DNA of 64,000 nt from assembly GCF_024734405.1 (NCBI RefSeq), contig NZ_CP059556.1:3286001-3350000 (forward strand), written 5' to 3'. Below the pieces are notes generated by a model. It was not told the origin of the DNA. It was given only the letters and a program-made list of their open reading frames with translations, and searched no databases. Below are positions 1 through 64,000 of this stretch, one piece after another (positions within the stretch are counted from its first letter, which is position 1; each line of letters opens with the position of its first letter). The stretch is from Saccharopolyspora gregorii. Lineage in GTDB: Bacteria > Actinomycetota > Actinomycetes > Mycobacteriales > Pseudonocardiaceae. The position numbers and the translations under genes are program-made.

Positions 1-31
1 TATCGCCGGAACGCCGAGGAGGGACGAGACC

Positions 32-574
32 GTGACCGACGCGCAGCACCCCCGCGCCGCGGCCGGCACCGAGCTCCCCGAGCCGGGCCCACCGAGCGAA
101 CCGGACGGCACCACCTGCGACGCGATCGACACCGTCGAGTTCCAGACCGCGGTGCTGATGCGCAACCTGGAGATGCTGTGCCGCCGCGGCGAACTCCACC
201 AGGAGGTGGACCGCGCCGGGTACCTGCTGCTGCGCACCTTGATCGCGCGCGGCCCGTCCGACATCGGCGGGCTCGCCGCCGCGCTCGGCCTGGACCCGTC
301 CACGACCGGCAGGCAGGTGCTCGCCGCGGAACGCGCCGGGCACCTCACCCGCAGCCCCGACGGCGCCGACCGCCGCCGCAGCGTCCTGGCGATCACCGGT
401 TCCGGTGCGGCGGCGGTGCGCGCGGTGTGCGAACGCCGCCGCGAACGCACCGCGGCCCTGCTCTCCGGCTGGAGCGAGCAGGACCTGCGGCTGCTGTCCG
501 AGATGGTCAGCCGCTACAACCGGGCCATCGCCGAGGAATTCCTGGAAACCGACCCGCCCGGAGGGGCTTCGTGA
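32..574 (+). CDS. MarR family transcriptional regulator
   Basis: A 180-residue protein. The first ~35 residues are a Pro/Gly-rich tail, followed by a MarR winged-helix core (roughly residues 45-150) with a recognition-helix stretch LGLDPSTTGRQVLAAE and a wing carrying the typical Asp-Arg-Arg (GADRRRSV). MarR proteins are dimeric repressors that usually sense small phenolics or oxidants. The GTG start at 32 has GAGGAGGG about 8 bases upstream. The stop overlaps the start of the luciferase-like oxidoreductase (GTGA), so the two are translationally coupled and the regulator probably controls that enzyme. The ligand cannot be read from sequence. The 5' context lies outside the window. Confidence 0.88.
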   Translation: MTDAQHPRAAAGTELPEPGPPSEPDGTTCDAIDTVEFQTAVLMRNLEMLCRRGELHQEVDRAGYLLLRTLIARGPSDIGGLAAALGLDPSTTGRQVLAAERAGHLTRSPDGADRRRSVLAITGSGAAAVRAVCERRRERTAALLSGWSEQDLRLLSEMVSRYNRAIAEEFLETDPPGGAS

Positions 575-1572
575 CCGCACCGCACGTTCCGCTCGACGTC
601 CTCGACCTCGTCTCCGTCAGCGAGGGCTCCACCATCGCCGACGCGATCGCCTCCTCGATGGCGGCCGCCGAACTCGCCGACGAGCTCGGCTACTCGCGGG
701 TGTGGTACGCCGAGCACCACAACACCCCGTACCTCGGCGCCACCGCGACCGCGCTGCTCATCGCGCAGGCCGCCGACCGCACCGAGCGGATCCGCGTCGG
801 CTCCGGCGGCATCATGCTGCCCAACCACGCGCCGCTGCAGGTGGCGGAGTCGTTCGGCACCCTGGCCCAGTTGCACCCCGGGCGGATCGACCTCGGGCTG
901 GGCCGCGCGCCCGGCACCGACCAGCTCACCGCCCAGCTGCTGAGCCGGTCCGGGGCGGACGCGCAGAGCTTCGCGAACTCGATCTACGACCTCACCGGCT
1001 GGTTCGGCGACGAAGGCCGCGGGCACAGCGCACCGGTCACCGCGGGGCCGGCGACCGGGACGCACGTCCCGCTGTGGGTGCTGGGATCCACGGTGAACGG
1101 CGCGTCCATCGCGGGGCAGCTGGGCCTGCCGTTCGCGGTCGCCTCGCACTTCGCGCCCGCCGACCTGGACGAGATCGTCGAGGTGTACCGCTCCGCGTTC
1201 TCCACCGAGGCACCGACCGCGCAGCTCACCGAGCCGCGCCTGATGATCGGCGTGAACGTCCTGGTCGCTCCTTCCGACGAGGAGGCGGCACGGCTGTGGA
1301 CGACGGTGCAGCGCATGTTCGTCAACGTGCGCAGCGGAAACCGGCGCGCCCTCGAAGCACCGGTGGACCCCGACGCGGTCGACGCCCGGGAACGCCACTT
1401 CGCCGACGCGATGCTCGGCATCAACGCCGTCGGCTCCCCGGAGACCGCGGTGCGCCGGCTGGAGGAGCTGGTGACCCGCACCGGCGCCGACGAGCTCATC
1501 ACCGTCACCTACTGCCACGACCCCGCCGACCGCCTCCGCTCCCTGAAGCTCCTCGCCGAAGCCTGGTTCTGA
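571..1572 (+). CDS. LLM class flavin-dependent oxidoreductase (MsnO8-like)
   Basis: A 333-residue bacterial-luciferase-like monooxygenase, a TIM-barrel enzyme using reduced flavin supplied by a separate reductase. Visible hallmarks are the N-terminal LDLVSVSEGSTIADAI, WYAEHHNTPYL around residue 45, the substrate/flavin segment RIRVGSGGIMLPNHAPLQVA near residue 75-95, and GRIDLGLGRAPG. These match the MsnO8-type subgroup. The GTG start at 571 overlaps the MarR stop by 4 bases and sits behind GGAGGGG, which rules out longer upstream starts. Substrate unknown. The next gene converges on it with only 7 bases between stop codons. Confidence 0.88.
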   Translation: MTAPHVPLDVLDLVSVSEGSTIADAIASSMAAAELADELGYSRVWYAEHHNTPYLGATATALLIAQAADRTERIRVGSGGIMLPNHAPLQVAESFGTLAQLHPGRIDLGLGRAPGTDQLTAQLLSRSGADAQSFANSIYDLTGWFGDEGRGHSAPVTAGPATGTHVPLWVLGSTVNGASIAGQLGLPFAVASHFAPADLDEIVEVYRSAFSTEAPTAQLTEPRLMIGVNVLVAPSDEEAARLWTTVQRMFVNVRSGNRRALEAPVDPDAVDARERHFADAMLGINAVGSPETAVRRLEELVTRTGADELITVTYCHDPADRLRSLKLLAEAWF

Positions 1573-1579
1573 GGCCCGG

Positions 1580-2614
1580 TCAGTCCGGGGCGAGGACGTC
1601 GGCGAGGACGGTGCCGGGTTCGGGCAGGCGCGCCGGGGCGGGGCTGTCGTGGACGACGAGGAGGTCGCCGCCGGGCAGCACGGTGATGCCCTCGGCGTGG
1701 TCGCGGCCTTCGCCGTGCGGCAGGTCGGCCACCCGGACCAGTTCGTCGCGGCGCACGACCTCCGGCAGGTCGGCGCGGGCGGCGCCGGGCCAGCGGTACA
1801 GCCGCACCGGGCCGGACAGCGCCATCGACGGCCCGGCGAGCACCAGCAGGTCGTCGCCGTGCGGGCACAGGTCGCGGACGCCGAGGCCGTCGAGGTCCAG
1901 GAAGTGCTTGGCGTAGCGCCGGTGCCCGTCGACCTTGCGCAGCACCAGCTCGCCGTCCTCCTCGCGGGGCGCCAGCCGCAGCACCACCGCCCAGCCGCGC
2001 AGCACCGGGCCGCGCAGGCCCAGCAGCACCCGCTCCGTCCCCGGCTCGCCGTGCACCGCGATGCCCTCGACGTCGAAACCGTTGTCCTTGCCGGGGATCG
2101 GCAGGAACGCCGCCAGGTGCGGGTCGTCGGCCAGCAGCTCGCGCAGGCCCGGTTCGCCGAGCGCCGCGCTGCGCGCCCCGTCGCGGGTGCGGCGCACCGG
2201 GACGCCGTCGGAGAGCGCGACCCGCGCCAGCACACGGCGAGCCGGTTCCGGTACGACGGTGGCGAGGCGCTTGGCTGCCTTCGCGTCCGAGTGGTGGGCC
2301 TTCGGTTTCTTGCGCTTCGCGCTGTGCGAACCGACGACCCACAGGTAGGGGCCGCGGCGGGCCAGGCCCTCCACGTCGACCTCCTCGTCGGCGCCGCCGG
2401 GCAGGTCCAGCACCTCGGTGAGGTCGAACGAGACGTGCTCGGCGTACTCGGGGCGCGGTGCGTCGGTGCGGGTGAAGCGCTCCACCGTGGCGGTCTCGTC
2501 GCCGCCGACCCACAGGTGGTGGCCGTCGGCCCGGACCGCGGACAGGTTGACGTGCGTCTCCGCGCGCACGGCGTCGGAGTGGAAGCGCAGCGCGGCCGTA
2601 CGAGTGGTCCCCAT
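1580..2614 (-). CDS. DUF3616 domain protein
   Basis: A 344-residue protein made of repeated beta-rich segments such as VRADGHHLWVGGDET, VEGLARRGPYLWVVGSHS, FDVEGIAVHGEPG and AEGITVLPGGDLLVVHDS, typical of DUF3616 and of beta-propeller-like esterase/phytase folds. No signal peptide or membrane segment is visible, so it is probably cytoplasmic. The recurring 'VEGLA / VEGIA' pattern is characteristic of the family, whose function is not established. ATG at 2614 has AAAAGG just upstream. It stands alone, convergent with the LLM enzyme; a ~180-bp dispersed repeat lies upstream of it. Confidence 0.8.
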   Translation of the reverse strand: MGTTRTAALRFHSDAVRAETHVNLSAVRADGHHLWVGGDETATVERFTRTDAPRPEYAEHVSFDLTEVLDLPGGADEEVDVEGLARRGPYLWVVGSHSAKRKKPKAHHSDAKAAKRLATVVPEPARRVLARVALSDGVPVRRTRDGARSAALGEPGLRELLADDPHLAAFLPIPGKDNGFDVEGIAVHGEPGTERVLLGLRGPVLRGWAVVLRLAPREEDGELVLRKVDGHRRYAKHFLDLDGLGVRDLCPHGDDLLVLAGPSMALSGPVRLYRWPGAARADLPEVVRRDELVRVADLPHGEGRDHAEGITVLPGGDLLVVHDSPAPARLPEPGTVLADVLAPD

Positions 2615-2659
2615 GCGCCTTTTCTACACGGGTGTGTTGTCGCTCGTTTTGCGTGGCAC

Positions 2660-2841
2660 GGGGGTGGCGGAACCTCAGCGGTTCCCTCGCTGCGGGATCG
2701 ATTTCCCGAGTGGCTCCGCCACGAGGGAAATCGCTGTCCTCGCGAGGGAACCGCTGAGAACCCGCGGGTGGTCCGGTTGCTCTGGTGGTCGCTGCTCAGC
2801 GGCTTCGCCGCTGACAAGAAAACGACAAGACCCGCCGGGCG
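2660..2841 (-). repeat. ~180-bp structured dispersed repeat, copy 1 (inverted relative to copies 2 and 3)
   Basis: Read on the minus strand this matches the elements at 46272-46457 and 54730-54915. It contains an 17-bp outer stem CTCAGCGGTTCCCTCGC / GCGAGGGAACCGCTGAG, an inner stem CGATTTCCC / GGGAAATCG capped by GTGGC-GGA-GCCAC, and a separate hairpin CAGCGGC-GAA-GCCGCTG. No ORF with recognisable protein features spans it. It fills the gap between the KDG kinase stop and the DUF3616 start. Confidence 0.85.
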
Positions 2842-2903
2842 GGTTCGGGCGCTGAGGTTCGGCAACCCGACTACGACGCAAAACCGAGTTCAACGACCGG
2901 CGG

Positions 2904-3830
2904 TCACCCGACCGGCGCCGCGGACCGCCGGGGCAGCACCGACTCGGCGACGATCGCGCCGCGGTGCCGGATCACCGTGGCGGCCAGCTCCTGCGCGCGG
3001 TGCGCCGCCGCGACCGGATCGGCACCGGTGAGCCGAGCCGCGAGGTAACCGGCGTCGAACGCATCCCCGGCGGCGGTCGAGTCCACCACGGACTCCACCG
3101 GCACGGCAGGCACCCGCACGACCCGCTCGCCGTCGAGGACGACGCAGCCCGCGGCACCGTCCTTGACCGCGACGTCCGCCACCCCGGCCGCCCGGAGCCT
3201 GTCCACTGTGGACTCCGCGGTGGGGTCGCCGAACAGCGCCTGCTCGTCGGAGAACGTGGGCAGCCCGATCGCCGTCAGCGACCACAGTTCCCGCACCTGC
3301 TCGGCCGCCACGGCGGCACCGTCCCACCCGGCCGGCCGGTAGTTGCTGTCGAAGGACACCCGGCCACCGGCGTCGCGGAACCGCCGCAGCGCCGCGCGCA
3401 GCCGCTCCCGCGCGGGCGGCGCGAGGATCTGCAGGCTGATCGCCGACAGGTGCACCAGGTCGTAGCCGTCGAAATCCGGTTCCCCGTCGGCGAACAGGCC
3501 GCGGGCCGCCGACTGCGAGCGGTAGTAGGTGAACGAGCGCTCGCCGTGCTCGTCGGTGCGCACCAGGTACAGCCCCGGCTGCGCCCCGGCGACCCGGCCG
3601 ATCCGGTCGGTACCGACGCCCTCCGCGCGCATCGCCGCCACGATCCGGTCGCTGTAGTGGTCGTCCCCCACCAGGGTCAGGTAGTCCACCTGCAGCTCCG
3701 CGGATCCGGTGAGCCGGGACAGGTAGGTCGCGGTGTTGAACGTGTCCCCCGCGCAGCCCAGCGACAGCACGTCCGCTTCCCGGTGGGTCAGTTCGATCAT
3801 GCATTCGCCGATGGCCAGTACCCGGATCAC
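2904..3830 (-). CDS. kdgK: PfkB-family sugar kinase, probable 2-dehydro-3-deoxygluconate kinase
   Basis: A 308-residue ribokinase-fold enzyme. It starts IRVLAIGECMIEL, has the N-terminal PfkB motif GCAGDTFNTATYLSRL (~residues 25-41) and the C-terminal signature DSTAAGDAFDAGYLAARL with the catalytic Asp in AAGDAF. The arrangement fits KDG kinase: ATP + 2-keto-3-deoxygluconate to KDPG. The GTG start at 3830 follows GGGGAGGACC. It is the last gene of a minus-strand run with the dehydratase (61-bp gap), the zinc dehydrogenase and an MFS carrier, so it should take the dehydratase product. No KDPG aldolase is in the window. The exact sugar acid is inferred from context. Confidence 0.85.
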   Translation of the reverse strand: MIRVLAIGECMIELTHREADVLSLGCAGDTFNTATYLSRLTGSAELQVDYLTLVGDDHYSDRIVAAMRAEGVGTDRIGRVAGAQPGLYLVRTDEHGERSFTYYRSQSAARGLFADGEPDFDGYDLVHLSAISLQILAPPARERLRAALRRFRDAGGRVSFDSNYRPAGWDGAAVAAEQVRELWSLTAIGLPTFSDEQALFGDPTAESTVDRLRAAGVADVAVKDGAAGCVVLDGERVVRVPAVPVESVVDSTAAGDAFDAGYLAARLTGADPVAAAHRAQELAATVIRHRGAIVAESVLPRRSAAPVG

Positions 3831-3891
3831 GCCCGGTCCTCCCCGTCTCGTCCCGCCCGGCGGCGCCGGGTGATCACCGATTCCACCACGC

Positions 3892-5106
3892 TCACCAGTC
3901 GTGCATCGAGCCGTCCCGCAACCGGTTCACCGGCAGGTACTTCGGCGAGTACGGGTAGCGGGCCGCGGCCTCCTCGTCGAGCTCCACGCCGAGGCCGGGG
4001 GCGTCGCCGGGATGCATGTAGCCGTCCCGGAACGAGTAGTTCACCTTGAACACCTCACCCGCCGGATCCAGGTGACCCATGTACTCCTGCACGCCGAAGT
4101 TCGGCACCGTCAGGTCCAGGTGCAGCGCGGCGGCGAACGACACCGGCGACAGGTCACCCGCGCCGTGCGAACCGGTGCGCACCCCGTGCAGCGCCGCCAG
4201 CTCGAACACCTGCCGCAGGTGGGTGATCCCGCCGGTGTGCGACACCGAGGTGCGGATGTAGTCGATCAACCGCTCGCTGATCAGGTGCTTGCAGTCCCAG
4301 ATCGAGTTGAACACCTCGCCGACCGCGATCGGGGTGGTGGTGTGCTGCCGGATCGTGCGGAACGCCTCCTGGTCCTCGGCCGGGGTGGGGTCCTCGATCC
4401 AGAACATCCGGTACGGCTCCAGCGACTTGCCCAGCTGCGCGGCCTCCAGCGGCGAGAGCCGGTGGTGCACGTCGTGCAGCAGGTGGAAGTCGTAGCCGAA
4501 CCGCTCCCGCACGGCGCGCATCAGCTCCGGCGCGAACTCCAGGTACGCCGGGGTGTGCCACACGTTGTCCGAGGGCATCGCCGCGTCCGCCGGTTCGTAG
4601 GTGGAACCGGTCCCCGGGTGGTGCAGCCCGTAGGTGCTCTCCAGGCCGGGCACGGCGGCCTGCACCCGGATCGCCCGGTACCCGCGCTCCCGGTAGGCGG
4701 CGACGTCGTCGAGCAGCTCCTCGACGCTCTGCCCGCTGGCGTGCCCGTAGATCATCACGCCCTCGCGCGCGGCGCCGCCGAGCAACCGGTGCACCGGCAG
4801 CCCGGTCTCCTTGCCGAGCAGGTCCCACAGCGCGACGTCGACGGCGGCGATCGCGGTCATCGTCACCGGCCCGCGCCGCCAGTAGGCACCGCGGTACAGG
4901 TACTGCCAGATGTCGTTGATGCGCCCCGAATCCCGCCCGATCAGCAGCGGGCACACGTGGTCGCGCAGGTAGGAGGCGACGGCGAGCTCGCGCCCGTTGA
5001 GCGTGGCGTCGCCGAGCCCGGTCAGCCCGTCCTCGGTGGTGATCTTCAGCGTGACGTAGTTGCGGCCGGGGCAGGTGACGACGACGTCGGCGGCGGTGAT
5101 CTTCAC
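3892..5106 (-). CDS. manD: Mannonate dehydratase-type enolase superfamily protein (ManD/RspA)
   Basis: A 404-residue enolase-superfamily dehydratase, the usual ManD length. Residues [20 protein letters not shown] begin the capping domain. The barrel shows [19 protein letters not shown] with metal and catalytic Asp/His, [15 protein letters not shown] and [12 protein letters not shown], all diagnostic of the ManD/RspA group. ManD enzymes convert D-mannonate (some D-gluconate) to 2-keto-3-deoxygluconate; low-activity members exist, so specificity is not assured. The GTG start at 5106 overlaps the dehydrogenase stop by 4 bases. A much longer open frame extends upstream but is antisense shadow of the dehydrogenase. 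Confidence 0.88.
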
Positions 5107-6128
5107 GGGGTCTCCTCGGCGAGCACGGCGATCTTCAGATGATCGCGTTCGGTCAGTGCGGTGCGCAGCGCCCGATCGGCTTCGGCGAGCGGGAACCGGG
5201 CGGTGACCATCCGCTCCAGGTCGGCCCGCCCGGAGCGCAGCAGCGCCGCGGCGGCGGCGAACGCTCCCGGTCCGTAGCGGAAGCAGCCGCGCACGTCGAT
5301 CTCCCAGCGCTGCGCCGCCGCCAGCAGGTCGGGCGCCGCGGGCCGGTTCGCGGGGATCCCGACCAGGGCGACGACCCCGCCGGGAACCAGCGCGTCCAGG
5401 CGCACCGCCTCCGGCGCACCGGAGCACTCCAGCTGCTGGTCGAAGGCACCCGGCTCGGGGTGGACGGTGCCGGTGTCCAACACCTCGTCCGCTCCGGCCC
5501 CGGCGGCGAGGTCGAGCCGCCGCCGATCGACGTCGGTGAGCACGATCCGCGCGGCGCCGGCGGCGCGGGCCGCCGCGACCGCGAGCTGCCCGATCGGACC
5601 CGCTCCCGTGACCAGCACCGAGGCGCCGCTGAACACCCCGGCGCGGCGCACCGCCCAGCAGGCCACCGCGAGGGGTTCGACCAGCGCGGCCACCGCCGGA
5701 TCGGTCCCGGCTGGCACCCGGTGCACCAGTTCCGCGTCCACCACCAGCGTGCCGCGGATCGTGCCGTGCACCGGCGGCGAACCGAAGCAGCGCCCCGACG
5801 GGCACAGGTTGTAGCGGCCCGCCGCGCAGGTCGGGCAGCGGCGGCACGGGCGCGCCGGTTCGACCGCGACGGATGCGCCGAGCAGTCCCGCGTCGACGCC
5901 CTCGCCGAGTTCGACGACCACCCCGGAGGCCTCGTGCCCCAGCACCGTGGGCGAGCGCAGCACGTTCGACCCGTTGCGGCCGTCGGCGTAGTAGTGCAGG
6001 TCGCTGCCGCACAACCCGGTGGCGCGCACCGCCACCCGCACCGCACCGGGCCGCAGCGGCTCCGGCTCCACCTGTTCCACCCGCAGGTCCCGGGCGCCGT
6101 GCAGCACGGCGGCTCGTTCGCTCACCAC
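5103..6128 (-). CDS. Zinc-dependent medium-chain dehydrogenase (RspB / L-gulonate or idonate 5-dehydrogenase-like)
   Basis: A 341-residue MDR alcohol dehydrogenase. The catalytic zinc motif [10 protein letters not shown] (Cys ~39) and GHEASGVV are followed by the structural-zinc cysteine group [15 protein letters not shown], and the Rossmann segment [14 protein letters not shown] lies near residues 170-184. It is likely NAD-dependent. Its neighbour is a ManD/RspA enzyme; RspA-RspB pairs elsewhere link an L-gulonate-type dehydrogenase to mannonate dehydration, so oxidation of an uncommon hexonate is the best guess. Two GTG codons in a row (6128 and 6125) are possible starts; the second is better spaced from GGAGG. 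It overlaps the dehydratase by 4 bp. Confidence 0.85.
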
Positions 6129-6187
6129 TCCTCCACTCCGTCAGCTCCTCGTTTCCGCGCCCCCGTCCGGGGAAGTCCGCCGCGGAC

Positions 6188-7507
6188 TCACGTGCGGACC
6201 GGCAGCGGCTCCACCTTGCGGATCAGCACCCCGTAGGAGAACGCGCCCACCAGGCCCAGCACCCCGGACAGCACCAGCGGCGCCACGAACGATCCGCCGG
6301 TCGCCGTCTGCAGCACGCCGGTGACGATCGGGCCGACGAACCCGGCGATGTTCGACGCGCAGTTCTGGATGCCCGCCAGCGAGGACACCTGCCCGGGCTG
6401 CGGCGCCACGTCCGCGGGCAGCGACGCCACCGACGCCGCGCTGAACGCCAGGCTCGCGTAGGAGATCGACAGCAGCACCACCGCGGTCGCCGCGTTCGGC
6501 ACCACCACCGCCAGCGCGATCACGGAACTCAGCAGCATGCCCGGGATCAGGCAGGTCTTGCGGGCCCGGGTGAGGCTCCAGCCGCGCCGCACCAGCGAAT
6601 CCGACGCCCAGCCGCCGAGCAGGCTGCCGCCGATCGCCACCACGCCGGGGATCGCACCCACCGTGCCCAGCTCCAGCAGGTCGAAACCGCGCGCCTGCAC
6701 CAGGTAGCTCGGGAACCAGGTGATGAAGAAGAAGATGATGTAGTTCAGGCAGAAGAAGCCCAGCATCATCGCCCACACCGTGCGGTACCGGAACAGGTCG
6801 CGCCAGCGCACCTTCGGCCCGTCGTCCGATGTGGACTCCTCGCGCGCGCCGCCCGCCCGGATGTAGGCCAGCTCCTCCTCCGTCACCCGCGGGTGGTCCT
6901 CCGGTTCGTGGTAGGACAGCCACCACCACCCCGCCCACAGCAGGGCGAGGACGCCGACGACGAGGAACGCGGCCCGCCAGCCCTCCCAGGCGATGATCGC
7001 GGTCACCACCGGCAGCGCCACCGCGGTGCCCGCCCGCGCGCCGTTGTCCCAGATGCTGTTGGCGAAGGCGCGCTCGCGGCGCGGGAACCAGCGGGACACG
7101 ACCTTCGCCGAACCCGGGTAGCCGGTGGACTCGCCGATGCCCAGCAGGAAGCGGAACACCAGCAACGACAGCAGCCCGGTGACCAGGCCGGTGAGCATCG
7201 TCGCCACGCCCCACACCAGGGCGCCGAGCGCGAACGCGCGCTTCGCCCCGATCCGGTCGATGAGGGCGCCGGCGGGGAGCTGGAAACCCGCGTACGCCAG
7301 GAAGAACGTGCCGAGCACCAGCCCCTGCACGCTCGGGTCGAAGCCCAGGTCGTGGTTCATCGACGGCAGCGCCACGCTCAGCGCGGAGCGGTCCACGTAG
7401 TTCACCGAGAGGCCGACGAAGCACAGCAGCGCCATGCCCCACCGCAGGTTGTGCGCGCGGCCGCGGGGGCGGGCCGCCCCGGTCGCGGCCTCGGTTCGCC
7501 CGGTCAT
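6188..7507 (-). CDS. MFS transporter, anion:cation symporter family (hexuronate/hexonate)
   Basis: A 439-residue membrane carrier with 12 predicted helices. It carries the ACS-family signatures [15 protein letters not shown] after helix 1, [16 protein letters not shown] (MFS loop 2-3 motif), the helix 4-5 signature [20 protein letters not shown], and a cytosolic loop [11 protein letters not shown]. ExuT, GudP and GarP-type sugar-acid importers share these. It is first in the minus-strand operon that continues into the dehydrogenase, ManD and KdgK, so it should import the substrate as a proton symporter. The ATG at 7507 is preceded by GAGGAGCG. The promoter region is shared with the divergent IclR gene. 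Confidence 0.87.
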
Positions 7508-7555
7508 CGCTCCTCCTCGAGCCGCCCGGTTCCCGCGCCCGACGGAGTCGTTCCG

Positions 7556-7590
7556 TTCCGCGGAATACCGTTCTGCTGATGCGAACGGTA
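7556..7590. promoter_or_regulatory. Candidate IclR operator between transporter and regulator
   Basis: Two perfect inverted repeats lie close together: TTCCGCGGAA at 7556-7565 and TACCGTTC - 9 nt - GAACGGTA at 7566-7590. They sit in the 137-bp gap between the divergent transporter and IclR genes. TAGCGT at 7589-7594 overlaps the right arm and could be the regulator's -10 box. Position and symmetry suit an IclR-family site that controls both directions. Binding is inferred. Confidence 0.6.
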
Positions 7591-7644
7591 GCGTAAGGGG
7601 GAGATCACCGGAAAATCAACGGCCGAGGAAGCGGTGCAGCACCT

Positions 7645-8388
7645 ATGAGCTCCGGCGCCACCGAAGGCAGCGCACTGCGCACGCTGCGCGTGCTCGAAGC
7701 AGTGGCCCGCACCGGCGGCCCGCACCGGCTCGGCGAGATCGCCGCCGACACCGGCATCGCCAAACCCAGCACGCACCGCATCCTCAGCGGGCTCAGCGGC
7801 GCCGGGTACGTCGTCAGCGACGGCGACGGCGCCTACGGCCTCGGCCCCCGCGCCTACGCGCTGTCCGCCACCATCGCCTCCGCCGAGGACACGGGCGGCG
7901 ACACCGTGCTGCGCCGGTTCCAGTCCGAGGTCCAGCAGACGGTGCACGTGGCGCTGCGCAGCGGCGATCACGCCATCTACGTGCGCAAGGTGGACAGTCC
8001 CGGGCCGTACCGGATGGCGTCCCGGATCGGCGGCGTGCTGCCGCTGCACTGCACCGCCATCGGCAAGGCCGTCCTCGCCCACCTGCCCGCGGACGAACGG
8101 GCGCCGCTGCTGCGAGACCTCACCGCCCGCACCGAGCGCACCACCACCGATCCCGCCGTGCTGGAGCAGGAGCTGGCCCGGGTGCGGGCCGACGGCTGCG
8201 CGCTCGACGACGAGGAGAACGAGCCGACCATCCGCTGCCTCGCCGCCCCGATGCTGGACCGCGCGGGCCGGCCGGTCGGCGGGGTGAGCATCTCGACGAT
8301 CACCTTCCAGACCCCGAAGGAGGCGCTGCTGGCGCACGCGGACCGGTTGGTCGAGACGGCCGCGCTGCTCGCGCCCCTCTACACCTGA
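7645..8388 (+). CDS. IclR family transcriptional regulator
   Basis: A 247-residue IclR protein. The winged helix at residues 5-65 contains LRVLEAVARTGGPHRLGEIA and GIAKPSTHRILSGL; the effector domain carries RIGGVLPLHCTAIGKAVLAHL and DDEENEPTIRCLAAPM, where the family binds small acids. It reads away from the sugar-acid operon, with a palindromic region between, so it is the likely regulator of that operon; KdgR-type IclR proteins respond to KDG or KDPG. ATG at 7645 follows CGAGGAAG at a slightly long spacing. Whether it activates or represses cannot be told. Confidence 0.9.
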   Translation: MSSGATEGSALRTLRVLEAVARTGGPHRLGEIAADTGIAKPSTHRILSGLSGAGYVVSDGDGAYGLGPRAYALSATIASAEDTGGDTVLRRFQSEVQQTVHVALRSGDHAIYVRKVDSPGPYRMASRIGGVLPLHCTAIGKAVLAHLPADERAPLLRDLTARTERTTTDPAVLEQELARVRADGCALDDEENEPTIRCLAAPMLDRAGRPVGGVSISTITFQTPKEALLAHADRLVETAALLAPLYT

Positions 8389-8503
8389 CCACCGCCCGGC
8401 ATCCCGCACCGCCGCGCGTTTTCCCCCGGGCGATGGGGAAAACCGGACGTCGCGGGCACGGGGGCCGCCGCCGGATCGCAACCCTCCGGCAACCGGATCG
8501 GAG

Positions 8504-8526
8504 TACGCTCGGTCACCACACCGGTG
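8504..8526 (+). promoter_or_regulatory. Possible promoter of the small gene at 8679
   Basis: TACGCT at 8504-8509 fits an actinobacterial -10 box (TAnnnT). It is followed at once by the inverted repeat GGTCACC-ACA-CCGGTGAC (8511-8526). No convincing -35 is seen. The transcript would begin ~165 nt before the small ORF. Weak, position-based evidence. Confidence 0.3.
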
Positions 8527-8678
8527 ACGACGGTGACCGCGCGGCACCCGGCCGGGCCCGCTCCACCCCCCGGCCCCCGAAACCGAAGATCCCTCGATCC
8601 GGTGAGTTCGGGAACCGGACGGGCCGGACCGGAGTCGGAACCGGTTGCCGTCAGGAGTCGGCGAAGGGAGTCACTGCA

Positions 8679-8906
8679 GTGGATCAAGTCCGCGCCCGGT
8701 TGCGCGGCGGGCCCGAGGACGGCCGCGAGGTCAGCGTCCCCGCCGATCCCACCGGCCACCCCGTTCCGCGCATCACCGTGCCCGTCCGCGTCCCGGAGCA
8801 GCGCCGCGCGACCGCACCACCGCCGCTGCTGGTGTACGAGCGGTCCGGCTCGAAGCACACCGGAACCTGGGACTTCGACTACGTCGGGGCCGAGTCCCAG
8901 ACCTGA
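8679..8906 (+). CDS. Small hypothetical protein, 75 aa
   Basis: A 75-residue ORF starting GTG (VDQVRARLRGGPEDGREVSV) with GAAGGGAG 9 bases upstream. It is hydrophilic, rich in Arg, Pro and Val, and ends in an aromatic run TWDFDYVGAES. The pattern of 'GG..DGR.V.VP' followed by 'YER' and a terminal 'Y' resembles short actinobacterial proteins that I cannot tie to a known function. It has no signal peptide or membrane segment. The codon usage is as GC3-biased as neighbouring real genes, and the ribosome-binding site supports expression. It lies between IclR and a convergent acetyltransferase. Confidence 0.6.
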   Translation: MDQVRARLRGGPEDGREVSVPADPTGHPVPRITVPVRVPEQRRATAPPPLLVYERSGSKHTGTWDFDYVGAESQT

Positions 8907-8918
8907 CCCCGGCGCACC

Positions 8919-9488
8919 TCACCGACCGGCCACCGCTCGCCACATCGGGTGCAGCAGCGGACCGCCGGGCAGTTCGATCGGCGTGCCCAGGTCGGCGAAG
9001 CCCAGCCGCTGGTACAGCGCGCGGCTGGCGGTGCTGCTCGCCTCCAGGTACGTGGGCAGCCCGGCCCGGTCGCACTCGCGCAGGCTCGCGGCCAGCGCGG
9101 CCGTGCCCGCTCCGGCGCGCTGCCGGTGCGGCGGGACGCCGATCAGCGACAGGTACCAGTGCGCGACCAGCGGGTGCCGCTCCCCGGTGAGCTCGCCGAA
9201 GGTCGCGAACCGGTCGGCGAAGGGCCCGAGCAGCTCGTGGAGCCGCCGTTCCCCCTCGTCATCCAGCGTCTTGGGCGGCTCCCGCCCGTCGCCGCGGAAC
9301 CACACCTGCACCGCCGAACCCGTGGTGACCACGGCACCCGTGCGTTCGGCGTGCGCGACGGTCAGCTCGAACCACGCTTCGTACAGCGGTCTGCGCCGCG
9401 CGGGATCGGGCACCAGCCAGCAGGAGACCGCGTCGTGGACGAACGCGCTGACCAGCGTCCGGACGGGCAGGTCGAGGTCAGTTCGCAT
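8919..9488 (-). CDS. GNAT family N-acetyltransferase
   Basis: A 189-residue GNAT protein. The acetyl-CoA binding region is visible as WYLSLIGVPPHRQRAGAGTA (motif A, R/Q-x-x-G-x-G/A) at about residues 115-135, followed by motif B ATYLEASS-like residues and LYQRLGFADLG near the C-terminus. The first half, including VQVWFRGDG, matches the group of GNATs often annotated as putative acetyltransferases in Streptomyces. Substrate unknown. ATG at 9488 lies inside the end of the upstream permease gene (11-bp overlap), so it is probably its operon partner; a longer in-frame upstream start is a shadow of that gene. Confidence 0.82.
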   Translation of the reverse strand: MRTDLDLPVRTLVSAFVHDAVSCWLVPDPARRRPLYEAWFELTVAHAERTGAVVTTGSAVQVWFRGDGREPPKTLDDEGERRLHELLGPFADRFATFGELTGERHPLVAHWYLSLIGVPPHRQRAGAGTAALAASLRECDRAGLPTYLEASSTASRALYQRLGFADLGTPIELPGGPLLHPMWRAVAGR

Positions 9489-10995
9489 CGCCCGGCTCCT
9501 CGGCTCGATCGATCGTGGCGGATCGCGCTCCCATGCCGATCCGCGCGTAGGCATCCGGCCGGCGCACCCGCAGCACCGCGCCCCAGCAGAACCCGGCCAG
9601 CGCGACCGCCAGGTACGCGCCGGGCAGCGCCCACGCCGCCGCGGAACCCGGCGGCAGGCCCAGCACCGTGCCGAAGGAGTGCAGGGTCAGGACCAGGATC
9701 CCGGTGAGCACCACCGCCGCGATGCCCGGCGCCAGCAACGTCCGCCACCGCCCGCACCCGTGCCCCGGCACCCGCAGGAAGTAGCCGACGACGGCGAACG
9801 AGGTGGCGGTGACCAGGCACAGCACGCCGAGCGCTCCACCGGACGCACCCCAGAAGAACAGGTGGACGATCGGGTCCCACCCGGTCACCGCGAACAGCGC
9901 GATCACCAGCGCGGTGATGACGCTCTGCGTCACCGATCCCGCGGTGGGCGCCGAGGTGCGCGGGCTGGTGACCCCGAGCGCGCGCGGCCCGATGCCCTCC
10001 CGGCCGAGGGCGAACAGGTAGCGGGCACACACGTGGTGGAACGACAGCATGCCCGCGAACAGGCTCGTCACGTACAGCGCGGACCCGAGCGTGACCAGCG
10101 CGGCCGGCAGCCGCTCGGCGGCGAGCACGAACATCAGCTCGGTGGAGTGCTCCCCGGCGGCGGCCACGATCCGGTCCGGTCCGGTGGCCACGGTCAGCGC
10201 CCAGGTGGAGAGCCCGTAGATCCCGCCGATCAGCGCCAGCGACAGGTAGGTGGCGCGCCCGACGGTCCGCGGGTCGCGGGCCTCCTCCGCGAGCACCGTG
10301 GAGTTCTCGAAGCCGATGAACCCGGTGAAGGCGATCACCAGGATCACCCCGGCCGCGGCGGTGCCCAGCTGCAGCGGGTTCAAGGTGGTCAGCGTGACCC
10401 CCGGCTCGGCGGGGTCGGTGACGAACGCCAGGTCGTAGAGCAGGATCATCGCGATCTCGGCGAGCAGCAGCACGCCCAGCACGCGCCCGTTGACGTCGAT
10501 GCGCAGCACCCCGAGCACCGCGACGAGCCCGGTGCCCACCCCGGAGAACACCCACCACGGCAGCGCGGGCCCACCGGCCTGGTGCAGGAAGTCGGCCGCC
10601 CCCACCCCGCAACCGCCGACCAGGCTGACCTGCACCATCGCGTAGGCGAGCACGGCGACCCCGCCCGCTGCGGTGCCGCTGGTCCGGCCGAGCCCCTTCG
10701 CGATGTAGGCGTAGAACGCCCCCGCGTTCTCCACGTGCCGGGACATCGCCACGTAGCCGACGGCGAACAGGCCGAGGACGACCGCGACCGCCAGATAACC
10801 GACGGGGATGCCGTTCACGCCCGAGACGGCGAACCCGCTGACCGCTCCCCCGCCGACGACGGTCTCCGGGGCCGCCGCGGCGACGGTGAAGAAGATGATC
10901 GACCACATGCCGAGGCGGGAGGCGGCGAGCGAGTTCGCCACCGGTCCCGGGCGGGGTGATCGCTCCGCCGATCTGGGCAGGGTGGACGGTGGCAC
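9478..10995 (-). CDS. APC superfamily amino acid permease
   Basis: A 505-residue membrane protein with about 12 helices, starting with a short basic tail (STLPRSAERSPRPG), then SLAASRLGMWSIIFFTVAAAAPETVVGG, the helix-1 region that binds the substrate carboxylate in APC carriers (written here in parts: GMWSIIFFTVAA and APETVVGGGAV). Helix 6 shows GFIGFENSTVLAEEARDPRT, a family hallmark. It probably imports an amino acid or amine by proton exchange. The GTG at 10995 has GAGGAGAAC at good spacing. An in-frame ATG at 11277 overlaps the GPP34 stop by 4 bp and would add 94 Ala/Pro-rich residues; I prefer the shorter form. Confidence 0.82.
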   Translation of the reverse strand: MPPSTLPRSAERSPRPGPVANSLAASRLGMWSIIFFTVAAAAPETVVGGGAVSGFAVSGVNGIPVGYLAVAVVLGLFAVGYVAMSRHVENAGAFYAYIAKGLGRTSGTAAGGVAVLAYAMVQVSLVGGCGVGAADFLHQAGGPALPWWVFSGVGTGLVAVLGVLRIDVNGRVLGVLLLAEIAMILLYDLAFVTDPAEPGVTLTTLNPLQLGTAAAGVILVIAFTGFIGFENSTVLAEEARDPRTVGRATYLSLALIGGIYGLSTWALTVATGPDRIVAAAGEHSTELMFVLAAERLPAALVTLGSALYVTSLFAGMLSFHHVCARYLFALGREGIGPRALGVTSPRTSAPTAGSVTQSVITALVIALFAVTGWDPIVHLFFWGASGGALGVLCLVTATSFAVVGYFLRVPGHGCGRWRTLLAPGIAAVVLTGILVLTLHSFGTVLGLPPGSAAAWALPGAYLAVALAGFCWGAVLRVRRPDAYARIGMGARSATIDRAEEPGDAN

Positions 10996-11273
10996 GGTCG
11001 GTTCTCCTCGCTGGTCGGGGTGGGTCGGGTCGTCCGCGGTGCCCCGCGGGCGTCCGGTGTTCGGACGTGGTACCGGAGCCGCTGCGGTGCGGAACTCGGC
11101 TGCCGCGGCCGGGAACTCGCCTGCAGCGGTGCAGGCCTTCCCCGGCGCGGCGGGGAACTCGTTGCCGCCGTGCGGGTGCTCTCCCCGCCTCGGTGCGGGT
11201 GCCGGTGCGGGCTCCGCGGTCCCGCTGTCGGGTCGGTGCGCCGGGCCGCGGATCCGCTTCCGGGGTACCGCGT
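10996..11273 (-). other. Low-complexity spacer or alternative permease N-terminus
   Basis: This 278-bp gap stays open in the permease frame and encodes an Ala/Pro-rich stretch with repeated EF(P/R)AA units (GEFPAAAAEFRTAAAPV). The DNA shows recurring GGAACTCG blocks. It may be untranslated spacer between GPP34 and the permease, or a disordered N-terminal extension if the ATG at 11277 is used. Confidence 0.4.
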
Positions 11274-12110
11274 TCATCTCCGCGGGGTCATGGCCCACTG
11301 CTCGCGGGCGGCGGTCACCTCCGCGACGACGGTGCGCAGGCCCGCGGGCAGCCGGGGCAGCCACTGCTCGGCCCGCTGCTCCGCGCGGCGCTGCACGGGG
11401 CGGGGCAGGCCGAGCCGGCCGGTGACGCCGGTGCCGGTGACCAGCAGGGCCAGCGCGACCTCGGCCTGGGCGTCCGGGACGGTGATCATCCCGGAGCGGA
11501 TCGCGGCGGATTCCTCGTGCGCGAACGTGTCCACCACCGCCTCCGCCGGGTCGCGCTGGTCGAGCCGGACCGGGCGCCAGGCGACCGCGGGCCCGGCGCG
11601 CCACCCGGCGGTGACCGGCACCTCGCGGACCACGTCGATGATGGTGAGGCGGGCGCGGACCTTCTCGGTCGCCGTGCCGGACAGGTACTGGATCCAGGTG
11701 CGCACCGAGTGCTGCGGCTCGGAGCGGATCTCGCGCAGCACCGACCAGGACAGGAAGTCCGGCGGCATGCCCTTGCCCGCCGGGCGGACGGTGGGCAGCA
11801 CGCCGATCTCGTCTTCCAGCAGCAGTTCGGCGAGCAGGCCGCCCGCGCAACCGAGCGCGACCAGCTTGGGGTCCACCCGCGCGGCGAGCCGGTCGGTGCC
11901 AGTGTGCGCCACCAGGAAGTAGCGGTCGGCCAGCCGCAGCGGGATGCGGCCGGTGCGGGTGGCCCGTTCCCGGGACGCGCGTTCCGCGCGCGGATCCGGC
12001 GCCCGGGCGTCCGGACCTTCCTCGTCCGGCGGGTCCGGTGACGTGGTCAGGACGGCTCGCGGCAGCCGGCGCGACCGGCCGCCGTTCACCGCGCCCTCGT
12101 GGATCGGCAT
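11274..12110 (-). CDS. GPP34 family phosphoprotein
   Basis: A 278-residue protein with the GPP34 (GOLPH3/Vps74-like) fold. Key segments are PLRLADRYFLVAHT, LVALGCAGGLLAELLLED, VLREIRSEPQHSVRTWIQYLS-like helices, and an all-alpha C-terminus ending AGLRTVVAEVTAAREQW. Eukaryotic GOLPH3 binds PI4P on Golgi membranes; the role of the many actinobacterial paralogues is unknown. An N-terminal ~50-residue Arg/Pro/Asp-rich segment precedes the domain. ATG at 12110 is chosen; GTG at 12116 is also possible. It appears to head a minus-strand group with the permease and GNAT. The 459-bp region upstream is divergent with the ABC exporter. Confidence 0.78.
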   Translation of the reverse strand: MPIHEGAVNGGRSRRLPRAVLTTSPDPPDEEGPDARAPDPRAERASRERATRTGRIPLRLADRYFLVAHTGTDRLAARVDPKLVALGCAGGLLAELLLEDEIGVLPTVRPAGKGMPPDFLSWSVLREIRSEPQHSVRTWIQYLSGTATEKVRARLTIIDVVREVPVTAGWRAGPAVAWRPVRLDQRDPAEAVVDTFAHEESAAIRSGMITVPDAQAEVALALLVTGTGVTGRLGLPRPVQRRAEQRAEQWLPRLPAGLRTVVAEVTAAREQWAMTPRR

Positions 12111-12569
12111 GAACACCCCAGTGACTCGGTTTCCCCCGGGAAACACCCTCGCGACGACGACTCCGCAGCGTTTCCAACCCGGGACACAGCGTAATCGTTC
12201 CCGGTCCGGGCCAAGATCCTCCAGAAGCGCGATGTTCGCTGTGATCAAGCCGACCCGACTTCGCTCGTTCGAGTGGTCATCAGTGGTCCGGCGTCGGAAA
12301 CCCCTTGACGCGGAACGACTTCCCCTCCGAAAGCGGGCGCTCGCGGCACCGGCGGCGGGGCGCTCCGGAACACCCGGCCGCTCCCGGGCGTTTGACTTCG
12401 AGTTAACGCGAACTAGCACGATCGGCGCCGACCCACCACGAACGGCGCCGCGCCCGGCCCGCACCGCGGTCCCGTCCCAGGACGCCGCCCGCACCGGCCG
12501 CGCACCGCACCGGCTCCGCGACCGACCCGAACCGGCCGGCGGAGCCGCCACACCGAGAGGAACCACCAC
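12111..12569. other. 459-bp divergent intergenic region
   Basis: The gap between GPP34 and the ABC exporter holds no convincing ORF. It has locally lower GC around 12190-12300 and a palindrome with promoter-like boxes near 12392-12419. A stretch with TTTCCCCCGGGAAA (12130-12143) forms a short inverted repeat near the GPP34 start. Otherwise nothing is recognised. Confidence 0.5.
12392..12419 (+). promoter_or_regulatory. Candidate promoter/operator for the ABC exporter
   Basis: TTGACT at 12392-12397 is 5/6 to the consensus -35; TAGCAC at 12414-12419, 16 nt on, is a weak -10. Between them lies TTCGAGTTAACGCGAA (12397-12412), a 16-bp palindrome with a single mismatched pair centred on GTTAAC, a plausible repressor site. 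About 150 nt of leader would separate it from the exporter start. Confidence 0.45.
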
Positions 12570-14450
12570 ATGACCAGCTGGGAGACGATGCGCTCCTTCG
12601 CCAGCGACGACTCGGTGACCAGGCAGCGCCTGGCACCCGGGCTCGCCAGGCGGATCGCGCGCTACGCCCGCCCGTACCTGCGCGACATCGTCCCGTTCCT
12701 GGTGCTGGTCGCCGCGGCCGCCGTGCTCGGCGTGGTGACCCCGCTACTGTTCAAGGCGATCATCGACCACGGCATCCTGCCGCGGAACCCGGGCGTGGTG
12801 CTGTGGCTGGCGCTGGCCGTCGCCCTGGTCGCGGTGCTGGAGGCCGGGATGTCGCTGCTGCAGCGCTGGTACTCCGCGAAGCTCGGCGAAGGCCTCATCT
12901 ACGACCTGCGCTCCGAGGTGTTCGACCACGTGCAGCGGATGCCGGTCGCGTTCTTCGTGCGGGCGCAGACCGGATCGCTGGTCAGCAGGCTCAACACCGA
13001 CGTGATCGGCGCCCAGCGCGCGCTGACCAGCACCCTGTCCTCGGTGGTGTCGAACGTGCTGAGCCTGGTGCTGGTGCTGGCGACGATGTTCACGCTGTCC
13101 TGGCAGATCACGCTGATCGCGCTGGCGCTGCTGCCGCTGTTCCTGCTGCCGGTGCGCTGGGTCGGCCGCCGGTTGCAGCGGATCACCCGCGAGCAGATGA
13201 AGACCGACGCCGAGCTGAGCTCGCTGATGACGGAGCGCTTCGGCGTCGGCGGCGCGATGCTGGCGAAGCTCTACGGCCGGGCCGACGAGGAGGCCGGGAT
13301 GTTCTCCTCCCGGGCGGCGCGGGTCCGCGACCTGGGCGTGGTCTCGGCGATGTACAGCCGGGTGTTCTTCGTGGCGCTGACCCTGCTGGCCTCGCTGGCC
13401 ACGGCCGTGGTGTACGGGCTCGGCGGCGGGCTGGTGATCTCCGGGGCGTTCGAGCTGGGCACGCTGGTGGCGCTGGCGACGCTGCTGAGCAGGCTCTACG
13501 GCCCGCTGACCGCGCTGTCCAACGTGCACGTGGACGTGATGACGGCGCTGGTCAGCTTCGACCGGGTCTTCGAGGTGCTGGACCTGCGGCCGATGGTCGA
13601 GGAGAAGCCGGACGCGGTGGTGCTCGACTCCCGGACCGAGCCGGCGGCCGTCGAGTTCGACGGGGTGTCGTTCCGCTACCCGGCCTCCGCGGAGGTGTCG
13701 CTGGCCTCGCTGGAGTCGGTGGCGCGCCCGGAGAGCGCCCCGGCGCACGAGGTGCTGCACGACATCAGCTTCCGCGCCGAGCCGGGCCAGACCATCGCCC
13801 TGGTGGGGCATTCCGGCGCGGGGAAGACGACGATCACGCACCTCGCGGGACGGCTCTATGACGTCGACGCGGGCAGCGTCCGGGTCGGCGGGCACGACGT
13901 GCGGGACGTGGCGCTGCGTTCGCTGTACTCGACGGTCGGCGTGGTCACCCAGGACGCGCACCTGTTCCACGACACGATCCGCGCGAACCTGGCCTACGCG
14001 CGGCCCGGGGCGTCCGACGCCGACCTGCTGGCCGCGCTGCGCACCGCGCAGCTGCAGGATCTGGTGGCCGACCTGCCGGACGGGCTGGACACGGTGGTCG
14101 GCGACCGCGGCTACCGGCTCTCCGGCGGGGAAAAGCAGCGGCTGGCGATCGCGCGGTTGCTGCTGAAGGCACCGCCGGTGGTGGTGCTGGACGAGGCCAC
14201 CGCGCACCTGGATTCGGAGTCGGAGGCGGCGGTGCAGCGGGCGCTGTCCACGGCGCTGGCCGGGCGGACCGCGTTGGTGATCGCGCACCGGCTCTCCACG
14301 ATCCGCGAGGCGGACCGGATCCTGGTGATCTCCGGTGGCCGCATCGCCGAGCAGGGCACCCATGCCGATCTGCTCGCCCGCGACGGCCTCTACGCGGAGC
14401 TGTACCGCACCCAGTTCGCCGATTCCGCGGAGGCCGCCTCGACCACCTGA
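12570..14450 (+). CDS. ABC exporter, fused permease and ATPase (MdlB/LmrA-like)
   Basis: A 626-residue half-transporter. Residues ~30-340 form a six-helix exporter membrane domain with VQRMPVAFFVRAQTGSLVSR, typical of type IV exporters. The ATPase has Walker A GHSGAGKTT near residue 412, the signature LSGGEKQR near 517, Walker B VVVLDEATAHLD near 537 and the H-loop in IAHRLSTI. It works as a homodimer in the cytoplasmic membrane, most likely exporting a lipid, peptide or drug; substrate unknown. ATG at 12570 follows GAGAGGAACC. It is a single-gene unit. The linker SAEVSLASLESVARPESAPA inside the ATPase domain is a modest insertion. Confidence 0.9.
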   Translation: MTSWETMRSFASDDSVTRQRLAPGLARRIARYARPYLRDIVPFLVLVAAAAVLGVVTPLLFKAIIDHGILPRNPGVVLWLALAVALVAVLEAGMSLLQRWYSAKLGEGLIYDLRSEVFDHVQRMPVAFFVRAQTGSLVSRLNTDVIGAQRALTSTLSSVVSNVLSLVLVLATMFTLSWQITLIALALLPLFLLPVRWVGRRLQRITREQMKTDAELSSLMTERFGVGGAMLAKLYGRADEEAGMFSSRAARVRDLGVVSAMYSRVFFVALTLLASLATAVVYGLGGGLVISGAFELGTLVALATLLSRLYGPLTALSNVHVDVMTALVSFDRVFEVLDLRPMVEEKPDAVVLDSRTEPAAVEFDGVSFRYPASAEVSLASLESVARPESAPAHEVLHDISFRAEPGQTIALVGHSGAGKTTITHLAGRLYDVDAGSVRVGGHDVRDVALRSLYSTVGVVTQDAHLFHDTIRANLAYARPGASDADLLAALRTAQLQDLVADLPDGLDTVVGDRGYRLSGGEKQRLAIARLLLKAPPVVVLDEATAHLDSESEAAVQRALSTALAGRTALVIAHRLSTIREADRILVISGGRIAEQGTHADLLARDGLYAELYRTQFADSAEAASTT

Positions 14451-14757
14451 TCCACCGCGGGCGTGCGGCCCGCCGAAACCCGGCGGCCCGCGCGCCCGCA
14501 CCCGACGCGCCGGACGACGATGCCTCCGCGGGCGCATCACTCCGGCCCGCGACCGGTCCCGCACCTCAAGCTCGTTCGAGGTCTCCGTCCGGCCCCACCC
14601 CGGCCACCGCCATCTGCAACGGGTGGCCGCCGCGAACGAACACCACGGAGCTCCACCGCGAGGTGCTCAAGAACCTGCGGCCCGCCAAGCCGAACCCACG
14701 CATTTTCGATCTTCCGCCGGCAGGCTCCGGCGTCCTTCGGGCGCAGGCCCTCCGCGG
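14451..14757. other. 307-bp convergent intergenic region
   Basis: It separates the ABC exporter and the MarR gene, whose stop codons face each other. Just after the exporter stop the GC-rich run GTGCGGCCCGCCG-AAACC-CGGCGGCCCGCGC can fold imperfectly and may end transcription. The rest shows no ORF, repeat or promoter that I can support. Confidence 0.4.
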
Positions 14758-15246
14758 TCAGTCGGTGAGGGGGCGGGTACCCCTGTGGCCGTCCGGGTCG
14801 ATGCGGCGGAGCATCGCGCCGCAGATCTCCCCCATCTGCTGGACCTGCGGGCCGGTGAGCGCGTCGAGCACCAGGTCGCGGACCCGTTCGACGTGCCCGG
14901 GCGCGGCTTCGACGACCTTGCGGTACCCGGCATCGGTGAGCTCGGCGAGGTTGCTGCGGCCGTCCCGGTCCGAGCGGGCGCGGCGCACCCAGCCGTTCTT
15001 CTCCAGCCGCGCCACCACGTGCGAGACGCGGGACGGCGAGGCGCTGGCGCGGGCGGCGAGGTCGCTCATCCGCAGCGACCGGTCGGGGCGTTCGGAGAGC
15101 ATCGCCATCACCCAGTAGCCGAAGTGCGTGACACCGGAGTCGCGCTGCAGCTGGGAGTCGAGCGCGGGCGGCAGCAGGGTCATGAGCATCGCGAGCTGGC
15201 GCCATGCCTGCTGCTCTTCGTCGGTCAACCAGCGCGGCTCGTCCAC
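14758..15246 (-). CDS. MarR family transcriptional regulator
   Basis: A 162-residue MarR protein. The core is LTDEEQQAWRQLAMLMTLLP, the HTH region LRMSDLAARASASPSRVSHV (residues ~58-77), and the wing RARSDRDGRSNLAELTDAGY. MarR repressors next to ring-cleavage or quinone-handling enzymes usually sense phenols or quinones. It reads divergently from a LigB-type dioxygenase with 83 bp between them. The GTG start has no Shine-Dalgarno; TAGACT lies exactly 6 nt upstream, so the message is probably leaderless. Confidence 0.9.
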   Translation of the reverse strand: MDEPRWLTDEEQQAWRQLAMLMTLLPPALDSQLQRDSGVTHFGYWVMAMLSERPDRSLRMSDLAARASASPSRVSHVVARLEKNGWVRRARSDRDGRSNLAELTDAGYRKVVEAAPGHVERVRDLVLDALTGPQVQQMGEICGAMLRRIDPDGHRGTRPLTD

Positions 15247-15252
15247 CGGACC

Positions 15253-15314
15253 AGTCTAACCAGACCGGTTGAGTCGACCTGCGGCTTTGCCTATCCTAAT
15301 ATTTGAAGCTTCAA
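15253..15314. promoter_or_regulatory. Divergent promoters and palindromic operator, MarR / dioxygenase
   Basis: For the dioxygenase: TTGAGT (15269-15274), 17-bp spacer, TATCCT (15292-15297). For the MarR gene on the minus strand: -10 TAGACT (15253-15258) 6 nt before its GTG. A perfect 12-bp palindrome TTGAAGCTTCAA (15303-15314) lies at the dioxygenase transcription start, and GTCT-AACC-AGAC (15254-15265) overlaps the MarR -10. Either could be bound by the MarR protein; the former is the stronger candidate. Confidence 0.65.
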
Positions 15315-15329
15315 TCAAAGGAGTAGGCG

Positions 15330-16121
15330 ATGACCGCAGCGCACCCCGGGCCGATGCCTGCCCTCTACCTCAGCCACGGAGCGCCACCGCTGGTCGACGA
15401 CGAGCTGTGGACCGGCCAGCTGGCCGGGTGGAGCGCCGCCCTGCCGCACCCGCGCGCCATCCTGGTGATCTCCGCGCACTGGGAGTCCGCGCCGCTGATG
15501 CTCGGCGCCACCGACACCGGGGTGCCGCTGACCTACGACTTCACCGGCTTCGCCGAGCGCTACTACCGCACCGAGTACCGCAGCCCGGGCGCCCCGGAGC
15601 TCGCCGCGCGGGTCGCCGCCCTGATGCCGGACGCCGAACCGGTCGCGCACCTGCCACGACGCGGGCTCGACCACGGGGCGTACGTCCCGCTGACCGTGAT
15701 GTACCCGGACGCCGACGTCCCGGTGCTGCAGATGTCGCTGCCCACCCTGGACCCGACCCGCCTGCTGGAGATCGGGCGCAGGCTCCGGCCATTGCGCGAC
15801 GACGGCGTGCTGATCATCGGCTCCGGGTTCACCACGCACGGGCTGCCGTTCCTCACCGACCCGAGCCCGCGCGCCGCCGCGCCCACCTGGTCGCAGGAGT
15901 TCGACCTGTGGGCCGGGGAGGCGCTGGCCCGCGGCGCCGTGGACGAGCTGGCCGCCTACGCCGACCACGCCCCCGGGATGCCCTACGCGCACCCGACGGC
16001 CGAGCACTTCGCGCCGCTGTTCGTCACCCTCGGCGCCGCGACCGACCCGGAGGCGCCGCCGGAGCAGCTCATCGACGGCTACTGGATGGGCCTGGCCAAG
16101 CGTTCGTTCCAGGTGGCCTGA
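15330..16121 (+). CDS. LigB/DODA-type class III extradiol dioxygenase (YgiD-like)
   Basis: A 263-residue single-domain enzyme of the class III extradiol/4,5-DOPA dioxygenase family. Metal ligands and catalytic residues are recognisable in PALYLSHGAPPL (His), VISAHWES (His), RGLDHGAYVPLTVMYPDADV and a late His in SGFTTHGLPF. Family members cleave catechols; many bacterial YgiD homologues have DOPA dioxygenase activity, but the true substrate is unknown. ATG at 15330 follows AAAGGAG. Divergent MarR control with a palindrome at the start site suggests induction by a catechol or quinone. Confidence 0.87.
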   Translation: MTAAHPGPMPALYLSHGAPPLVDDELWTGQLAGWSAALPHPRAILVISAHWESAPLMLGATDTGVPLTYDFTGFAERYYRTEYRSPGAPELAARVAALMPDAEPVAHLPRRGLDHGAYVPLTVMYPDADVPVLQMSLPTLDPTRLLEIGRRLRPLRDDGVLIIGSGFTTHGLPFLTDPSPRAAAPTWSQEFDLWAGEALARGAVDELAAYADHAPGMPYAHPTAEHFAPLFVTLGAATDPEAPPEQLIDGYWMGLAKRSFQVA

Positions 16122-16153
16122 CCGGCCGCGGCCAGGTCGGCGGCCCGCCGGCG

Positions 16154-16254
16154 AGGCCGGGCACTCCTCGGCGAGCCAGGGCGCTCCTCAGCCAGGCCGG
16201 GCACTCCTCGGCGAGGACGGACGGTCTGCGGCGCGGCCGGGCCGGTCCGCAGCG
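16154..16254. repeat. 20-bp tandem repeat between convergent genes
   Basis: The unit AGGCCGGGCACTCCTCGGCG occurs identically at 16154-16173 and 16194-16213, with a degenerate unit between them (16174-16193) and two more decayed units up to about 16254. It fills the gap between the dioxygenase and PHP gene stops. No coding role is seen. Confidence 0.75.
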
Positions 16255-16306
16255 AGCATCTGCCGAGCGCCGGGAGAAACCGCCCGACCAGCGCCTCGGC
16301 ACGACC

Positions 16307-17263
16307 TCAGCCCGCGTTGACGATCCGTTCCGCCGGGATGCCGCAGCGCTCGGCGCGGGCGCACCCGTGGATCTGCCAGTCCAGCTGGCCCGGAGCGTGC
16401 GCGTCGGAGTCGATCGCGAACTCGCAGCCCAGCTCGAAGGCCCGCCCGAGCAGCTCCATCGGCGGATCCAGCCGCTCCGGCCGCGAATTGATCTCGACGG
16501 CGACGCCGTGGTCGCGGCAGGCGCGGAACACCTCCTCCGGGTCGAACTCCGACGGCGGCCGCTTCGAGCGCAACCGGCCGGTGCAGTGCCCCAGCACGTC
16601 CACCCGCGGGTGCACGACCGCCGCGCACATCCGGCGGGTCATCTCCCGACGCGGCATCCGCAGCTTGGAGTGCACGCTCGCCACCACCACGTCCAGCTCG
16701 GCGAGCAGCCCCGGGTCCTGGTCGAGCGCGCCGTCGTCGAGGACGTCCACCTCGATGCCGGTGCGGATCCGGAACGGGGCGAGCTCGACGTTCAGCTCGG
16801 CCACCAGCTCCAGCTGGGCGCGCAGCCGCTCGGCGCTCAGCCCGCGCGCGACGGTCAACCGCGGCGAGTGGTCGGTGAGCGCGATCCACTCGTGCCCGAG
16901 GTCCCGCGCGGTGCGGGCCATCTCGGCGACCGGGCTGCCGCCGTCGGACCAGTCGGAGTGGGTGTGGCAGTCCCCGCGCAGCCTGGCCCGCAACCCGCGT
17001 CCCTCCCCCGGTTCGGGCGCGTCCGCGCGCAGCCGCGCGAGGTAGTCCGGGGTGCGGCCGCGCACCGCCTGCTCGATCACGCCCGCGGTGGTGCGGCCGA
17101 TGCCGGGCAGCTCGGTCAGCCGCCCGTCCGAGGTGCGCTGCTCCAGGTCGTCGTGCCGGGCGACGACGTCGGCGGCGCGGCGGAACGCGCGCACCCGGAA
17201 CGCGGGCTCGTCCGCGCGCTCCAGCAGGAACGCGATCTCCCGCAGTGCGGCACCGGGGTCCAT
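16307..17263 (-). CDS. PHP domain phosphoesterase with helix-hairpin-helix (PolX-like C-terminus)
   Basis: A 318-residue protein. Residues ~1-75 hold a Pol beta-like 8-kDa region with the HhH motif LPGIGRTTAGVIEQAV. Residues ~95-318 form a PHP domain with the full metal-binding set: DCHTHSDWSDGG, LTDHSPRL, TGIEVDV, VASVHSKL, VLGHCTGR and IDSDAHAPGQ. The polymerase catalytic domain of PolX is absent, so this is the stand-alone PHP form seen in actinobacteria, perhaps a 3'-phosphatase or nuclease in DNA repair, or a histidinol-phosphatase-like enzyme. GGAGG abuts the ATG. The gene stands alone. Confidence 0.85.
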   Translation of the reverse strand: MDPGAALREIAFLLERADEPAFRVRAFRRAADVVARHDDLEQRTSDGRLTELPGIGRTTAGVIEQAVRGRTPDYLARLRADAPEPGEGRGLRARLRGDCHTHSDWSDGGSPVAEMARTARDLGHEWIALTDHSPRLTVARGLSAERLRAQLELVAELNVELAPFRIRTGIEVDVLDDGALDQDPGLLAELDVVVASVHSKLRMPRREMTRRMCAAVVHPRVDVLGHCTGRLRSKRPPSEFDPEEVFRACRDHGVAVEINSRPERLDPPMELLGRAFELGCEFAIDSDAHAPGQLDWQIHGCARAERCGIPAERIVNAG

Positions 17264-17343
17264 CCTCCGTTGGTAACCGGTCCTCGCCGCGGTCGCACTC
17301 CGGCGGGAGGATGCGCACGGACCAGGCCGGCACGGGAGGCACG

Positions 17344-17694
17344 GTGGAGGCGCGGCAGCTGGAGCACTTCGTCACGATCGTCGACGAGGGCGGGTTCAAC
17401 CGCGCCGCCGAGCGCCCGCACGTCGCGCAGCCCTCGCTGTCGCAGGCGGCGCGGGCGCTGGAGCGGGACGTGGCGCTGTTCCACCGCCTGGGCAGGAGGG
17501 CGGGGCTCGCCGAGGCGGGCCGGGCGATGCTCGAACCGGCGCGGCAGGTGTTGCGGAAGGCGGAGTTCGCGCGGGCCGCCGGTGCCCGCGCCCTCGACCT
17601 GGCACCGGCGGCGGAGCTGCGGATCCCGCTGGTCCACCGCCCGGTGCCGCTCACCCCAGCCGCGCAGCGCTTCGCAGACCTGGCGCTGGGCTGA
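17344..17694 (+). pseudogene. LysR family regulator remnant with internal in-frame deletion
   Basis: The 116-codon frame begins as a normal LysR DNA-binding domain (EARQLEHFVTIVDEGGFNRA, then HVAQPSLSQAARALERD and LFHRLGRRAGLAEAG). After about residue 80 it jumps to PLVHRPVPLTPAAQRFADLA, which resembles the last 20 residues of a ~290-residue LysR protein. The whole effector-binding domain (about 170 residues) is missing, and 2 residues seem lost in the ERDVALF segment. GTG at 17344 retains GGGAGG at good spacing. It lies 71 bp upstream of the tartrate dehydrogenase-type gene, which an intact ancestor probably regulated. A short DNA-binding-only protein cannot be excluded. Confidence 0.75.
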
Positions 17695-17765
17695 TAGGCG
17701 TTCCCTCTCCTCCGGATCCGCGGCCGGTCCTGGACGCCGCCGCGAGATCCGCGTTGGATGGCGGC

Positions 17766-18833
17766 ATGTCCAGCTACGAGATCGCGGTCCTGCCGGGTGA
17801 CGGCATCGGTACCGAGGTGATGCCGGAGGCGCTGCGCGTGCTCGACGCGGTGCGCGCCGAGCACGGCACCGAGTTCCGCTACCGGCACTTCGACTGGAGT
17901 TGCGAGACCTACCGGGAGACGGGCCGGATGATGCCGGCGGACGGCATCGACCGGCTGCGCGACCACGATTCGATCCTGCTCGGCGCGGTCGGCTACCCGG
18001 GCGTGCCGGACCACGTGTCGCTGTGGGGCCTGCTGCTGCCGATCCGCCGGGAGTTCGACCAGTACGTGAACCTGCGGCCGGTGCGGCTGTTGCCGGGGGT
18101 GACGCCTCCGGTGCGGGACAAGGCGCCTGGCGACATCGACTTCTGGGTGGTGCGGGAGAACACCGAGGGCGAGTACTCGCGGCTCGGCGGGCGCCAGGGC
18201 GAGGGCACCCCGGCGGAGATGGTGCTGCAGACGGCGGTGTTCACCCGGCACGGCACCGACCGGATCCTGCGCTACGCCTTCGAGTTCGCCGAGCGGATCG
18301 GGAAACCGCACGTCACGTCGGGGACGAAGTCGAACGGGATCTACCACTCGATGCCGTACTGGGACGAGCGGTTCCGGGCGATCGCGGCGGAGCACCCGCA
18401 GGTGGCGGTGGACCAGGACCACATCGACATCCTGTGCGCCCGGTTCGTGATGTCGCCGGAGCGGTTCGACGTGGTGGTGGCGAGCAACCTGTTCGGCGAC
18501 ATCCTCTCCGACCTGGGGCCGGGGGTGACCGGCACGATCGGCGTGGCGCCGTCGGGGAACATCAACCCGGAGCGGCGGTTCCCGTCGACGTTCGAGCCGG
18601 TGCACGGTTCGGCGCCGGACATCGCGGGGCGCGGGGTGGCGAATCCGATCGGGCAGATCTGGTCGGCGGCGATGATGCTGGACCACCTCGGCGAGCAGGA
18701 CGCTGCCGCGGACGTGGTGCGGGCGATCGAGTCGGTGCTGGGGGCGGGCGCGGTGCGCACTCCGGACCTGGGCGGGACGGCGAGCACCGCGGATCTCGGG
18801 AAGGCGATCGCCGCGGAGATCGGCGCGGCGTGA
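17766..18833 (+). CDS. Tartrate dehydrogenase-type isocitrate/isopropylmalate dehydrogenase family enzyme
   Basis: A 355-residue beta-decarboxylating dehydrogenase. It starts YEIAVLPGDGIGTEVMPEAL, has the substrate segment VVRENTEGEYSRLGGRQGEG that marks tartrate dehydrogenases, the Mg-binding Asp pair in ASNLFGDILSDLGPGVTG, and the NAD site FEPVHGSAPDIAGRGVANP. Family members oxidise tartrate or D-malate with NAD. ATG at 17766 fits the conserved N-terminus; an in-frame TTG at 17754 adds four residues. A decayed LysR gene precedes it, so its regulation may now be constitutive. It is convergent with the GH5 gene. Confidence 0.87.
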   Translation: MSSYEIAVLPGDGIGTEVMPEALRVLDAVRAEHGTEFRYRHFDWSCETYRETGRMMPADGIDRLRDHDSILLGAVGYPGVPDHVSLWGLLLPIRREFDQYVNLRPVRLLPGVTPPVRDKAPGDIDFWVVRENTEGEYSRLGGRQGEGTPAEMVLQTAVFTRHGTDRILRYAFEFAERIGKPHVTSGTKSNGIYHSMPYWDERFRAIAAEHPQVAVDQDHIDILCARFVMSPERFDVVVASNLFGDILSDLGPGVTGTIGVAPSGNINPERRFPSTFEPVHGSAPDIAGRGVANPIGQIWSAAMMLDHLGEQDAAADVVRAIESVLGAGAVRTPDLGGTASTADLGKAIAAEIGAA

Positions 18834-18859
18834 CCGCGGCGGGCCGCGCACCTCGCGGG

Positions 18860-18931
18860 TGCGCGGCTCGCACGTACGCGGCACACGGGTACGCGGCTCA
18901 CGGGCGCGCGGCACGCGGGTCCGCGGCCGGG
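18860..18931. repeat. 15-bp tandem repeat between convergent genes
   Basis: Successive 15-bp units read TGCGCGGCTCGCACG, TACGCGGCACACGGG, TACGCGGCTCACGGG, CGCGCGGCACGCGGG and a decayed fifth. The array lies between the tartrate dehydrogenase-type stop (18833) and the GH5 stop (18940). Units differ at 2-5 positions, so the array is old. Units can also pair with one another as GC hairpins, so a termination role is possible. Confidence 0.7.
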
Positions 18932-18939
18932 CGCGCGGC

Positions 18940-20868
18940 TCAGCCGGGGAAGTTGTGCTGGAGCCAGCCGGTGAGTTCCGCCCGCGCCGCGGCGAGCCGG
19001 TCGGGGGCGGGAGCGCCGGGGCCGTTGGCGATGAGCGCGACGTGCACCGCGCCCGGGTCGTCGGGCGCCGACAGCAGCAGCCGGGAGTCCTCCGTGCGGT
19101 GAACGGCGTCCGCGTCGAGGTCGGAGAGCACGGTGGTGGCGCGCTCGCCGAAGGTCGCCGGCAGGTGCAGTTCGGTCGGCGCCGCGCCCGGCCCGTCCCG
19201 CCAGACGAGCACGCCGAACTGCCCGTCGCCGACGACCTCGCGCAGCGCGGGCAGCTCGGCGGGGATCCGGTTCCAGGTGAGGGTGGTGTCCCCGTCGCGG
19301 GAGCGGTCCTCGTAGCTGAACGCGAGCGTGCTGCCGTCCACCGCGCGCGGGTACACCCGGTCCAGCACACGGGGATCGGCGCGCAGCCCCAGGGTTCCGG
19401 TGTCGTCGCGGTGCACCACGGAGAAGTCCTCGCCGTTCCACCCGTCGGCATCGGTCCGCACCTTGTCCGGGTTCCCGTTCATCTCCTCGTGGTGCCTGCC
19501 GTGGTAGACGTCCCACTGCCACTGGGTTCCGGAGAGCACCGGTCCGGATTCGGCGGGCCGCTGCCACCAGTCCGCGCCGGGCAGCCGGGAGTCCATGCCC
19601 TGGTAGAGACCTTTGAGGACGGTCGGGAACTTCTCGGCGGTGTTCCCGCCGAGCGGATGCCCGAACTCGGAGACGAACCCGGTGGTGCCGAGGTCGGCGG
19701 CGCGGTCCCGGATCTCGGCGAAGTCCGCGGAGTTCTCCCCGTCCCGCGCCTTCCCGTACAGCCCGGATTGGGCGAGGGCGTGGTAGAAGTGCGCGTTGAA
19801 CACGTACCGGGTGCCGAGCGCGTCGAGCTCGGTGAACCCGCCCGGCTCCCGCACGAACGGCACGTTGTTGTTCCAGAACAGCGCGGGTTCGACGTAGGCG
19901 GGTTTGTCCTGCCAGCCGGCGCGGTCCATCGCGGCCCGGAACTCCTCGAAGAACGGCCACAGCAGGTCGCGTTCCCATTCGGCGGCGTCCTGGCCGTCGT
20001 CGAGCTCCCCGGCGTGCGGCTCGTTCATCGGGTCGAAGCCCAGGACGCGCTGGAACTGGGCCGGGGTGAGGTGGGTGGCCAGGTGGCGCAGCGTGATCTC
20101 GGCCTGGTCCAGGAACGCTTCCCGCACACCGACCGGGCCTGCCTCCGTGGGGATGCGGCGGTCGTGCCAGAAGTCGGCCTTGGCCTGCTTCACCGCCTGG
20201 TTGTTCATCATGTTCTGCCCCCAGTGGACGCAGATCCCGCAGCTCTCCGGCGGGTAGTCGCCGCCGTCGACGACCCAGTCCGGTGCGCCGTCTCCGGTGT
20301 ACCAGCTGTCCGGGCGGAACAGGTGCCGGGAGTAGAGGTCCTGGTGGTAGTCGGGCAGCACCCAGAACCCGGCGTCCGCGAACGCGGCGATCTGCTCGGT
20401 GACCTGGCGCAGGTAGTCATGGTCGATGCGGTCCGGGGCGGGCTGCACCCGCTCCCAGGACAGCAGGAAGCGGACGGCGTTGGCGCCGGTGCTCTCGCGC
20501 AGCGCGGTGGCCGATTCGCGGGCGTCCGCGGTGTCGGCGAAGGGCAGGTTGCCGTTCTCGGCGAGCTTGACCTCGCCGGAAATGTTGAAGCCGCGCAGCA
20601 CGACCTCCCGGCCGTGCCCGTCGCGGTAGGACGCCCCGTTCGCGGACGGCACGAGGGTGAGGGTGCGGGCGGCGGCGTCGGCGGGCGCCGCGGCGCCGGG
20701 CGGGTCCGCTGGTGCTGCGGCGCCGGGGACGTCGGCGAGTGCATCGGCGCGGGGCACGTCGAGCGCTGCGGCGCGGGCGACCTCGGCGGGCGGCGGTGCG
20801 GCGTGCGCGAGCGGGAGCGGGAACGCGACCAGCGACAGCGCGCAGGCGGCGCCGAGCGAGCGGATCAT
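18940..20868 (-). CDS. Secreted glycoside hydrolase family 5 enzyme (endoglycoceramidase-like)
   Basis: A 642-residue secreted protein. The N-terminus MIRSLGAACALSLVAFPLPL ends at an Ala-His-Ala cleavage site, followed by a ~50-residue Ala/Pro/Asp-rich linker, then the GH5 barrel (residues ~80-480) starting VLRGFNISGEVKLAENG. The acid/base Glu is in LGFDPMNEPHAG and the nucleophile Glu in TTGFVSEFGHPLGG. A beta-sandwich C-terminus (~500-642) is typical of endoglycoceramidases, which cut oligosaccharide from ceramide; endo-acting on other glycolipids is possible. The family also has CxxC in ESCGICVHWGQN. An upstream in-frame start adds 12 residues. Confidence 0.85.
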   Translation of the reverse strand: MIRSLGAACALSLVAFPLPLAHAAPPPAEVARAAALDVPRADALADVPGAAAPADPPGAAAPADAAARTLTLVPSANGASYRDGHGREVVLRGFNISGEVKLAENGNLPFADTADARESATALRESTGANAVRFLLSWERVQPAPDRIDHDYLRQVTEQIAAFADAGFWVLPDYHQDLYSRHLFRPDSWYTGDGAPDWVVDGGDYPPESCGICVHWGQNMMNNQAVKQAKADFWHDRRIPTEAGPVGVREAFLDQAEITLRHLATHLTPAQFQRVLGFDPMNEPHAGELDDGQDAAEWERDLLWPFFEEFRAAMDRAGWQDKPAYVEPALFWNNNVPFVREPGGFTELDALGTRYVFNAHFYHALAQSGLYGKARDGENSADFAEIRDRAADLGTTGFVSEFGHPLGGNTAEKFPTVLKGLYQGMDSRLPGADWWQRPAESGPVLSGTQWQWDVYHGRHHEEMNGNPDKVRTDADGWNGEDFSVVHRDDTGTLGLRADPRVLDRVYPRAVDGSTLAFSYEDRSRDGDTTLTWNRIPAELPALREVVGDGQFGVLVWRDGPGAAPTELHLPATFGERATTVLSDLDADAVHRTEDSRLLLSAPDDPGAVHVALIANGPGAPAPDRLAAARAELTGWLQHNFPG

Positions 20869-20914
20869 GCGCCACAAGCTACGAACCGGGCGGTCCACCC
20901 ACAACCATCAAACG

Positions 20915-20927
20915 TGAACAGCGTTCA
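20915..20927. promoter_or_regulatory. Candidate operator upstream of the GH5 gene
   Basis: TGAAC-AGC-GTTCA is a 13-bp inverted repeat about 47 bp before the GH5 start, in a locally AT-richer stretch (ATCAAACGTGAACAGCGTTC). Position and symmetry suit a repressor site, for example LacI- or GntR-like. No regulator gene is adjacent. Inference only. Confidence 0.35.
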
Positions 20928-21096
20928 TCTTTCATTCGTTCGGCGCAACGCGCACCGAGCCGCACCCGCGAGCACCCGCGACCCCGGTTCCCGGTACCGG
21001 GACCACGGCACCTACGCTGGACGTTTCCGGCCTCGTCAGTCCCCCGAGCGGGGCCGGAATCCCCGACCCCCGGAACCCCGAACCGCTGGACCCACC

Positions 21097-21231
21097 ATGA
21101 GCACCGGACCGGAACCTCGGCACCAGCACGGCGTCGACCACTTCGACGCGACCTTCGCCCGCGACCTCGTCTGGGCGCAGCGGCTGCGCGAACAGCTCGC
21201 CGAGCTCCCCACCACCGACGACGAGCGCTGA
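21097..21231 (+). CDS. Small hypothetical protein, 44 aa
   Basis: A 44-codon ORF, MSTGPEPRHQHGVDHFDATF and then a predicted amphipathic helix FARDLVWAQRLREQLAEL, ending TTDDER. Codon bias is strongly GC3 and the stop abuts the convergent kinase stop. A TACGCT box at about 21013 may be its promoter. No clear Shine-Dalgarno. I do not recognise a family; it could be a small helical accessory protein or spurious. Confidence 0.4.
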   Translation: MSTGPEPRHQHGVDHFDATFARDLVWAQRLREQLAELPTTDDER

Positions 21232-24819
<3,588 letters not shown>

Positions 24820-24823
24820 CGGG

Positions 24824-25480
24824 TCATCCCTTGCCGCGCGCGCCGCGGTCCAGCCGCAGCTCGGTGGCCAGCACGGCGGCCTCGCTGCGGTGGCGCATCG
24901 CCAGCTTCGCCAGCATCTGCGACACGTAGTTCTTGATGGTCTTCTCGGCGAGGTACATCCGCTGCGAGATCTCGCGGTTGGTGAGTCCTTCGCCGATGAG
25001 CTCCAGCACCTCCCGCTCCCGCGAGGTCAGCTCGCGCAGCGGGTCGGCGCGCTCCTGCTCGCGGCGCAGCCAGGACAGCATCGCCTCGGTCTTCTTCGGG
25101 CTCAGCAGCGAGCGGCCGGAGCCGACGGTGCGCAGCGCGCTGAGCAGCTCCTCGCTCACCACGCCCTTGAGCACGAAGCCCGACGCCCCGGCCAGGATCG
25201 CGTCCAGCAGCGCCTCGTGGTCGTCGAACGAGGTGAGCATCAGGCACCGCAGGCCCGGCTGCCGCGATCGCAGTTCCCGGCACAGCTCCACGCCGTTGCC
25301 GTCGGGCAGCCGCACGTCGAGCACCACCACGTCCGGGTCGTGCTGCGGCACCAGCGCCAGCGCCTCGGTCGCAGACGCCGCCTCGCCGATCAGCTCCAGT
25401 TCGGGGTCGGATTTCACCAGGGCCGCCACACCCCGCCGGATCACCTCGTGGTCGTCGACCACGAACACGCGCATCGCCAT
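24824..25480 (-). CDS. LuxR-type (NarL/FixJ family) response regulator
   Basis: A 218-residue two-domain regulator: receiver (residues 4-120) with [14 protein letters not shown], phospho-acceptor Asp55 in [13 protein letters not shown] and Lys in GFVLKGV, then the LuxR helix-turn-helix [20 protein letters not shown] and [18 protein letters not shown] (~150-200). It is very like DevR/DosR-type proteins. It precedes the hybrid kinase with a 4-base gap, the likely phosphodonor, although that kinase's own receiver adds a relay step. ATG at 25480 or 25474 are both possible; the long open frame upstream is not coding in style. Confidence 0.9.
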
Positions 25481-25551
25481 CTCGCTCGCCGGCCTCCCTC
25501 GTGGATCACCGCGGACACCAGGGCACCGACCAGGATAGGCACGAGCGGGCG

Positions 25552-25737
25552 TTATGCGCCCGGGGCGGAGTGGCGTCGATCTCGCAGTTCGAGCGGGGAA
25601 ACGGGGACGACCGCGGTGCCGGCCAGCCCCGGGCTGAGGCGGCGGGCGTACCAGGACAGCTGGCACTGCTCGCGGCAGAAGTCGTCGGACGGGCTGGAGG
25701 ACGGGATCGGTTCGCGGCAACTCGCACAGGTCATCAT
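25552..25737 (-). CDS. Small zinc-ribbon protein, 61 aa
   Basis: A 61-residue ORF starting [11 protein letters not shown] with a second pair in [17 protein letters not shown], giving a Cys-x2-Cys ... Cys-x3-Cys metal-binding pattern in the first 30 residues, followed by a short basic tail. GGAGGCGG precedes the start. Such small zinc-ribbon proteins are common in actinobacteria and of unknown role. It lies upstream of the two-component genes on the same strand (71-bp gap), so co-transcription is possible. Confidence 0.6.
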
Positions 25738-25872
25738 CGCTGCACCGCCTCCTCTGGAGGGCACCGTGGCAAGGTTCGTGCACCCCAGTGCACCCCCCGG
25801 TTGTTCCACCTGGGTTGCGCCCAGGTCACGGAACGGCGCCCACGGCGGTGCGGCGAACGGCGCAGCGCGGCC

Positions 25873-26097
25873 TCAGCCGTCCCGCATGAGGCGGTCGAAG
25901 GCGGCGTTGGCGTGCGCCCACTCGGTGGTGAGCACCGCGTCGCGGTCCTCGGCCGCGGTGGTGACGACGAAGCCGGGTTCGGCGACGCGGCGGCGCAGCT
26001 GGACGAGGTGCCCGGCGGCGGACCGCCCCAGCCGTTCGCCGTTGTCCCGCGGAACGCTCTGCCCGGGTGCGAGTTCGGTGGTGTCGGTGTCGGCCAT
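25873..26097 (-). CDS. Small hypothetical protein, 74 aa
   Basis: A 74-residue [23 protein letters not shown]..., with a charged C-terminal half ([15 protein letters not shown]). It has good GC3 bias and an ATG start divergent from the flavoprotein gene at 26241. There are no membrane segments or cysteines. I do not recognise the family. It may share a divergent promoter region with the flavoprotein gene. Confidence 0.5.
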
Positions 26098-26240
26098 GGT
26101 TCCGTTGTAGCCACCCGCGCGCCTCGTCGCAGGACAGCGGCGAGGCGCGTGCGGCGGCGGCGCGGCAGTGGTGCGCTGGGGGCGGCAGAGGTGACCGGGA
26201 CGCCGGATCTCGGGACGACGACGCGGACGAGGAGCGACGG

Positions 26241-27620
26241 ATGGCAGCCGAAGAGGTCGACGTGGTCGTGATCGGCATGGGACCCGGTGGGGAGGACGTC
26301 GCCGGGCGCTTGGCCACGGCGGGGCTGGACGTGGTGGCCGTGGAGGCCCGGCTGGTCGGCGGCGAGTGCCCGTACTACGCGTGCATCCCGACGAAGATGA
26401 TGGTGCGCGGCGCGGACGCGCTCGGCGAGGCCCGCCGGGTGCCGGAACTGGCCGGTTCCGCGACGGTGCGGCCCGACTTCACCCCGGTCGCGGACCGGAT
26501 CCGGGACGAGGCCACGACCGGCTGGGACGACACGGCCGCGGTGCAGCGGTTCGAGAAGATTGGCGGCCGGTTGGTGCGCGGCCGCGGCCGCATCACCGCT
26601 CCCGGCGAGGTGACGGTGACCGGCGGCGCGCAGCTGCGGACCTTCCACGCGCGCCGGGGGATCGTGCTCAACCCGGGCACCGAGCCGGTGGTGCCGCCCG
26701 TGGAGGGCCTCGCGGGCACGCCCTACTGGACGAACCGGGAGGCGGTGGCGGCGCGGGAGGCGCCGGATTCGCTGCTGGTGCTCGGCGCGGGGCCGGTGGG
26801 GTTGGAGTTCACCCAGGTGTTCGCGCGGTTCGGCAGCGCCGTCACCCTCGTCGACAACGGGGAACGCGTGCTCGGCCCGGCCGAACCGGAGGCCTCCGCG
26901 GTGCTGGAGCGGGTGCTGCGCGCCGAGGGAGTCGACGTGCGCACCGGAACGGCGGTGCGGCGCGTCTCGCACGACGGGGACCTGTTCCGCGTCGAGTTCG
27001 ACGGGGGCGAGCCGGTGCGGGTGCGTCGGCTGCTGGTGGCGACCGGGCGGCGCACCGACCTGGCGGAGCTCGGCGTCGGCGCGGTCGGGCTCGACGAGAA
27101 CGCCCGCACGATCCCGGTGGACGGGCGGTTGCGCGCCGCCGACGGGGTGTGGGCGATCGGTGACGTCACCGGGCACGGCGCGTTCACCCACGTCTCCGTC
27201 CACCAGGCGCCGATCGCGGCGGCCGACCTGCTCGGCACCGGTGGTCCCGCGGCCGACTACCGGGCGGTGCCGTCGGTGACGTTCACCGATCCGGAGGTGG
27301 GCATGGTCGGGCTCACCGAATCCGCCGCGCTGGAGCGGGGGTTCCGAGTGCGCACCGGCATCGCGCAGCTCCCCGCCACGCCGCGCGGCTTCATCCACGG
27401 CCCCGGCAACGACGGTCTGGTCAAGGTGGTGGCCGACGCGGACCGGGACGTGCTGGTCGGGGCGACGGCGGTGGCCCCCGGCGGCGGTGAGGTACTGGGG
27501 GCGCTGTCGGTGGCGGTGCACGCGGAGGTGCCGCTGGCGGTGCTGCGGCAGCAGATCTGGGCCTACCCGACGTTCCACCGGGCCATCTCGGCGGCGCTGG
27601 AGGACCTGGATGCGGGCTGA
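26241..27620 (+). CDS. FAD-dependent pyridine nucleotide-disulfide oxidoreductase (lipoamide dehydrogenase-like)
   Basis: A 459-residue flavoprotein. The FAD fold is VDVVVIGMGPGGEDVAGRLA; the redox-active pair is in GGECPYYACIPTK (CxxxxC); the NAD(P) fold is LLVLGAGPVGLEFTQ; the second FAD motif is VWAIGDVTGHGAFTHVSVHQ. Most lipoamide dehydrogenase or mercuric reductase relatives end with a catalytic His-Pro-Thr...Glu; here the region reads YPTFHRAISAAL, so the usual base is displaced. It may reduce quinones or a low-molecular disulfide. ATG at 26241 follows GAGGAGCGACGG. It stands upstream of a hairpin array and the ferredoxin gene. Confidence 0.85.
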   Translation: MAAEEVDVVVIGMGPGGEDVAGRLATAGLDVVAVEARLVGGECPYYACIPTKMMVRGADALGEARRVPELAGSATVRPDFTPVADRIRDEATTGWDDTAAVQRFEKIGGRLVRGRGRITAPGEVTVTGGAQLRTFHARRGIVLNPGTEPVVPPVEGLAGTPYWTNREAVAAREAPDSLLVLGAGPVGLEFTQVFARFGSAVTLVDNGERVLGPAEPEASAVLERVLRAEGVDVRTGTAVRRVSHDGDLFRVEFDGGEPVRVRRLLVATGRRTDLAELGVGAVGLDENARTIPVDGRLRAADGVWAIGDVTGHGAFTHVSVHQAPIAAADLLGTGGPAADYRAVPSVTFTDPEVGMVGLTESAALERGFRVRTGIAQLPATPRGFIHGPGNDGLVKVVADADRDVLVGATAVAPGGGEVLGALSVAVHAEVPLAVLRQQIWAYPTFHRAISAALEDLDAG

Positions 27621-27672
27621 GCTGGTCGGGGCGGCTCGGCAGGCCCGGGCGACCCCTTGACCCACCCAAGTC

Positions 27673-27900
27673 GGTCGAGCGGCCAACTCACCTGGTGACC
27701 TCTCCGAGGTGAGTGGGCCATCAGCCCGTTCTGGCCGGTCGAGCGGCCCACTCACCTGGTGGCCACTCCGAGGTGAGTGGACCCCCAGCCCGTTCTGGTC
27801 GGTCGAGTAGGCCACTCACCTGGTGACCTCTCCGAGGTGAGTGGGCCATCAGCCCATTCTGGTCGGTCGAGTGGGCCACTCACCTGGTGATCTCTTCGGG
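27673..27900. repeat. 64-bp tandem repeat (3.5 units) carrying three 47-nt hairpins
   Basis: Units start at 27673, 27737, 27801 and 27865 (partial); each is exactly 64 bp, beginning GGTCGAG and containing CACTCACCTGGTGACC...AGGTGAGTGG. The 47-nt hairpins of the dispersed family lie at 27709-27755, 27773-27819 and 27837-27883, bounded by GTGAGTGG and CACTCAC. The array fills most of the gap between the flavoprotein and the ferredoxin. Confidence 0.9.
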
Positions 27901-27994
27901 GTGGGGGTCGTGGCCGGGTCGAACCGGGGCCGGAGGTTTGAGCGGGCCCGGCACCGGGGAGGCCGCCAGGTGGAACCGATGTTCGGAGGCCCCG

Positions 27995-28312
27995 TTGACC
28001 TACGTGATCACCGAACCGTGCGTGGACGTGCTGGACCGCTCCTGCGTGGACGAGTGCCCGGTGGACTGCATCTACGAAGGCGGCCGGATGCTCTACATCC
28101 ATCCGGACGAGTGCATCGACTGCGGCGCCTGCGAACCCGTCTGCCCGGTGGAGGCGATCTACTACGAGGACGACGTGCCGGACGAGCAGGCCGCCTACAC
28201 GCAGGCGAACGCGGAGTTCTTCACCGAGCTCGGTTCGCCGGGCGGCGCGGCCTCGGTCGGCAAGGTGGACCGGGACGTCCCGCCGATCTCCGACCTCCCG
28301 CCGATGGCCTGA
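27995..28312 (+). CDS. fdxA: 7Fe ferredoxin (FdxA type)
   Basis: A 105-residue ferredoxin. Cys ligands of the [3Fe-4S] and [4Fe-4S] clusters are in TEPCVDVLDRSCVDECPVDC and ECIDCGACEPVCPVEAIYY, the classic arrangement of actinobacterial FdxA. The C-terminus EFFTELGSPGGAASVGKVD is also conserved. The start is TTG at 27995 (LTYVITEPC), with GGAGG 5 bases upstream; no ATG or GTG fits. It supplies electrons to P450s, nitroreductases or other partners. It is convergent with an acyl-CoA synthetase. Confidence 0.93.
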   Translation: MTYVITEPCVDVLDRSCVDECPVDCIYEGGRMLYIHPDECIDCGACEPVCPVEAIYYEDDVPDEQAAYTQANAEFFTELGSPGGAASVGKVDRDVPPISDLPPMA

Positions 28313-28334
28313 CCCGGGTGGCCGCCCGGGGACG

Positions 28335-29990
28335 TCAGGGGGCGAGTTCGCGGCGGAGGTCGCGCTTGAGGACCTTGCCGGTGCTGGTGCGCGGGAGCGG
28401 CCCGGTGCGCAGGTGCACCTGCTCGGGCACCTTGAACGCGGCGAGGCGTTCGCCGACGTGGGCGCGGAGCTCGTCCGCCCCGGCCTTCGCGCCGTCGTGC
28501 AGCCGGACCACGGCGGCGACCTGCTCGCCGAGCTCGCGGTGCGGCACGCCGACCACGGCGGCGTCGGCGACGTCGGGGTGCTCGAACAGCGCGGCCTCCA
28601 CTTCGGCGCAGTAGACGTTCTCGCCGCCGCGGATGACGATGTCCTTGATCCGGTCCACCACGTGCACCCGTCCGTCGGTGCGGTGCCCGAGGTCGCCGGT
28701 GCGGAACCAGCCGTCGCTGAACGCGGCCGCGGTGGACTCCGGGTCGTTCCAGTAGCCGCGCACCACGTTGGGCCCGCGGAACCACAGCTCGCCGATCTCG
28801 CCGTCGGGCAGGTCCTGCTCGGTGCCGGGGTCGACGACGCGCAGCTGCGCGCCGGGGACGCAGCGGCCGACGCTGTCGGGGTGCTCGACGTACTCGGGCC
28901 CGGTGTTGTTCACCACCGCCGAGGTGGTCTCGGTGAGCCCGTAGCCGTTGCCGGGGGCGACGTCCGGGGCGAACGCGGTGTGCACCAGCCCCACCAGGTC
29001 CGGCGGGATCGGCGCCCCGCCCATGTTCACCACTTCCACGGTGGACAGGTCGCCTTCGGCGTGCCGGGCGAGGTCGCGCAGCACGGTGGGCACGCCGGCC
29101 AGCGTGGTGAGCCGTTCCCGCCGCACCAGGTCGATGGCCTCGTCGGCGTCCCAGCGGTACAGGGTGGCGATCTTCGCCCCGGCGAGGGTCGCCGAGCACA
29201 TCCCGGACAGGCCGGCGATGTGGAAGATCGGGAAGGTCAGCAGCACCCCGATCCGCGCGTCGGGACCGGGTTCCACACCGGCGGCGAGCTGCCCGGCGCG
29301 GCGGCCGAGCGCCATGTTCCACAGGTTCGTGCAGTGGTTGCGGTGGCTGGCGACGGCGCCCTTGGGGCGCCCGGTGGTGCCGGAGGTGTACATGATGGTG
29401 GCGTCGTCGTCCGGTGCCACCACCACGTCCGGCAGCGAGTCCACCGGATCGAGGCCGGTGAGCAGGTCCGCCCAGCAGCGCACCCCTGCGGGCGGGCCGT
29501 CCCCGCGCACCTGCACGACGTCGAGGTCGCCGAAGTCGGGGGCGAGCTCGGCGACCCGTTCGGCGTCGGCGAACAGCACGCGCGCCCCGGAATCGGCCAG
29601 CGCGTAGCGCAGTTCCGGCGCGGTCCACCACGCGTTCAGCGGTACCGCGACGAGTCCGGCGGCCTGCACGGCCCAGAAGATCGGCGCCCACTCCGGGTAG
29701 TTGCGCATCGCGATCGCGACCCGGTCGCCCGGGTCGAGGCCGAAGTCGGCGCGCAGGCTCCGGGCCAGCCCGGCGGCGGTCCGCAGGTGTTCGGCGTAGC
29801 TCCACCGCTGCTCGCCGAACACCAGGTAGTCGGCGTCGCCGTGCGCGGCGGTGCTGATCAGCACGTCGCGGAGGGTCTGCGGTCCGGTCGCGTAGACCCG
29901 CATCGGGATGCCGCGCACCTCGGCGTCGACCAGTTCGAACTCGCCGCCCGGTCCGGTCAGGCCTGCCAGCAACCGCTCCCGATCCGCCAT
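28335..29990 (-). CDS. Acyl-CoA synthetase (AMP-forming, FadD-like) 1
   Basis: A 551-residue adenylate-forming enzyme. P-loop IMYTSGTTGRPKGAV, A5 region GYGLTETTSAVVNN, A7 WFRTGDLG, A8 RIKDIVIRGGENVYCAEVE and the catalytic Lys in PRTSTGKVLKRDL are present. It activates a medium/long-chain or aromatic fatty acid to its CoA ester. ATG at 29990 ([11 protein letters not shown]) matches family length; the frame stays open upstream but loses similarity. The upstream region has a CGACCGGTCG palindrome but not the ACGGTCA operator. It is one of three synthetases in this island. Confidence 0.88.
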   Translation of the reverse strand: MADRERLLAGLTGPGGEFELVDAEVRGIPMRVYATGPQTLRDVLISTAAHGDADYLVFGEQRWSYAEHLRTAAGLARSLRADFGLDPGDRVAIAMRNYPEWAPIFWAVQAAGLVAVPLNAWWTAPELRYALADSGARVLFADAERVAELAPDFGDLDVVQVRGDGPPAGVRCWADLLTGLDPVDSLPDVVVAPDDDATIMYTSGTTGRPKGAVASHRNHCTNLWNMALGRRAGQLAAGVEPGPDARIGVLLTFPIFHIAGLSGMCSATLAGAKIATLYRWDADEAIDLVRRERLTTLAGVPTVLRDLARHAEGDLSTVEVVNMGGAPIPPDLVGLVHTAFAPDVAPGNGYGLTETTSAVVNNTGPEYVEHPDSVGRCVPGAQLRVVDPGTEQDLPDGEIGELWFRGPNVVRGYWNDPESTAAAFSDGWFRTGDLGHRTDGRVHVVDRIKDIVIRGGENVYCAEVEAALFEHPDVADAAVVGVPHRELGEQVAAVVRLHDGAKAGADELRAHVGERLAAFKVPEQVHLRTGPLPRTSTGKVLKRDLRRELAP

Positions 29991-30291
29991 GCCGCGACTC
30001 CTCCCCGGTCCACGCCGACCGGTCGATTCCACGATCGGATCCAGTCTGCGGTACTGAACGGTCTCGGGACCAGCCCCCGAACCGCCGCCGCGCCGGGCAC
30101 CTCCGGACGAACGGGACGAGCACGGCCGGGGCTCCGGTGGCGCGGGTTCGCAGCGGTTCCCCCGCGAGGACGGCGAGGCCGCCGCGCCTGGACGTGCGGC
30201 AGAAATCGCGGCCGCACCGGGGGAACGGGCAGCGGGGGACCCGCTCACCCCGGTGCTGCGCGGCGGAAGCGGGCGGACGGCCGGTGGGACC
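29991..30291. other. 301-bp intergenic region, possible operator
   Basis: It lies between the thiolase stop and the first acyl-CoA synthetase start, on the same strand. It holds the perfect palindrome CGACCGGTCG at 30016-30025 about 30 bp before the synthetase start, and an isolated half site ACGGTC at 30058. No ORF is convincing here. Confidence 0.4.
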
Positions 30292-31437
30292 TCAGACCAG
30301 CTCCAGGATCGTCGCGTTGGCCTGGCCGCCTCCTTCGCACATGGTCTGCAACCCGTACCGCGTTCCGGTGTCCCGCAGGTGGTGGACGAGGGTGGTCATG
30401 ATCCGCGCGCCGCTGGCGCCGAGGGGGTGGCCGAGGGCGATGGCGCCGCCGAGCGGGTTGAGGGTCTTCGGGTCGGCGCCGATCTCGGCGAGCCAGGCGA
30501 GCGGGACGGGTGCGAAGGCCTCGTTGACTTCGAAGGCGCCGATCCGGTCGAGCTCGATCCCGCTGCGCCGCAGGGCTTTGCGGGTGGCGGGGATGGGCGC
30601 GGTGAGCATGATGACCGGGTCGCCCCCGGCGAGCGAGGCGGTGTGCACGCGGGCGAGGGGGCGGAGTCCGAGCTGGGCGGCCTTCTCGCTGGTGGTCATG
30701 AGCAGCGCGGCGGAACCATCGCTGATCTGGGAGCTGTTGGCGGCGGTGATGACGCCGTCCTCGCGGAAGGCCGGCTTGAGCCCGGCGAGCTTGTCGGTGG
30801 TGCCGCCGCGGCGGATTCCCTCGTCGCGGTCGACGACGGTGCCGTCGGGTGCGGTGATGGGCAGGATCTGGCCGTCGAAGGCGCCGGAGTCCTGCGCGGC
30901 GGCGGCCTTCTCGTGCGAGGCGAGGCTGAACTCGTCGAGCCGGGTGCGGCTGAGCCCCCAGCGTTCGGCGATCATCTCGGCGCCGATGCCCTGGTTCGGC
31001 GGGTCACCCAGGTAGCGGTCGAGCAGTCGGGTCCCGAAGGGGTCGGCGCCCTGGGCGGCGCTGCCCATCGGGACGCGGCTCATGGATTCGACGCCGCCCG
31101 CGATGACGACGTCGTAGTGCCCGGCGATGAGCCCGGCGGCGGCGAAGTGCGCGGACTGCTGCGAGGAGCCGCACTGGCGGTCGACGGTGACGCCGGTGAC
31201 GGTGTCGGGCCAGCCCGCGGCGAGCACGGCGTTGCGGGCGATGTCGAGGGTCTGCTCGCCGACCTGGCCGACGCAGCCCCAGATGACGTCGTCGACTTCG
31301 CCGGGGTCGAGGCCGGCCCGGCCGACGAGTCCTTCGAGGACCTGGGCGGACAGGTCGACGGGGTGCACTCCGGACAGCGCGCCACCGCGCTTGCCGACGG
31401 GGGTGCGGACGGCTTCCACGATCACCGCGTCACGCAT
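30292..31437 (-). CDS. Thiolase family protein (acetyl-CoA acetyltransferase)
   Basis: A 381-residue thiolase. The nucleophilic Cys is in DRQCGSSQQSAHFAAAGL (~residue 88), the His in NPLGGAIALGHPLGASGARI, and the second Cys in TMCEGGGQANATIL. It cleaves 3-ketoacyl-CoA in beta-oxidation (or condenses acetyl-CoA). ATG at 31437 follows GAGGAACACC; an in-frame upstream start overlaps the palindromic operator ACGGTCA-N4-TGACCGT and is less likely. The 69-bp gap to the second synthetase holds that operator, so it has its own promoter. Confidence 0.92.
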   Translation of the reverse strand: MRDAVIVEAVRTPVGKRGGALSGVHPVDLSAQVLEGLVGRAGLDPGEVDDVIWGCVGQVGEQTLDIARNAVLAAGWPDTVTGVTVDRQCGSSQQSAHFAAAGLIAGHYDVVIAGGVESMSRVPMGSAAQGADPFGTRLLDRYLGDPPNQGIGAEMIAERWGLSRTRLDEFSLASHEKAAAAQDSGAFDGQILPITAPDGTVVDRDEGIRRGGTTDKLAGLKPAFREDGVITAANSSQISDGSAALLMTTSEKAAQLGLRPLARVHTASLAGGDPVIMLTAPIPATRKALRRSGIELDRIGAFEVNEAFAPVPLAWLAEIGADPKTLNPLGGAIALGHPLGASGARIMTTLVHHLRDTGTRYGLQTMCEGGGQANATILELV

Positions 31438-31459
31438 GGTGTTCCTCCCACCGAGAAAA

Positions 31460-31477
31460 ACGGTCAACTCTGACCGT
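31460..31477. promoter_or_regulatory. Palindromic operator, site 1 (thiolase promoter)
   Basis: ACGGTCA-ACTC-TGACCGT, a perfect 7+7 inverted repeat with a 4-nt centre, 23 bp upstream of the thiolase start. It matches sites at 33166, 35600 and 39077. Likely bound by the TetR protein at 33225. Confidence 0.7.
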
Positions 31478-31506
31478 CAACGAGGTCGACCGGTTCCGCG
31501 TGACGG

Positions 31507-33042
31507 TCACGCGGACGCGTACCGGGATTTCAGGGCGCCCTTCACGAGCTTCCCGGTCGGCGTGCGGGGCAGTTCGGCGAGGAAGTCGACGCTGCTGGGC
31601 GCCTTGTAGTGCGCGATCCGGGCGCGCACGTACTCCAGCAGCTCCCGCTCCAGCTCCGGGCCCGGTTCCGCACCGGCCGCGGGCTGCACCACGGCCTTCA
31701 CCGACTCGCCCATCTCCGCGTCGGGCACGCCGATCACCGCCACGTCGGCGATGCGCGGGTGCAGCGCCAGCAGGTCCTCGACCTCCTGCGGGTAGATGTT
31801 CACCCCACCCGAGATGATCATGAAAGCCTTGCGGTCGGTGAGGAACAGGAAGCCCTCGTCGTCCAGGTAGCCGACGTCGCCGACCGTCGCCCAGGCCGGG
31901 TGCTCCGGGTGCCGCGCGGACCGGGTCTTCTCGGCGTCGCCCCAGTACTCGAAGGACTGCTCCTCGCGGGAGAAGTACACGGTGCCGACCTCGCCGGGCG
32001 GCAGCTCGCGGCCGTCGTCCGCGCAGATCCGCAGCTCACCGAGCACCGCGCGCCCCACCGAACCGGGTTTCCGCTGCCACTGCGCGGAATCGATGAACGT
32101 CATGCCGATGCCCTCGGTCGAGGAGTAGTACTCCAGCAGGATCGGCCCCCACCACTCGATCATCGCCTGCTTCACCTCGGCCGGGCACGGCGCGGCCGCG
32201 TGCACCGCGACGCGGTGGCTGGAGAGGTCGTAGCGGTTGCGCACCTGCGCGGGCAGCTTCAGCATCCGCACGAACATCGTCGGTACCCACTGGCTGTGCG
32301 TGACGTGGTGGCGTTCGATCGAGCGCAACGCCAGTTCCGGGTCGAACTTCTCCATCAGCACCACGGTCCCGCCGAGCGCGTGCGTGGACGCGCAGTAGCG
32401 CAGCGGCGCCGCGTGGTAGATCGGCGCGGGCGAGAGGTACCGCGAACCGGGCCCGATCCCGTACAGCCGCGCGACGACCGGGGTGAGCACGTCGCCTTCC
32501 TCGTGCACCTGCCGGTCGGGCAGTTCCGGGCGGATCCCCTTGGGGCGCCCGGTGGTTCCGGACGAGTACAGCATGTCCGCGCCGCGCGGCTGGTCCGCAG
32601 GCGGCCGCGGCGAGCAGCGGGCCAGCGCGGCCTCGTAGTCGGCGAACCCGGCGACCTCGCCGCCGAAGGCGAGTCGCACCCGCAGTCCCGGCACCAGCGC
32701 GGCCACCTCGGCGGCTGCCGCGGCCAGGGCGGCGGACACCACGAGCGCGCCCGCGCCGGAATCCTCGACGACGTAGGCGATCTCGGCCGGGGTGAGGTGG
32801 CTGTTGACGGCGGTGACGTAGAGCCCGGAGCGCACCGCGGCCCAGTACACCTCGAACGCGGGCGGGGTGTTGTCGGTCAGCAGCGCCACCACGTCGCCGC
32901 GGCGCAGCCCGGCCTCGCGCAGCGCGTGCGCCAGCCGGATCGACCGCTCCTCCAGCTCCCCGTAGGTCAACCGCTCGCCCGATCCCGCCATGATCACGGC
33001 GGGCCGGTCCGGGTCGGTCGCGGCGTGGGCACCTGGGTACAT
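31507..33042 (-). CDS. Acyl-CoA synthetase (AMP-forming) 2
   Basis: A 511-residue adenylate-forming enzyme: P-loop MLYSSGTTGRPKGI, A5 LEYYSSTEGIGMTF, A8 DRKAFMIISGGVNIYPQEVE and the catalytic Lys in PRTPTGKLVKGAL. It resembles FadD4/crotonobetaine-type synthetases. ATG at 33042 follows GAGGAACCGCC. It is divergent from the TetR gene across 182 bp that carry operator site 2 (33166), so the regulator probably represses it. The substrate acid is unknown. Confidence 0.88.
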   Translation of the reverse strand: MYPGAHAATDPDRPAVIMAGSGERLTYGELEERSIRLAHALREAGLRRGDVVALLTDNTPPAFEVYWAAVRSGLYVTAVNSHLTPAEIAYVVEDSGAGALVVSAALAAAAAEVAALVPGLRVRLAFGGEVAGFADYEAALARCSPRPPADQPRGADMLYSSGTTGRPKGIRPELPDRQVHEEGDVLTPVVARLYGIGPGSRYLSPAPIYHAAPLRYCASTHALGGTVVLMEKFDPELALRSIERHHVTHSQWVPTMFVRMLKLPAQVRNRYDLSSHRVAVHAAAPCPAEVKQAMIEWWGPILLEYYSSTEGIGMTFIDSAQWQRKPGSVGRAVLGELRICADDGRELPPGEVGTVYFSREEQSFEYWGDAEKTRSARHPEHPAWATVGDVGYLDDEGFLFLTDRKAFMIISGGVNIYPQEVEDLLALHPRIADVAVIGVPDAEMGESVKAVVQPAAGAEPGPELERELLEYVRARIAHYKAPSSVDFLAELPRTPTGKLVKGALKSRYASA

Positions 33043-33165
33043 GGCGGTTCCTCCTCGAACCTCGGCCACGCCGCGGGCCTCCGCCGCCCGGCGAAGCGGC
33101 GGAGGCCACGGCGGAACCCGGTGCGGGCACCGGGCCCGGCCCGAGCCTGGCACCGCCGCACCACG

Positions 33166-33183
33166 ACGGTCAATGCCGACTGC
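33166..33183. promoter_or_regulatory. Palindromic operator, site 2 (synthetase/TetR divergent promoter)
   Basis: ACGGTCA-ATGC-CGACTGC, related to ACGGTCA-N4-TGACCGT, lies between synthetase 2 (minus) and the TetR gene (plus), 42 bp before the latter. This is a typical position for autoregulation by TetR repressors. Confidence 0.65.
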
Positions 33184-33212
33184 TTCCCTGCCGGGAGGTT
33201 TTCCGGGCCGGG

Positions 33213-33218
33213 TACGCT
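33213..33218 (+). promoter_or_regulatory. -10 box of the leaderless TetR transcript
   Basis: TACGCT is followed by 6 nt and then the GTG start at 33225. No Shine-Dalgarno sequence precedes the GTG, so transcription probably begins at the start codon. The operator at 33166-33183 lies just upstream of where the -35 region would be. Confidence 0.55.
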
Positions 33219-33224
33219 GACCGG

Positions 33225-33875
33225 GTGGTTCGGTCCGACACGGCTAAGACGACGGCTCCCGGCGCACCGCGCACCCGCGAGGAGCGCACCGCCGACAGCA
33301 GAGCGCTGATCCTCGACGCCGCCGTGGACTGCCTCATCGAGCACGGCTACGCGGGCGCCTCCACCTTGGTGATCCAGGCGAAGGCCGGAGTGTCGCGCGG
33401 GCGGCTGCTGCACCACTTCCCGTCCCGGGACGGACTGCTGGTGGCGGCCGCGCAGCACCTGGCGAACACGCGGCTCGCGCAGACCAGCGTGCACGCCGAG
33501 CACAAGCTCGCCGACGAACCGGACGGGCCCGCGCGGGTGGACCGGTGCATCGAACTGCTGTGGGCGACGTTCCAGGAACCGCACTTCTGGGCGGCGATCG
33601 AGCTGTGGACGGCCGCGCGCACCAACCCGGCGCTGGCCGCGGCGCTGCTGCCGGAGGAGCGCGGGCTGCGCGCCGCGATCCGGGAGGCCACCGACGGGAT
33701 CTGGGGCCCCGCGGTGCGCGCGCACCCGCGGTACGAGCTGCTGCGGGAGCTGCTGTTCACCAGCATGCGCGGCGCGGCGATGCCCTACGCCTTCGAGGAC
33801 CGCTCCCCCGCCACCGACCCGCACCTGGCGCTGTGGAAGGACCTGGCCCACCGGTTGCTGGACGACGAGGACTGA
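33225..33875 (+). CDS. TetR family regulator of the beta-oxidation island (inferred)
   Basis: A 216-residue TetR protein. The DNA-binding helix-turn-helix is at residues ~25-75 (RALILDAAVDCLIEHGYAGA and VSRGRLLHHFPSRDGLL); the C-terminal helical domain binds the ligand. It is divergent from synthetase 2. The palindrome ACGGTCA-N4-TGACCGT occurs in its own promoter and at three other lipid-gene promoters within 8 kb, so I infer it is their repressor, released by an acyl-CoA as for PsrA, FadR or PaaR. GTG at 33225, probably leaderless. Confidence 0.88.
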   Translation: MVRSDTAKTTAPGAPRTREERTADSRALILDAAVDCLIEHGYAGASTLVIQAKAGVSRGRLLHHFPSRDGLLVAAAQHLANTRLAQTSVHAEHKLADEPDGPARVDRCIELLWATFQEPHFWAAIELWTAARTNPALAAALLPEERGLRAAIREATDGIWGPAVRAHPRYELLRELLFTSMRGAAMPYAFEDRSPATDPHLALWKDLAHRLLDDED

Positions 33876-33891
33876 CCGAGGCCGGGCGCGA

Positions 33892-34629
33892 TCACCGCTC
33901 GGGGCGGTCCGAGCCGGTCGCGGGGCGGGGGGCACCGCCGGGGTTCTCGTGCTCGCGCACCACCCAGGCGGCCACTTCGGTCAGCTTGATGTTGGCCTCC
34001 TTCGACGCCCGCACCAGCAGGTCGAACGCCCGCTGACCGGAGATGCCGTACTGGGCCATCAGCAGCCCCTTCGCCTGGCCGATCCCGTCCCGCGACGCCA
34101 CCGCTTCGCCGAGCTGGCGCTGTTCTCGCGCACCGGAGAGCGCCAACGCGGCGTGCGCCGCGAAGATCTCACCGATGAGGCGGCTCTCCTCGCCGAAGCG
34201 GACGTCGTGGCCGCCGTAGAGGTTCAACGCTCCCAGGGTGTCCTGCTGCACGAACAACCGGAACGAGATCAGGCTGCTCACCCCGAGCCGGTGCGCCCGT
34301 TCCGCGAAGCGCGGCCAGCGGGTCTCCGTCGCGAAATCGTCCACCAGCACGGTCTCGTGCTCCCAGATGGCGTCCAGGCACGGCCCTTCGCCCAGCTCCT
34401 GCTGCGCCCCGTCGCACAGCCGCACCAGTTCTTCCGTCGGCACCCGCGCCCGCACCTTCCGCCGGTGCACCTGCGTGATCCCGCCGGAGAGGACCCCGGG
34501 CACCGTCCCGACGGCGGACCGCACGATGCCGGCCAAGGTCTCCTCCTCGCTCGATTCCGCTTCCAGGTTCCGGGCGAGCGCGCTCATGGTGCGCGCGAGT
34601 CCGTGGCGCGGGTTCTGATCACCGGTCAT
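33892..34629 (-). CDS. GAF and ANTAR domain RNA-binding antiterminator
   Basis: A 245-residue protein. The N-terminal GAF domain (~15-165) includes CDGAQQELGEGPCLDAIWEH and LFVQQDTLGALNLYG. The C-terminal ANTAR helices (~175-230) read IGQAKGLLMAQYGISGQRAF and LLVRASKEANIKLTEVAAWV, with the conserved Ala and aromatic residues. ANTAR proteins bind dual hexaloop RNA hairpins and block termination; GAF inputs are usually a small ligand or partner. ATG at 34629 follows GGAGGAGCC. Its target RNA is unknown; the lipid island around it is one possibility. Confidence 0.9.
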   Translation of the reverse strand: MTGDQNPRHGLARTMSALARNLEAESSEEETLAGIVRSAVGTVPGVLSGGITQVHRRKVRARVPTEELVRLCDGAQQELGEGPCLDAIWEHETVLVDDFATETRWPRFAERAHRLGVSSLISFRLFVQQDTLGALNLYGGHDVRFGEESRLIGEIFAAHAALALSGAREQRQLGEAVASRDGIGQAKGLLMAQYGISGQRAFDLLVRASKEANIKLTEVAAWVVREHENPGGAPRPATGSDRPER

Positions 34630-34795
34630 GGCGGCTCCTCCGGCTCGTAGCTCGCCGTGCGGCGCCGGGTGGTCCCGCACGACTCGGCCGGGCCGTACGT
34701 CCGGGTGGCGCGACCCGACCTTCGACGCTGCGTGCTGAGACCCTCTCATCCGAGAGCCCGCAGCACACCCGCCGCGATCACGCACCACCGGACGC

Positions 34796-35560
34796 TCAGC
34801 GCGGGGCCATGCGGATGGCGCCGTCGAGGCGGATGACCTCGCCGTTGAGCATCGGGTTGGCGACGATGTGCTCGGCGAGCGCGCCGAACTCGTCGGGTTC
34901 GCCGAGCCGCGAGGGGTGCGGGACCTGTTCGCCCAGCGACGCCTTGACCTCCTCGGAGGCACCGGCCAGCAGCGGGGTGTTGAACAGGCCGGGTGCGATG
35001 GTGACCACCCGGATGCGGTGCTCGGCGAGGTCGCGGGCGATCGGCAGGGTCATCCCGACGACGCCGCCCTTGGACGCGGAGTAGGCGGCCTGCCCGACCT
35101 GGCCGTCGAAGGCGGCGGCGGAGGCGGTGTTGATGATGACGCCGCGCTCCTCCCCCACCGGCTCGTGGGTGATCATCCGTTCGGCACCGAGGCGCAGCAC
35201 GTTGAAGGTGCCGATCAGGTTGATGTTGATGATCTTCGTGAACGCGGCGAGCGGGAACGCGCCGTGCTTGCGGCTCACCACCCGCAGCGCGTTGCCGAGG
35301 CCCGCGCAGTTCACGACCACCCGCAGCGGCCCGAGCTCCCGGGCGGCGTCGAGCGCCGCGGCGACCTGGTCCTCGTCGGTCACGTCGGCCGCGGCGAACC
35401 GGGCCCGCTCGCCGAGGTCGGCGGCGACCTGCTCGCCCGCCGAGGTGGGCAGGTCCAGCAGCACGACGCTGCCACCGGCCGCGACCAGCCGCTTCGCGGT
35501 GGCCAACCCGAGCCCGGACGCTCCTCCGGTGATGACTGCGACGCCGCCGGTGATGTCCAT
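34796..35560 (-). CDS. Short-chain dehydrogenase, HSD10-like 3-hydroxyacyl-CoA dehydrogenase
   Basis: A 254-residue SDR. The NAD-binding motif is [20 protein letters not shown], with Asp in [10 protein letters not shown] favouring [14 protein letters not shown] and the active-site [11 protein letters not shown] (Tyr-x3-Lys). Residues [20 protein letters not shown] are typical of the HSD17B10/type II 3-hydroxyacyl-CoA dehydrogenases, which oxidise 3-hydroxyacyl-CoA. ATG at 35560 follows GAGGAGGAGCG. Operator site 3 (35600-35617) lies 40 bp upstream. It supplies the third beta-oxidation step in this island. Confidence 0.9.
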
Positions 35561-35599
35561 GCGCTCCTCCTCGTCCCGGCGGGACCACCCGGGCCCCGA

Positions 35600-35617
35600 C
35601 CAGTCAGCAATGACCGT
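35600..35617. promoter_or_regulatory. Palindromic operator, site 3 (SDR/synthetase divergent region)
   Basis: On the minus strand ACGGTCA-TTGC-TGACTGG, flanked by GAAA as at the other sites. It lies 40 bp before the SDR start in the 309-bp region shared with acyl-CoA synthetase 3. Confidence 0.65.
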
Positions 35618-35666
35618 TTTCTACGGCACCCGGCGCACCGCCCGCAAGAACCCGCCGCGAACCGGG

Positions 35667-35778
35667 GTGGGCGGACCGTTGAACCGACCAGATCGGACGA
35701 GCGGCCCGCTCACCCCGCCCGCCAGGCCCGAGTGAACGGACCGTTGGTCCAACTAGATGGGACGAACGGTCCGTTCAC
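35667..35778. repeat. Two 47-nt hairpins of the dispersed family
   Basis: Hairpin 35667-35713: arms GTGGGCGGACCGTTGAACC and GGACGAGCGGCCCGCTCAC, 9-nt loop. Hairpin 35732-35778: arms GTGAACGGACCGTTGGTCC and GGACGAACGGTCCGTTCAC, only one mismatched pair. They lie in the divergent SDR/synthetase 3 region, the only locus of the family that is not at a gene 3' end. Confidence 0.9.
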
Positions 35779-35869
35779 TCCAGTCCGCGGGGCCGGCGAC
35801 ACATTTCGGGGCCGCGGCTCGTTGTCCTCCACGTCACCCGGACCCGTCGTCAACGCCGAGGACTCGCCG

Positions 35870-37444
35870 ATGCACAGCACACGCCCCACCGGTACCGGTA
35901 TGACCAGCAGCGACCAGATCGCGCGGCACGCCCGGAAGATCCCCGACGCGGTGGCGCTGCGCTTCGGCGACGCGGGCCGCACGTACCGCGAGCTCGACGA
36001 GCGGCTGAGCAGGCTGGCGAATGCGCTGCTGGCGCGCGGGGTGTCGGCGGGCGACCGGGTCGCGGTGCTGGGCTTGAACGGCATCGAGGTGGTGGAGGCC
36101 TACCACGCGTGCGGCAGGCTCGGCGCGATCTGCGTGCCGATCAACTTCCGGCTGGTGGCCGACGAGGTGGCGTACGCGCTGACCGACAGCGGCGCGGTCG
36201 CGGTGGTGGTGGACGCGGCGCTGGCCCCGGTGCTGGCGAAAGCCCGCGAGCAGGCGCCGGAGGTGCGCACCGTCCTGGTGATCGGCGAGGCGGACACCGG
36301 CGCGGAGGGCTACGAGGAGGCGCTGGCGGCGGCCGATCCGGTCTCGCCCGGTGTCGACGTAGACGAACAATCGCCCGCGTTCATCATGTACACCTCGGGC
36401 ACGACGGGCCGCCCGAAGGGCGCGGTGCTGACGCACCACAACCTGCTGCTGCACTCGTTCAGCATGATGGCGCACCTGGGCACGCCCGCCGGGGAGCGGG
36501 TGGGGATCTCGGGCGCGCCGCTGTTCCACATCGCCGGGGTGTCCACGATGCTGCCGAACGTGCTGCTGGGGGGCTGCACGGTGCTCTCCCGTTCGGGCCG
36601 GTTCGATCCGGCGGAGGTGGTGGACGTGCTGGAGCGGGAGCGCGTCACGGACTGCTTCTTCGTTCCGGCGCAGTGGCAGGCGATCTGCTCGGTGCCGGGC
36701 GTGGCCGAGCGTGATTGGTCGGCGCTGCACCGGTTGTCGTGGGGTGCGGCGCCCGCGTCGACCCCGCTGCTGCGCCGCCTGATCGAGGTGTTCCCGGACG
36801 CGGAGGTGGTGACCTCGTTCGGCCAGACCGAGTGCAGTCCGGTGACGACGCTGCTGCGCGGCGAGGACGCGCTGCGCAAGATCGGTTCGGTGGGCACGCC
36901 GATGCTCAACGTCGAGGTCCGCGTGGTGGACGAGGAGATGAACGACGTGCCGCGCGGCGAGGTCGGCGAGATCGTGTACCGCGGCCCGACGGTGATGCAG
37001 GGCTACTGGGGCAAACCGGCGGAGACCGCGGACGCGTTCGCGGGCGGCTGGTTCCACTCCGGTGACCTGGTGCGGGAGGACGAGGACGGCTACTACTTCG
37101 TCGTCGACCGCAAGAAGGACATGATCATCTCGGGCGGGGAGAACATCTACTGCGCCGAGGTGGAGGACGTGCTGGCCGGGCACCCGAAGGTCGGCGAGGT
37201 GGCGCTGATCGGCGTGCCGGACGAGAAGTGGGGCGAGACCCCGCTGGCGGTGCTGGTCGCCCGCGACCCGGCGGATCCGCCGACGGCCGCGGACGTGGAG
37301 GCCTACTGCCGCGAGCACCTGGCCGGCTACAAGCGCCCCCGCCACATCTCGGTGATCGCGGAGCTGCCGCGCAACCCGAGCGGCAAGATCCTCAAGACGA
37401 GGCTGCGCACCGCCCGCGCGGACGGCGAGCTCCCCGACACCTGA
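35870..37444 (+). CDS. Acyl-CoA synthetase (AMP-forming) 3
   Basis: A 524-residue adenylate-forming enzyme with P-loop FIMYTSGTTGRPKGAV, A5 SFGQTECSPVTTLL, A7 WFHSGDLVREDEDGYYFVVD, A8 DRKKDMIISGGENIYCAEVE and the catalytic Lys in PSGKILKTRL. It resembles fatty-acid/feruloyl-type CoA ligases. ATG at 35870 has GAGGA at correct spacing; ATG at 35900 (TSSDQIARHARKIPDA) is also possible. It is divergent from the SDR and may share operator site 3. It is convergent with the thioesterase. Confidence 0.9.
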   Translation: MHSTRPTGTGMTSSDQIARHARKIPDAVALRFGDAGRTYRELDERLSRLANALLARGVSAGDRVAVLGLNGIEVVEAYHACGRLGAICVPINFRLVADEVAYALTDSGAVAVVVDAALAPVLAKAREQAPEVRTVLVIGEADTGAEGYEEALAAADPVSPGVDVDEQSPAFIMYTSGTTGRPKGAVLTHHNLLLHSFSMMAHLGTPAGERVGISGAPLFHIAGVSTMLPNVLLGGCTVLSRSGRFDPAEVVDVLERERVTDCFFVPAQWQAICSVPGVAERDWSALHRLSWGAAPASTPLLRRLIEVFPDAEVVTSFGQTECSPVTTLLRGEDALRKIGSVGTPMLNVEVRVVDEEMNDVPRGEVGEIVYRGPTVMQGYWGKPAETADAFAGGWFHSGDLVREDEDGYYFVVDRKKDMIISGGENIYCAEVEDVLAGHPKVGEVALIGVPDEKWGETPLAVLVARDPADPPTAADVEAYCREHLAGYKRPRHISVIAELPRNPSGKILKTRLRTARADGELPDT

Positions 37445-37451
37445 TCCGGGC

Positions 37452-37484
37452 GGGCGGCCCGCTCGCGCATCGGGCGGGCCGTCC
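37452..37484. terminator. Bidirectional hairpin terminator
   Basis: GGGCGGCCCGC (37452-37462) pairs with GCGGGCCGTCC (37474-37484), an 11-bp GC stem with one G-T pair and an 11-nt loop. It lies between the stops of synthetase 3 and the thioesterase. There is no T-run, as is normal in actinobacteria. Confidence 0.65.
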
Positions 37485-37495
37485 ACCCGCGGGAG

Positions 37496-38242
37496 CTACT
37501 TCTCGGACCACCGCGGCGGCGGGTTGTCGCCGAAGATGCGCTCGGCCTGCTCGGCGGTGGGGATCACGAAGATCCCGCTGGCTTCCACGAGGAGCCGGTC
37601 CGGTTCGTCCTCGGTGGTGATGGTGGCCTTCGGCCCGGTGCACCGATCGGTGATCGAGTCCTCCGGCACCCAGGCGGTGAGCCGCAGCGGGGTTTCCAGC
37701 GGCACCGGCCTGCGGTAGCGCAGCGACAGCGACACGGTCATGCCGGGGCGGCCCTGGGCGGCGTGCGCGTGCCCGAGGATCTGGTCGACGAGCATGGCGC
37801 TGATCCCGCCGTGGGTGTAGCTGTGCGGGCCTTCGTAGGCGAGCCCGAGCGTGCAGGTGCCGGTGGCGACGCCGTCGGCGACCCGCACCCGCATCGGTGG
37901 TGCGATCGGGTTTCCGGGCCCGCTGGCGGGGTTGTACATCCGCCTGCCGGGTTTGGCGTCGTCGAGCGTCGGCGGCACGTGCCGGGTGCGGCTCGCTTCG
38001 GTGAGCGGGCCGACGAGGTCGCGGGCCTGGTCGGCGGTCTTGCGCAGCGTGGCGGCGTCCACCTCGGTGCCGGCGGCGGCCTGGACGAGTTCGCGCAGCG
38101 CGTCGCCGAGTTCGCGCGCGGCGCGGGCCCGGTCCTGGGCGTGGTCCTCGCCGGAGCCGTCGGGCTCGCGTTCGGCGTCGGACTGGCGGTATTCGCTGAT
38201 GACGGGTGTCTCCTGGTCGTTCCGGTGGTGCGCCGCGGTCAC
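37496..38242 (-). CDS. PaaI-family hotdog thioesterase
   Basis: A 248-residue protein: a ~100-residue Ala/Arg/Asp-rich helical N-terminus and a hotdog domain (~120-248) with EGPHSYTHGGISAMLVDQIL, the family's catalytic motif (His-Gly-Gly and Asp), and FVIPTAEQAERIFG at the end. It should hydrolyse acyl-CoA, guarding CoA pools during fatty acid or phenylacetate breakdown. The GTG start at 38242 overlaps the enoyl-CoA hydratase stop (GTGA), giving coupling; ATG at 38254 also fits. It is second in a two-gene operon driven from operator site 4. Confidence 0.85.
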   Translation of the reverse strand: MTAAHHRNDQETPVISEYRQSDAEREPDGSGEDHAQDRARAARELGDALRELVQAAAGTEVDAATLRKTADQARDLVGPLTEASRTRHVPPTLDDAKPGRRMYNPASGPGNPIAPPMRVRVADGVATGTCTLGLAYEGPHSYTHGGISAMLVDQILGHAHAAQGRPGMTVSLSLRYRRPVPLETPLRLTAWVPEDSITDRCTGPKATITTEDEPDRLLVEASGIFVIPTAEQAERIFGDNPPPRWSEK

Positions 38243-39003
38243 TCGCCGCGCCACACGGGGGCGCGCTTCTCCGCGAACGCGCGGGCGCCTTCCTGCGCGT
38301 CGGCGGAGCCGAACACGGGCCCGGCGATCTCGGCCTGTTCGGCGAAGGCGTCGGCGTCGGTCCAGCGCAGCGCGCCGGAGACGATCTGCTTGGTGGCGCG
38401 CACGGCGAGCGGCCCGTTGGCGGCGACGCGCGCGGCGAGCTCCTTAGCACCGTCGAGGGCGCCGCCGGGTTCGGTGAGGCTGTTGACGAGGCCGTGGGCG
38501 TGCGCCTTCTCGGCGGTGAGCGGGTCGCCGGTGAGCGCGATCTCCATGGCCAGCTGGTACGGCAGCGCCTTCGGCAGCCGCAGCAGTCCGCCCGCGGCGG
38601 CGACGAGTCCGCGCTTGACCTCGGGCAGCCCGAACTTCGCTTCGCGGGAGGCGACGACGAGGTCGGCGGACAGCGCGAGTTCGCAGCCCCCGGCCAGCGC
38701 CCAGCCTTCGACGGCGGCGATGAGCGGCTTGGCCGGCGGCCGCTCGGTGAGGCCGCCGAAGCCGCGGCCGGGCACGTGCGGCCGTTCGCCGCGGGTGAAG
38801 GCCTTGAGGTCCATGCCCGCGCAGAACGTGCCGCCGGCGCCGGTGATGATGCCGAGGACGAGGTCGCTGCGGGATTCGAGTTCGTCGACGGCGGCGGCGA
38901 TGCCTTCGGCGACGGAGGCGTCGACGGCGTTGCGGGCTTCGGGCCGGTCGATGGTGATGACGGCGATGCCGTCGCCGAATTCGGTGCGGACGCTCTCGCT
39001 CAC
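38239..39003 (-). CDS. Enoyl-CoA hydratase/isomerase (crotonase family)
   Basis: A 254-residue crotonase. AVITIDRPEARNAVD opens the fold; the oxyanion region is GTFCAGMDLKAFTRGE and the two catalytic Glu positions are in GGCELALSADLV and KFGLPEVKRGLV. It hydrates trans-2-enoyl-CoA. The GTG start at 39003 follows AGGAGGAGAGC; the very long open frame upstream is antisense shadow of dnaK. Operator site 4 lies ~75 bp upstream. It forms an operon with the thioesterase. Confidence 0.92.
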   Translation of the reverse strand: MSESVRTEFGDGIAVITIDRPEARNAVDASVAEGIAAAVDELESRSDLVLGIITGAGGTFCAGMDLKAFTRGERPHVPGRGFGGLTERPPAKPLIAAVEGWALAGGCELALSADLVVASREAKFGLPEVKRGLVAAAGGLLRLPKALPYQLAMEIALTGDPLTAEKAHAHGLVNSLTEPGGALDGAKELAARVAANGPLAVRATKQIVSGALRWTDADAFAEQAEIAGPVFGSADAQEGARAFAEKRAPVWRGE

Positions 39004-39076
39004 GTGCTGCTCTCCTCCTGCTCCGCGCCGCCTGGCGGTGGCGTTCTCCCTGGCAGTGTTACTCGCTCGCGAAAAA

Positions 39077-39094
39077 ACGGTCAAGGCAGACCGC
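39077..39094. promoter_or_regulatory. Palindromic operator, site 4 (enoyl-CoA hydratase promoter)
   Basis: ACGGTCA-AGGC-AGACCGC preceded by GAAAAA, as at site 1. It lies 74 bp upstream of the hydratase start and 102 bp from the divergent DUF1697 gene. It shares the invariant ACGGTCA half and the GAC of the other half. Confidence 0.65.
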
Positions 39095-39195
39095 TGCGGG
39101 TCACTGTGCGGTCGGCCACCTCGCGATGCTCCCACGCGCGCCGGGATCGTCGGTGGTGGCGGGCATGCTGTGTCGCGGACGAGAGGGGGTGCGCG

Positions 39196-39741
39196 GTGCG
39201 GCACCGGCAGGTCGCCCTGCTCCGCGGGGTGAACGTGGGCGGGCACAACAGGATTCCGATGGCGCGGTGGCGGGAGGTGCTGTCCGGGCGGGGTTTCGGC
39301 GAGGTCGCCACGCTGCTGCAGAGCGGCAACGCGGTGTTCACCGCGCCCTGCCCGGCGGTCGAGTCGGAGCGGCTGGTGGCGGCGGACCTCGCCGCGGAGT
39401 TCGGGTTCGAGGTGCCGGTGCTGGTGCGCACCCGCGACGAGCTGGCGGCGGTGGTGGCGGCCGATCCGCTGGGCGAGGTGGCGAGCGTCCCGGCGCAGTA
39501 CCTGGTGACCTTCCTGTCCGCCCGCCCCGATCCGGCGGCGCTGGCGGAGCTGGACGTGGCGGGCTGCGCGCCGGACGTGGTGCGGTTCGGCGAGCGCGAG
39601 GTCTACGTGTGGTGCCCGGAGGGCGTGCGGAACTCGCGGGTGCCGCAGTCCTGGTGGGAGCGGCGACTCGGCCTGCGCGCGACCTCCCGGAACTGGTCGA
39701 CGGTGACCCGCCTGCTGGAGCTGGCCGACGCCGGCCGGTGA
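39196..39741 (+). CDS. DUF1697 protein
   Basis: A 181-residue protein with the DUF1697 pattern: ALLRGVNVGGHNRIPMARWR at the N-terminus, ATLLQSGNAVFTA, and NSRVPQSWWERRLGLRATSR(NW) near the end. The family is widespread, cytoplasmic and of unknown function. GTG at 39196 follows GAGAGGGGG. It is followed by dnaK on the same strand after 132 bp, probably a separate unit. Confidence 0.85.
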   Translation: MRHRQVALLRGVNVGGHNRIPMARWREVLSGRGFGEVATLLQSGNAVFTAPCPAVESERLVAADLAAEFGFEVPVLVRTRDELAAVVAADPLGEVASVPAQYLVTFLSARPDPAALAELDVAGCAPDVVRFGEREVYVWCPEGVRNSRVPQSWWERRLGLRATSRNWSTVTRLLELADAGR

Positions 39742-39873
39742 GCTCGTCTCGGGGTTCGGCCCGGGACGTTGTCCCCTACCGATGTGCCGCGGCGACGTCT
39801 GACGCTGGGTCCTGGGAGCCACGTGGTGGCGCCGCGCGGCCGGGCTGCGGCGCAACCGAGCGAGGAGGGCGCA

Positions 39874-41784
39874 ATGGGGCGAGCGGTGGGCATCGACCTG
39901 GGCACGACGAACTCCGTGGTGGCGGTGCTGGAGGGCGGCGAGGCGACCGTCATCGCGAACTCGGAGGGCGCGCGCACGACACCGTCGGTGGTGGCGTTCG
40001 CCCGCAGCGGTGAGCTGCTGACCGGCCAGCCCGCGAAGAACCAGGCGGTCACGAACGTCGATCGCACGATCCGGTCGGTGAAGCGGCACATGGGCACCGA
40101 CTGGAAGACAACGATCGACGAGAAGGACTACACGGCGCAGGAGATCAGCGCCCGCGTGCTGATGAAGTTGAAGCGCGACGCGGAGACCTACCTGGGCGAG
40201 GACGTGACCGATGCGGTGATCACGGTCCCGGCGTACTTCGACGACGCGCAGCGGCAGACGACGAAGGAGGCCGGGCAGATCGCCGGGCTGAACGTGCTGC
40301 GCATCATCAACGAGCCCACCGCCGCCGCGCTCGCCTACGGGCTGGAGAAGGGCGAGAAGGAGCAGACGATCCTGGTGTTCGACCTCGGTGGCGGGACGTT
40401 CGACGTGTCGCTGCTGGACGTCGGCGAGGGCCTGGTCGAGGTGAAGGCGACCTCGGGTGACACGGACCTGGGCGGCGATGACTGGGACCAGCGGATCGTG
40501 GACTGGCTGGTGGAGAAGTTCAAGGCGTCCTCGGGCATCGACCTGACGAAGGACAAGATGGCCTTGCAACGCATCAAGGAGGCCGCGGAGAAGGCCAAGA
40601 TCGAGCTGTCGAGCTCTTCGACGACGAACATCAACCTGCCGTACATCACGGTGGATTCCGAGAAGAACCCGATGTTCCTGGACGAGACGCTGTCCCGCGC
40701 GGAGTTCCAGCGCATCACCTCGGACCTGCTGGAGCGCACCCGCAAGCCGTTCGAGAACGCGGTGCGGGACGCGGGGATCTCGGTGCAGGACGTGGACCAC
40801 GTGGTGCTGGTGGGCGGTTCCACGCGGATGCCCGCGGTGACGGAGCTGGTGAAGGAGCTGACCGGCGGCAAGGAACCGCACAAGGGCGTGAACCCGGACG
40901 AGGTGGTGGCGGTCGGCGCCGCGTTGCAGGCGGGGGTGCTGCGCGGCGAGGTGAAGGACGTCCTGCTGCTGGACGTGACACCGCTGTCCTTGGGCATCGA
41001 GACCAAGGGCGGGATCATGACGAAGCTGATCGAGCGGAACACCACGATCCCGACGAAGCGTTCGGAGACGTTCACGACGGCGGACGACAACCAGCCTTCG
41101 GTGCAGATCCAGGTGTTCCAGGGCGAGCGGGAGATCGCGGCGCACAACAAGAAGCTGGGCAGCTTCGACCTGACGGGCCTGCCGCCGGCGCCGCGCGGGG
41201 TGCCGCAGATCGAGGTGTCGTTCGACATCGACGCGAACGGCATCGTGCACGTCAACGCGAAGGACCTCGGCACCGGCAAGGAGCAGTCCATCCAGATCTC
41301 CGGCGGTTCGGCGCTGCCGAAGGAGGACATCGACCGGATGGTCTCGGACGCCGAGGCGCACGCCGACGAGGACCGCAACCGCCGCGAGGAGGCGGAGACC
41401 CGCAACCAGGCCGAAACCCTCGTCTACCAGACGGAGAAGGTCCTCACCGACAACGACGACAAGCTGCCCGCGGAGCTGAAGGAGCGGGTGCGGTCGTCGA
41501 TCGGCGAGGCGAACGAGGCGCTGCGCGGGCAGGACGTGTCGGCGATCCGGACGGCGGTGGACAAGCTGGCGTCCGAGTCGCAGGAGCTGGGCCAGGCGAT
41601 CTACGGCAACGCCGGAGGCGGTGCGGGCCCGTCGGCGGGCGCGGCAGGCGCGGGTGGCGCGGACGTGGGCGGTTCCGGGTCCGGTGGCTCGGGGTCGGGC
41701 GGTTCGGGGGCCGGCGGTTCCGGGTCGGGGGACGACGACGTGGTGGACGCGGAGGTCGTCGACGACCCGGAGGACCGGAGGTGA
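39874..41784 (+). CDS. dnaK: Molecular chaperone DnaK (Hsp70)
   Basis: A 636-residue Hsp70. [52 protein letters not shown] and [13 protein letters not shown] define the ATPase (1-380); the substrate domain begins [20 protein letters not shown]. The C-terminus has an unusual Gly/Ser/Ala repeat tract (about residues 590-625) before the normal acidic end [18 protein letters not shown] at 39874 follows GAGGAGGGC. The locus has dnaK-grpE only: no dnaJ or hspR follows. No CIRCE or HAIR element is visible in the promoter, so it is probably a second dnaK, with regulation unlike the main heat-shock operon. Confidence 0.93.
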
Positions 41785-41787
41785 GCG

Positions 41788-42369
41788 ATGGACGACGATC
41801 GCCGCAACTCGTTGCCGGTGCCCGCGGAACCGCGCGGCGGCCGACCGCACGTCGCGCCCTCCCCCGCCGCCGACGAGCCCGAACGACCCCCGCCCGAACC
41901 GGACCCGGCGGAGCAGATCACCCGGCTGCGCGGTGAGCGGGACGCGCACCTGGAGATGCTGCGCCGGGTGACGGCCGAGTTCGACAACTACCGCAAGCGG
42001 ATGCTGCGGGAGCAGACCACGCACCTGGACCGGGCCGCCGAGGGCGTGCTCACCCAGCTGCTGCCGGTGGTGGACGCGGTGGAGATCGGCGCCCGGCACC
42101 ACCCGGAGGCGCTGGGCCCGGTGCACGAGCAGCTGCAGCACACCCTCGCCGCCGAAGGCCTGCACCGGTTCGACCCGCTGGGCGAGCCGTTCGACCCGGC
42201 CGTGCACGAGGCGGTGGCGCCGGCCGAACCGTCCACCGTCGTCCCGCTGCGCCGCGCTCCCGAGGCAGAGGCAGTGGTCGCCGAGGTGCTGCGGCCCGGC
42301 TACCGCGTGCACGGCCACCTGCTGCGCCCGGCGCTGGTCCGCCTGGCACCGCCCCCGGCTCCCGAGTGA
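41788..42369 (+). CDS. grpE: Nucleotide exchange factor GrpE
   Basis: A 193-residue GrpE-like protein, 3 bases after dnaK. After a disordered Pro-rich N-terminus comes the coiled coil EQITRLRGERDAHLEMLRRV, the conserved FDNYRKRMLREQ, and a short beta-domain ending RVHGHLLRPALVRLA. It lacks some of the usual GrpE C-terminal consensus (only a short beta-wing). It exchanges ADP for ATP on DnaK. ATG at 41788 has GGAGGTGAGCG upstream. Three hairpins of the 47-nt family follow its stop. Confidence 0.87.
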   Translation: MDDDRRNSLPVPAEPRGGRPHVAPSPAADEPERPPPEPDPAEQITRLRGERDAHLEMLRRVTAEFDNYRKRMLREQTTHLDRAAEGVLTQLLPVVDAVEIGARHHPEALGPVHEQLQHTLAAEGLHRFDPLGEPFDPAVHEAVAPAEPSTVVPLRRAPEAEAVVAEVLRPGYRVHGHLLRPALVRLAPPPAPE

Positions 42370-42571
42370 ACGGACCGTTCGTCCAGCTCTATCGGACAAG
42401 CGGTCCGTTCACCCACCCGAAAACCGAGACGATCTCACCTGTTGCTGGAGTGAACGGACCGTTCGTCCCCTCTACTTGGCCGAACGGTCCGTTCACCCGC
42501 GCTCGGAGGCGGTGTTCGTTCCGGGTGAACGGACCGTTCGTCCCATGCCGTTGGTCGAACGGTCCGTTCAC
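42366..42571. repeat. Three 47-nt hairpins of the dispersed family
   Basis: Hairpins at 42366-42412, 42450-42496 and 42525-42571 all start GTGAACGGACCGTTCGTCC and end with GGTCCGTTCAC, with 9-nt loops. They lie between the convergent stops of grpE and the small gene at 42568. The first overlaps the last codons of grpE by 4 bases; the third overlaps the end of the other gene. Confidence 0.92.
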
Positions 42572-42873
42572 TTCGCCGGACCGGACTGGGCGGGCAGTTC
42601 GTCCGCCCAGATCAGGTGCACCTGGTCGTGCCGGGCCAGGTGGGCGACGGCGGCGTCGACGGACCGGAACCGCGCGCGTCCGCGCCCGTCCTCGGCTGCG
42701 AACACCTCGGCCGCGTCTCCGAAGTCGAGCCCCCAGCACCGCACGAACCCGTCCTCCCGCACCCCGATCTCCTCGCACACCGCGAACAACCGCGGCCGGT
42801 GCGCGGCCACCAACTCCCCCAGCTCCCGCCGGAACTCCTCGATCGTCGGGGTGGTCCTGCTCGTCGATTCCAC
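42568..42873 (-). CDS. Hypothetical protein, 101 aa
   Basis: A 101-residue ORF beginning with GTG (VESTSRTTPTIEEFRRELGE) and ending PAQSGPAK. It is helical and charged, with Cys in AVCEEIGVRE and RCWGLDF. GGAG lies 4 bases from the GTG. The end of the protein is encoded by part of the third 47-nt hairpin. It resembles short actinobacterial proteins found next to XRE/DUF397 genes, but I do not recognise a family. It is divergent from the XRE gene. Confidence 0.55.
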   Translation of the reverse strand: MESTSRTTPTIEEFRRELGELVAAHRPRLFAVCEEIGVREDGFVRCWGLDFGDAAEVFAAEDGRGRARFRSVDAAVAHLARHDQVHLIWADELPAQSGPAK

Positions 42874-43069
42874 ATTTCTCCTCAGCTGGACACCGACGCA
42901 CCGTTTCCACTGTGGACATATCGCCCGATCGGGGGGATGCGCCGCGGATACGATCACCGCTTCTCGAACGCCGGGAACGTAGCAACGCCGGAACCGGCCG
43001 GGGAAATCACAGATCACACGACACGTTCAGGGGTTGCACGCGCGACCGGGTCGCCGAGGGAGGTCAGCA

Positions 43070-43909
43070 GTGCCGAAGTTCGCCGGTTCCCAGGCAAGGG
43101 CGATCGGAGCTGAGATGCGCCGAGCCCGAGATTCACTCGAATGGACCTTGGAGACGTTGGCGGCGGCGACGGACATATCCCGATCCACCCTGTCCCGCAT
43201 CGAGACGGGCGCACGCCGCGCGGACGTCGGCGAAGCCGCCTCCATCCTCACCGCCCTAGCCATCACCGGACCCGCCAAACAACGCCTGCTGCGCCTCGCG
43301 GGTGAAGGCGCCGGAACCTGGGTGGAGATCGGTCCCGCAATGGAGCAACAGCTCAGCGCGATCGCGGCGTACGAGAGCGAGGCCCGTTCGATCTCCGATT
43401 TCCAGATCTCGGTGGTTCCCGGGCTGCTCCAGACTTCCGCCTACGCTCGCGACCTGATCGGGACGTCGCCGCTGGGAACGGCATCACGGGATCGAGCGGC
43501 CCGCACCAGGATTGCGCGCCAATCAGCGCTGAACCGCCCGGCGTTGTCGGACTACCGCGCGTTCATCGACGAAGCGGCGCTGCGCCGCCGAGTGGGTGCC
43601 GATCCTCGAACAATGACCGATCAGCTGCGAAAGTTGGTGGAGACGGTCCAGCGGCCGGGGTTGGAGGTACGGGTGGTCCCGTTCTCGTCGGGAGCGTATT
43701 GGGGCTGCGAAGGCCCGTTCACCTTGTACGACCTCGGCAGCCACCACGTCGTCTACCAGGAGAACGCCGGAAGCGGGGTGTTCATCGAAGAGCAGGCCAT
43801 CGAGCTGTACCAACGGGTTCTCGTGAACCTCGACCGCTTGGCGCTCGACGCCTCGGAATCGAACGACCTCCTCACCCGCTACGCAAAGAGGTACGAACAT
43901 GATCTTTGA
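43070..43909 (+). CDS. XRE helix-turn-helix regulator with DUF5753 (Scr1 type)
   Basis: A 279-residue protein. The N-terminal XRE HTH (~10-70) reads LETLAAATDISRSTLSRIET; the rest is DUF5753, with SDFQISVVPGLLQTSAYARD and GGVFIEEQAIELYQRVLVNL-like segments (text here: GSGVFIEEQAIELYQRVLVN). Paralogues occur in dozens in actinomycetes, always near a DUF397 gene, and act in development and stress. The GTG start at 43070 follows GAGGGAGGTC. Base composition is slightly less GC-rich than the neighbours. The C-terminal end overlaps the DUF397 start by 11 bases. Confidence 0.92.
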   Translation: MPKFAGSQARAIGAEMRRARDSLEWTLETLAAATDISRSTLSRIETGARRADVGEAASILTALAITGPAKQRLLRLAGEGAGTWVEIGPAMEQQLSAIAAYESEARSISDFQISVVPGLLQTSAYARDLIGTSPLGTASRDRAARTRIARQSALNRPALSDYRAFIDEAALRRRVGADPRTMTDQLRKLVETVQRPGLEVRVVPFSSGAYWGCEGPFTLYDLGSHHVVYQENAGSGVFIEEQAIELYQRVLVNLDRLALDASESNDLLTRYAKRYEHDL

Positions 43910-44090
43910 GTTCCGCAAGAGCAGCTACAGCGGCGGCGGGAGCGGCACCTGCGTCGAGGTCGCCCTCAACGTCCCTGCCCGCGCCGCCATCCGCGACAGC
44001 AAGAACCCGACCGGAACCCCACTGCTCTTCGAACGCTCCGCCTTCACGACCTTCCTCGCCGCCCTCAAATCCGACCACTACCCCACCTGA
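43899..44090 (+). CDS. DUF397 domain protein
   Basis: A 63-residue DUF397 protein with the family pattern FRKSSYSGGGSGTCVEVAL, AIRDSKNPTG and AFTTFLAALKS. It is the usual partner of the upstream XRE/DUF5753 regulator and is translated by overlap (ATG inside the preceding gene). The pair behaves like a regulator with its small antagonist or partner; the exact function is unsettled. Two 47-nt hairpins lie after the stop. Confidence 0.93.
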   Translation: MIFEFRKSSYSGGGSGTCVEVALNVPARAAIRDSKNPTGTPLLFERSAFTTFLAALKSDHYPT

Positions 44091-44099
44091 TCGACCCAG

Positions 44100-44208
44100 G
44101 TGAGTGGCCAACCCGCCCACGCAGCACGGGCGAACGGGACACTCACCTGAGCTCCGGACAGGTGAGTGGCCCGTTCGCCCACGTGGGATGGGCGGATGGG
44201 CCACTCAC
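44100..44208. repeat. Two 47-nt hairpins of the dispersed family
   Basis: 44100-44146 (arms GTGAGTGGCCAACCCGCCC / GGGCGAACGGGACACTCAC) and 44162-44208 (arms GTGAGTGGCCCGTTCGCCC / GGGCGGATGGGCCACTCAC), each with a 9-nt loop. They lie between the convergent DUF397 and glycosyltransferase stops. Confidence 0.9.
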
Positions 44209-44218
44209 CTCGAAGGGG

Positions 44219-45415
44219 TCAGGAGAGGAAGCGTTCCAGGGCGTCGGCGCCCGCGGGGGCTCCGCCGCTGGTGAGGACGGCTTCGCGCATCTCGGCGAGG
44301 TTGGCGCGGATCTGCTCGTCCGCGGCGACCTCGTCCACTGTGGACCGCAGTAGCTCCGGGGTGACGTCGTCGGCCACCAGCCGCTTGCCGAGCCCGAGCT
44401 CCTGGGCGCGGTCGGCGTTGGCCTCCTGCTCCGGCATCTGCGGGAACGCGATCGGCGGCACGCCGTAGTACAGCGTCTCCATCGTCGAGTTCATGCCGGT
44501 GTGGGTGAGGAACGCGGTGGCGTGCTGCAGCACGGCGGGCTGCGGGAAGCTCTTGCGCACCTCGAAGTTCTCCGGGATCTCGCCCAGGTCGGCCTCGTCC
44601 ACGACCTTGCCGATGGACATGGCGACCTGCCAGTCGGAGTCGCGGAACGCCTCGATGCACAGCCGGAAGAACTCGGGGCGCTGGTTGAACACGGTGCCCA
44701 GCGAGATGAACAGCAGCGGTTGGTCGCCGTGCTTCGGCTTCCAGTCGACGACACCGCGCTGCCCGACGGACGGGCCGATGAACTCGAAGCGGTCGTCGAA
44801 GGTCTCCGCGTGCAGCTGGAACTTCTTCGGCAGGAACACCAGGTTCAGCGGCGACGGCTTCGCCTGGCCGAACGAGGACGGGTCGAAGGTGACGCCGAAC
44901 TCGGTGGTCAGCTCCTTCATCCGCTTCGCGAAGTCCTGCAGGATCGGGTGGTTCGGGTCGAAGGGGTTCTCCTGGTCCTTCTGCATCATCACGTCGCGCA
45001 GCGAGAAGTGCTCGTTGCCCGCGAAATGCGGGATGAGCGCCACCTCGGGCACGTCCAGCTTCTCGGCGAGCATCGGACCGGTCGCCTCGGCCTGGTCGAA
45101 GCACACCGCATCCGGCAGGTCCTGGCCGAAGTGCTCGACGAGCTTCGGGAACGACCGCTGGATGTCCTCGATGCGGAACTCCAGCATCGGGGCCATGGCC
45201 TCGGGCGTGAACTTGGCGAAGTTGGTGGGCATCTCGGGCATCACGGTGCCGGTGTCGAACAGCGTGGCACCGGCGGCCTGGACGGCGTCGTGGAATTCGG
45301 GACCGATGGCGTAGGTGACGCGGTGGCCGCGGCGGACGAGCTCCTCCACCAGCGGCAGCGTCGGGTTGACGTGTCCGTGCGCGGTCATGCTGACGAACGC
45401 GAAGTGCTTGCTCAT
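44219..45415 (-). CDS. Macrolide-type family 1 glycosyltransferase (MGT)
   Basis: A 398-residue GT-B enzyme. The N-terminus FAFVSMTAHGHVNPTLPLVE and C-terminal motif FLTHTGMNSTMETLYYGVPP then PQMPEQEANADRAQELG are diagnostic of MGT/OleD-type macrolide glucosyltransferases. The catalytic His is in TAHGHVNP. These enzymes inactivate macrolides or modify flavonoids by UDP-glucose transfer. Lys-rich, Met-rich composition makes it look less GC-extreme than its neighbours. ATG at 45415 follows GAGGGGAAC. It is a lone gene, so self-protection or xenobiotic detoxification is likely. Confidence 0.87.
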   Translation of the reverse strand: MSKHFAFVSMTAHGHVNPTLPLVEELVRRGHRVTYAIGPEFHDAVQAAGATLFDTGTVMPEMPTNFAKFTPEAMAPMLEFRIEDIQRSFPKLVEHFGQDLPDAVCFDQAEATGPMLAEKLDVPEVALIPHFAGNEHFSLRDVMMQKDQENPFDPNHPILQDFAKRMKELTTEFGVTFDPSSFGQAKPSPLNLVFLPKKFQLHAETFDDRFEFIGPSVGQRGVVDWKPKHGDQPLLFISLGTVFNQRPEFFRLCIEAFRDSDWQVAMSIGKVVDEADLGEIPENFEVRKSFPQPAVLQHATAFLTHTGMNSTMETLYYGVPPIAFPQMPEQEANADRAQELGLGKRLVADDVTPELLRSTVDEVAADEQIRANLAEMREAVLTSGGAPAGADALERFLS

Positions 45416-45682
45416 GTTCCCCTCGGGATGCTGCTTGCCCGGACCGGCCCATACCCGCCGCGCCCGATCGACCTAGCCCATGGTCCTCCGAACGCAGCGC
45501 CGAAAAAAGGTGTTTTCCGCAACCAATTACTTTCACGGCGCAGCACGGAGCGCGACAGCGAGCCGTTGACCTGCGACGACACCCAGCCTTGAGCGGGCGG
45601 TGTGATCCGCGCCGCTGCCCGGACGAGGCCGGACGAACCGGACGGCGACCCGGCTCGCCCGGGCGGGAACATGATCGCGGAG

Positions 45683-45688
45683 TAGCGT
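45683..45688 (+). promoter_or_regulatory. -10 box of a probable leaderless transcript
   Basis: TAGCGT ends 6 nt before the ATG at 45695. No Shine-Dalgarno is visible, so the transcript probably starts at the ATG. A -35 is not clear. Confidence 0.5.
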
Positions 45689-45694
45689 TCCGGC

Positions 45695-46258
45695 ATGCCG
45701 ACACCAGCTCAGCAGTTGATCCCCGGCGCCCTGCAGCGCTTCGGCGCTCGGGTGCACGCGATCGAGGACCACCAGTGGCGCGGTCCGACGCCGTGCACCG
45801 CCTGGACCGTCCGCGACCTCGTCGGCCACCTCGTCGGCGAACACCGCTGGGCGCCGCACCTGCTCGCCGGCGAGACCATGGAGCAGGTCGGCGACCGCTA
45901 CGACGGCGACCTGCTCGGCGACGACCCGGCACGCGCGTGGGACGAGGCCGCGAGCGCCTCCCGCGCGGCGTGGGAGGTCGCCGACCTGACCGGGAGCGCC
46001 CGGTTCTCCTTCGGCGAAGCGCCGATGACCACCTACGCGGAGCAGATGCTCATCGACCTCACCGTGCACGGCTGGGACCTGGCACACGCCACCGGGCAGC
46101 CCGAGGGCCTCGACCCGGCCGCGGTCGAACTCGGCCTCGCCTACGCGCGCCCCAACGCCGACCGGATGGCGGCCCTCGGCATCATCGACCCGCCGATCCC
46201 CACCGACAGCACCGATCCCGCAGTGCAACTCCTCGCCCTGCTGGGCCGCCGCGCCTGA
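45695..46258 (+). CDS. TIGR03086-type mycothiol-dependent/DinB-like metal-binding protein
   Basis: A 187-residue helical protein of the DinB/MDMPI fold. The N-terminal PCTAWTVRDLVGHLVGEHRWAP holds the first metal His, and VHGWDLAHATGQPEGLD the second His pair; the end LGLAYARPNADR is typical of TIGR03086. Some relatives are mycothiol-dependent isomerases or transferases. The gene stands alone and appears leaderless. A copy of the ~180-bp repeat follows. Confidence 0.85.
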   Translation: MPTPAQQLIPGALQRFGARVHAIEDHQWRGPTPCTAWTVRDLVGHLVGEHRWAPHLLAGETMEQVGDRYDGDLLGDDPARAWDEAASASRAAWEVADLTGSARFSFGEAPMTTYAEQMLIDLTVHGWDLAHATGQPEGLDPAAVELGLAYARPNADRMAALGIIDPPIPTDSTDPAVQLLALLGRRA

Positions 46259-46271
46259 CCGCCCGTCACCG

Positions 46272-46457
46272 AACCCGCCCGGCGGGCCATGGCTCCTTCC
46301 TGTCAGCGGCGAAGCCGCTGAGCAGCGACCACGCACGCAGCTCGACCACCCGCGGGTTCTCAGCGGTTTCCTCGCGAGGACAGCGTTTTCTCCTGTGGCG
46401 GAGCCACCTGTGAAAACGATCCCGCAGCGAGGGAACCGCTGAGGTTCCGCCACCCCC
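46272..46457 (+). repeat. ~180-bp structured dispersed repeat, copy 2
   Basis: It starts ACCCGCCCGGCGGG and ends with GAGGTTCCGCCACCCCC. Outer stem CTCAGCGGTTTCCTCGC / GCGAGGGAACCGCTGAG (one G-T pair), inner stem CGTTTTC / GAAAACG capped by GTGGC-GGA-GCCAC, side hairpin CAGCGGC-GAA-GCCGCTG. It lies between the convergent DinB-like and gltD genes, followed by a separate gltD terminator. Confidence 0.88.
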
Positions 46458-46471
46458 ATGCTCCGCAACGA

Positions 46472-46508
46472 GCGAAGCGCCCCGGGACGTGGTCCCGGGG
46501 CGCTTCGC
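46472..46508. terminator. Strong hairpin terminator of gltBD
   Basis: GCGAAGCGCCCCGGGAC (46472-46488), loop GTG, GTCCCGGGGCGCTTCGC (46492-46508): a perfect 17-bp stem 11 bp after the gltD stop. It could also end rightward transcripts from the DinB-like gene. Confidence 0.85.
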
Positions 46509-46519
46509 GACGCGCTCGA

Positions 46520-47971
46520 TCAGACCAGCGGGCGGTCCGTCGGGGCGATCGGGGCGGGTAGCACGTCCCGGCCCGTCAGGTAGCGGTCCACCCCGGCGGC
46601 CGCGGACCGGCCCTCGGAGATCGCCCACACGATCAGCGACTGGCCGCGTCCCATGTCACCGGCCGTGAACACACCGTCCACAGTGGTCATGAAGTCCGAG
46701 TCGCGGGCGACGTTGCCTCGCTCGTCGAGCTCCACGCCGAGGTCGGTGAGCAGGCCCTCCTTCTCCGGGCCGACGAAGCCCATCGCCAGGAACGCCAGCT
46801 GGCACGGCAGCTCCCGCTCGGTGCCCTCGACCGGCACGAAGCGCCCGTCCTCGCGGCGCACCTCCGCGAGCCGCAGCGCGCGCAGGTTCCCGTTCTCGTC
46901 GGCGAGGAACTCCTGGGTGTTGACGGAGAACAGCCGCTCCCCGCCCTCCTCGTGCGCCGAGGTCACCTTGAACGTCATCGGGTACGTCGGCCACGGCTGG
47001 CTGTCCGGCCGCGCGGACGGCGGCGTCGGCATGATCTCCAGCTGGGTGACCGACTTCGCGCCCTGGCGGTGCGCGGTGCCGACGCAGTCCGCACCGGTGT
47101 CACCACCGCCGATCACCACGACGTCCTTGCCCGCGGCGTCGATCGGCGAGGACGGCAAGTCGCCTTCCTGCACCTTGTTTGCCAGCGGCAGGTACTCCAT
47201 CGCCTGGTGCACCCCGACCGCCTCGCGGCCGGTGATCGGCAGGTCCCGGGCCGCGGTGGCGCCGCCGGCGAGGACCACCGCGTCGTAGTCCGCCTTCAGC
47301 TGCTCCACCGACACGTCCACGCCGACGTGCACGCCGGTGCGGAACTCGGTGCCCTCGGCCCGCAGCTGCCCGAGCCTGCGGTCCAGGCGCCGCTTCTCCA
47401 TCTTGAACTCGGGGATCCCGTAGCGCAGCAGCCCGCCGATGCGGTCCGCCCGCTCGTAGACCACCACGTCGTGGCCCGCGCGGGTCAGCTGCTGGGCGGC
47501 GGCCAGGCCGGACGGACCCGACCCGATCACCGCGACCTTCTTGCCGGTCTTCGACGCGGGCGGCTGCGGCGGCACCCGGCCCTCGGCCCAGGCCCGGTCG
47601 ATGATCTCGATCTCGACCTGCTTGATCGTCACCGGATCGGAGTTGATGCCGACGACGCACGCCGCCTCGCACGGGGCGGGGCACAACGTCCCGGTGAACT
47701 CCGGGAAGTTGTTCGTGGCGTGCAGCCGCTCGATCGCCTCGCTCCAGTCGTCGCGCCAGGTGAGGTCGTTCCACTCCGGGATCAGGTTGCCCAGCGGACA
47801 ACCGTTGTGGCAGAACGGGATGCCGCAGTCCATGCAGCGGCCCGCCTGCTCCTTGACCCGGCCCGGCTCGAAGTCCAGGTAGACCTCGCGCCAGTCCTTG
47901 ATCCGGATGTCCACGGGGCGGCGCTCGGGCGTCTGGCGCGCCGTGGTGATGAAGCCCTTCGGGTCAGCCAT
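46520..47971 (-). CDS. gltD: Glutamate synthase (NADPH) small subunit
   Basis: A 483-residue FAD/NADPH and Fe-S protein. The N-terminal Cys motifs [17 protein letters not shown] and [11 protein letters not shown] bind two [4Fe-4S] clusters; FAD and NADPH folds are [20 protein letters not shown] and [20 protein letters not shown]. It passes electrons from NADPH to GltB for the GOGAT reaction. ATG at 47971 overlaps the gltB stop by 8 bases, a tight operon. A strong terminator follows. The start context ([17 protein letters not shown]) is standard. Confidence 0.96.
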
Positions 47972-50900
47972 GAGCCGCCTCCATGATCGCCTGGTCAACG
48001 TCGCGGCCGTCGCGCTCGGCGGCGGTCTGCGCGGCCAGCACGCGCTTGAAGTCGCGCGGCATGACCTTCGCGAAGCGCGCCACCGACCGGTCCCAGTCCG
48101 CCAGCAGCTCCGCCGCCACCTGCGACGCCGTCTGCTCGTGGTGCCTGCGGACCCGGTCGTGCAGGAATTCCCGGTCGGCCTCGTCCAGCGGATCGAGGTC
48201 CACCATCTCCGGGTTGACCCGCTCCTCCCGCAGGTCCAGCACGTAGGCGATGCCGCCGGACATGCCGGCCGCGAAGTTGCGGCCGGTGCCGCCGAGGACC
48301 ACCGCGCGGCCTCCGGTCATGTACTCGCAGCCGTGGTCGCCGATGCCCTCGACGACGGCGATCGCGCCCGAGTTCCGCACGCAGAACCGCTCGCCCACCA
48401 CGCCGCGCACGAACAGCTCACCGGACGTCGCGCCGTAGAGCAGCACGTTGCCCGCGATCACGTTGTCCTCGGCGGTGTAGGCCGCGCCCTCCGGTGGGCG
48501 CACCACGATCCGCCCGCCCGACAGGCCCTTGCCGACGTAGTCGTTGCCGTCGCCGAGCAGCCGCAGCGTGATGCCCCGCGGCACGAACGCCCCGAAGCTC
48601 TGCCCGGCCGAACCGGTGAACGTCACGTCGATCGTGTCGTCCGGCAACCCCTCGCCGCCCCACCGGCGGGTCAGCTCGTGGCCGAGCATGGTGCCCACCG
48701 TGCGGTTGACGTTGCGCACCGGCAGCTCCAGCCGCACCGGTGTCGCGTCCTTCAGCGCACCCTCGCTGAGCTGGATCAGCGTGTGGTCCAGGGCCTTGTC
48801 CAGGCCGTGGTCCTGGGTGGTGGTGTTGTGCAGCGCCGCGCCCGCCGCGAGCTCCGGCACGTGGGTGATCGCCGAGAGGTCCAGCTCCTCGGTCTTCCAG
48901 TGCCGCACCGCGTCGTCGGTGTCGATCAGCTCGGCGTGCCCGACGGCCTCCTCGATGGACCGGAAGCCGAGTTCCGCCAAGTACTCCCGCACTTCCTGGG
49001 CGATGAACTCGAAGAAGTTCACCACGTACTCGGCCTTGCCGTCGAACTTCGCCCGCAGCTGCGGGTTCTGGGTGGCCACGCCCACCGGGCAGGTGTCCAG
49101 GTGGCACACCCGCATCATGATGCAGCCGGACACGACCAGCGGGGCGGTGGCGAAGCCGAACTCCTCCGCGCCCAGCAGCGCCGCGATCACCACGTCGCGG
49201 CCGGTCTTGAGCTGCCCGTCGGTCTGCACCACGATCCGGTCGCGCAGGTCGTTGGCCAGCAGCGTCTGCTGCGTCTCGGCCAGCCCCAGCTCCCACGGGC
49301 CGCCCGCGTGCTTGATCGAGGACAGCGGGGAGGCGCCGGTGCCGCCGTCGTGCCCGGAGATCAGCACCACGTCCGCGTGCGCCTTGCTCACGCCCGCCGC
49401 GACCGTGCCGACGCCGACCTCGCTGACCAGCTTGACGTGGATCCGCGCCTTCGGGTTGGCGTTCTTCAGGTCGTGGATCAGCTGCGCGAGGTCCTCGATG
49501 GAGTAGATGTCGTGGTGCGGCGGCGGGGAGATCAGCCCCACGCCCGGCGTGGAGTGCCGGGTCTTGCCCACCCACGGGTACACCTTGTGACCGGGCAGCT
49601 GCCCGCCCTCGCCGGGCTTCGCGCCCTGCGCCATCTTGATCTGGATGTCGTCGGCGTTGACCAGGTACTCGCTGGTGACGCCGAACCGTCCGGAGGCGAC
49701 CTGCTTGATCGCCGAGCGGCGCGAGTCGCCGTTGGCGTCCGGGGTGAACCGGTCGGCGTCCTCACCGCCCTCGCCGGTGTTGGACTTCCCGCCGAGGCGG
49801 TTCATCGCGATCGCGAGGGTCTCGTGCATCTCCTGCGAGATCGAACCGTAGGAGATGGCGCCGGTGGCGAACCGCTTCACGATCGACTCGACTGGCTCGA
49901 CCTCCTCGATCGGCACCGGCCGCCGGGCGTCCTCGCGGAACTTGAACAGACCGCGCAGCGTCATCAGGTCGCGCGACTGGTCGTCGACGGCCTTCGTGTA
50001 CTCCTTGAAGACCTCGTAGCGGCCGGACCGCGTGGAGTGCTGCAGCTTGAACACGGTGCGCGGGTTGAACAGGTGCGGGTCGCCCTCGCGCCGCCACTGG
50101 TACTCACCGCCCACCTGCAAGGTGCGGTGCGGGGCCTGCACGCCGTCGTCCGGGTAGGCGCGGCGGTGCCGCTCGGCGACCTCCTTGGCCAGCAGGTCGA
50201 AGCCGACCCCGCCGAGCCGCGAGGTGGTGCCGGCGAAACATCGGTCGATGACCTCGGCACCGAGCCCGATCGCCTCGAAGATCTGCGCGCCGGTGTAGGA
50301 GGCCACCGTGGACACGCCCATCTTCGACATCGTCTTGCGCACGCCCTTGCCGAGCGCCTTGATCAGGTTCCCGGTGGCCTGCGCCGGGTCGAGTCCCTGG
50401 AGCACGCCGTTGTGCACCAGGTCCTCGACGCTGGCCATCGCCAGGTACGGGTTGACGGCCGCGGCGCCGTAGCCGATCAGCAGCGCGACGTGGTGCACCT
50501 CGCGCACGTCACCGGCCTCGATCACCAGGCCGACGTGGGTGCGGGTCTTCTCCCGCACCAGGTGGTGGTGCACCGCGCCGGTCGCCAGCAGCGACGGGAT
50601 CGGCGCGTGCTCGGCGTCGGCGGCCCGGTCGGACAGCACCAGCACGTGCGCGCCCTCGGCGACCGCGGCGGACACCTCGGCGCAGATCTCGTCGAGCCGC
50701 TCCCGCAGCGCCTCGCCACCGCCGCGCACCGGGTAGGTGCTGGAGATGATCGCGGGCTTCAGGCCGGGGCGGTCGCCGTCGTCGTCGATGTGCACGATCT
50801 TGGCGAGCTGGTCGTTGTCCAGCACCGGGAACGGCAGCACCAGCTGCTTGCAGGCGTCCGGGTCGTGGTCGAGCAGGTTGTGCTCGGGCCCGACGTGCGT

Positions 50901-52529
50901 CGCCAGCGAGGTCACCAACTCCTCGCGGATGGCGTCCAGCGGCGGGTTCGTGACCTGCGCGAACAGCTGCGTGAAGTAGTCGAACAGCTGCCGCGGGCGC
51001 TTCGAGAACGCCGCGAACGGCACGTCGTTGCCCATCGAGCCGATCGGCTCCGCCCCACCGGCGGCCATCGGCTTGAGCAGCACGTTCAGCTCTTCCTGCG
51101 TGTAGCCGAACACCTGCTGGCCGTGCACCAGCGACGCGTGCGAGGGGACCTCGCGGTCGCGGTCCGGCAGGTCGCCCAGGTGCACCACGCCCTCGTCCAG
51201 CCACTGCTGGTACGGGTGCGCGGCCGCGAGTTCGCCCTTGATCTCCTCGTCGTCGACGATGCGCCCGGCACCGGTGTCGACCAGGAACATGCGGCCCGGC
51301 TGCAACCGGCCCTTGCGCACCACGCGCGCCGGGTCCAGTTCGAGCACGCCGACCTCGCTGGCCAGCACGACGAGGCCGTCGTCGGTCACCCAGTAGCGGC
51401 CGGGGCGCAGCCCGTTGCGGTCCAGCACCGCGCCGATCTGGGTGCCGTCGGTGAACGCCACCAGCGCGGGGCCGTCCCAGGGTTCCATCAGGTAGTTGTG
51501 GAACTCGTAGAACGCGCGGCGCTGCGGGTCCATCTCGGCGTGGTTCTCCCACGCCTCCGGGATCATCATCAGCACCGAGTGCGGCAGCGACCGCCCGCCC
51601 AGGTGCAGCAGCTCCAGCACCTCGTCGAAGGTGGCCGAGTCGCTGCCGTCCGGCGTCGCGATCGGGTACAGCCGCTGCAGGTCACCGGGGATGAGGTCGG
51701 TCGCGAGCATGCTCTCGCGGGTCCGCATCCAGTTCCGGTTCCCCTTCATCGTGTTGATCTCGCCGTTGTGCGCGATGAACCGGTACGGGTGCGCCAGCGG
51801 CCACGACGGGAACGTGTTCGTGGAGAACCGCGAGTGCACCAGGCCGATGGCGCTGGTGAACCGCTCGTCGGCCAGGTCCGGGTAGAACGCGCCCAGCTGG
51901 GTCTCGCTGAGCATTCCCTTGTAGACGAAGGTCCGCGCCGACAGGCTCGGGAAGTACACCGCGGCCTCGTGCTCGGCGCGCTTGCGCACGCAGAACGCGC
52001 GGCGTTCGAACTGGAGGGCCGATTCGGACTCGGCTCCGTCGCTGCCGTGCCCGATGAACAGCTGGCGGAAGCTCGGCATCACCTCGCGGGCGGCCCGCCC
52101 GGCGTGCTCCGGCTCGATCGGCACCTCGCGCCAGCCGAGCAGGGTGAGGCCCTCCTCGGCGACGATCCGCTCGACGATCCCGGCCGCCTCCCGCGCCTCG
52201 TCGGCGTCGGCGGGCAGGAAGGCCGTCCCGGCCGCGTAACCGCCCGCTTCGGGCAGGTCGAACGGGACCACGGCGCGGAAGAACTCGTCGGGGACCTGCG
52301 TCAGCACGCCGACGCCGTCCCCCGTCTCCGGGTCGGCGCCCTTGGCGCCCCGGTGCTCCAGGTTGCGCAATGCCGTGAGGGCGTTCTGCACCAGTGCATG
52401 GCTGCGCCGCCCGTGCATGTCGGCCACGAACGCCACTCCGCAGGCGTCGTGGTCGTGAGCCGGGTCGTACAGACCCCGCTCGGCGGCGCGACGTTGCGCC
52501 TCATTTCTCAAATACTGGGAATCCGGCAT
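47964..52529 (-). CDS. gltB: Glutamate synthase (NADPH) large subunit
   Basis: A 1521-residue GOGAT alpha subunit of normal length. The N-terminal amidotransferase nucleophile is Cys30 in [17 protein letters not shown], implying removal of a 29-residue propeptide. The FMN-binding synthase barrel includes [20 protein letters not shown] and [19 protein letters not shown]; the [3Fe-4S] cysteines are in [17 protein letters not shown]. The C-terminal beta-helix shows [14 protein letters not shown] and [14 protein letters not shown]. It makes glutamate from glutamine and 2-oxoglutarate. ATG at 52529 follows GGGAGGATCG. A very long antisense frame across it is a codon-bias shadow. Confidence 0.96.
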
Positions 52530-53245
52530 CGATCCTCCCGTCGCCAGGCCCGGATCGCGGCGAGGGAATTGTGAGCACTCGCAAGCGATCCGCGAAAACC
52601 TTTCGGGCACTGACAAAAGGATGCGCCGTTGCATCGTCGGTCAGTTCCGGGCACTGTACAGACGGATCGGGCCCACGGCTACGCCTGAGTAACACGGATG
52701 AAAATCACATGGCGGCGTCCCGGAGCGTGGAACCGGCCGCCTTCGGGCGGTCAACCGCAGGTCACCTTCGATCAACCCCCTGACCAGCGGCGGCGCCCGC
52801 GGGAACCGGGCTCCAGGGCTCACGGGCAGGCGTTGCGCCTGATCACGACGGCTTTTTCGGTCCAGTCCGGTTCGAGCGTGATGCAGCACACAGCCCGGGA
52901 AGGGTTGCCTGACTCGAACCCCATCGAGACCGTCCTCTGTGGAACCCCGGCTTCCCCCGCCGCCGCCCCGAATTCACACGGATGACGCAGCGCCGAGACC
53001 AGATTCCCGTGCCATGCGCCGAATCCGGGCTCCGGATGAAACGTTCCATTCGGACATCACGCCGCCGACCGGCGACGACGGGACGGCCACCGGCTCCCGC
53101 AGGCGGTCCCGGCGCCGCCGATCGCGCTCCGCGAGCGGCCGCGCACCCGGCGCGCACGCAGCGGACCCGAGTCCGGGCGCCCGGGGCAGCGGTGCGGAAT
53201 GGCCCGGCTCCACACCGTCACGATTCGCAATTCCCGGCCGGACGG
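52530..53245. other. 716-bp non-coding region upstream of gltB
   Basis: No ORF here has convincing coding character; the two short frames are low-complexity. Locally AT-richer DNA at about 52555-52720 (for example AAAACCTTTCGGGCACTGAC) is where a gltB promoter and leader should lie. The remainder, up to the convergent-side end of the mannosyltransferase, is GC-rich and unstructured to my eye. Length alone suggests a regulated leader. Confidence 0.45.
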
Positions 53246-54532
53246 TCAATCGCGGGACGGGTCTCCGGTCACCGCGGGCGCCGGTTCCGCGTAACGCGAC
53301 AGCAGCAGAAGCATTGCGATTCCGATCAGCAGATAGGAATTGCCGAACAGGTGCTGTAGCGCATTCCAGTTCCCATTGGCCGGGAACATCCGGAACGTGG
53401 TGACGAAGGCGGCCAGCACGAGCACGCCCGCCGACACCAGCCAGCCGCGGCTGCGCCTGCGCAACGCCGTGCCGGCCGCGACGAGCACGCCCGGCGCCAC
53501 CCACACCCAGTGGTCCGACCAGGACGTCGGCGAGACCAGCAGCGCCAGCAGTGCCGTCGCCAGCAGCGCCGGAGCCACCTCCGCCGTGCGCAGCACCCGC
53601 ACCGCCACCAGCGTCAGCACCAGCGCGCACAGCGCCCACAGCGCGTGCTCGGTCAACGCGGGCAGGTCCAGCCGGGACAACGCGCCCATGATCGACTGGT
53701 TGGTGTGGTACGAGGAACCGCTGACGCCCGCGGCCGGACCGGTGCCGAACCAGTAGTCCATCGACGCCGAGCGGTTCAGCACGAACCCGAAGCAGGTCCC
53801 GGCGGCGGCGGTGATCGCGGCGACCGCGGCCGCCCGGTACTCCTTGCGCACCAGGAAAAACAGCAGGAACGCGGCCGGCGTCAGCTTGATCGCGGCGGCC
53901 AGGCCGACCAGCAGGCCCCGCGGCCAGCGCGGGTGCTCGGTCAGGCAGTCCACCGCCACCAGCCCCATCAGCAGCACGTTGACCTGGCCCAGCCCGAACG
54001 ACGCGTACACCGGTTCCAGCAGCAGCGTGCCCGGCAGGCCGATCGCGGCCACCGCGGCCGCGCTCTCCCGGCCCAGGTGCGGCCACGTCCGCCGCGCCAC
54101 CAGGTACAGCACCACGCCGATCGCGACCAGGTCCGTCAGGTAGAGCAGCCACAGCCCCGCCACGTACGGCAGCACCGACGGCACCGCCAGCGGCAGCAGC
54201 GCGAACGGCGGGTACACCCACGGCAGGATCCGGTCGGCGCTCGTCATCGGACCGCCGACCGTGATGTCCCCGCCGCTGAGCCAGGTGTGCACCGCCCAGC
54301 GGTACACCTGGTAGTCGACGCCCGCGCCGTGCCCCAGCCCGGCGCGGCTCATCAGGAACAGCGCCACCAGCGAGACCAGCAGCGCCACCGCACCGGCGGC
54401 GATGACCGGCCGCGGCCGGACCAGCACGTGGGCGCGCAGCCGCGCGAACCAGCGCTGCGCGGTGGCGAGGTAGCGGGTGAGTGCGGCCTGCCTGGGCCCG
54501 GGTAACCGGGGGCTGCGTAGCGGGGTGGCCAA
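53246..54532 (-). CDS. GT87 (DUF2029) polyprenyl-phosphate mannosyltransferase-like membrane protein
   Basis: A 428-residue integral membrane enzyme with ~10-11 helices. The first external loop holds GVDYQVYRWAVHTWLSGGD with the catalytic-type Asp, then LPWVYPPFALLPLAVP, EPVYASFGLGQVNVLLMGL and AAIKLTPAAFLLFFLVRK, all features of actinobacterial alpha-1,2-mannosyltransferases (Rv2181-like) that build lipomannan/arabinomannan branches from polyprenyl-phospho-mannose. A TTG start at 54532 with GGAAGGA 5 bases upstream is chosen because no good ATG/GTG precedes the first helix. It stands alone. Confidence 0.82.
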   Translation of the reverse strand: MATPLRSPRLPGPRQAALTRYLATAQRWFARLRAHVLVRPRPVIAAGAVALLVSLVALFLMSRAGLGHGAGVDYQVYRWAVHTWLSGGDITVGGPMTSADRILPWVYPPFALLPLAVPSVLPYVAGLWLLYLTDLVAIGVVLYLVARRTWPHLGRESAAAVAAIGLPGTLLLEPVYASFGLGQVNVLLMGLVAVDCLTEHPRWPRGLLVGLAAAIKLTPAAFLLFFLVRKEYRAAAVAAITAAAGTCFGFVLNRSASMDYWFGTGPAAGVSGSSYHTNQSIMGALSRLDLPALTEHALWALCALVLTLVAVRVLRTAEVAPALLATALLALLVSPTSWSDHWVWVAPGVLVAAGTALRRRSRGWLVSAGVLVLAAFVTTFRMFPANGNWNALQHLFGNSYLLIGIAMLLLLSRYAEPAPAVTGDPSRD

Positions 54533-54729
54533 CGAGATCCTTCCGTCGCGCGGCCACCAGCATCGGCTGCCCGATCCCCGACTAGGAGCATCCGGCCGCA
54601 GGGGTGCACCTGGATACAGGCGCAGAACTCTATCCAACCGCCCGGAGTGCTCCACCCCACACCCCACTCCGGGCGAGGTGGGCGGCCAGCTCGGGCCCTC
54701 GGGCCACCCACCCGGTCGATCACTCCACC

Positions 54730-54915
54730 AGCCCGCCAGGTAGGTCATGTCCGTTCCCCGTCAGCGGCGAAGCCGATGAGCAGCGACCACGCACGCAGCC
54801 GGACCACCCGCGGGTTCTCAGCGGGAGTCTCGCGAGGACAGCGTTTTCGCCTGTGGCGGAGCCACCGGTGAAAACGATCCCGCAGCGAGACTCCCGCTGA
54901 GGTTCCGCCGCCCCA
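54730..54915 (+). repeat. ~180-bp structured dispersed repeat, copy 3
   Basis: Outer stem CTCAGCGGGAGTCTCGC / GCGAGACTCCCGCTGAG is a perfect 17 bp although four adjacent pairs differ from copy 1. Inner stem CGTTTTCGCC / GGTGAAAACG capped by GTGGC-GGA-GCCAC. The side hairpin has one mismatch (GCCGATG). It lies between the mannosyltransferase start and the cupin stop. Confidence 0.88.
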
Positions 54916-54947
54916 CCACGACGCAGCAGAAGCAGAAAACCAATCCG

Positions 54948-55409
54948 TCAGAGCGCGTAGAGCTCCGGGAGGTTGACGACTATGGCCTCCTGGGTGCTCC
55001 GGGAGATCACCACGACGGCCTTGTGCTCCGGGTCCGGATTCTCCTCGCGGTGCGGCACGTACGGCGGCACGAAGATGTAGTCGCCGGGCTCGGTCTCGAT
55101 CCGCACCTCCTCGGTGCCGTCGTGGAAGACGAACCGGGGGTGGCCGCTGACCACGTAGATCGCGGTCTCCGACTCGCCGTGGTGGTGGTTGTCGGAGGCC
55201 GTCGCGGGCGCCACGTGCGTCTCGCCGGTCCAGATCCGCTCGGAGCCGACGGTGTCGCCGCTGATCGCCGCGAACCGCTGCATGCCCTCGGTCTGCGCGG
55301 TGCCCCCGTCCAGCTCGCTGCCGCGGATGTGGTGCAGCCGGGAGCGCAGCGACTGCTTCTCCGCGGGGTCGACCTTCGAGGTCAGGTCGGGGTGGAATGC
55401 GTCCGCCAT
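54948..55409 (-). CDS. Cupin domain protein
   Basis: A 153-residue single cupin. Metal-binding motif 1 is NHHHGESETAIYVVSGHPRF (His-x-His ... Glu) and motif 2 is EPGDYIFVPPYVPHREEN. Cupins of this size are dioxygenases or small-molecule sensors. It is last in the minus-strand run with the hydrolase-Rrf2 fusion, flavin monooxygenase and ABC genes (19-bp gap upstream), so it may act on a sulfur compound. ATG at 55409 follows GGAGCAG. Confidence 0.85.
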   Translation of the reverse strand: MADAFHPDLTSKVDPAEKQSLRSRLHHIRGSELDGGTAQTEGMQRFAAISGDTVGSERIWTGETHVAPATASDNHHHGESETAIYVVSGHPRFVFHDGTEEVRIETEPGDYIFVPPYVPHREENPDPEHKAVVVISRSTQEAIVVNLPELYAL

Positions 55410-55428
55410 GGAACTGCTCCGTTCTGGG

Positions 55429-56493
55429 TCAGGCCGCCGCGCGCTGTTCGGCGGCCAGGTCGGCGATGGTGATCCGTTCGAGGAAGTCCGCGACGGCGCC
55501 GCCGAGCCGCGTCCACACCGCGTCCCGCTCGGCGTCGTCGTGCCGGGAGGTCACCGCGCCTTCGACGACGCGGACCACGTCGGCGAGGGTGATCTCCGCG
55601 GCGTCCCGCGCCGGCCAGTAGCCGCCTTCGCAGCCGCGCTGGCTGTGCACGAGGCCGCCGCGGCGCAGCTCCACCATCAGGTTCACCAGCGAGTTCAGCG
55701 GGATCCCCTGGGTGCGGGCCATCGATTCGCAGGTCTGCTGCCTGCCGCTGCTCGCCAGCTCCACCAGGGCGCGCACCGAGTAGTCGACGCGCGCGGAGAT
55801 GTGCACGGGCGCGGCGCGGCGCACCCGGGTGCTCCTGGTCGCGGCCACCTCCGGCAGCACCACGGCGCCCTTGGCGATCTCCTCGCAGAACAGCACGATC
55901 CGGGCGGCGACGCTGCGGTGCACCTTGTCGTTGAGCACGTCGTGCACGCCGTCCTTGAACACCGCGGTGCTGGCCTGCGGGTGCGCGGCGCCGAGCCGGG
56001 TGACCGGGTCGACGGGCGCGATGGCGTCGGCATCGCCGTGCAGCAGCAGCACCGGCACGTCCGGGAGCCGCTGCGGCGGTTCGGCGGTGCCCGCGTCGAG
56101 CTCGCCCCAGTGGAAGTCCGGGTCGGCGCTGAGCCGCTCGCGGTGGATCGGGCAGGAGGTGCGGGCGGCGATCTCGTCCTCGCGCCCGGCGGGCGCACCG
56201 GGCGCCGCGGCCAGCGGGGTGCCCGCCAGCACCAGCCCGTCCACCTCGGTCTCCAGCGCGGTCTCCCAGGCGCGCAGCGCACCGGTGTCGGTGCCGACGA
56301 GGATGCGGGCGGTGTCGCCCGCCCCGTCGAACCAGTCGGCCGGTGCGGTGCCGAGGTCCGGGACGACGACGGTGTAGCCGTCGACGGCGAGCCTGCGGCC
56401 GAACCGCTCGTACAGGCCGGGGTGTTCGCCCCGCCCGTGCAGCACCACGACGTGGCCCCGCGAAACGGTCTCCGGCACCCAGCTGCGGGTCAT
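55429..56493 (-). CDS. Alpha/beta hydrolase fused to an Rrf2 family regulator
   Basis: A 354-residue protein with two halves. Residues ~10-205 are an alpha/beta hydrolase: HVVVLHGRGEHPGLYERFGR, the nucleophile elbow VGTDTGAL (Asp instead of the usual Ser), acid region LLLHGDADAIAPVDP and His in KDGVHDVLND. Residues ~230-354 are a complete Rrf2 winged helix: ISARVDYSVRALVELASSG, MARTQGIPLNSLVNLMVEL and GYWPARDAAEITLADVVRVV. The three Fe-S cysteines of IscR/NsrR are absent, as in cysteine-sensing CymR. In a sulfonate operon it is probably the sulfur regulator, with the hydrolase domain as a possible sensor or as an enzyme. ATG at 56493 is chosen. Confidence 0.82.
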   Translation of the reverse strand: MTRSWVPETVSRGHVVVLHGRGEHPGLYERFGRRLAVDGYTVVVPDLGTAPADWFDGAGDTARILVGTDTGALRAWETALETEVDGLVLAGTPLAAAPGAPAGREDEIAARTSCPIHRERLSADPDFHWGELDAGTAEPPQRLPDVPVLLLHGDADAIAPVDPVTRLGAAHPQASTAVFKDGVHDVLNDKVHRSVAARIVLFCEEIAKGAVVLPEVAATRSTRVRRAAPVHISARVDYSVRALVELASSGRQQTCESMARTQGIPLNSLVNLMVELRRGGLVHSQRGCEGGYWPARDAAEITLADVVRVVEGAVTSRHDDAERDAVWTRLGGAVADFLERITIADLAAEQRAAA

Positions 56494-56557
56494 CTCGACT
56501 CCATTCGTTCCGTGCCCGGCATCATGCACCCCCGGGCGACCCGGCGGTCCGGCGCGC

Positions 56558-57676
56558 TCACGCCGGTGTCCGCTCGGCGGCGCCCGCGCGGCGCGCCACT
56601 TCTTCGCGGACGGCGGGGATGAGCTCCCGGCCGTAGTCGATGGCGTCGTCCAGCGGGTCGTAGCCGCGGATGAGCAGCGTGGTCACCCCGATGTCCACGT
56701 AGTCGGCGAGCGCCTTCGCGACGGTCTCGGCGGTGCCGACGAGCGCGGTGGAGTTCCCGGCCGCGTTGGTGGCCTGCGAGGTCGGGGTCCACAGCGCCCG
56801 GTCGTGCAGCTCGCCCTTGGCGGCCGCTGCCAGCAGGCGCTGCGAGCCGACGTTGGCGACCTCCGAGTCCTTGCCCAGCGTCTTCGGCCCGGTGAAGGAG
56901 CCGAACCCGCCGCGAGCGGCCCGGATCCGGTCCAGCACGGAGTGCGCGCGCTCCCAGGCGAGTTCCTCGGTGGCGCCGAGGATGGGCCGGAACGACACGC
57001 TGATGCCGGGCACGTCGGTGCGTCCGGCGGCCCGCGCGGCGGCGCGGACGGAGGCGATCTGCTCGGCGGTCTCGGCCAGCGGCTCGCCCCACAGCGCGAA
57101 CACGTCGGCGTGCTTGCCGCCGACCCGGTAGGCCGCCGCGGAGGAACCGCCGAAGTACAGCGGGATCCGGGGCCGCTGCACGGGTTTCACCGCGGTGCTG
57201 AAGTCCTCGATCCGGTAGTTCGGCCCGTCGTGGTCGATCGGCCCGTCCTCGGTCCACGCCCGCTCGAGCACCTCCAGGTACTCGTCGGTGCGCGCGTAGC
57301 GCTGCTCCTTGTCCAGGTGGTCGCCGTCGCGGCGTTGGTCGGCGTCGCTGCCGCCGGAGATGACGTGCACCGCGATCCGCCCGCCGGACAGCGCGTCCAG
57401 CGTGGCGAAGGTCCGCGCGGCCAGCGTGGGTGCCACGAATCCGGGCCGGTGCGCGATGAGCAGCCCGAGCCGGTCGGTGTGCGCGGCGACGTGCGCGGCC
57501 AGCTGGGTGCCGTCCGGGGATCCGGAGCCGTGGCCGATGAGGACCCGGTCGAAGCCGCCGTCCTCGTGGGCGCGGGCGAAGCGGCGCAGGAACGCCGGGT
57601 CCACGGCGGGGCCGCTCGCCGGGTGGATCTCGGAGACGTGCTGGGCGCCGATCATGCCGACGATTTCCACACTCAT
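56558..57676 (-). CDS. ssuD: FMNH2-dependent alkanesulfonate monooxygenase-like enzyme (SsuD family)
   Basis: A 372-residue LLM enzyme of SsuD length. It shows FDRVLIGHGSGSPDGTQLAA, LLIAHRPGFVAPTLAARTFA, HVISGGSDADQRRDGDHLDK, and RIPLYFGGSSAAAYRVGGKH. SsuD releases sulfite from alkanesulfonates using FMNH2 from a separate reductase, which is not encoded here. ATG at 57676 is 85 bp after the ssuB stop. Its place behind ssuCB and a sulfur leader peptide supports sulfur scavenging; dimethylsulfone or related substrates are also possible. Confidence 0.87.
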   Translation of the reverse strand: MSVEIVGMIGAQHVSEIHPASGPAVDPAFLRRFARAHEDGGFDRVLIGHGSGSPDGTQLAAHVAAHTDRLGLLIAHRPGFVAPTLAARTFATLDALSGGRIAVHVISGGSDADQRRDGDHLDKEQRYARTDEYLEVLERAWTEDGPIDHDGPNYRIEDFSTAVKPVQRPRIPLYFGGSSAAAYRVGGKHADVFALWGEPLAETAEQIASVRAAARAAGRTDVPGISVSFRPILGATEELAWERAHSVLDRIRAARGGFGSFTGPKTLGKDSEVANVGSQRLLAAAAKGELHDRALWTPTSQATNAAGNSTALVGTAETVAKALADYVDIGVTTLLIRGYDPLDDAIDYGRELIPAVREEVARRAGAAERTPA

Positions 57677-57760
57677 GGTCAGGCACTTCCTGTCTCGGTT
57701 CCCGGGGCCCGCGGGGCCGGGGTGGAGCGGCGGAGGAGCGCGCCGCGGGGAGGGGGTCGG

Positions 57761-58549
57761 TCAGTGCACGCCGAGCCACGAGAGGAGTTCGGCGCGCTGG
57801 GCGACGAACGCGGGCGCGGCCACGTCGCGCGGGCGGGGGTGCTCGACGAGCTGGTCGTGCACGATGCCGCCGCCGTCGAGCACCAGCACCCGGTCGGCGA
57901 GCAGCAGCGCCTCCTCCACGTCGTGGGTGACGAGCAGGATCGCGCAGCCGTGCCGCTGCCACAGCTCCCCCACCAGCGCCTGCACCTTGATCCGGGTGAG
58001 CGCGTCGAGCGCGGAGAACGGTTCGTCGAGCAGCAGCAGGTCCGGTTCCCGCACCAGGGCGCGGGCCAGCGACGCGCGCTGCGCCTCGCCGCCGGAGAGC
58101 ACCTTCGGCCACTCGTCGACCCGGTGCCCGAGGCCCACCTCCTCCAGCGCCGCCACGGCCTTGGCCCGGTCCGGCCTGCCGCGCAGGCCGAGGACCACGT
58201 TGCGCCACACCCGCTTCCACGGCAGCAGCCGCGGCGCTTGGAAGGCGACGGCGCGCCGCTGGGCGACCCGCACCTCGCCGCTGATCTCGTGGTCGAGGTC
58301 GGCGAGGATGCGCAGCAGGGTGCTCTTGCCGCAGCCGCTGGGGCCGAGCAGAGCGACGAACTGGCCGGGTTCGATGTCCAGGTCCAGGCCGTCGAGCACG
58401 GTGCGGTCGCCGAAGCTCTTGGTGAGCCCGCGCACGGAGGCCGCCGACTCGGCGGGCGCGGTGGCCACCGCGACGCCGGTGGGCTCGGGGGTCACCTGGT
58501 CGGTGTCGGGTGCGGATTCGGTCACGCTCCGCGGAAAGCCGGTCGCCAT
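57761..58549 (-). CDS. ssuB: Sulfonate ABC transporter ATP-binding protein
   Basis: A 262-residue ATPase with Walker A LLGPSGCGKSTLLRIL (~residues 70-85), Q-loop AFQAPRLLPWKRVWRNVVLG, signature LSGGEAQRASLARALV, Walker B LLLLDEPFSALDALT and H-loop VTHDVEEALLLADRVLV. The 'PRLLPW' Q-loop segment is typical of SsuB/TauB. Start ATG at 58549 overlaps ssuC by 28 bp. No periplasmic SsuA is present in this cluster, so the binding protein must be elsewhere. Confidence 0.92.
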   Translation of the reverse strand: MATGFPRSVTESAPDTDQVTPEPTGVAVATAPAESAASVRGLTKSFGDRTVLDGLDLDIEPGQFVALLGPSGCGKSTLLRILADLDHEISGEVRVAQRRAVAFQAPRLLPWKRVWRNVVLGLRGRPDRAKAVAALEEVGLGHRVDEWPKVLSGGEAQRASLARALVREPDLLLLDEPFSALDALTRIKVQALVGELWQRHGCAILLVTHDVEEALLLADRVLVLDGGGIVHDQLVEHPRPRDVAAPAFVAQRAELLSWLGVH

Positions 58550-59391
58550 GCCAGCATGGTCCTTTCGAGAAGTCGGACGAGGAAGTCGGCCACCAGGCCG
58601 AGCAGGGCGTAGAGCACCAGGCACACGACGATCACGTCGGTCTGGAAGAACTCGCGGGCCATGTTCATCTCGTAGCCGATGCCGGCCGTCGCGTTGATCG
58701 TCTCGCCGAACACCAGCGCCAGCCACGCCGAGCCGAGCGAGAACCGCAGCCCCACCAGCGCGTTCGGCATCGCCGCAGGCAGGATCACGTGCCGCACCTG
58801 GGCGAACCAGCCGAGCCCGAGGGTCTTGGCCGCTTCGACCAGCCCGGCGTCCACGTTGCGGATGCCGCCGAAGATGTTCATGTACAGCGGGAAGGTCACC
58901 GCGAGCGCGATGAGCACGATCTTCGGCGTCTCCCCGATCCCGAACCAGATGATCAGCAGCGGGATGAGGCCGATCACCGGCACGGTGCGCAACATCTGCA
59001 TCGGGGCGTCGGCGATGTCCTCCCCGCGCCGGAACAGCCCGGAGAGGGTCGCGAGCACGACGGCGGCGACCAGGCCGAAGACGAGGCCGACCGCGACGCG
59101 CTGCACCGAGGCGAGCACCGCGTCCTGCAACCGGCCCTCCTGCCACATCTCCCAGGCGGTGGCGGCGACCGTGCCCGGGGAGGCGAGCGTGTCGTCGTCG
59201 AGGACACCGGTGGAGCTGAGCACCTGCCACAGCACGATCAGCCCGATCGGGCTGAAGGTCTTGACCAGCCAGCGGGGCAGCCGCTGCTCCCCCTTGGCCC
59301 GATCGGTGCGCACCGTCGTGACGGGTATCGCGCCGGGGCCGGGGCCGGGGCCGGTGTCGGATCGGGCGCTCTCGGGCGCTGGCAAGGTCAT
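58522..59391 (-). CDS. ssuC: Sulfonate ABC transporter permease
   Basis: A 289-residue inner-membrane permease with six helices. A ~40-residue hydrophilic N-terminus precedes FSPIGLIVLWQVLSSTGVLD; the conserved EAA loop is AAKTLGLGWFAQVRHVILPA, followed by MPNALVGLRFSLGSAWLALVF, characteristic of SsuC/TauC. ATG at 59391 has GGAG at 7-nt spacing; GTG at 59397 is also possible. It is the first large gene of the operon; 157 nt upstream lies a 25-codon leader. Confidence 0.92.
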   Translation of the reverse strand: MTLPAPESARSDTGPGPGPGAIPVTTVRTDRAKGEQRLPRWLVKTFSPIGLIVLWQVLSSTGVLDDDTLASPGTVAATAWEMWQEGRLQDAVLASVQRVAVGLVFGLVAAVVLATLSGLFRRGEDIADAPMQMLRTVPVIGLIPLLIIWFGIGETPKIVLIALAVTFPLYMNIFGGIRNVDAGLVEAAKTLGLGWFAQVRHVILPAAMPNALVGLRFSLGSAWLALVFGETINATAGIGYEMNMAREFFQTDVIVVCLVLYALLGLVADFLVRLLERTMLAWRPAFRGA

Positions 59392-59548
59392 CGTCACGCT
59401 CCACTGGCATGCGGGGAGGCGGCACCGGCCGGGTTCGGCGCGGTGCGGCGGAGTTCGAGGGCGCGTCGGCGTCGACGCGGTACCGGGCGCTCCGGTTCGG
59501 GAGCGGCCGTGCGGTGCGGAGTGCCCGGGGCCGGGCGGGAGGAAGGGC

Positions 59549-59626
59549 TCAGGCGCTACAGAGCGCGGAGGACACTCGGGCGAAATCCACGTATCCGCGC
59601 GTGGTGAGCGTCGACGTCCGGGCCAT
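59549..59626 (-). CDS. Putative sulfur-responsive leader peptide, 25 aa
   Basis: The frame ATG...TGA at 59626-59549 encodes MARTSTLTTRG then YVDFARVSSALCSA. This matches the actinobacterial 'putative leader peptide' pattern seen upstream of sulfur and cysteine genes, with LTTR, VDF-x-R and SSALC before the stop. A perfect GCCCGG-GG-CCGGGC hairpin (59523-59536) lies just past the stop, and a second GC hairpin (59462-59479) precedes ssuC. The likely role is translation-coupled attenuation of the ssu operon by ribosome stalling, perhaps at the Cys codon near the end. The ATG has a promoter 6 nt upstream, so it is leaderless. Confidence 0.8.
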   Translation of the reverse strand: MARTSTLTTRGYVDFARVSSALCSA

Positions 59627-59632
59627 GCGATC

Positions 59633-59662
59633 ACGGTAGCCACGCGCCGCGCCCGCTGTAAA
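59633..59662 (-). promoter_or_regulatory. Promoter of the sulfonate operon
   Basis: On the minus strand: -35 TTTACA (59657-59662, 5/6 to TTGACA), 18-nt spacer, -10 TACCGT (59633-59638), then 6 nt to the leader peptide ATG at 59626. The expected transcription start coincides with that ATG. Confidence 0.65.
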
Positions 59663-59795
59663 CCCAACCCGGCACGACAGGATTGACCTCTCGGATGGTG
59701 GGACTCCGCCGGGCAGCCCCCCGCACCGGCGATCGGACGGGCAGGAGAACCCCTAGAAGGCCCGCGGAACGGGCGGGCGGGCCGCGCGGCTCGGA

Positions 59796-59801
59796 TATGA
59801 T
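59796..59801 (+). promoter_or_regulatory. -10 box of the phosphoesterase-PPTase operon
   Basis: TATGAT matches TATAAT at 5 of 6 positions and ends 9 nt before the ATG at 59811. No Shine-Dalgarno is seen, so the mRNA is leaderless or nearly so. Confidence 0.55.
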
Positions 59802-59810
59802 CGCCGCATC

Positions 59811-60650
59811 ATGAGCTCCGGCGAACTGCTGGCCGTCAGCGATCTGCACGTCGCGATGGCCGAGAACAAGGACATCGCGCGCGGGCTGCGGCCCCGCACC
59901 GACGAGGACTGGCTGATCGTCGCGGGCGACGTGGGCGAGCTGTCCGAGGACATCTCCTGGGCGCTGGGCATGCTCGCCGAGCGGTTCGCGAAGGTCATCT
60001 GGGTTCCCGGCAACCACGAGCTGTGGACGCCGAAGCAGGACCCGCTGCAGCTGCGCGGCGAAGCCCGCTACCTGGAACTGGTGCGCCGCTGCCGCGAACT
60101 CGGCGTCGTCACGCCGGAGGACGAGTTCCCGGTGTGGACCGGGCGCGGCGGGCCGGTGACGATCGCGCCGCTGTTCGTGCTCTACGACTACACGTTCCGC
60201 CCCGCCGGGACCTCCACGAAGGAGGAGGCGCTGGCGGTCGCGCACGAGTCGGGCGTGGTGTGCAGCGACGAGTTCCTGCTGCACCCCGATCCGCACCCGA
60301 CCCGCGACGACTGGTGCCGGGCCCGGCTGTCCTACAGCGAGCGCCGGCTCGCCGAGTGCGACCCGGAACTGCCGACGGTGCTGGTGAACCACTACCCGCT
60401 GGTGCGCGAACCCACCGACGTGCTCTGGTACCCGCAGTTCGCGCAGTGGTGCGGCACGGTACACACCGCCGACTGGCACCTGCGGCACCGGGCGGCCGCG
60501 GTCGTCTACGGGCACCTGCACATCCCGCGCACCACCTGGCACGACGGCGTGCGGTTCCAGGAGGTGTCGGTGGGCTACCCGCGCGAGTGGAAGCGGCACG
60601 GGCTGCCGGACGATCCGCTGCGCCTGGTCTTCCCGGAGGAGACGTCGTGA
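59811..60650 (+). CDS. Calcineurin-like metallophosphoesterase
   Basis: A 279-residue phosphoesterase with the full metal set: LLAVSDLHVAM (Asp-x-His), IVAGDVGE (Gly-Asp), VPGNHELW (Gly-Asn-His-Glu), NHYPLVREPTD and VVYGHLHIPRT (Gly-His-x-His). Its gene overlaps the phosphopantetheinyl transferase start (GTGA). This pairing is common in actinomycetes with polyketide or siderophore pathways; one guess is hydrolysis of holo-ACP or of a CoA-related product, but substrate is unknown. The ATG at 59811 follows a -10 box closely. Confidence 0.88.
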   Translation: MSSGELLAVSDLHVAMAENKDIARGLRPRTDEDWLIVAGDVGELSEDISWALGMLAERFAKVIWVPGNHELWTPKQDPLQLRGEARYLELVRRCRELGVVTPEDEFPVWTGRGGPVTIAPLFVLYDYTFRPAGTSTKEEALAVAHESGVVCSDEFLLHPDPHPTRDDWCRARLSYSERRLAECDPELPTVLVNHYPLVREPTDVLWYPQFAQWCGTVHTADWHLRHRAAAVVYGHLHIPRTTWHDGVRFQEVSVGYPREWKRHGLPDDPLRLVFPEETS

Positions 60651-61303
60651 TCGAACGCCTGCTGCCCGGCGAACTCGCCTGGGAGGAGACCCGCACCGAC
60701 CCGCCGGACGCCTGGCTGTTCGACGAGGAGGCGGCGGTCATCGCGCGCGCCGTGGACAAGCGGCGCCGCGAGTTCACCACCGCGCGGCACTGCGCCCGCG
60801 CCGCCCTCGCGAAGATCGGCGTGCCCGCCGCACCGCTGCTGCCCGGCGAGCGGGGCGCACCCGGCTGGCCGGACGGGGTGGTGGGCAGCATGACGCACTG
60901 CGCCGGCTACCGGGCCGCCGTGGTGGGCCTGCGGGAGTCGGTGCTCACCGTCGGCATCGACGCCGAACCGCACGACGCGCTGCCGGACGGGGTGCTCAAC
61001 GCGGTGACGCTGCCGGCCGAACGGCCGCGGATCCAGGCGCTGTCCACTGCGGACCCGTCCGTGCACTGGGACCGGATCCTGTTCAGCGCCAAGGAATCCG
61101 TGTACAAGGCGTGGTTCCCGATCGCGCGGGAGTGGCTGGGGTTCGAGGACGCCGACCTCACCCTCGACCGGGACGGGACGTTCGCCGCGCGGCTGCTGAA
61201 GACCGGGCCGGAGGTGGAGGGCGAGCCGCTCACGTCGTTCTCCGGGCGCTGGCTCGCCGACGACGGCCTCATCATCACCGCCATCGCCCGCCTGCCGCGC
61301 TGA
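60647..61303 (+). CDS. 4'-phosphopantetheinyl transferase (Sfp/EntD type)
   Basis: A 218-residue PPTase. Motifs: VVGSMTHCAGYRAAVVG (P1), LTVGIDAEPHDAL (P2, Mg-binding Asp/Glu), and ILFSAKESVYKAWFPIARE (P3, the WxxKEA-like core). It transfers phosphopantetheine from CoA to carrier proteins of PKS/NRPS or siderophore assembly. The GTG start at 60647 overlaps the phosphoesterase stop by 4 bases, so they are coupled. No carrier protein is in the window, so it serves pathways elsewhere. Confidence 0.92.
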   Translation: MIERLLPGELAWEETRTDPPDAWLFDEEAAVIARAVDKRRREFTTARHCARAALAKIGVPAAPLLPGERGAPGWPDGVVGSMTHCAGYRAAVVGLRESVLTVGIDAEPHDALPDGVLNAVTLPAERPRIQALSTADPSVHWDRILFSAKESVYKAWFPIAREWLGFEDADLTLDRDGTFAARLLKTGPEVEGEPLTSFSGRWLADDGLIITAIARLPR

Positions 61304-61332
61304 TCCCGAGCACCCGCACCCGCTCACCGAAG

Positions 61333-61458
61333 GTGAGTGCCCCACCCGCCCACGCACCACAGTCCAACGGCCCACTCACCTCCCCGAGAGCTACCAGGGT
61401 GGCGGCGGCAGGTGAGTGGTCCGTTGGGCCGACGAGGCTGGGCGAAGGGGTCACTCAC
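61333..61458. repeat. Two 47-nt hairpins of the dispersed family
   Basis: 61333-61379 (arms GTGAGTGCCCCACCCGCCC / AGTCCAACGGCCCACTCAC) and 61412-61458 (arms GTGAGTGGTCCGTTGGGCC / GGGCGAAGGGGTCACTCAC), 9-nt loops. They lie between the convergent PPTase and ltp2 stops. Confidence 0.85.
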
Positions 61459-61480
61459 CTGGGGCGGGGTTTGGGGCGGG

Positions 61481-62650
61481 TCAGGGGGTGGTGAGGACGA
61501 GGCCGCTGGTGGGGACCCCGGTTCCGGCGGTGACGAGGACGTTGGGGACGTCGGCGAGCTGGTTGGCGGCGGTGCCGCGGAGCTGGCGGACCGCCTCGGC
61601 GATGCCGTTCATGCCGTGCACGTACGCCTCGCCGAGCTGCCCGCCGTGGGTGTTGATCGGCAACCGCCCGTCCAGCCCGATGCCGCCGTCGGCGATGAAG
61701 TGCCGCGCCTCGCCGCGCCCGCAGAAGCCGAGTTCTTCGAGCTGCACCAGCACGAACGGCGTGAAGTGGTCGTAGAGCACCGCCATCCGCACGTCCTGCG
61801 GCCCGATCCCGGCCTGCCGCCACAGCTGGCGGGCGACCAGCCCCATCTCCGGGAGCGCGGCGAGCTCGTCCCGGTAGTAGCTGGTCATGGTGAACTGGTC
61901 CGGCCCGCTGCCCTGCGCGGCGGCGGCGACCACGGCGGGCGGGTGCGGCAGGTCCCGGGCCCGTTCGGCGCTGACCACGACGAGCGCCACCCCGCCGTCG
62001 CTCTCCTGGCAGCAGTCCAGCAGGTGCAGCGGTTCGGTGATCCACCGGGACGCCTGGTGCTCGGCGAGGGTGATGGGGCGCCCGTGGAACCAGGCGTTCG
62101 GGTTGGTGGCGGCGTGCGCGCGGTCGACGACCGCGACCCGGCCGAAGTCCTCGCTGGTGGCGCCGTACTCGTGCAGGTAGCGGCGGGCGAACATGGCGAC
62201 CTGCGCACCCGGCGTGCCGAGCCCGACGGGGTAGCTCCAGCCGTTGTCCACCCCGGACGAGGTGGGGGCGGCGGCCGCAGCGGCCTGCACCTGCCCGAAC
62301 CGGTGCCCGGAGCGCTCGTTGAACGCCCGGTAGCACACCACCACGTCCGCGATCCCGGCCGAGACGGCGAGCGCGGCCTGCTGCACGGTGGCGCAGGCGG
62401 CACCGCCGCCGTAGTGCACCCGGCTGAAGAACCGCAGTTCGGGCACGCCCAGTTCGCGCGCCACCGCGATCTCGGTGTTCTCGTCCATCGTGAACGTCAC
62501 CAGACCATCCACATCGGACGGTTCGAGCCCGGCGTCGGTGACCGCGGCGCGGACCGCCTCGGCGGCCAGCTGGAGTTCGCTGCGGCCGGAGTCCTTGGAG
62601 AACTCGGTGGCGCCGATCCCGGCGATGGCGGTCCGTCCCGCGAAGCTCAT
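61481..62650 (-). CDS. ltp2: Ltp2-like SCP2-thiolase fold aldolase
   Basis: A 389-residue lipid-transfer-protein-type thiolase. FAGRTAIAGIGATEFSKDSG begins it, then HYGGGAACATVQQAALAVSA, LYDHFTPFVLVQLEELGFCG and INTHGGQLGEAYVHGMNGIA. In mycobacterial cholesterol breakdown Ltp2 cleaves the 17-hydroxy C3 side-chain CoA ester by a retro-aldol step, working with the DUF35 domain of ChsH2. ATG at 62650 overlaps chsH1 by 4 bases. The order ltp2-chsH1-chsH2 on one strand matches the mycobacterial igr operon. Confidence 0.88.
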   Translation of the reverse strand: MSFAGRTAIAGIGATEFSKDSGRSELQLAAEAVRAAVTDAGLEPSDVDGLVTFTMDENTEIAVARELGVPELRFFSRVHYGGGAACATVQQAALAVSAGIADVVVCYRAFNERSGHRFGQVQAAAAAAPTSSGVDNGWSYPVGLGTPGAQVAMFARRYLHEYGATSEDFGRVAVVDRAHAATNPNAWFHGRPITLAEHQASRWITEPLHLLDCCQESDGGVALVVVSAERARDLPHPPAVVAAAAQGSGPDQFTMTSYYRDELAALPEMGLVARQLWRQAGIGPQDVRMAVLYDHFTPFVLVQLEELGFCGRGEARHFIADGGIGLDGRLPINTHGGQLGEAYVHGMNGIAEAVRQLRGTAANQLADVPNVLVTAGTGVPTSGLVLTTP

Positions 62651-63078
62651 GATGCCCCCTCCGGCAGCGCGACCCGGACGGTGCCGCGCAGGTGTTCGCC
62701 GAGTCCGTTGCGGCCCAGCACCTCCACCTCGAACTCGCCGTCGTCGGCGCGGGACAGCACCTGCCCGAACAGCGCCAAGGTGTCGTGCGCGTAGCAGGGT
62801 GCGCCGAGCCGCACCGACACGCCGCGCACCAGCGCCTCCGGGCCCGCCCAGTCGGTGACGTAGCGCTGCGCGAGCCCGGTGCTGGTGAGGATGTTGACGA
62901 AGATGTCCGCGGATCCCCCGGCCTGCGCCCGGTCGCGGTCGTGGTGCACGTCCTGGAAGTCGCGGGTGGCGAGCGCGCTGCTGACGATGAAGGTCGGCGT
63001 CATCTCGATCCGTACCTCCGGCAGCGACTCCCCCACCCGCACCTCCGGGGCGGTGCGCGTGCGCGGCAACGTGGTCAT
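62647..63078 (-). CDS. chsH1: Steroid side-chain enoyl-CoA hydratase small subunit ChsH1 (MaoC-like)
   Basis: A 143-residue MaoC hotdog protein. PTFIVSSALATRDFQDVHHD, SADIFVNILTSTGLAQRYVT and DWAGPEALVRGVSVRLGAP correspond closely to mycobacterial ChsH1. With ChsH2 it forms the heterotetrameric hydratase acting on 3-oxo-4,17-pregnadiene-20-carboxyl-CoA. A ~15-residue extra N-terminus precedes the conserved start. ATG at 63078 overlaps the chsH2 stop (ATGA), as its own stop overlaps ltp2. Confidence 0.92.
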   Translation of the reverse strand: MTTLPRTRTAPEVRVGESLPEVRIEMTPTFIVSSALATRDFQDVHHDRDRAQAGGSADIFVNILTSTGLAQRYVTDWAGPEALVRGVSVRLGAPCYAHDTLALFGQVLSRADDGEFEVEVLGRNGLGEHLRGTVRVALPEGAS

Positions 63079-63998
63079 GCGGCACCTCCGGCCGGCCGCC
63101 AGAACGGCGTGGTGATCTCCCCTTCGGCCCGGTAGTCCACCTGGACCCGCAGGCCGATCTCGACCCGGTCCGGTTCGACGCCGTGCAGCTCGCCGAGCAT
63201 CCGCACCCCTTCGTCCAGTTCCACCAGCGCGATCACCAGCGGCAGCGTCTTGCCCGGTAGCGGCGGGTGGTGGTGCACCACGTAGCTGTACACCTCGCCG
63301 AGCCCGGCGGCGACCAGGTGCGTCGGCGAGGTGGCGCCGCACTCCGGGCACATCGGGCCCGGCGGGTGGCGCAGCAGGCCGCAACCGCCGCAGCGCTGGA
63401 TCCGGAGCTCCCGCTCGGCGGTGCCGGCCCAGAAGTACGCGGTGTCCCGGCTGATCGCGGGCAGGATCGCCGGCGCCGGTTCCGGTTCGGCCGCCGGAGC
63501 GGCCGGTTCCCCCTGCGGCGGCCGGAACTTCAGCACCCGGAACATCATCTCCGCGACCGGTTCCGCCCCGGAGTACCAGGTGCTGCGGGTGGTGACGAAC
63601 CAGCCGTCGCCGAGGCCGGTCCGCTTGGGGCCGACCACCGATTCGAGCCGGGTGGTGACGCCGATCCGCTCGCCGTGGCGCAGGTACCGGTGGTAGGTCT
63701 GCTCGCTGTTCGTCGCGACCACCGAGGTGAAACCGCGCTCGTCCAGCGCGGTCATCATCGCGTGCAGCGGATCGTCGGTGTCGAAGTCGGGGCGCAGCCC
63801 GGGCATCGTCCACACCTGCGCCATCGCGGGCGGGGCGACGAGTCCACCGTGGACGGAGGCGGTGGCCGCGGATTCGTCGGCGTAGACGGGGTTCTCGTCG
63901 CCCAGCGCCTCCACCCAGTTGTTGATCATCGGTTGGTTCACCGGATCGCGGGCGAGCCGCGGCCCCGACTCCCCCGCCGCCCGGATCCGCTCGGCCAC
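63075..63998 (-). CDS. chsH2: ChsH2: MaoC-like plus DUF35 fusion, at the window edge
   Basis: The 307 codons visible encode a hotdog half (~1-160; MINNWVEALGDENPVYADES, HGGLVAPPAMAQVW) and a DUF35 half (~185-307) with zinc ribbon RCGGCGLLRHPPGPMCPEC and an OB fold. Mycobacterial ChsH2 has this architecture; its DUF35 domain docks Ltp2. GTG at 63998 is two bases from the window edge, so the true start may lie outside. The genes expected next upstream are chsE1, chsE2 and cyp125. Confidence 0.9.
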   Translation of the reverse strand: MAERIRAAGESGPRLARDPVNQPMINNWVEALGDENPVYADESAATASVHGGLVAPPAMAQVWTMPGLRPDFDTDDPLHAMMTALDERGFTSVVATNSEQTYHRYLRHGERIGVTTRLESVVGPKRTGLGDGWFVTTRSTWYSGAEPVAEMMFRVLKFRPPQGEPAAPAAEPEPAPAILPAISRDTAYFWAGTAERELRIQRCGGCGLLRHPPGPMCPECGATSPTHLVAAGLGEVYSYVVHHHPPLPGKTLPLVIALVELDEGVRMLGELHGVEPDRVEIGLRVQVDYRAEGEITTPFWRPAGGAA

Positions 63999-64000
63999 CG

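Follow-up and report, generated by a model that had tools for sequence, protein, structure and literature searches.

The window, by which we mean the whole 64,000-nucleotide stretch of DNA analysed here, carries on its minus strand a run of sulfonate-transport-like genes headed by a short open reading frame (ORF) and its putative promoter elements. From upstream to downstream, the features are the following.

59657..59662, minus strand: -35-like element TTTACA, with an 18-nt spacer to the -10 element (GTTTAC in 16 of 17 orthologues)
59633..59638, minus strand: -10 element TACCGT, 6 nt before the ATG (TANNNT in 17 of 17 orthologues)
59549..59626, minus strand: leader peptide ORF, 25 amino acids plus stop, MARTSTLTTRGYVDFARVSSALCSA (translation, profile match, synteny, pN/pS)
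59558..59560, minus strand: conserved Cys23 codon, TGT (kept in orthologues, own-genome leaders and the family)
59392..59548, minus strand: spacer from the leader stop to ssuC, C-over-G skew 0.31 (candidate Rho-utilisation stretch, a putative function)
58522..59391, minus strand: ssuC-like sulfonate ABC transporter permease, 289 amino acids (BPD_transp_1; NF008470 SsuC, E 7.8e-72)
57761..58549, minus strand: ssuB-like ABC transporter ATPase (ABC_tran; overlaps the ssuC end; start picked by script)
56558..57676, minus strand: luciferase-family monooxygenase (Bac_luciferase, E 2e-72; ssuD-like by context)
55429..56529, minus strand: one ORF with an alpha/beta-hydrolase part and an Rrf2 regulator domain (Hydrolase_4, Rrf2)

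Against the SsuC model NF008470 the permease scores 241.8 bits, below the model cut-off of 347. In the most distal ORF, the alpha/beta-hydrolase match covers residues 23-58 and the Rrf2 match residues 244-360; this is possibly a fused regulator closing the ssu gene run, and gene order and strand suggest that it could be the last gene of the ssu operon. No binding-protein gene was seen with the ssuCB operon of the window. An SsuA-family gene approximately 144 kb away in the same genome (C1:3489353, L003) has a leader of its own, MPQRPMLTTRGHVDLSRVASALCPR, with a closely similar promoter, and may supply the binding protein to the window operon. On the other side, a divergent metallophosphoesterase ORF begins at 59811, so that the leader promoter sits between both ORFs.

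Read along the minus strand from 59626 to 59549, the small ORF comprises 25 codons from ATG, followed by TGA; translation of 59549-59626 in frame 1 of the plus strand gave no leader-like peptide. A single Cys codon is present, without a run of Cys codons near the stop, and the leader stop is separated from the ssuC ATG (59391) by 157 nt, just as an earlier note on this DNA, which named no strand, had stated. The peptide matches the NCBIfam model NF042934, 'putative leader peptide' (cis_reg_atten), over positions 1-19 of 19 with an E value of 3.3e-5. Its score of 23.4 bits falls below the curated cut-off of 27, as does that of an orthologue (22.9 bits), which makes it plausible that gene callers miss the ORF. 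The models NF042933 (Ms5788A) and NF042936 (Ms4527A) gave no match to the window peptide at E ≤ 10, an Rfam search returned a single match (E 5.5) far below gathering, and a plasmid collection searched with the leader DNA yielded no match.

The leader is conserved together with the gene that it precedes. The comparison covered 19 ssuC orthologues for which upstream sequence was available, 13 of them named and six belonging to the genus (including that of the window); left out were, from 15 named loci, L035 (without upstream sequence) and L037 (weak, and from another phylum), and, from eight genus rows, two paralogues at 43-44% identity, and one species is possibly sampled twice among the 19. 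The closest named relatives of the window ssuC belong to Saccharopolyspora species, family Pseudonocardiaceae. Upstream of ssuC in 17 of the 19 orthologues lies a leader with matching peptide, promoter and position, and in these 17 TANNNT invariably stands 6 or 7 nt before the leader start, with GTTTAC in all but one. Such promoter geometry is in line with the leaderless arrangement claimed in the earlier note (-10 TACCGT, 6 nt, ATG), and from it we infer a leaderless start; the TTTACA element further upstream does not figure in that note. A strict sigma-70 scan of 59380-59720, which demands a TATAAT-like hexamer, found no promoter.

Within the leader, pN/pS is 0.19 for the core (codons 7-23) and 1.1 and 1.4 for the two ends, and codons 7-23 give 1.5 and 2.3 when read in the two other frames (16 of the 17 leaders, 13 distinct sequences; L030, one codon shorter, was left out). 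A low value in the core together with high values in the other frames indicates that selection acts on the leader peptide. The remaining two orthologues lack the leader. In S. shandongensis (L026, 1-326), the end of an IS110-family transposase occupies the expected site of leader and promoter, at a contig end, and the leader has perhaps been removed naturally; in Pseudonocardia eucalypti (L033, 2440-2500), a similar ssuC promoter is kept and the peptide is gone, perhaps through natural loss.

A functionless ORF arisen by chance would be in keeping with the sub-threshold profile score, but it is contradicted by synteny, by selection and by the conservation of motif and promoter, and we regard it as scarcely credible. 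Very probably, the ORF is a functional, translated leader. As judged from its sequence relationships, it is a real leader peptide and a divergent relative of the named but little-studied family NF042934. The earlier note's proposal of a 25-codon leader, of a kind found before actinobacterial sulfur genes and here placed upstream of a sulfonate operon, has therefore held up on the minus strand, both through conservation (profile match, 17 of 19 orthologues, core pN/pS) and through the NF042934 match combined with gene context.

Searching other upstream regions for homologues, a check suggested along with that proposal, gave 22 NF042934 matches at E ≤ 10 in the window's own genome, of which five with E ≥ 0.2 were dropped and 17 with E ≤ 0.02 kept, 12 of these over the cut-off. 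None of 14 control genomes had a match over the cut-off, and ten of them had matches at E ≤ 10. Sulfur or FMN-monooxygenase genes follow 13 of the 17 own-genome leaders: sulfonate binding proteins, sulfite/nitrite reductase, a TauE transporter, ssuC, FMN monooxygenases, FMN reductase, O-acetylhomoserine sulfhydrylase, cysteine dioxygenase and, as second gene, a sulfurtransferase. The remaining four stand before two symporters, an SCO4226-like protein and a protein without family match. Behind one own-genome leader that scores 19.1 bits, below the cut-off (L016, C1:1511764), the piece of downstream protein is matched by neither NCBIfam (E ≤ 1e-10) nor Pfam (E ≤ 0.001), and the gene is possibly an unknown sulfur gene.

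Beyond this genome, NF042934 matches were found in 16 of 296 genomes in a search of the phylum (E ≤ 1e-4) and in at least 59 of 60 genomes in a search of the family Pseudonocardiaceae (E ≤ 0.01). From these we assembled a set of 145 leaders, consisting of the 17 own-genome leaders, 28 loci of the phylum search and 100 further stretches, of which 80 came from among the family-search matches listed and 20 from the remaining phylum-search rows; own-genome rows, some near-duplicates and most lower rows of the family search were left out, and many members are close relatives. By Pfam, the 145 downstream proteins include sulfite/nitrite reductase (25), rhodanese (17), SDF symporter (16), luciferase-like (10), TauE (10), NMT1 (10), cysteine dioxygenase (8), ABC permease (8) and others, the downstream genes having been picked by script, with 24 of the 145 picks more than 300 nt away and thus perhaps second genes.

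A single Asp-Cys spacing fits 144 of the 145 members; the other, L146, ends ahead of the Cys and was left out. Counted from the conserved Cys, Arg stands at -13 in 144 of 144 and at -6 in 143 of 144, with Asp at -9. The rows were anchored by a pattern asking for Asp and Cys, so that just the two Arg are free observations in this set, and the NF042934 profile itself selects conserved residues. A check independent of both anchoring and profile is offered by the ssuC leaders found through synteny, and Arg10, Asp14, Arg17 and Cys23 are present in all 17 of them. Across the family, the synonymous codons of the conserved Arg and Asp vary, and exactly one Cys occurs in 85 of the 144 leaders. TANNNT is found 5-7 nt before the in-frame start in 44 of the 144, compared with 1 of 288 out-of-frame controls; 100 of the 144 fail the strict leaderless-promoter test.

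The codon used for the conserved Cys is unusual. It is TGT in 117 of 144 family leaders and TGC in 27, against a TGT share of 14/251 among the Cys codons of downstream genes (11/177, 3/66 and 0/8 by group) and of 5/135 in 44 predicted genes of the window. All 17 ssuC-leader orthologues have TGT at Cys23, and so do 16 of the 17 leaders of the own genome at the conserved Cys. Other Cys codons are TGT in 4 of 65 cases in non-polycysteine leaders and in 12 of 26 in polycysteine leaders; Cys24, where present (five ssuC orthologues), is TGC, and the ssuC leader of L032 has TGT for Cys19 and TGC for Cys25. The share of T in third position is 0.81 at the conserved Cys codon and does not exceed 0.33 elsewhere among the 15 aligned positions that were counted. 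When each combination of downstream-gene cluster and group casts a single vote, the outcome is 38 for TGT and two for TGC. Among the sampled members from Pseudonocardiaceae, the TGC leaders (n = 26) occur only in the sulfite reductase (17 of 20) and TauE (9 of 10) clusters, every other sampled gene cluster having UGU leaders, and the sulfite reductase leaders of family f5 carry TGT in five of five. A link between UGC use and downstream function is suggestive only, since each of the two TGC groups may descend from a single ancestor.

The connection with cysteine drawn in the earlier note thus finds support in one conserved Cys codon, kept as TGT, and the leader is likely to respond to cysteine or to charged tRNA-Cys. 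These codon data also bear on two other explanations. In ligand-dependent nascent-chain arrest of the TnaC type (the signal of the E. coli tna leader being tryptophan), a free sulfur metabolite such as cysteine would be sensed in the tunnel and the Cys would form part of the arrest motif. Residues held at -6, -9 and -13 from the Cys, at fixed spacing and with free synonymous choice, would be expected of such an arrest, whereas the TGT preference points to decoding of the Cys codon, and the occurrence of TGC in 27 of the 144 leaders likewise tells against it. We know of no ligand for nascent-chain arrest of this kind, and we hold this explanation to be unlikely. That the ORF encodes a functional 25-amino-acid protein with a non-regulatory role would account for the selection on the peptide; however, a role in cis better accommodates both the codon preference at a single Cys and the constant location ahead of many unrelated, mostly sulfur, genes, and the protein explanation appears very improbable.

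On the RNA side, hairpins are indeed predicted between leader and ssuC, as had been noted earlier, and a consensus scan of 59380-59720 found no intrinsic terminator. The earlier note had proposed cysteine-linked translational attenuation. In the form considered here, codons 18-23 (GTGTCCTCCGCGCTCTGT) would pair with the Shine-Dalgarno (SD) sequence and start codon of ssuC, and a ribosome stalled at Cys23 would cover the leader strand of this pairing and so free ssuC. For polycysteine leaders, Canestrari (2020) reportedly proposed that mRNA structure hides the downstream ribosome-binding site (RBS) and that a stalled ribosome frees it. In agreement with such a mechanism, RNAalifold pairs leader codons with the RBS of ssuC in three separate clades, which together hold 14 of the 17 orthologues. 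Further, of 109 RBSs taken from other leader loci, just 12 equal or exceed the pairing at the window locus, and none of the 109 does so in the clade of L024, L042 and L043, where the pairing amounts to -21.7 to -24.8 kcal/mol. Against it, the pairing at the window locus (-16.3) does not surpass that of shuffled RBSs (mean -17.4, with 0.663 of the shuffles equal or lower), and of the window's 38 ordinary RBSs, 21 pair with the leader at least as stably.

The wider set of loci gives a similar picture. Codons around the Cys show no preference for their own RBS over 117 loci (P 0.25, permuted partners), and total SD pairing over 113 loci is not above that of shuffles (0.770 v 0.776). One of four tested segments, C+3..C+24, has a slight own-partner preference (P 0.0145; p 0.81 at cluster level), and anti-SD sequence just after the leader stop is in slight excess over shuffles in the 113 loci (0.172 v 0.125, Wilcoxon p 0.03), an excess on which we do not rely, as seven of the ten highest-scoring rows come from one cluster (cysteine dioxygenase). 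An anti-SD sequence within leader codons 18-23, attractive in the alignment fold, was set aside as a candidate; it is not above shuffled or ordinary RBSs or permuted partners. Translational attenuation keeps some weight by analogy with the M. smegmatis ORFs, which according to a review regulate the translation of genes downstream (PMC9031893). So far, however, the 'translational' element of the earlier proposal is not supported, RBS pairing being equal to controls and the Rho-like spacer composition clear, and we consider this reading rather doubtful.

That composition is an excess of C over G. The skew (C-G)/(C+G) averages 0.232 in 103 leader spacers and 0.011 in 67 other upstream regions (77, minus 10 with the leader motif; p 6e-20), the latter taken from 13 ssuC loci besides the window, and thus from some of the families sampled. 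At 0.31, the window spacer belongs with the former. The contrast persists when positions are matched by their distance to the start codon and when co-directional genes serve as controls, and the skew is positive in 22 of 23 gene clusters; among spacers of ssuC orthologues it is weaker, from 0.04 to 0.31, with one at -0.12. Although an excess of C over G is the classical mark of Rho sites, it could here reflect avoidance of structure rather than Rho. Based on this spacer and on the earlier suggestion of Rho for mycobacterial cys leaders, we lean, at about even odds, towards Rho as the main effector in preference to RBS sequestration, and both may combine.

Comparative sequence evidence is strong for the peptide and codon side and weaker for the RNA side. 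The best explanation, to which we assign a probability of roughly 55%, is a leaderless, cysteine-responsive, ribosome-stalling attenuator, possibly coupled to Rho. Transcription would start at or beside the ATG, and the 25-codon leader would therefore be translated as a leaderless ORF. Given enough charged tRNA-Cys, the ribosome would pass the single UGU (Cys23), terminate and depart, leaving the C-rich, G-poor spacer exposed to Rho, and transcription would end before ssuC. Under cysteine shortage, the ribosome would stall at Cys23 with two sense codons still to be read, a stall assisted by the conserved nascent chain (Arg10, Asp14 and Arg17 at -13, -9 and -6 from the Cys), and by shielding the start of the spacer it would permit expression of ssuC, ssuB and the monooxygenase. 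A ribosome positioned at Cys23 covers just a few nucleotides past the stop, so the masking of a Rho site by the stalled ribosome is not obvious. The sequences themselves establish the ORF, its promoter geometry, the selection on the peptide, the fixed motif, the UGU preference, the C-over-G spacers and the sulfur-gene context, whereas translation, stalling, the signal and Rho as effector are all steps that we infer.

More speculatively, leaders of this type could constitute widespread actinobacterial arrest peptides, mostly with a single Cys, in which the nascent chain R-x3-D-x2-R-x5-C would keep the ribosome poised, one slowly decoded UGU in place of a Cys run would be enough to sense the charging of tRNA-Cys, and the stall would block Rho in the C-rich spacer. 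Codon choice would then set the sensitivity, and the mycobacterial polycysteine leaders would be derived. We put this forward tentatively, as somewhat less probable than its negation.

As far as the literature searched shows, mycobacteria are the only organisms in which cysteine attenuation by leaderless small ORFs has been tested, and the ORFs tested there contain Cys runs. The larger related group described here, from Pseudonocardiaceae and other families of the class, often has one Cys codon, mostly UGU against a background of approximately 4-6%, precisely spaced from three near-invariant residues. Within a limited literature search, we found no earlier description of the single-Cys group, the UGU preference or the C-over-G spacer, and in the literature searched no paper on the mechanism of the NF042934 family. 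It has thereby become testable how one codon can gate an operon, and whether the sequence in which a cell draws on its sulfur sources is tuned by codon choice. The motif also gives a rule for finding hidden leader genes in actinomycetes, and it predicts regulation of many of their sulfonate, sulfone and cysteine genes.

Among known systems, NF042934 is matched over the full 19 profile positions, and its other matches in the own genome share the sulfur-gene context; the difference lies in the score, which at 23.4 bits stays under the cut-off of 27. A predicted Cys-codon ribosome-mediated attenuation is also attributed to the Rhodobacterales cysS leader uORFC-8-2, which has tandem Cys codons, mostly UGC, and an intrinsic terminator (PMC8632094), whereas the window leader has a single UGU and no terminator was found in the region scanned. 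The E. coli tna leader, named in PMC1262725, and toiL-topAI (PMC12121999) resemble the system proposed here in combining a leader ORF, ribosome stalling and Rho as effector, with Rho a putative partner in our case. In topAI, translation control and Rho act jointly, and toiL-topAI differs in having antibiotics as its signal (PMC12121999).

The polycysteine leaders form another group for comparison. Seliverstov (2005) described them for cys operons of mycobacteria and P. acnes and for cbs of B. longum; they are without terminator hairpins, and Rho with poly-pyrimidine sites is suggested, the prediction being graded 'rather weak' (PMC1262725). Those leaders have runs of Cys codons near the stop (PMC1262725), whereas the window leader has one UGU, and the C-over-G spacer was measured here over many loci. 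In M. smegmatis, translation of downstream genes is adjusted to cysteine supply by ORFs that have contiguous Cys codons (PMC9031893), and ribosomes occupy a small ORF with a Cys cluster that lies upstream of cysA2/Msmeg_5788 (PMC4633059); the work of Canestrari (2020) on mycobacterial leaderless polycysteine small ORFs is cited by PMC13236596 and PMC9031893. The mycobacterial small ORFs (Ms5788A, NF042933; Ms4527A, NF042936) share with the window leader a short ORF before sulfur genes and differ in their runs of Cys codons, compared with one Cys here. The window peptide, lacking such a run, is therefore not filed among them. Polycysteine members nevertheless carry the LTKRRAVDLCRV core seen in the window family and match both NF042933 and NF042934. 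Leaders from a family of the same order (at a guess, f2 is mycobacterial and f5 Streptomyces-like) read LTKRRAVDLCRVAGCCCCCC and match NF042934 as well as the Ms5788A 'Cys-rich leader peptide' model, and thus mycobacterial polycysteine leaders carry the R/D/R/C motif. By analogy, the window leader may well work like the mycobacterial polycysteine attenuators.
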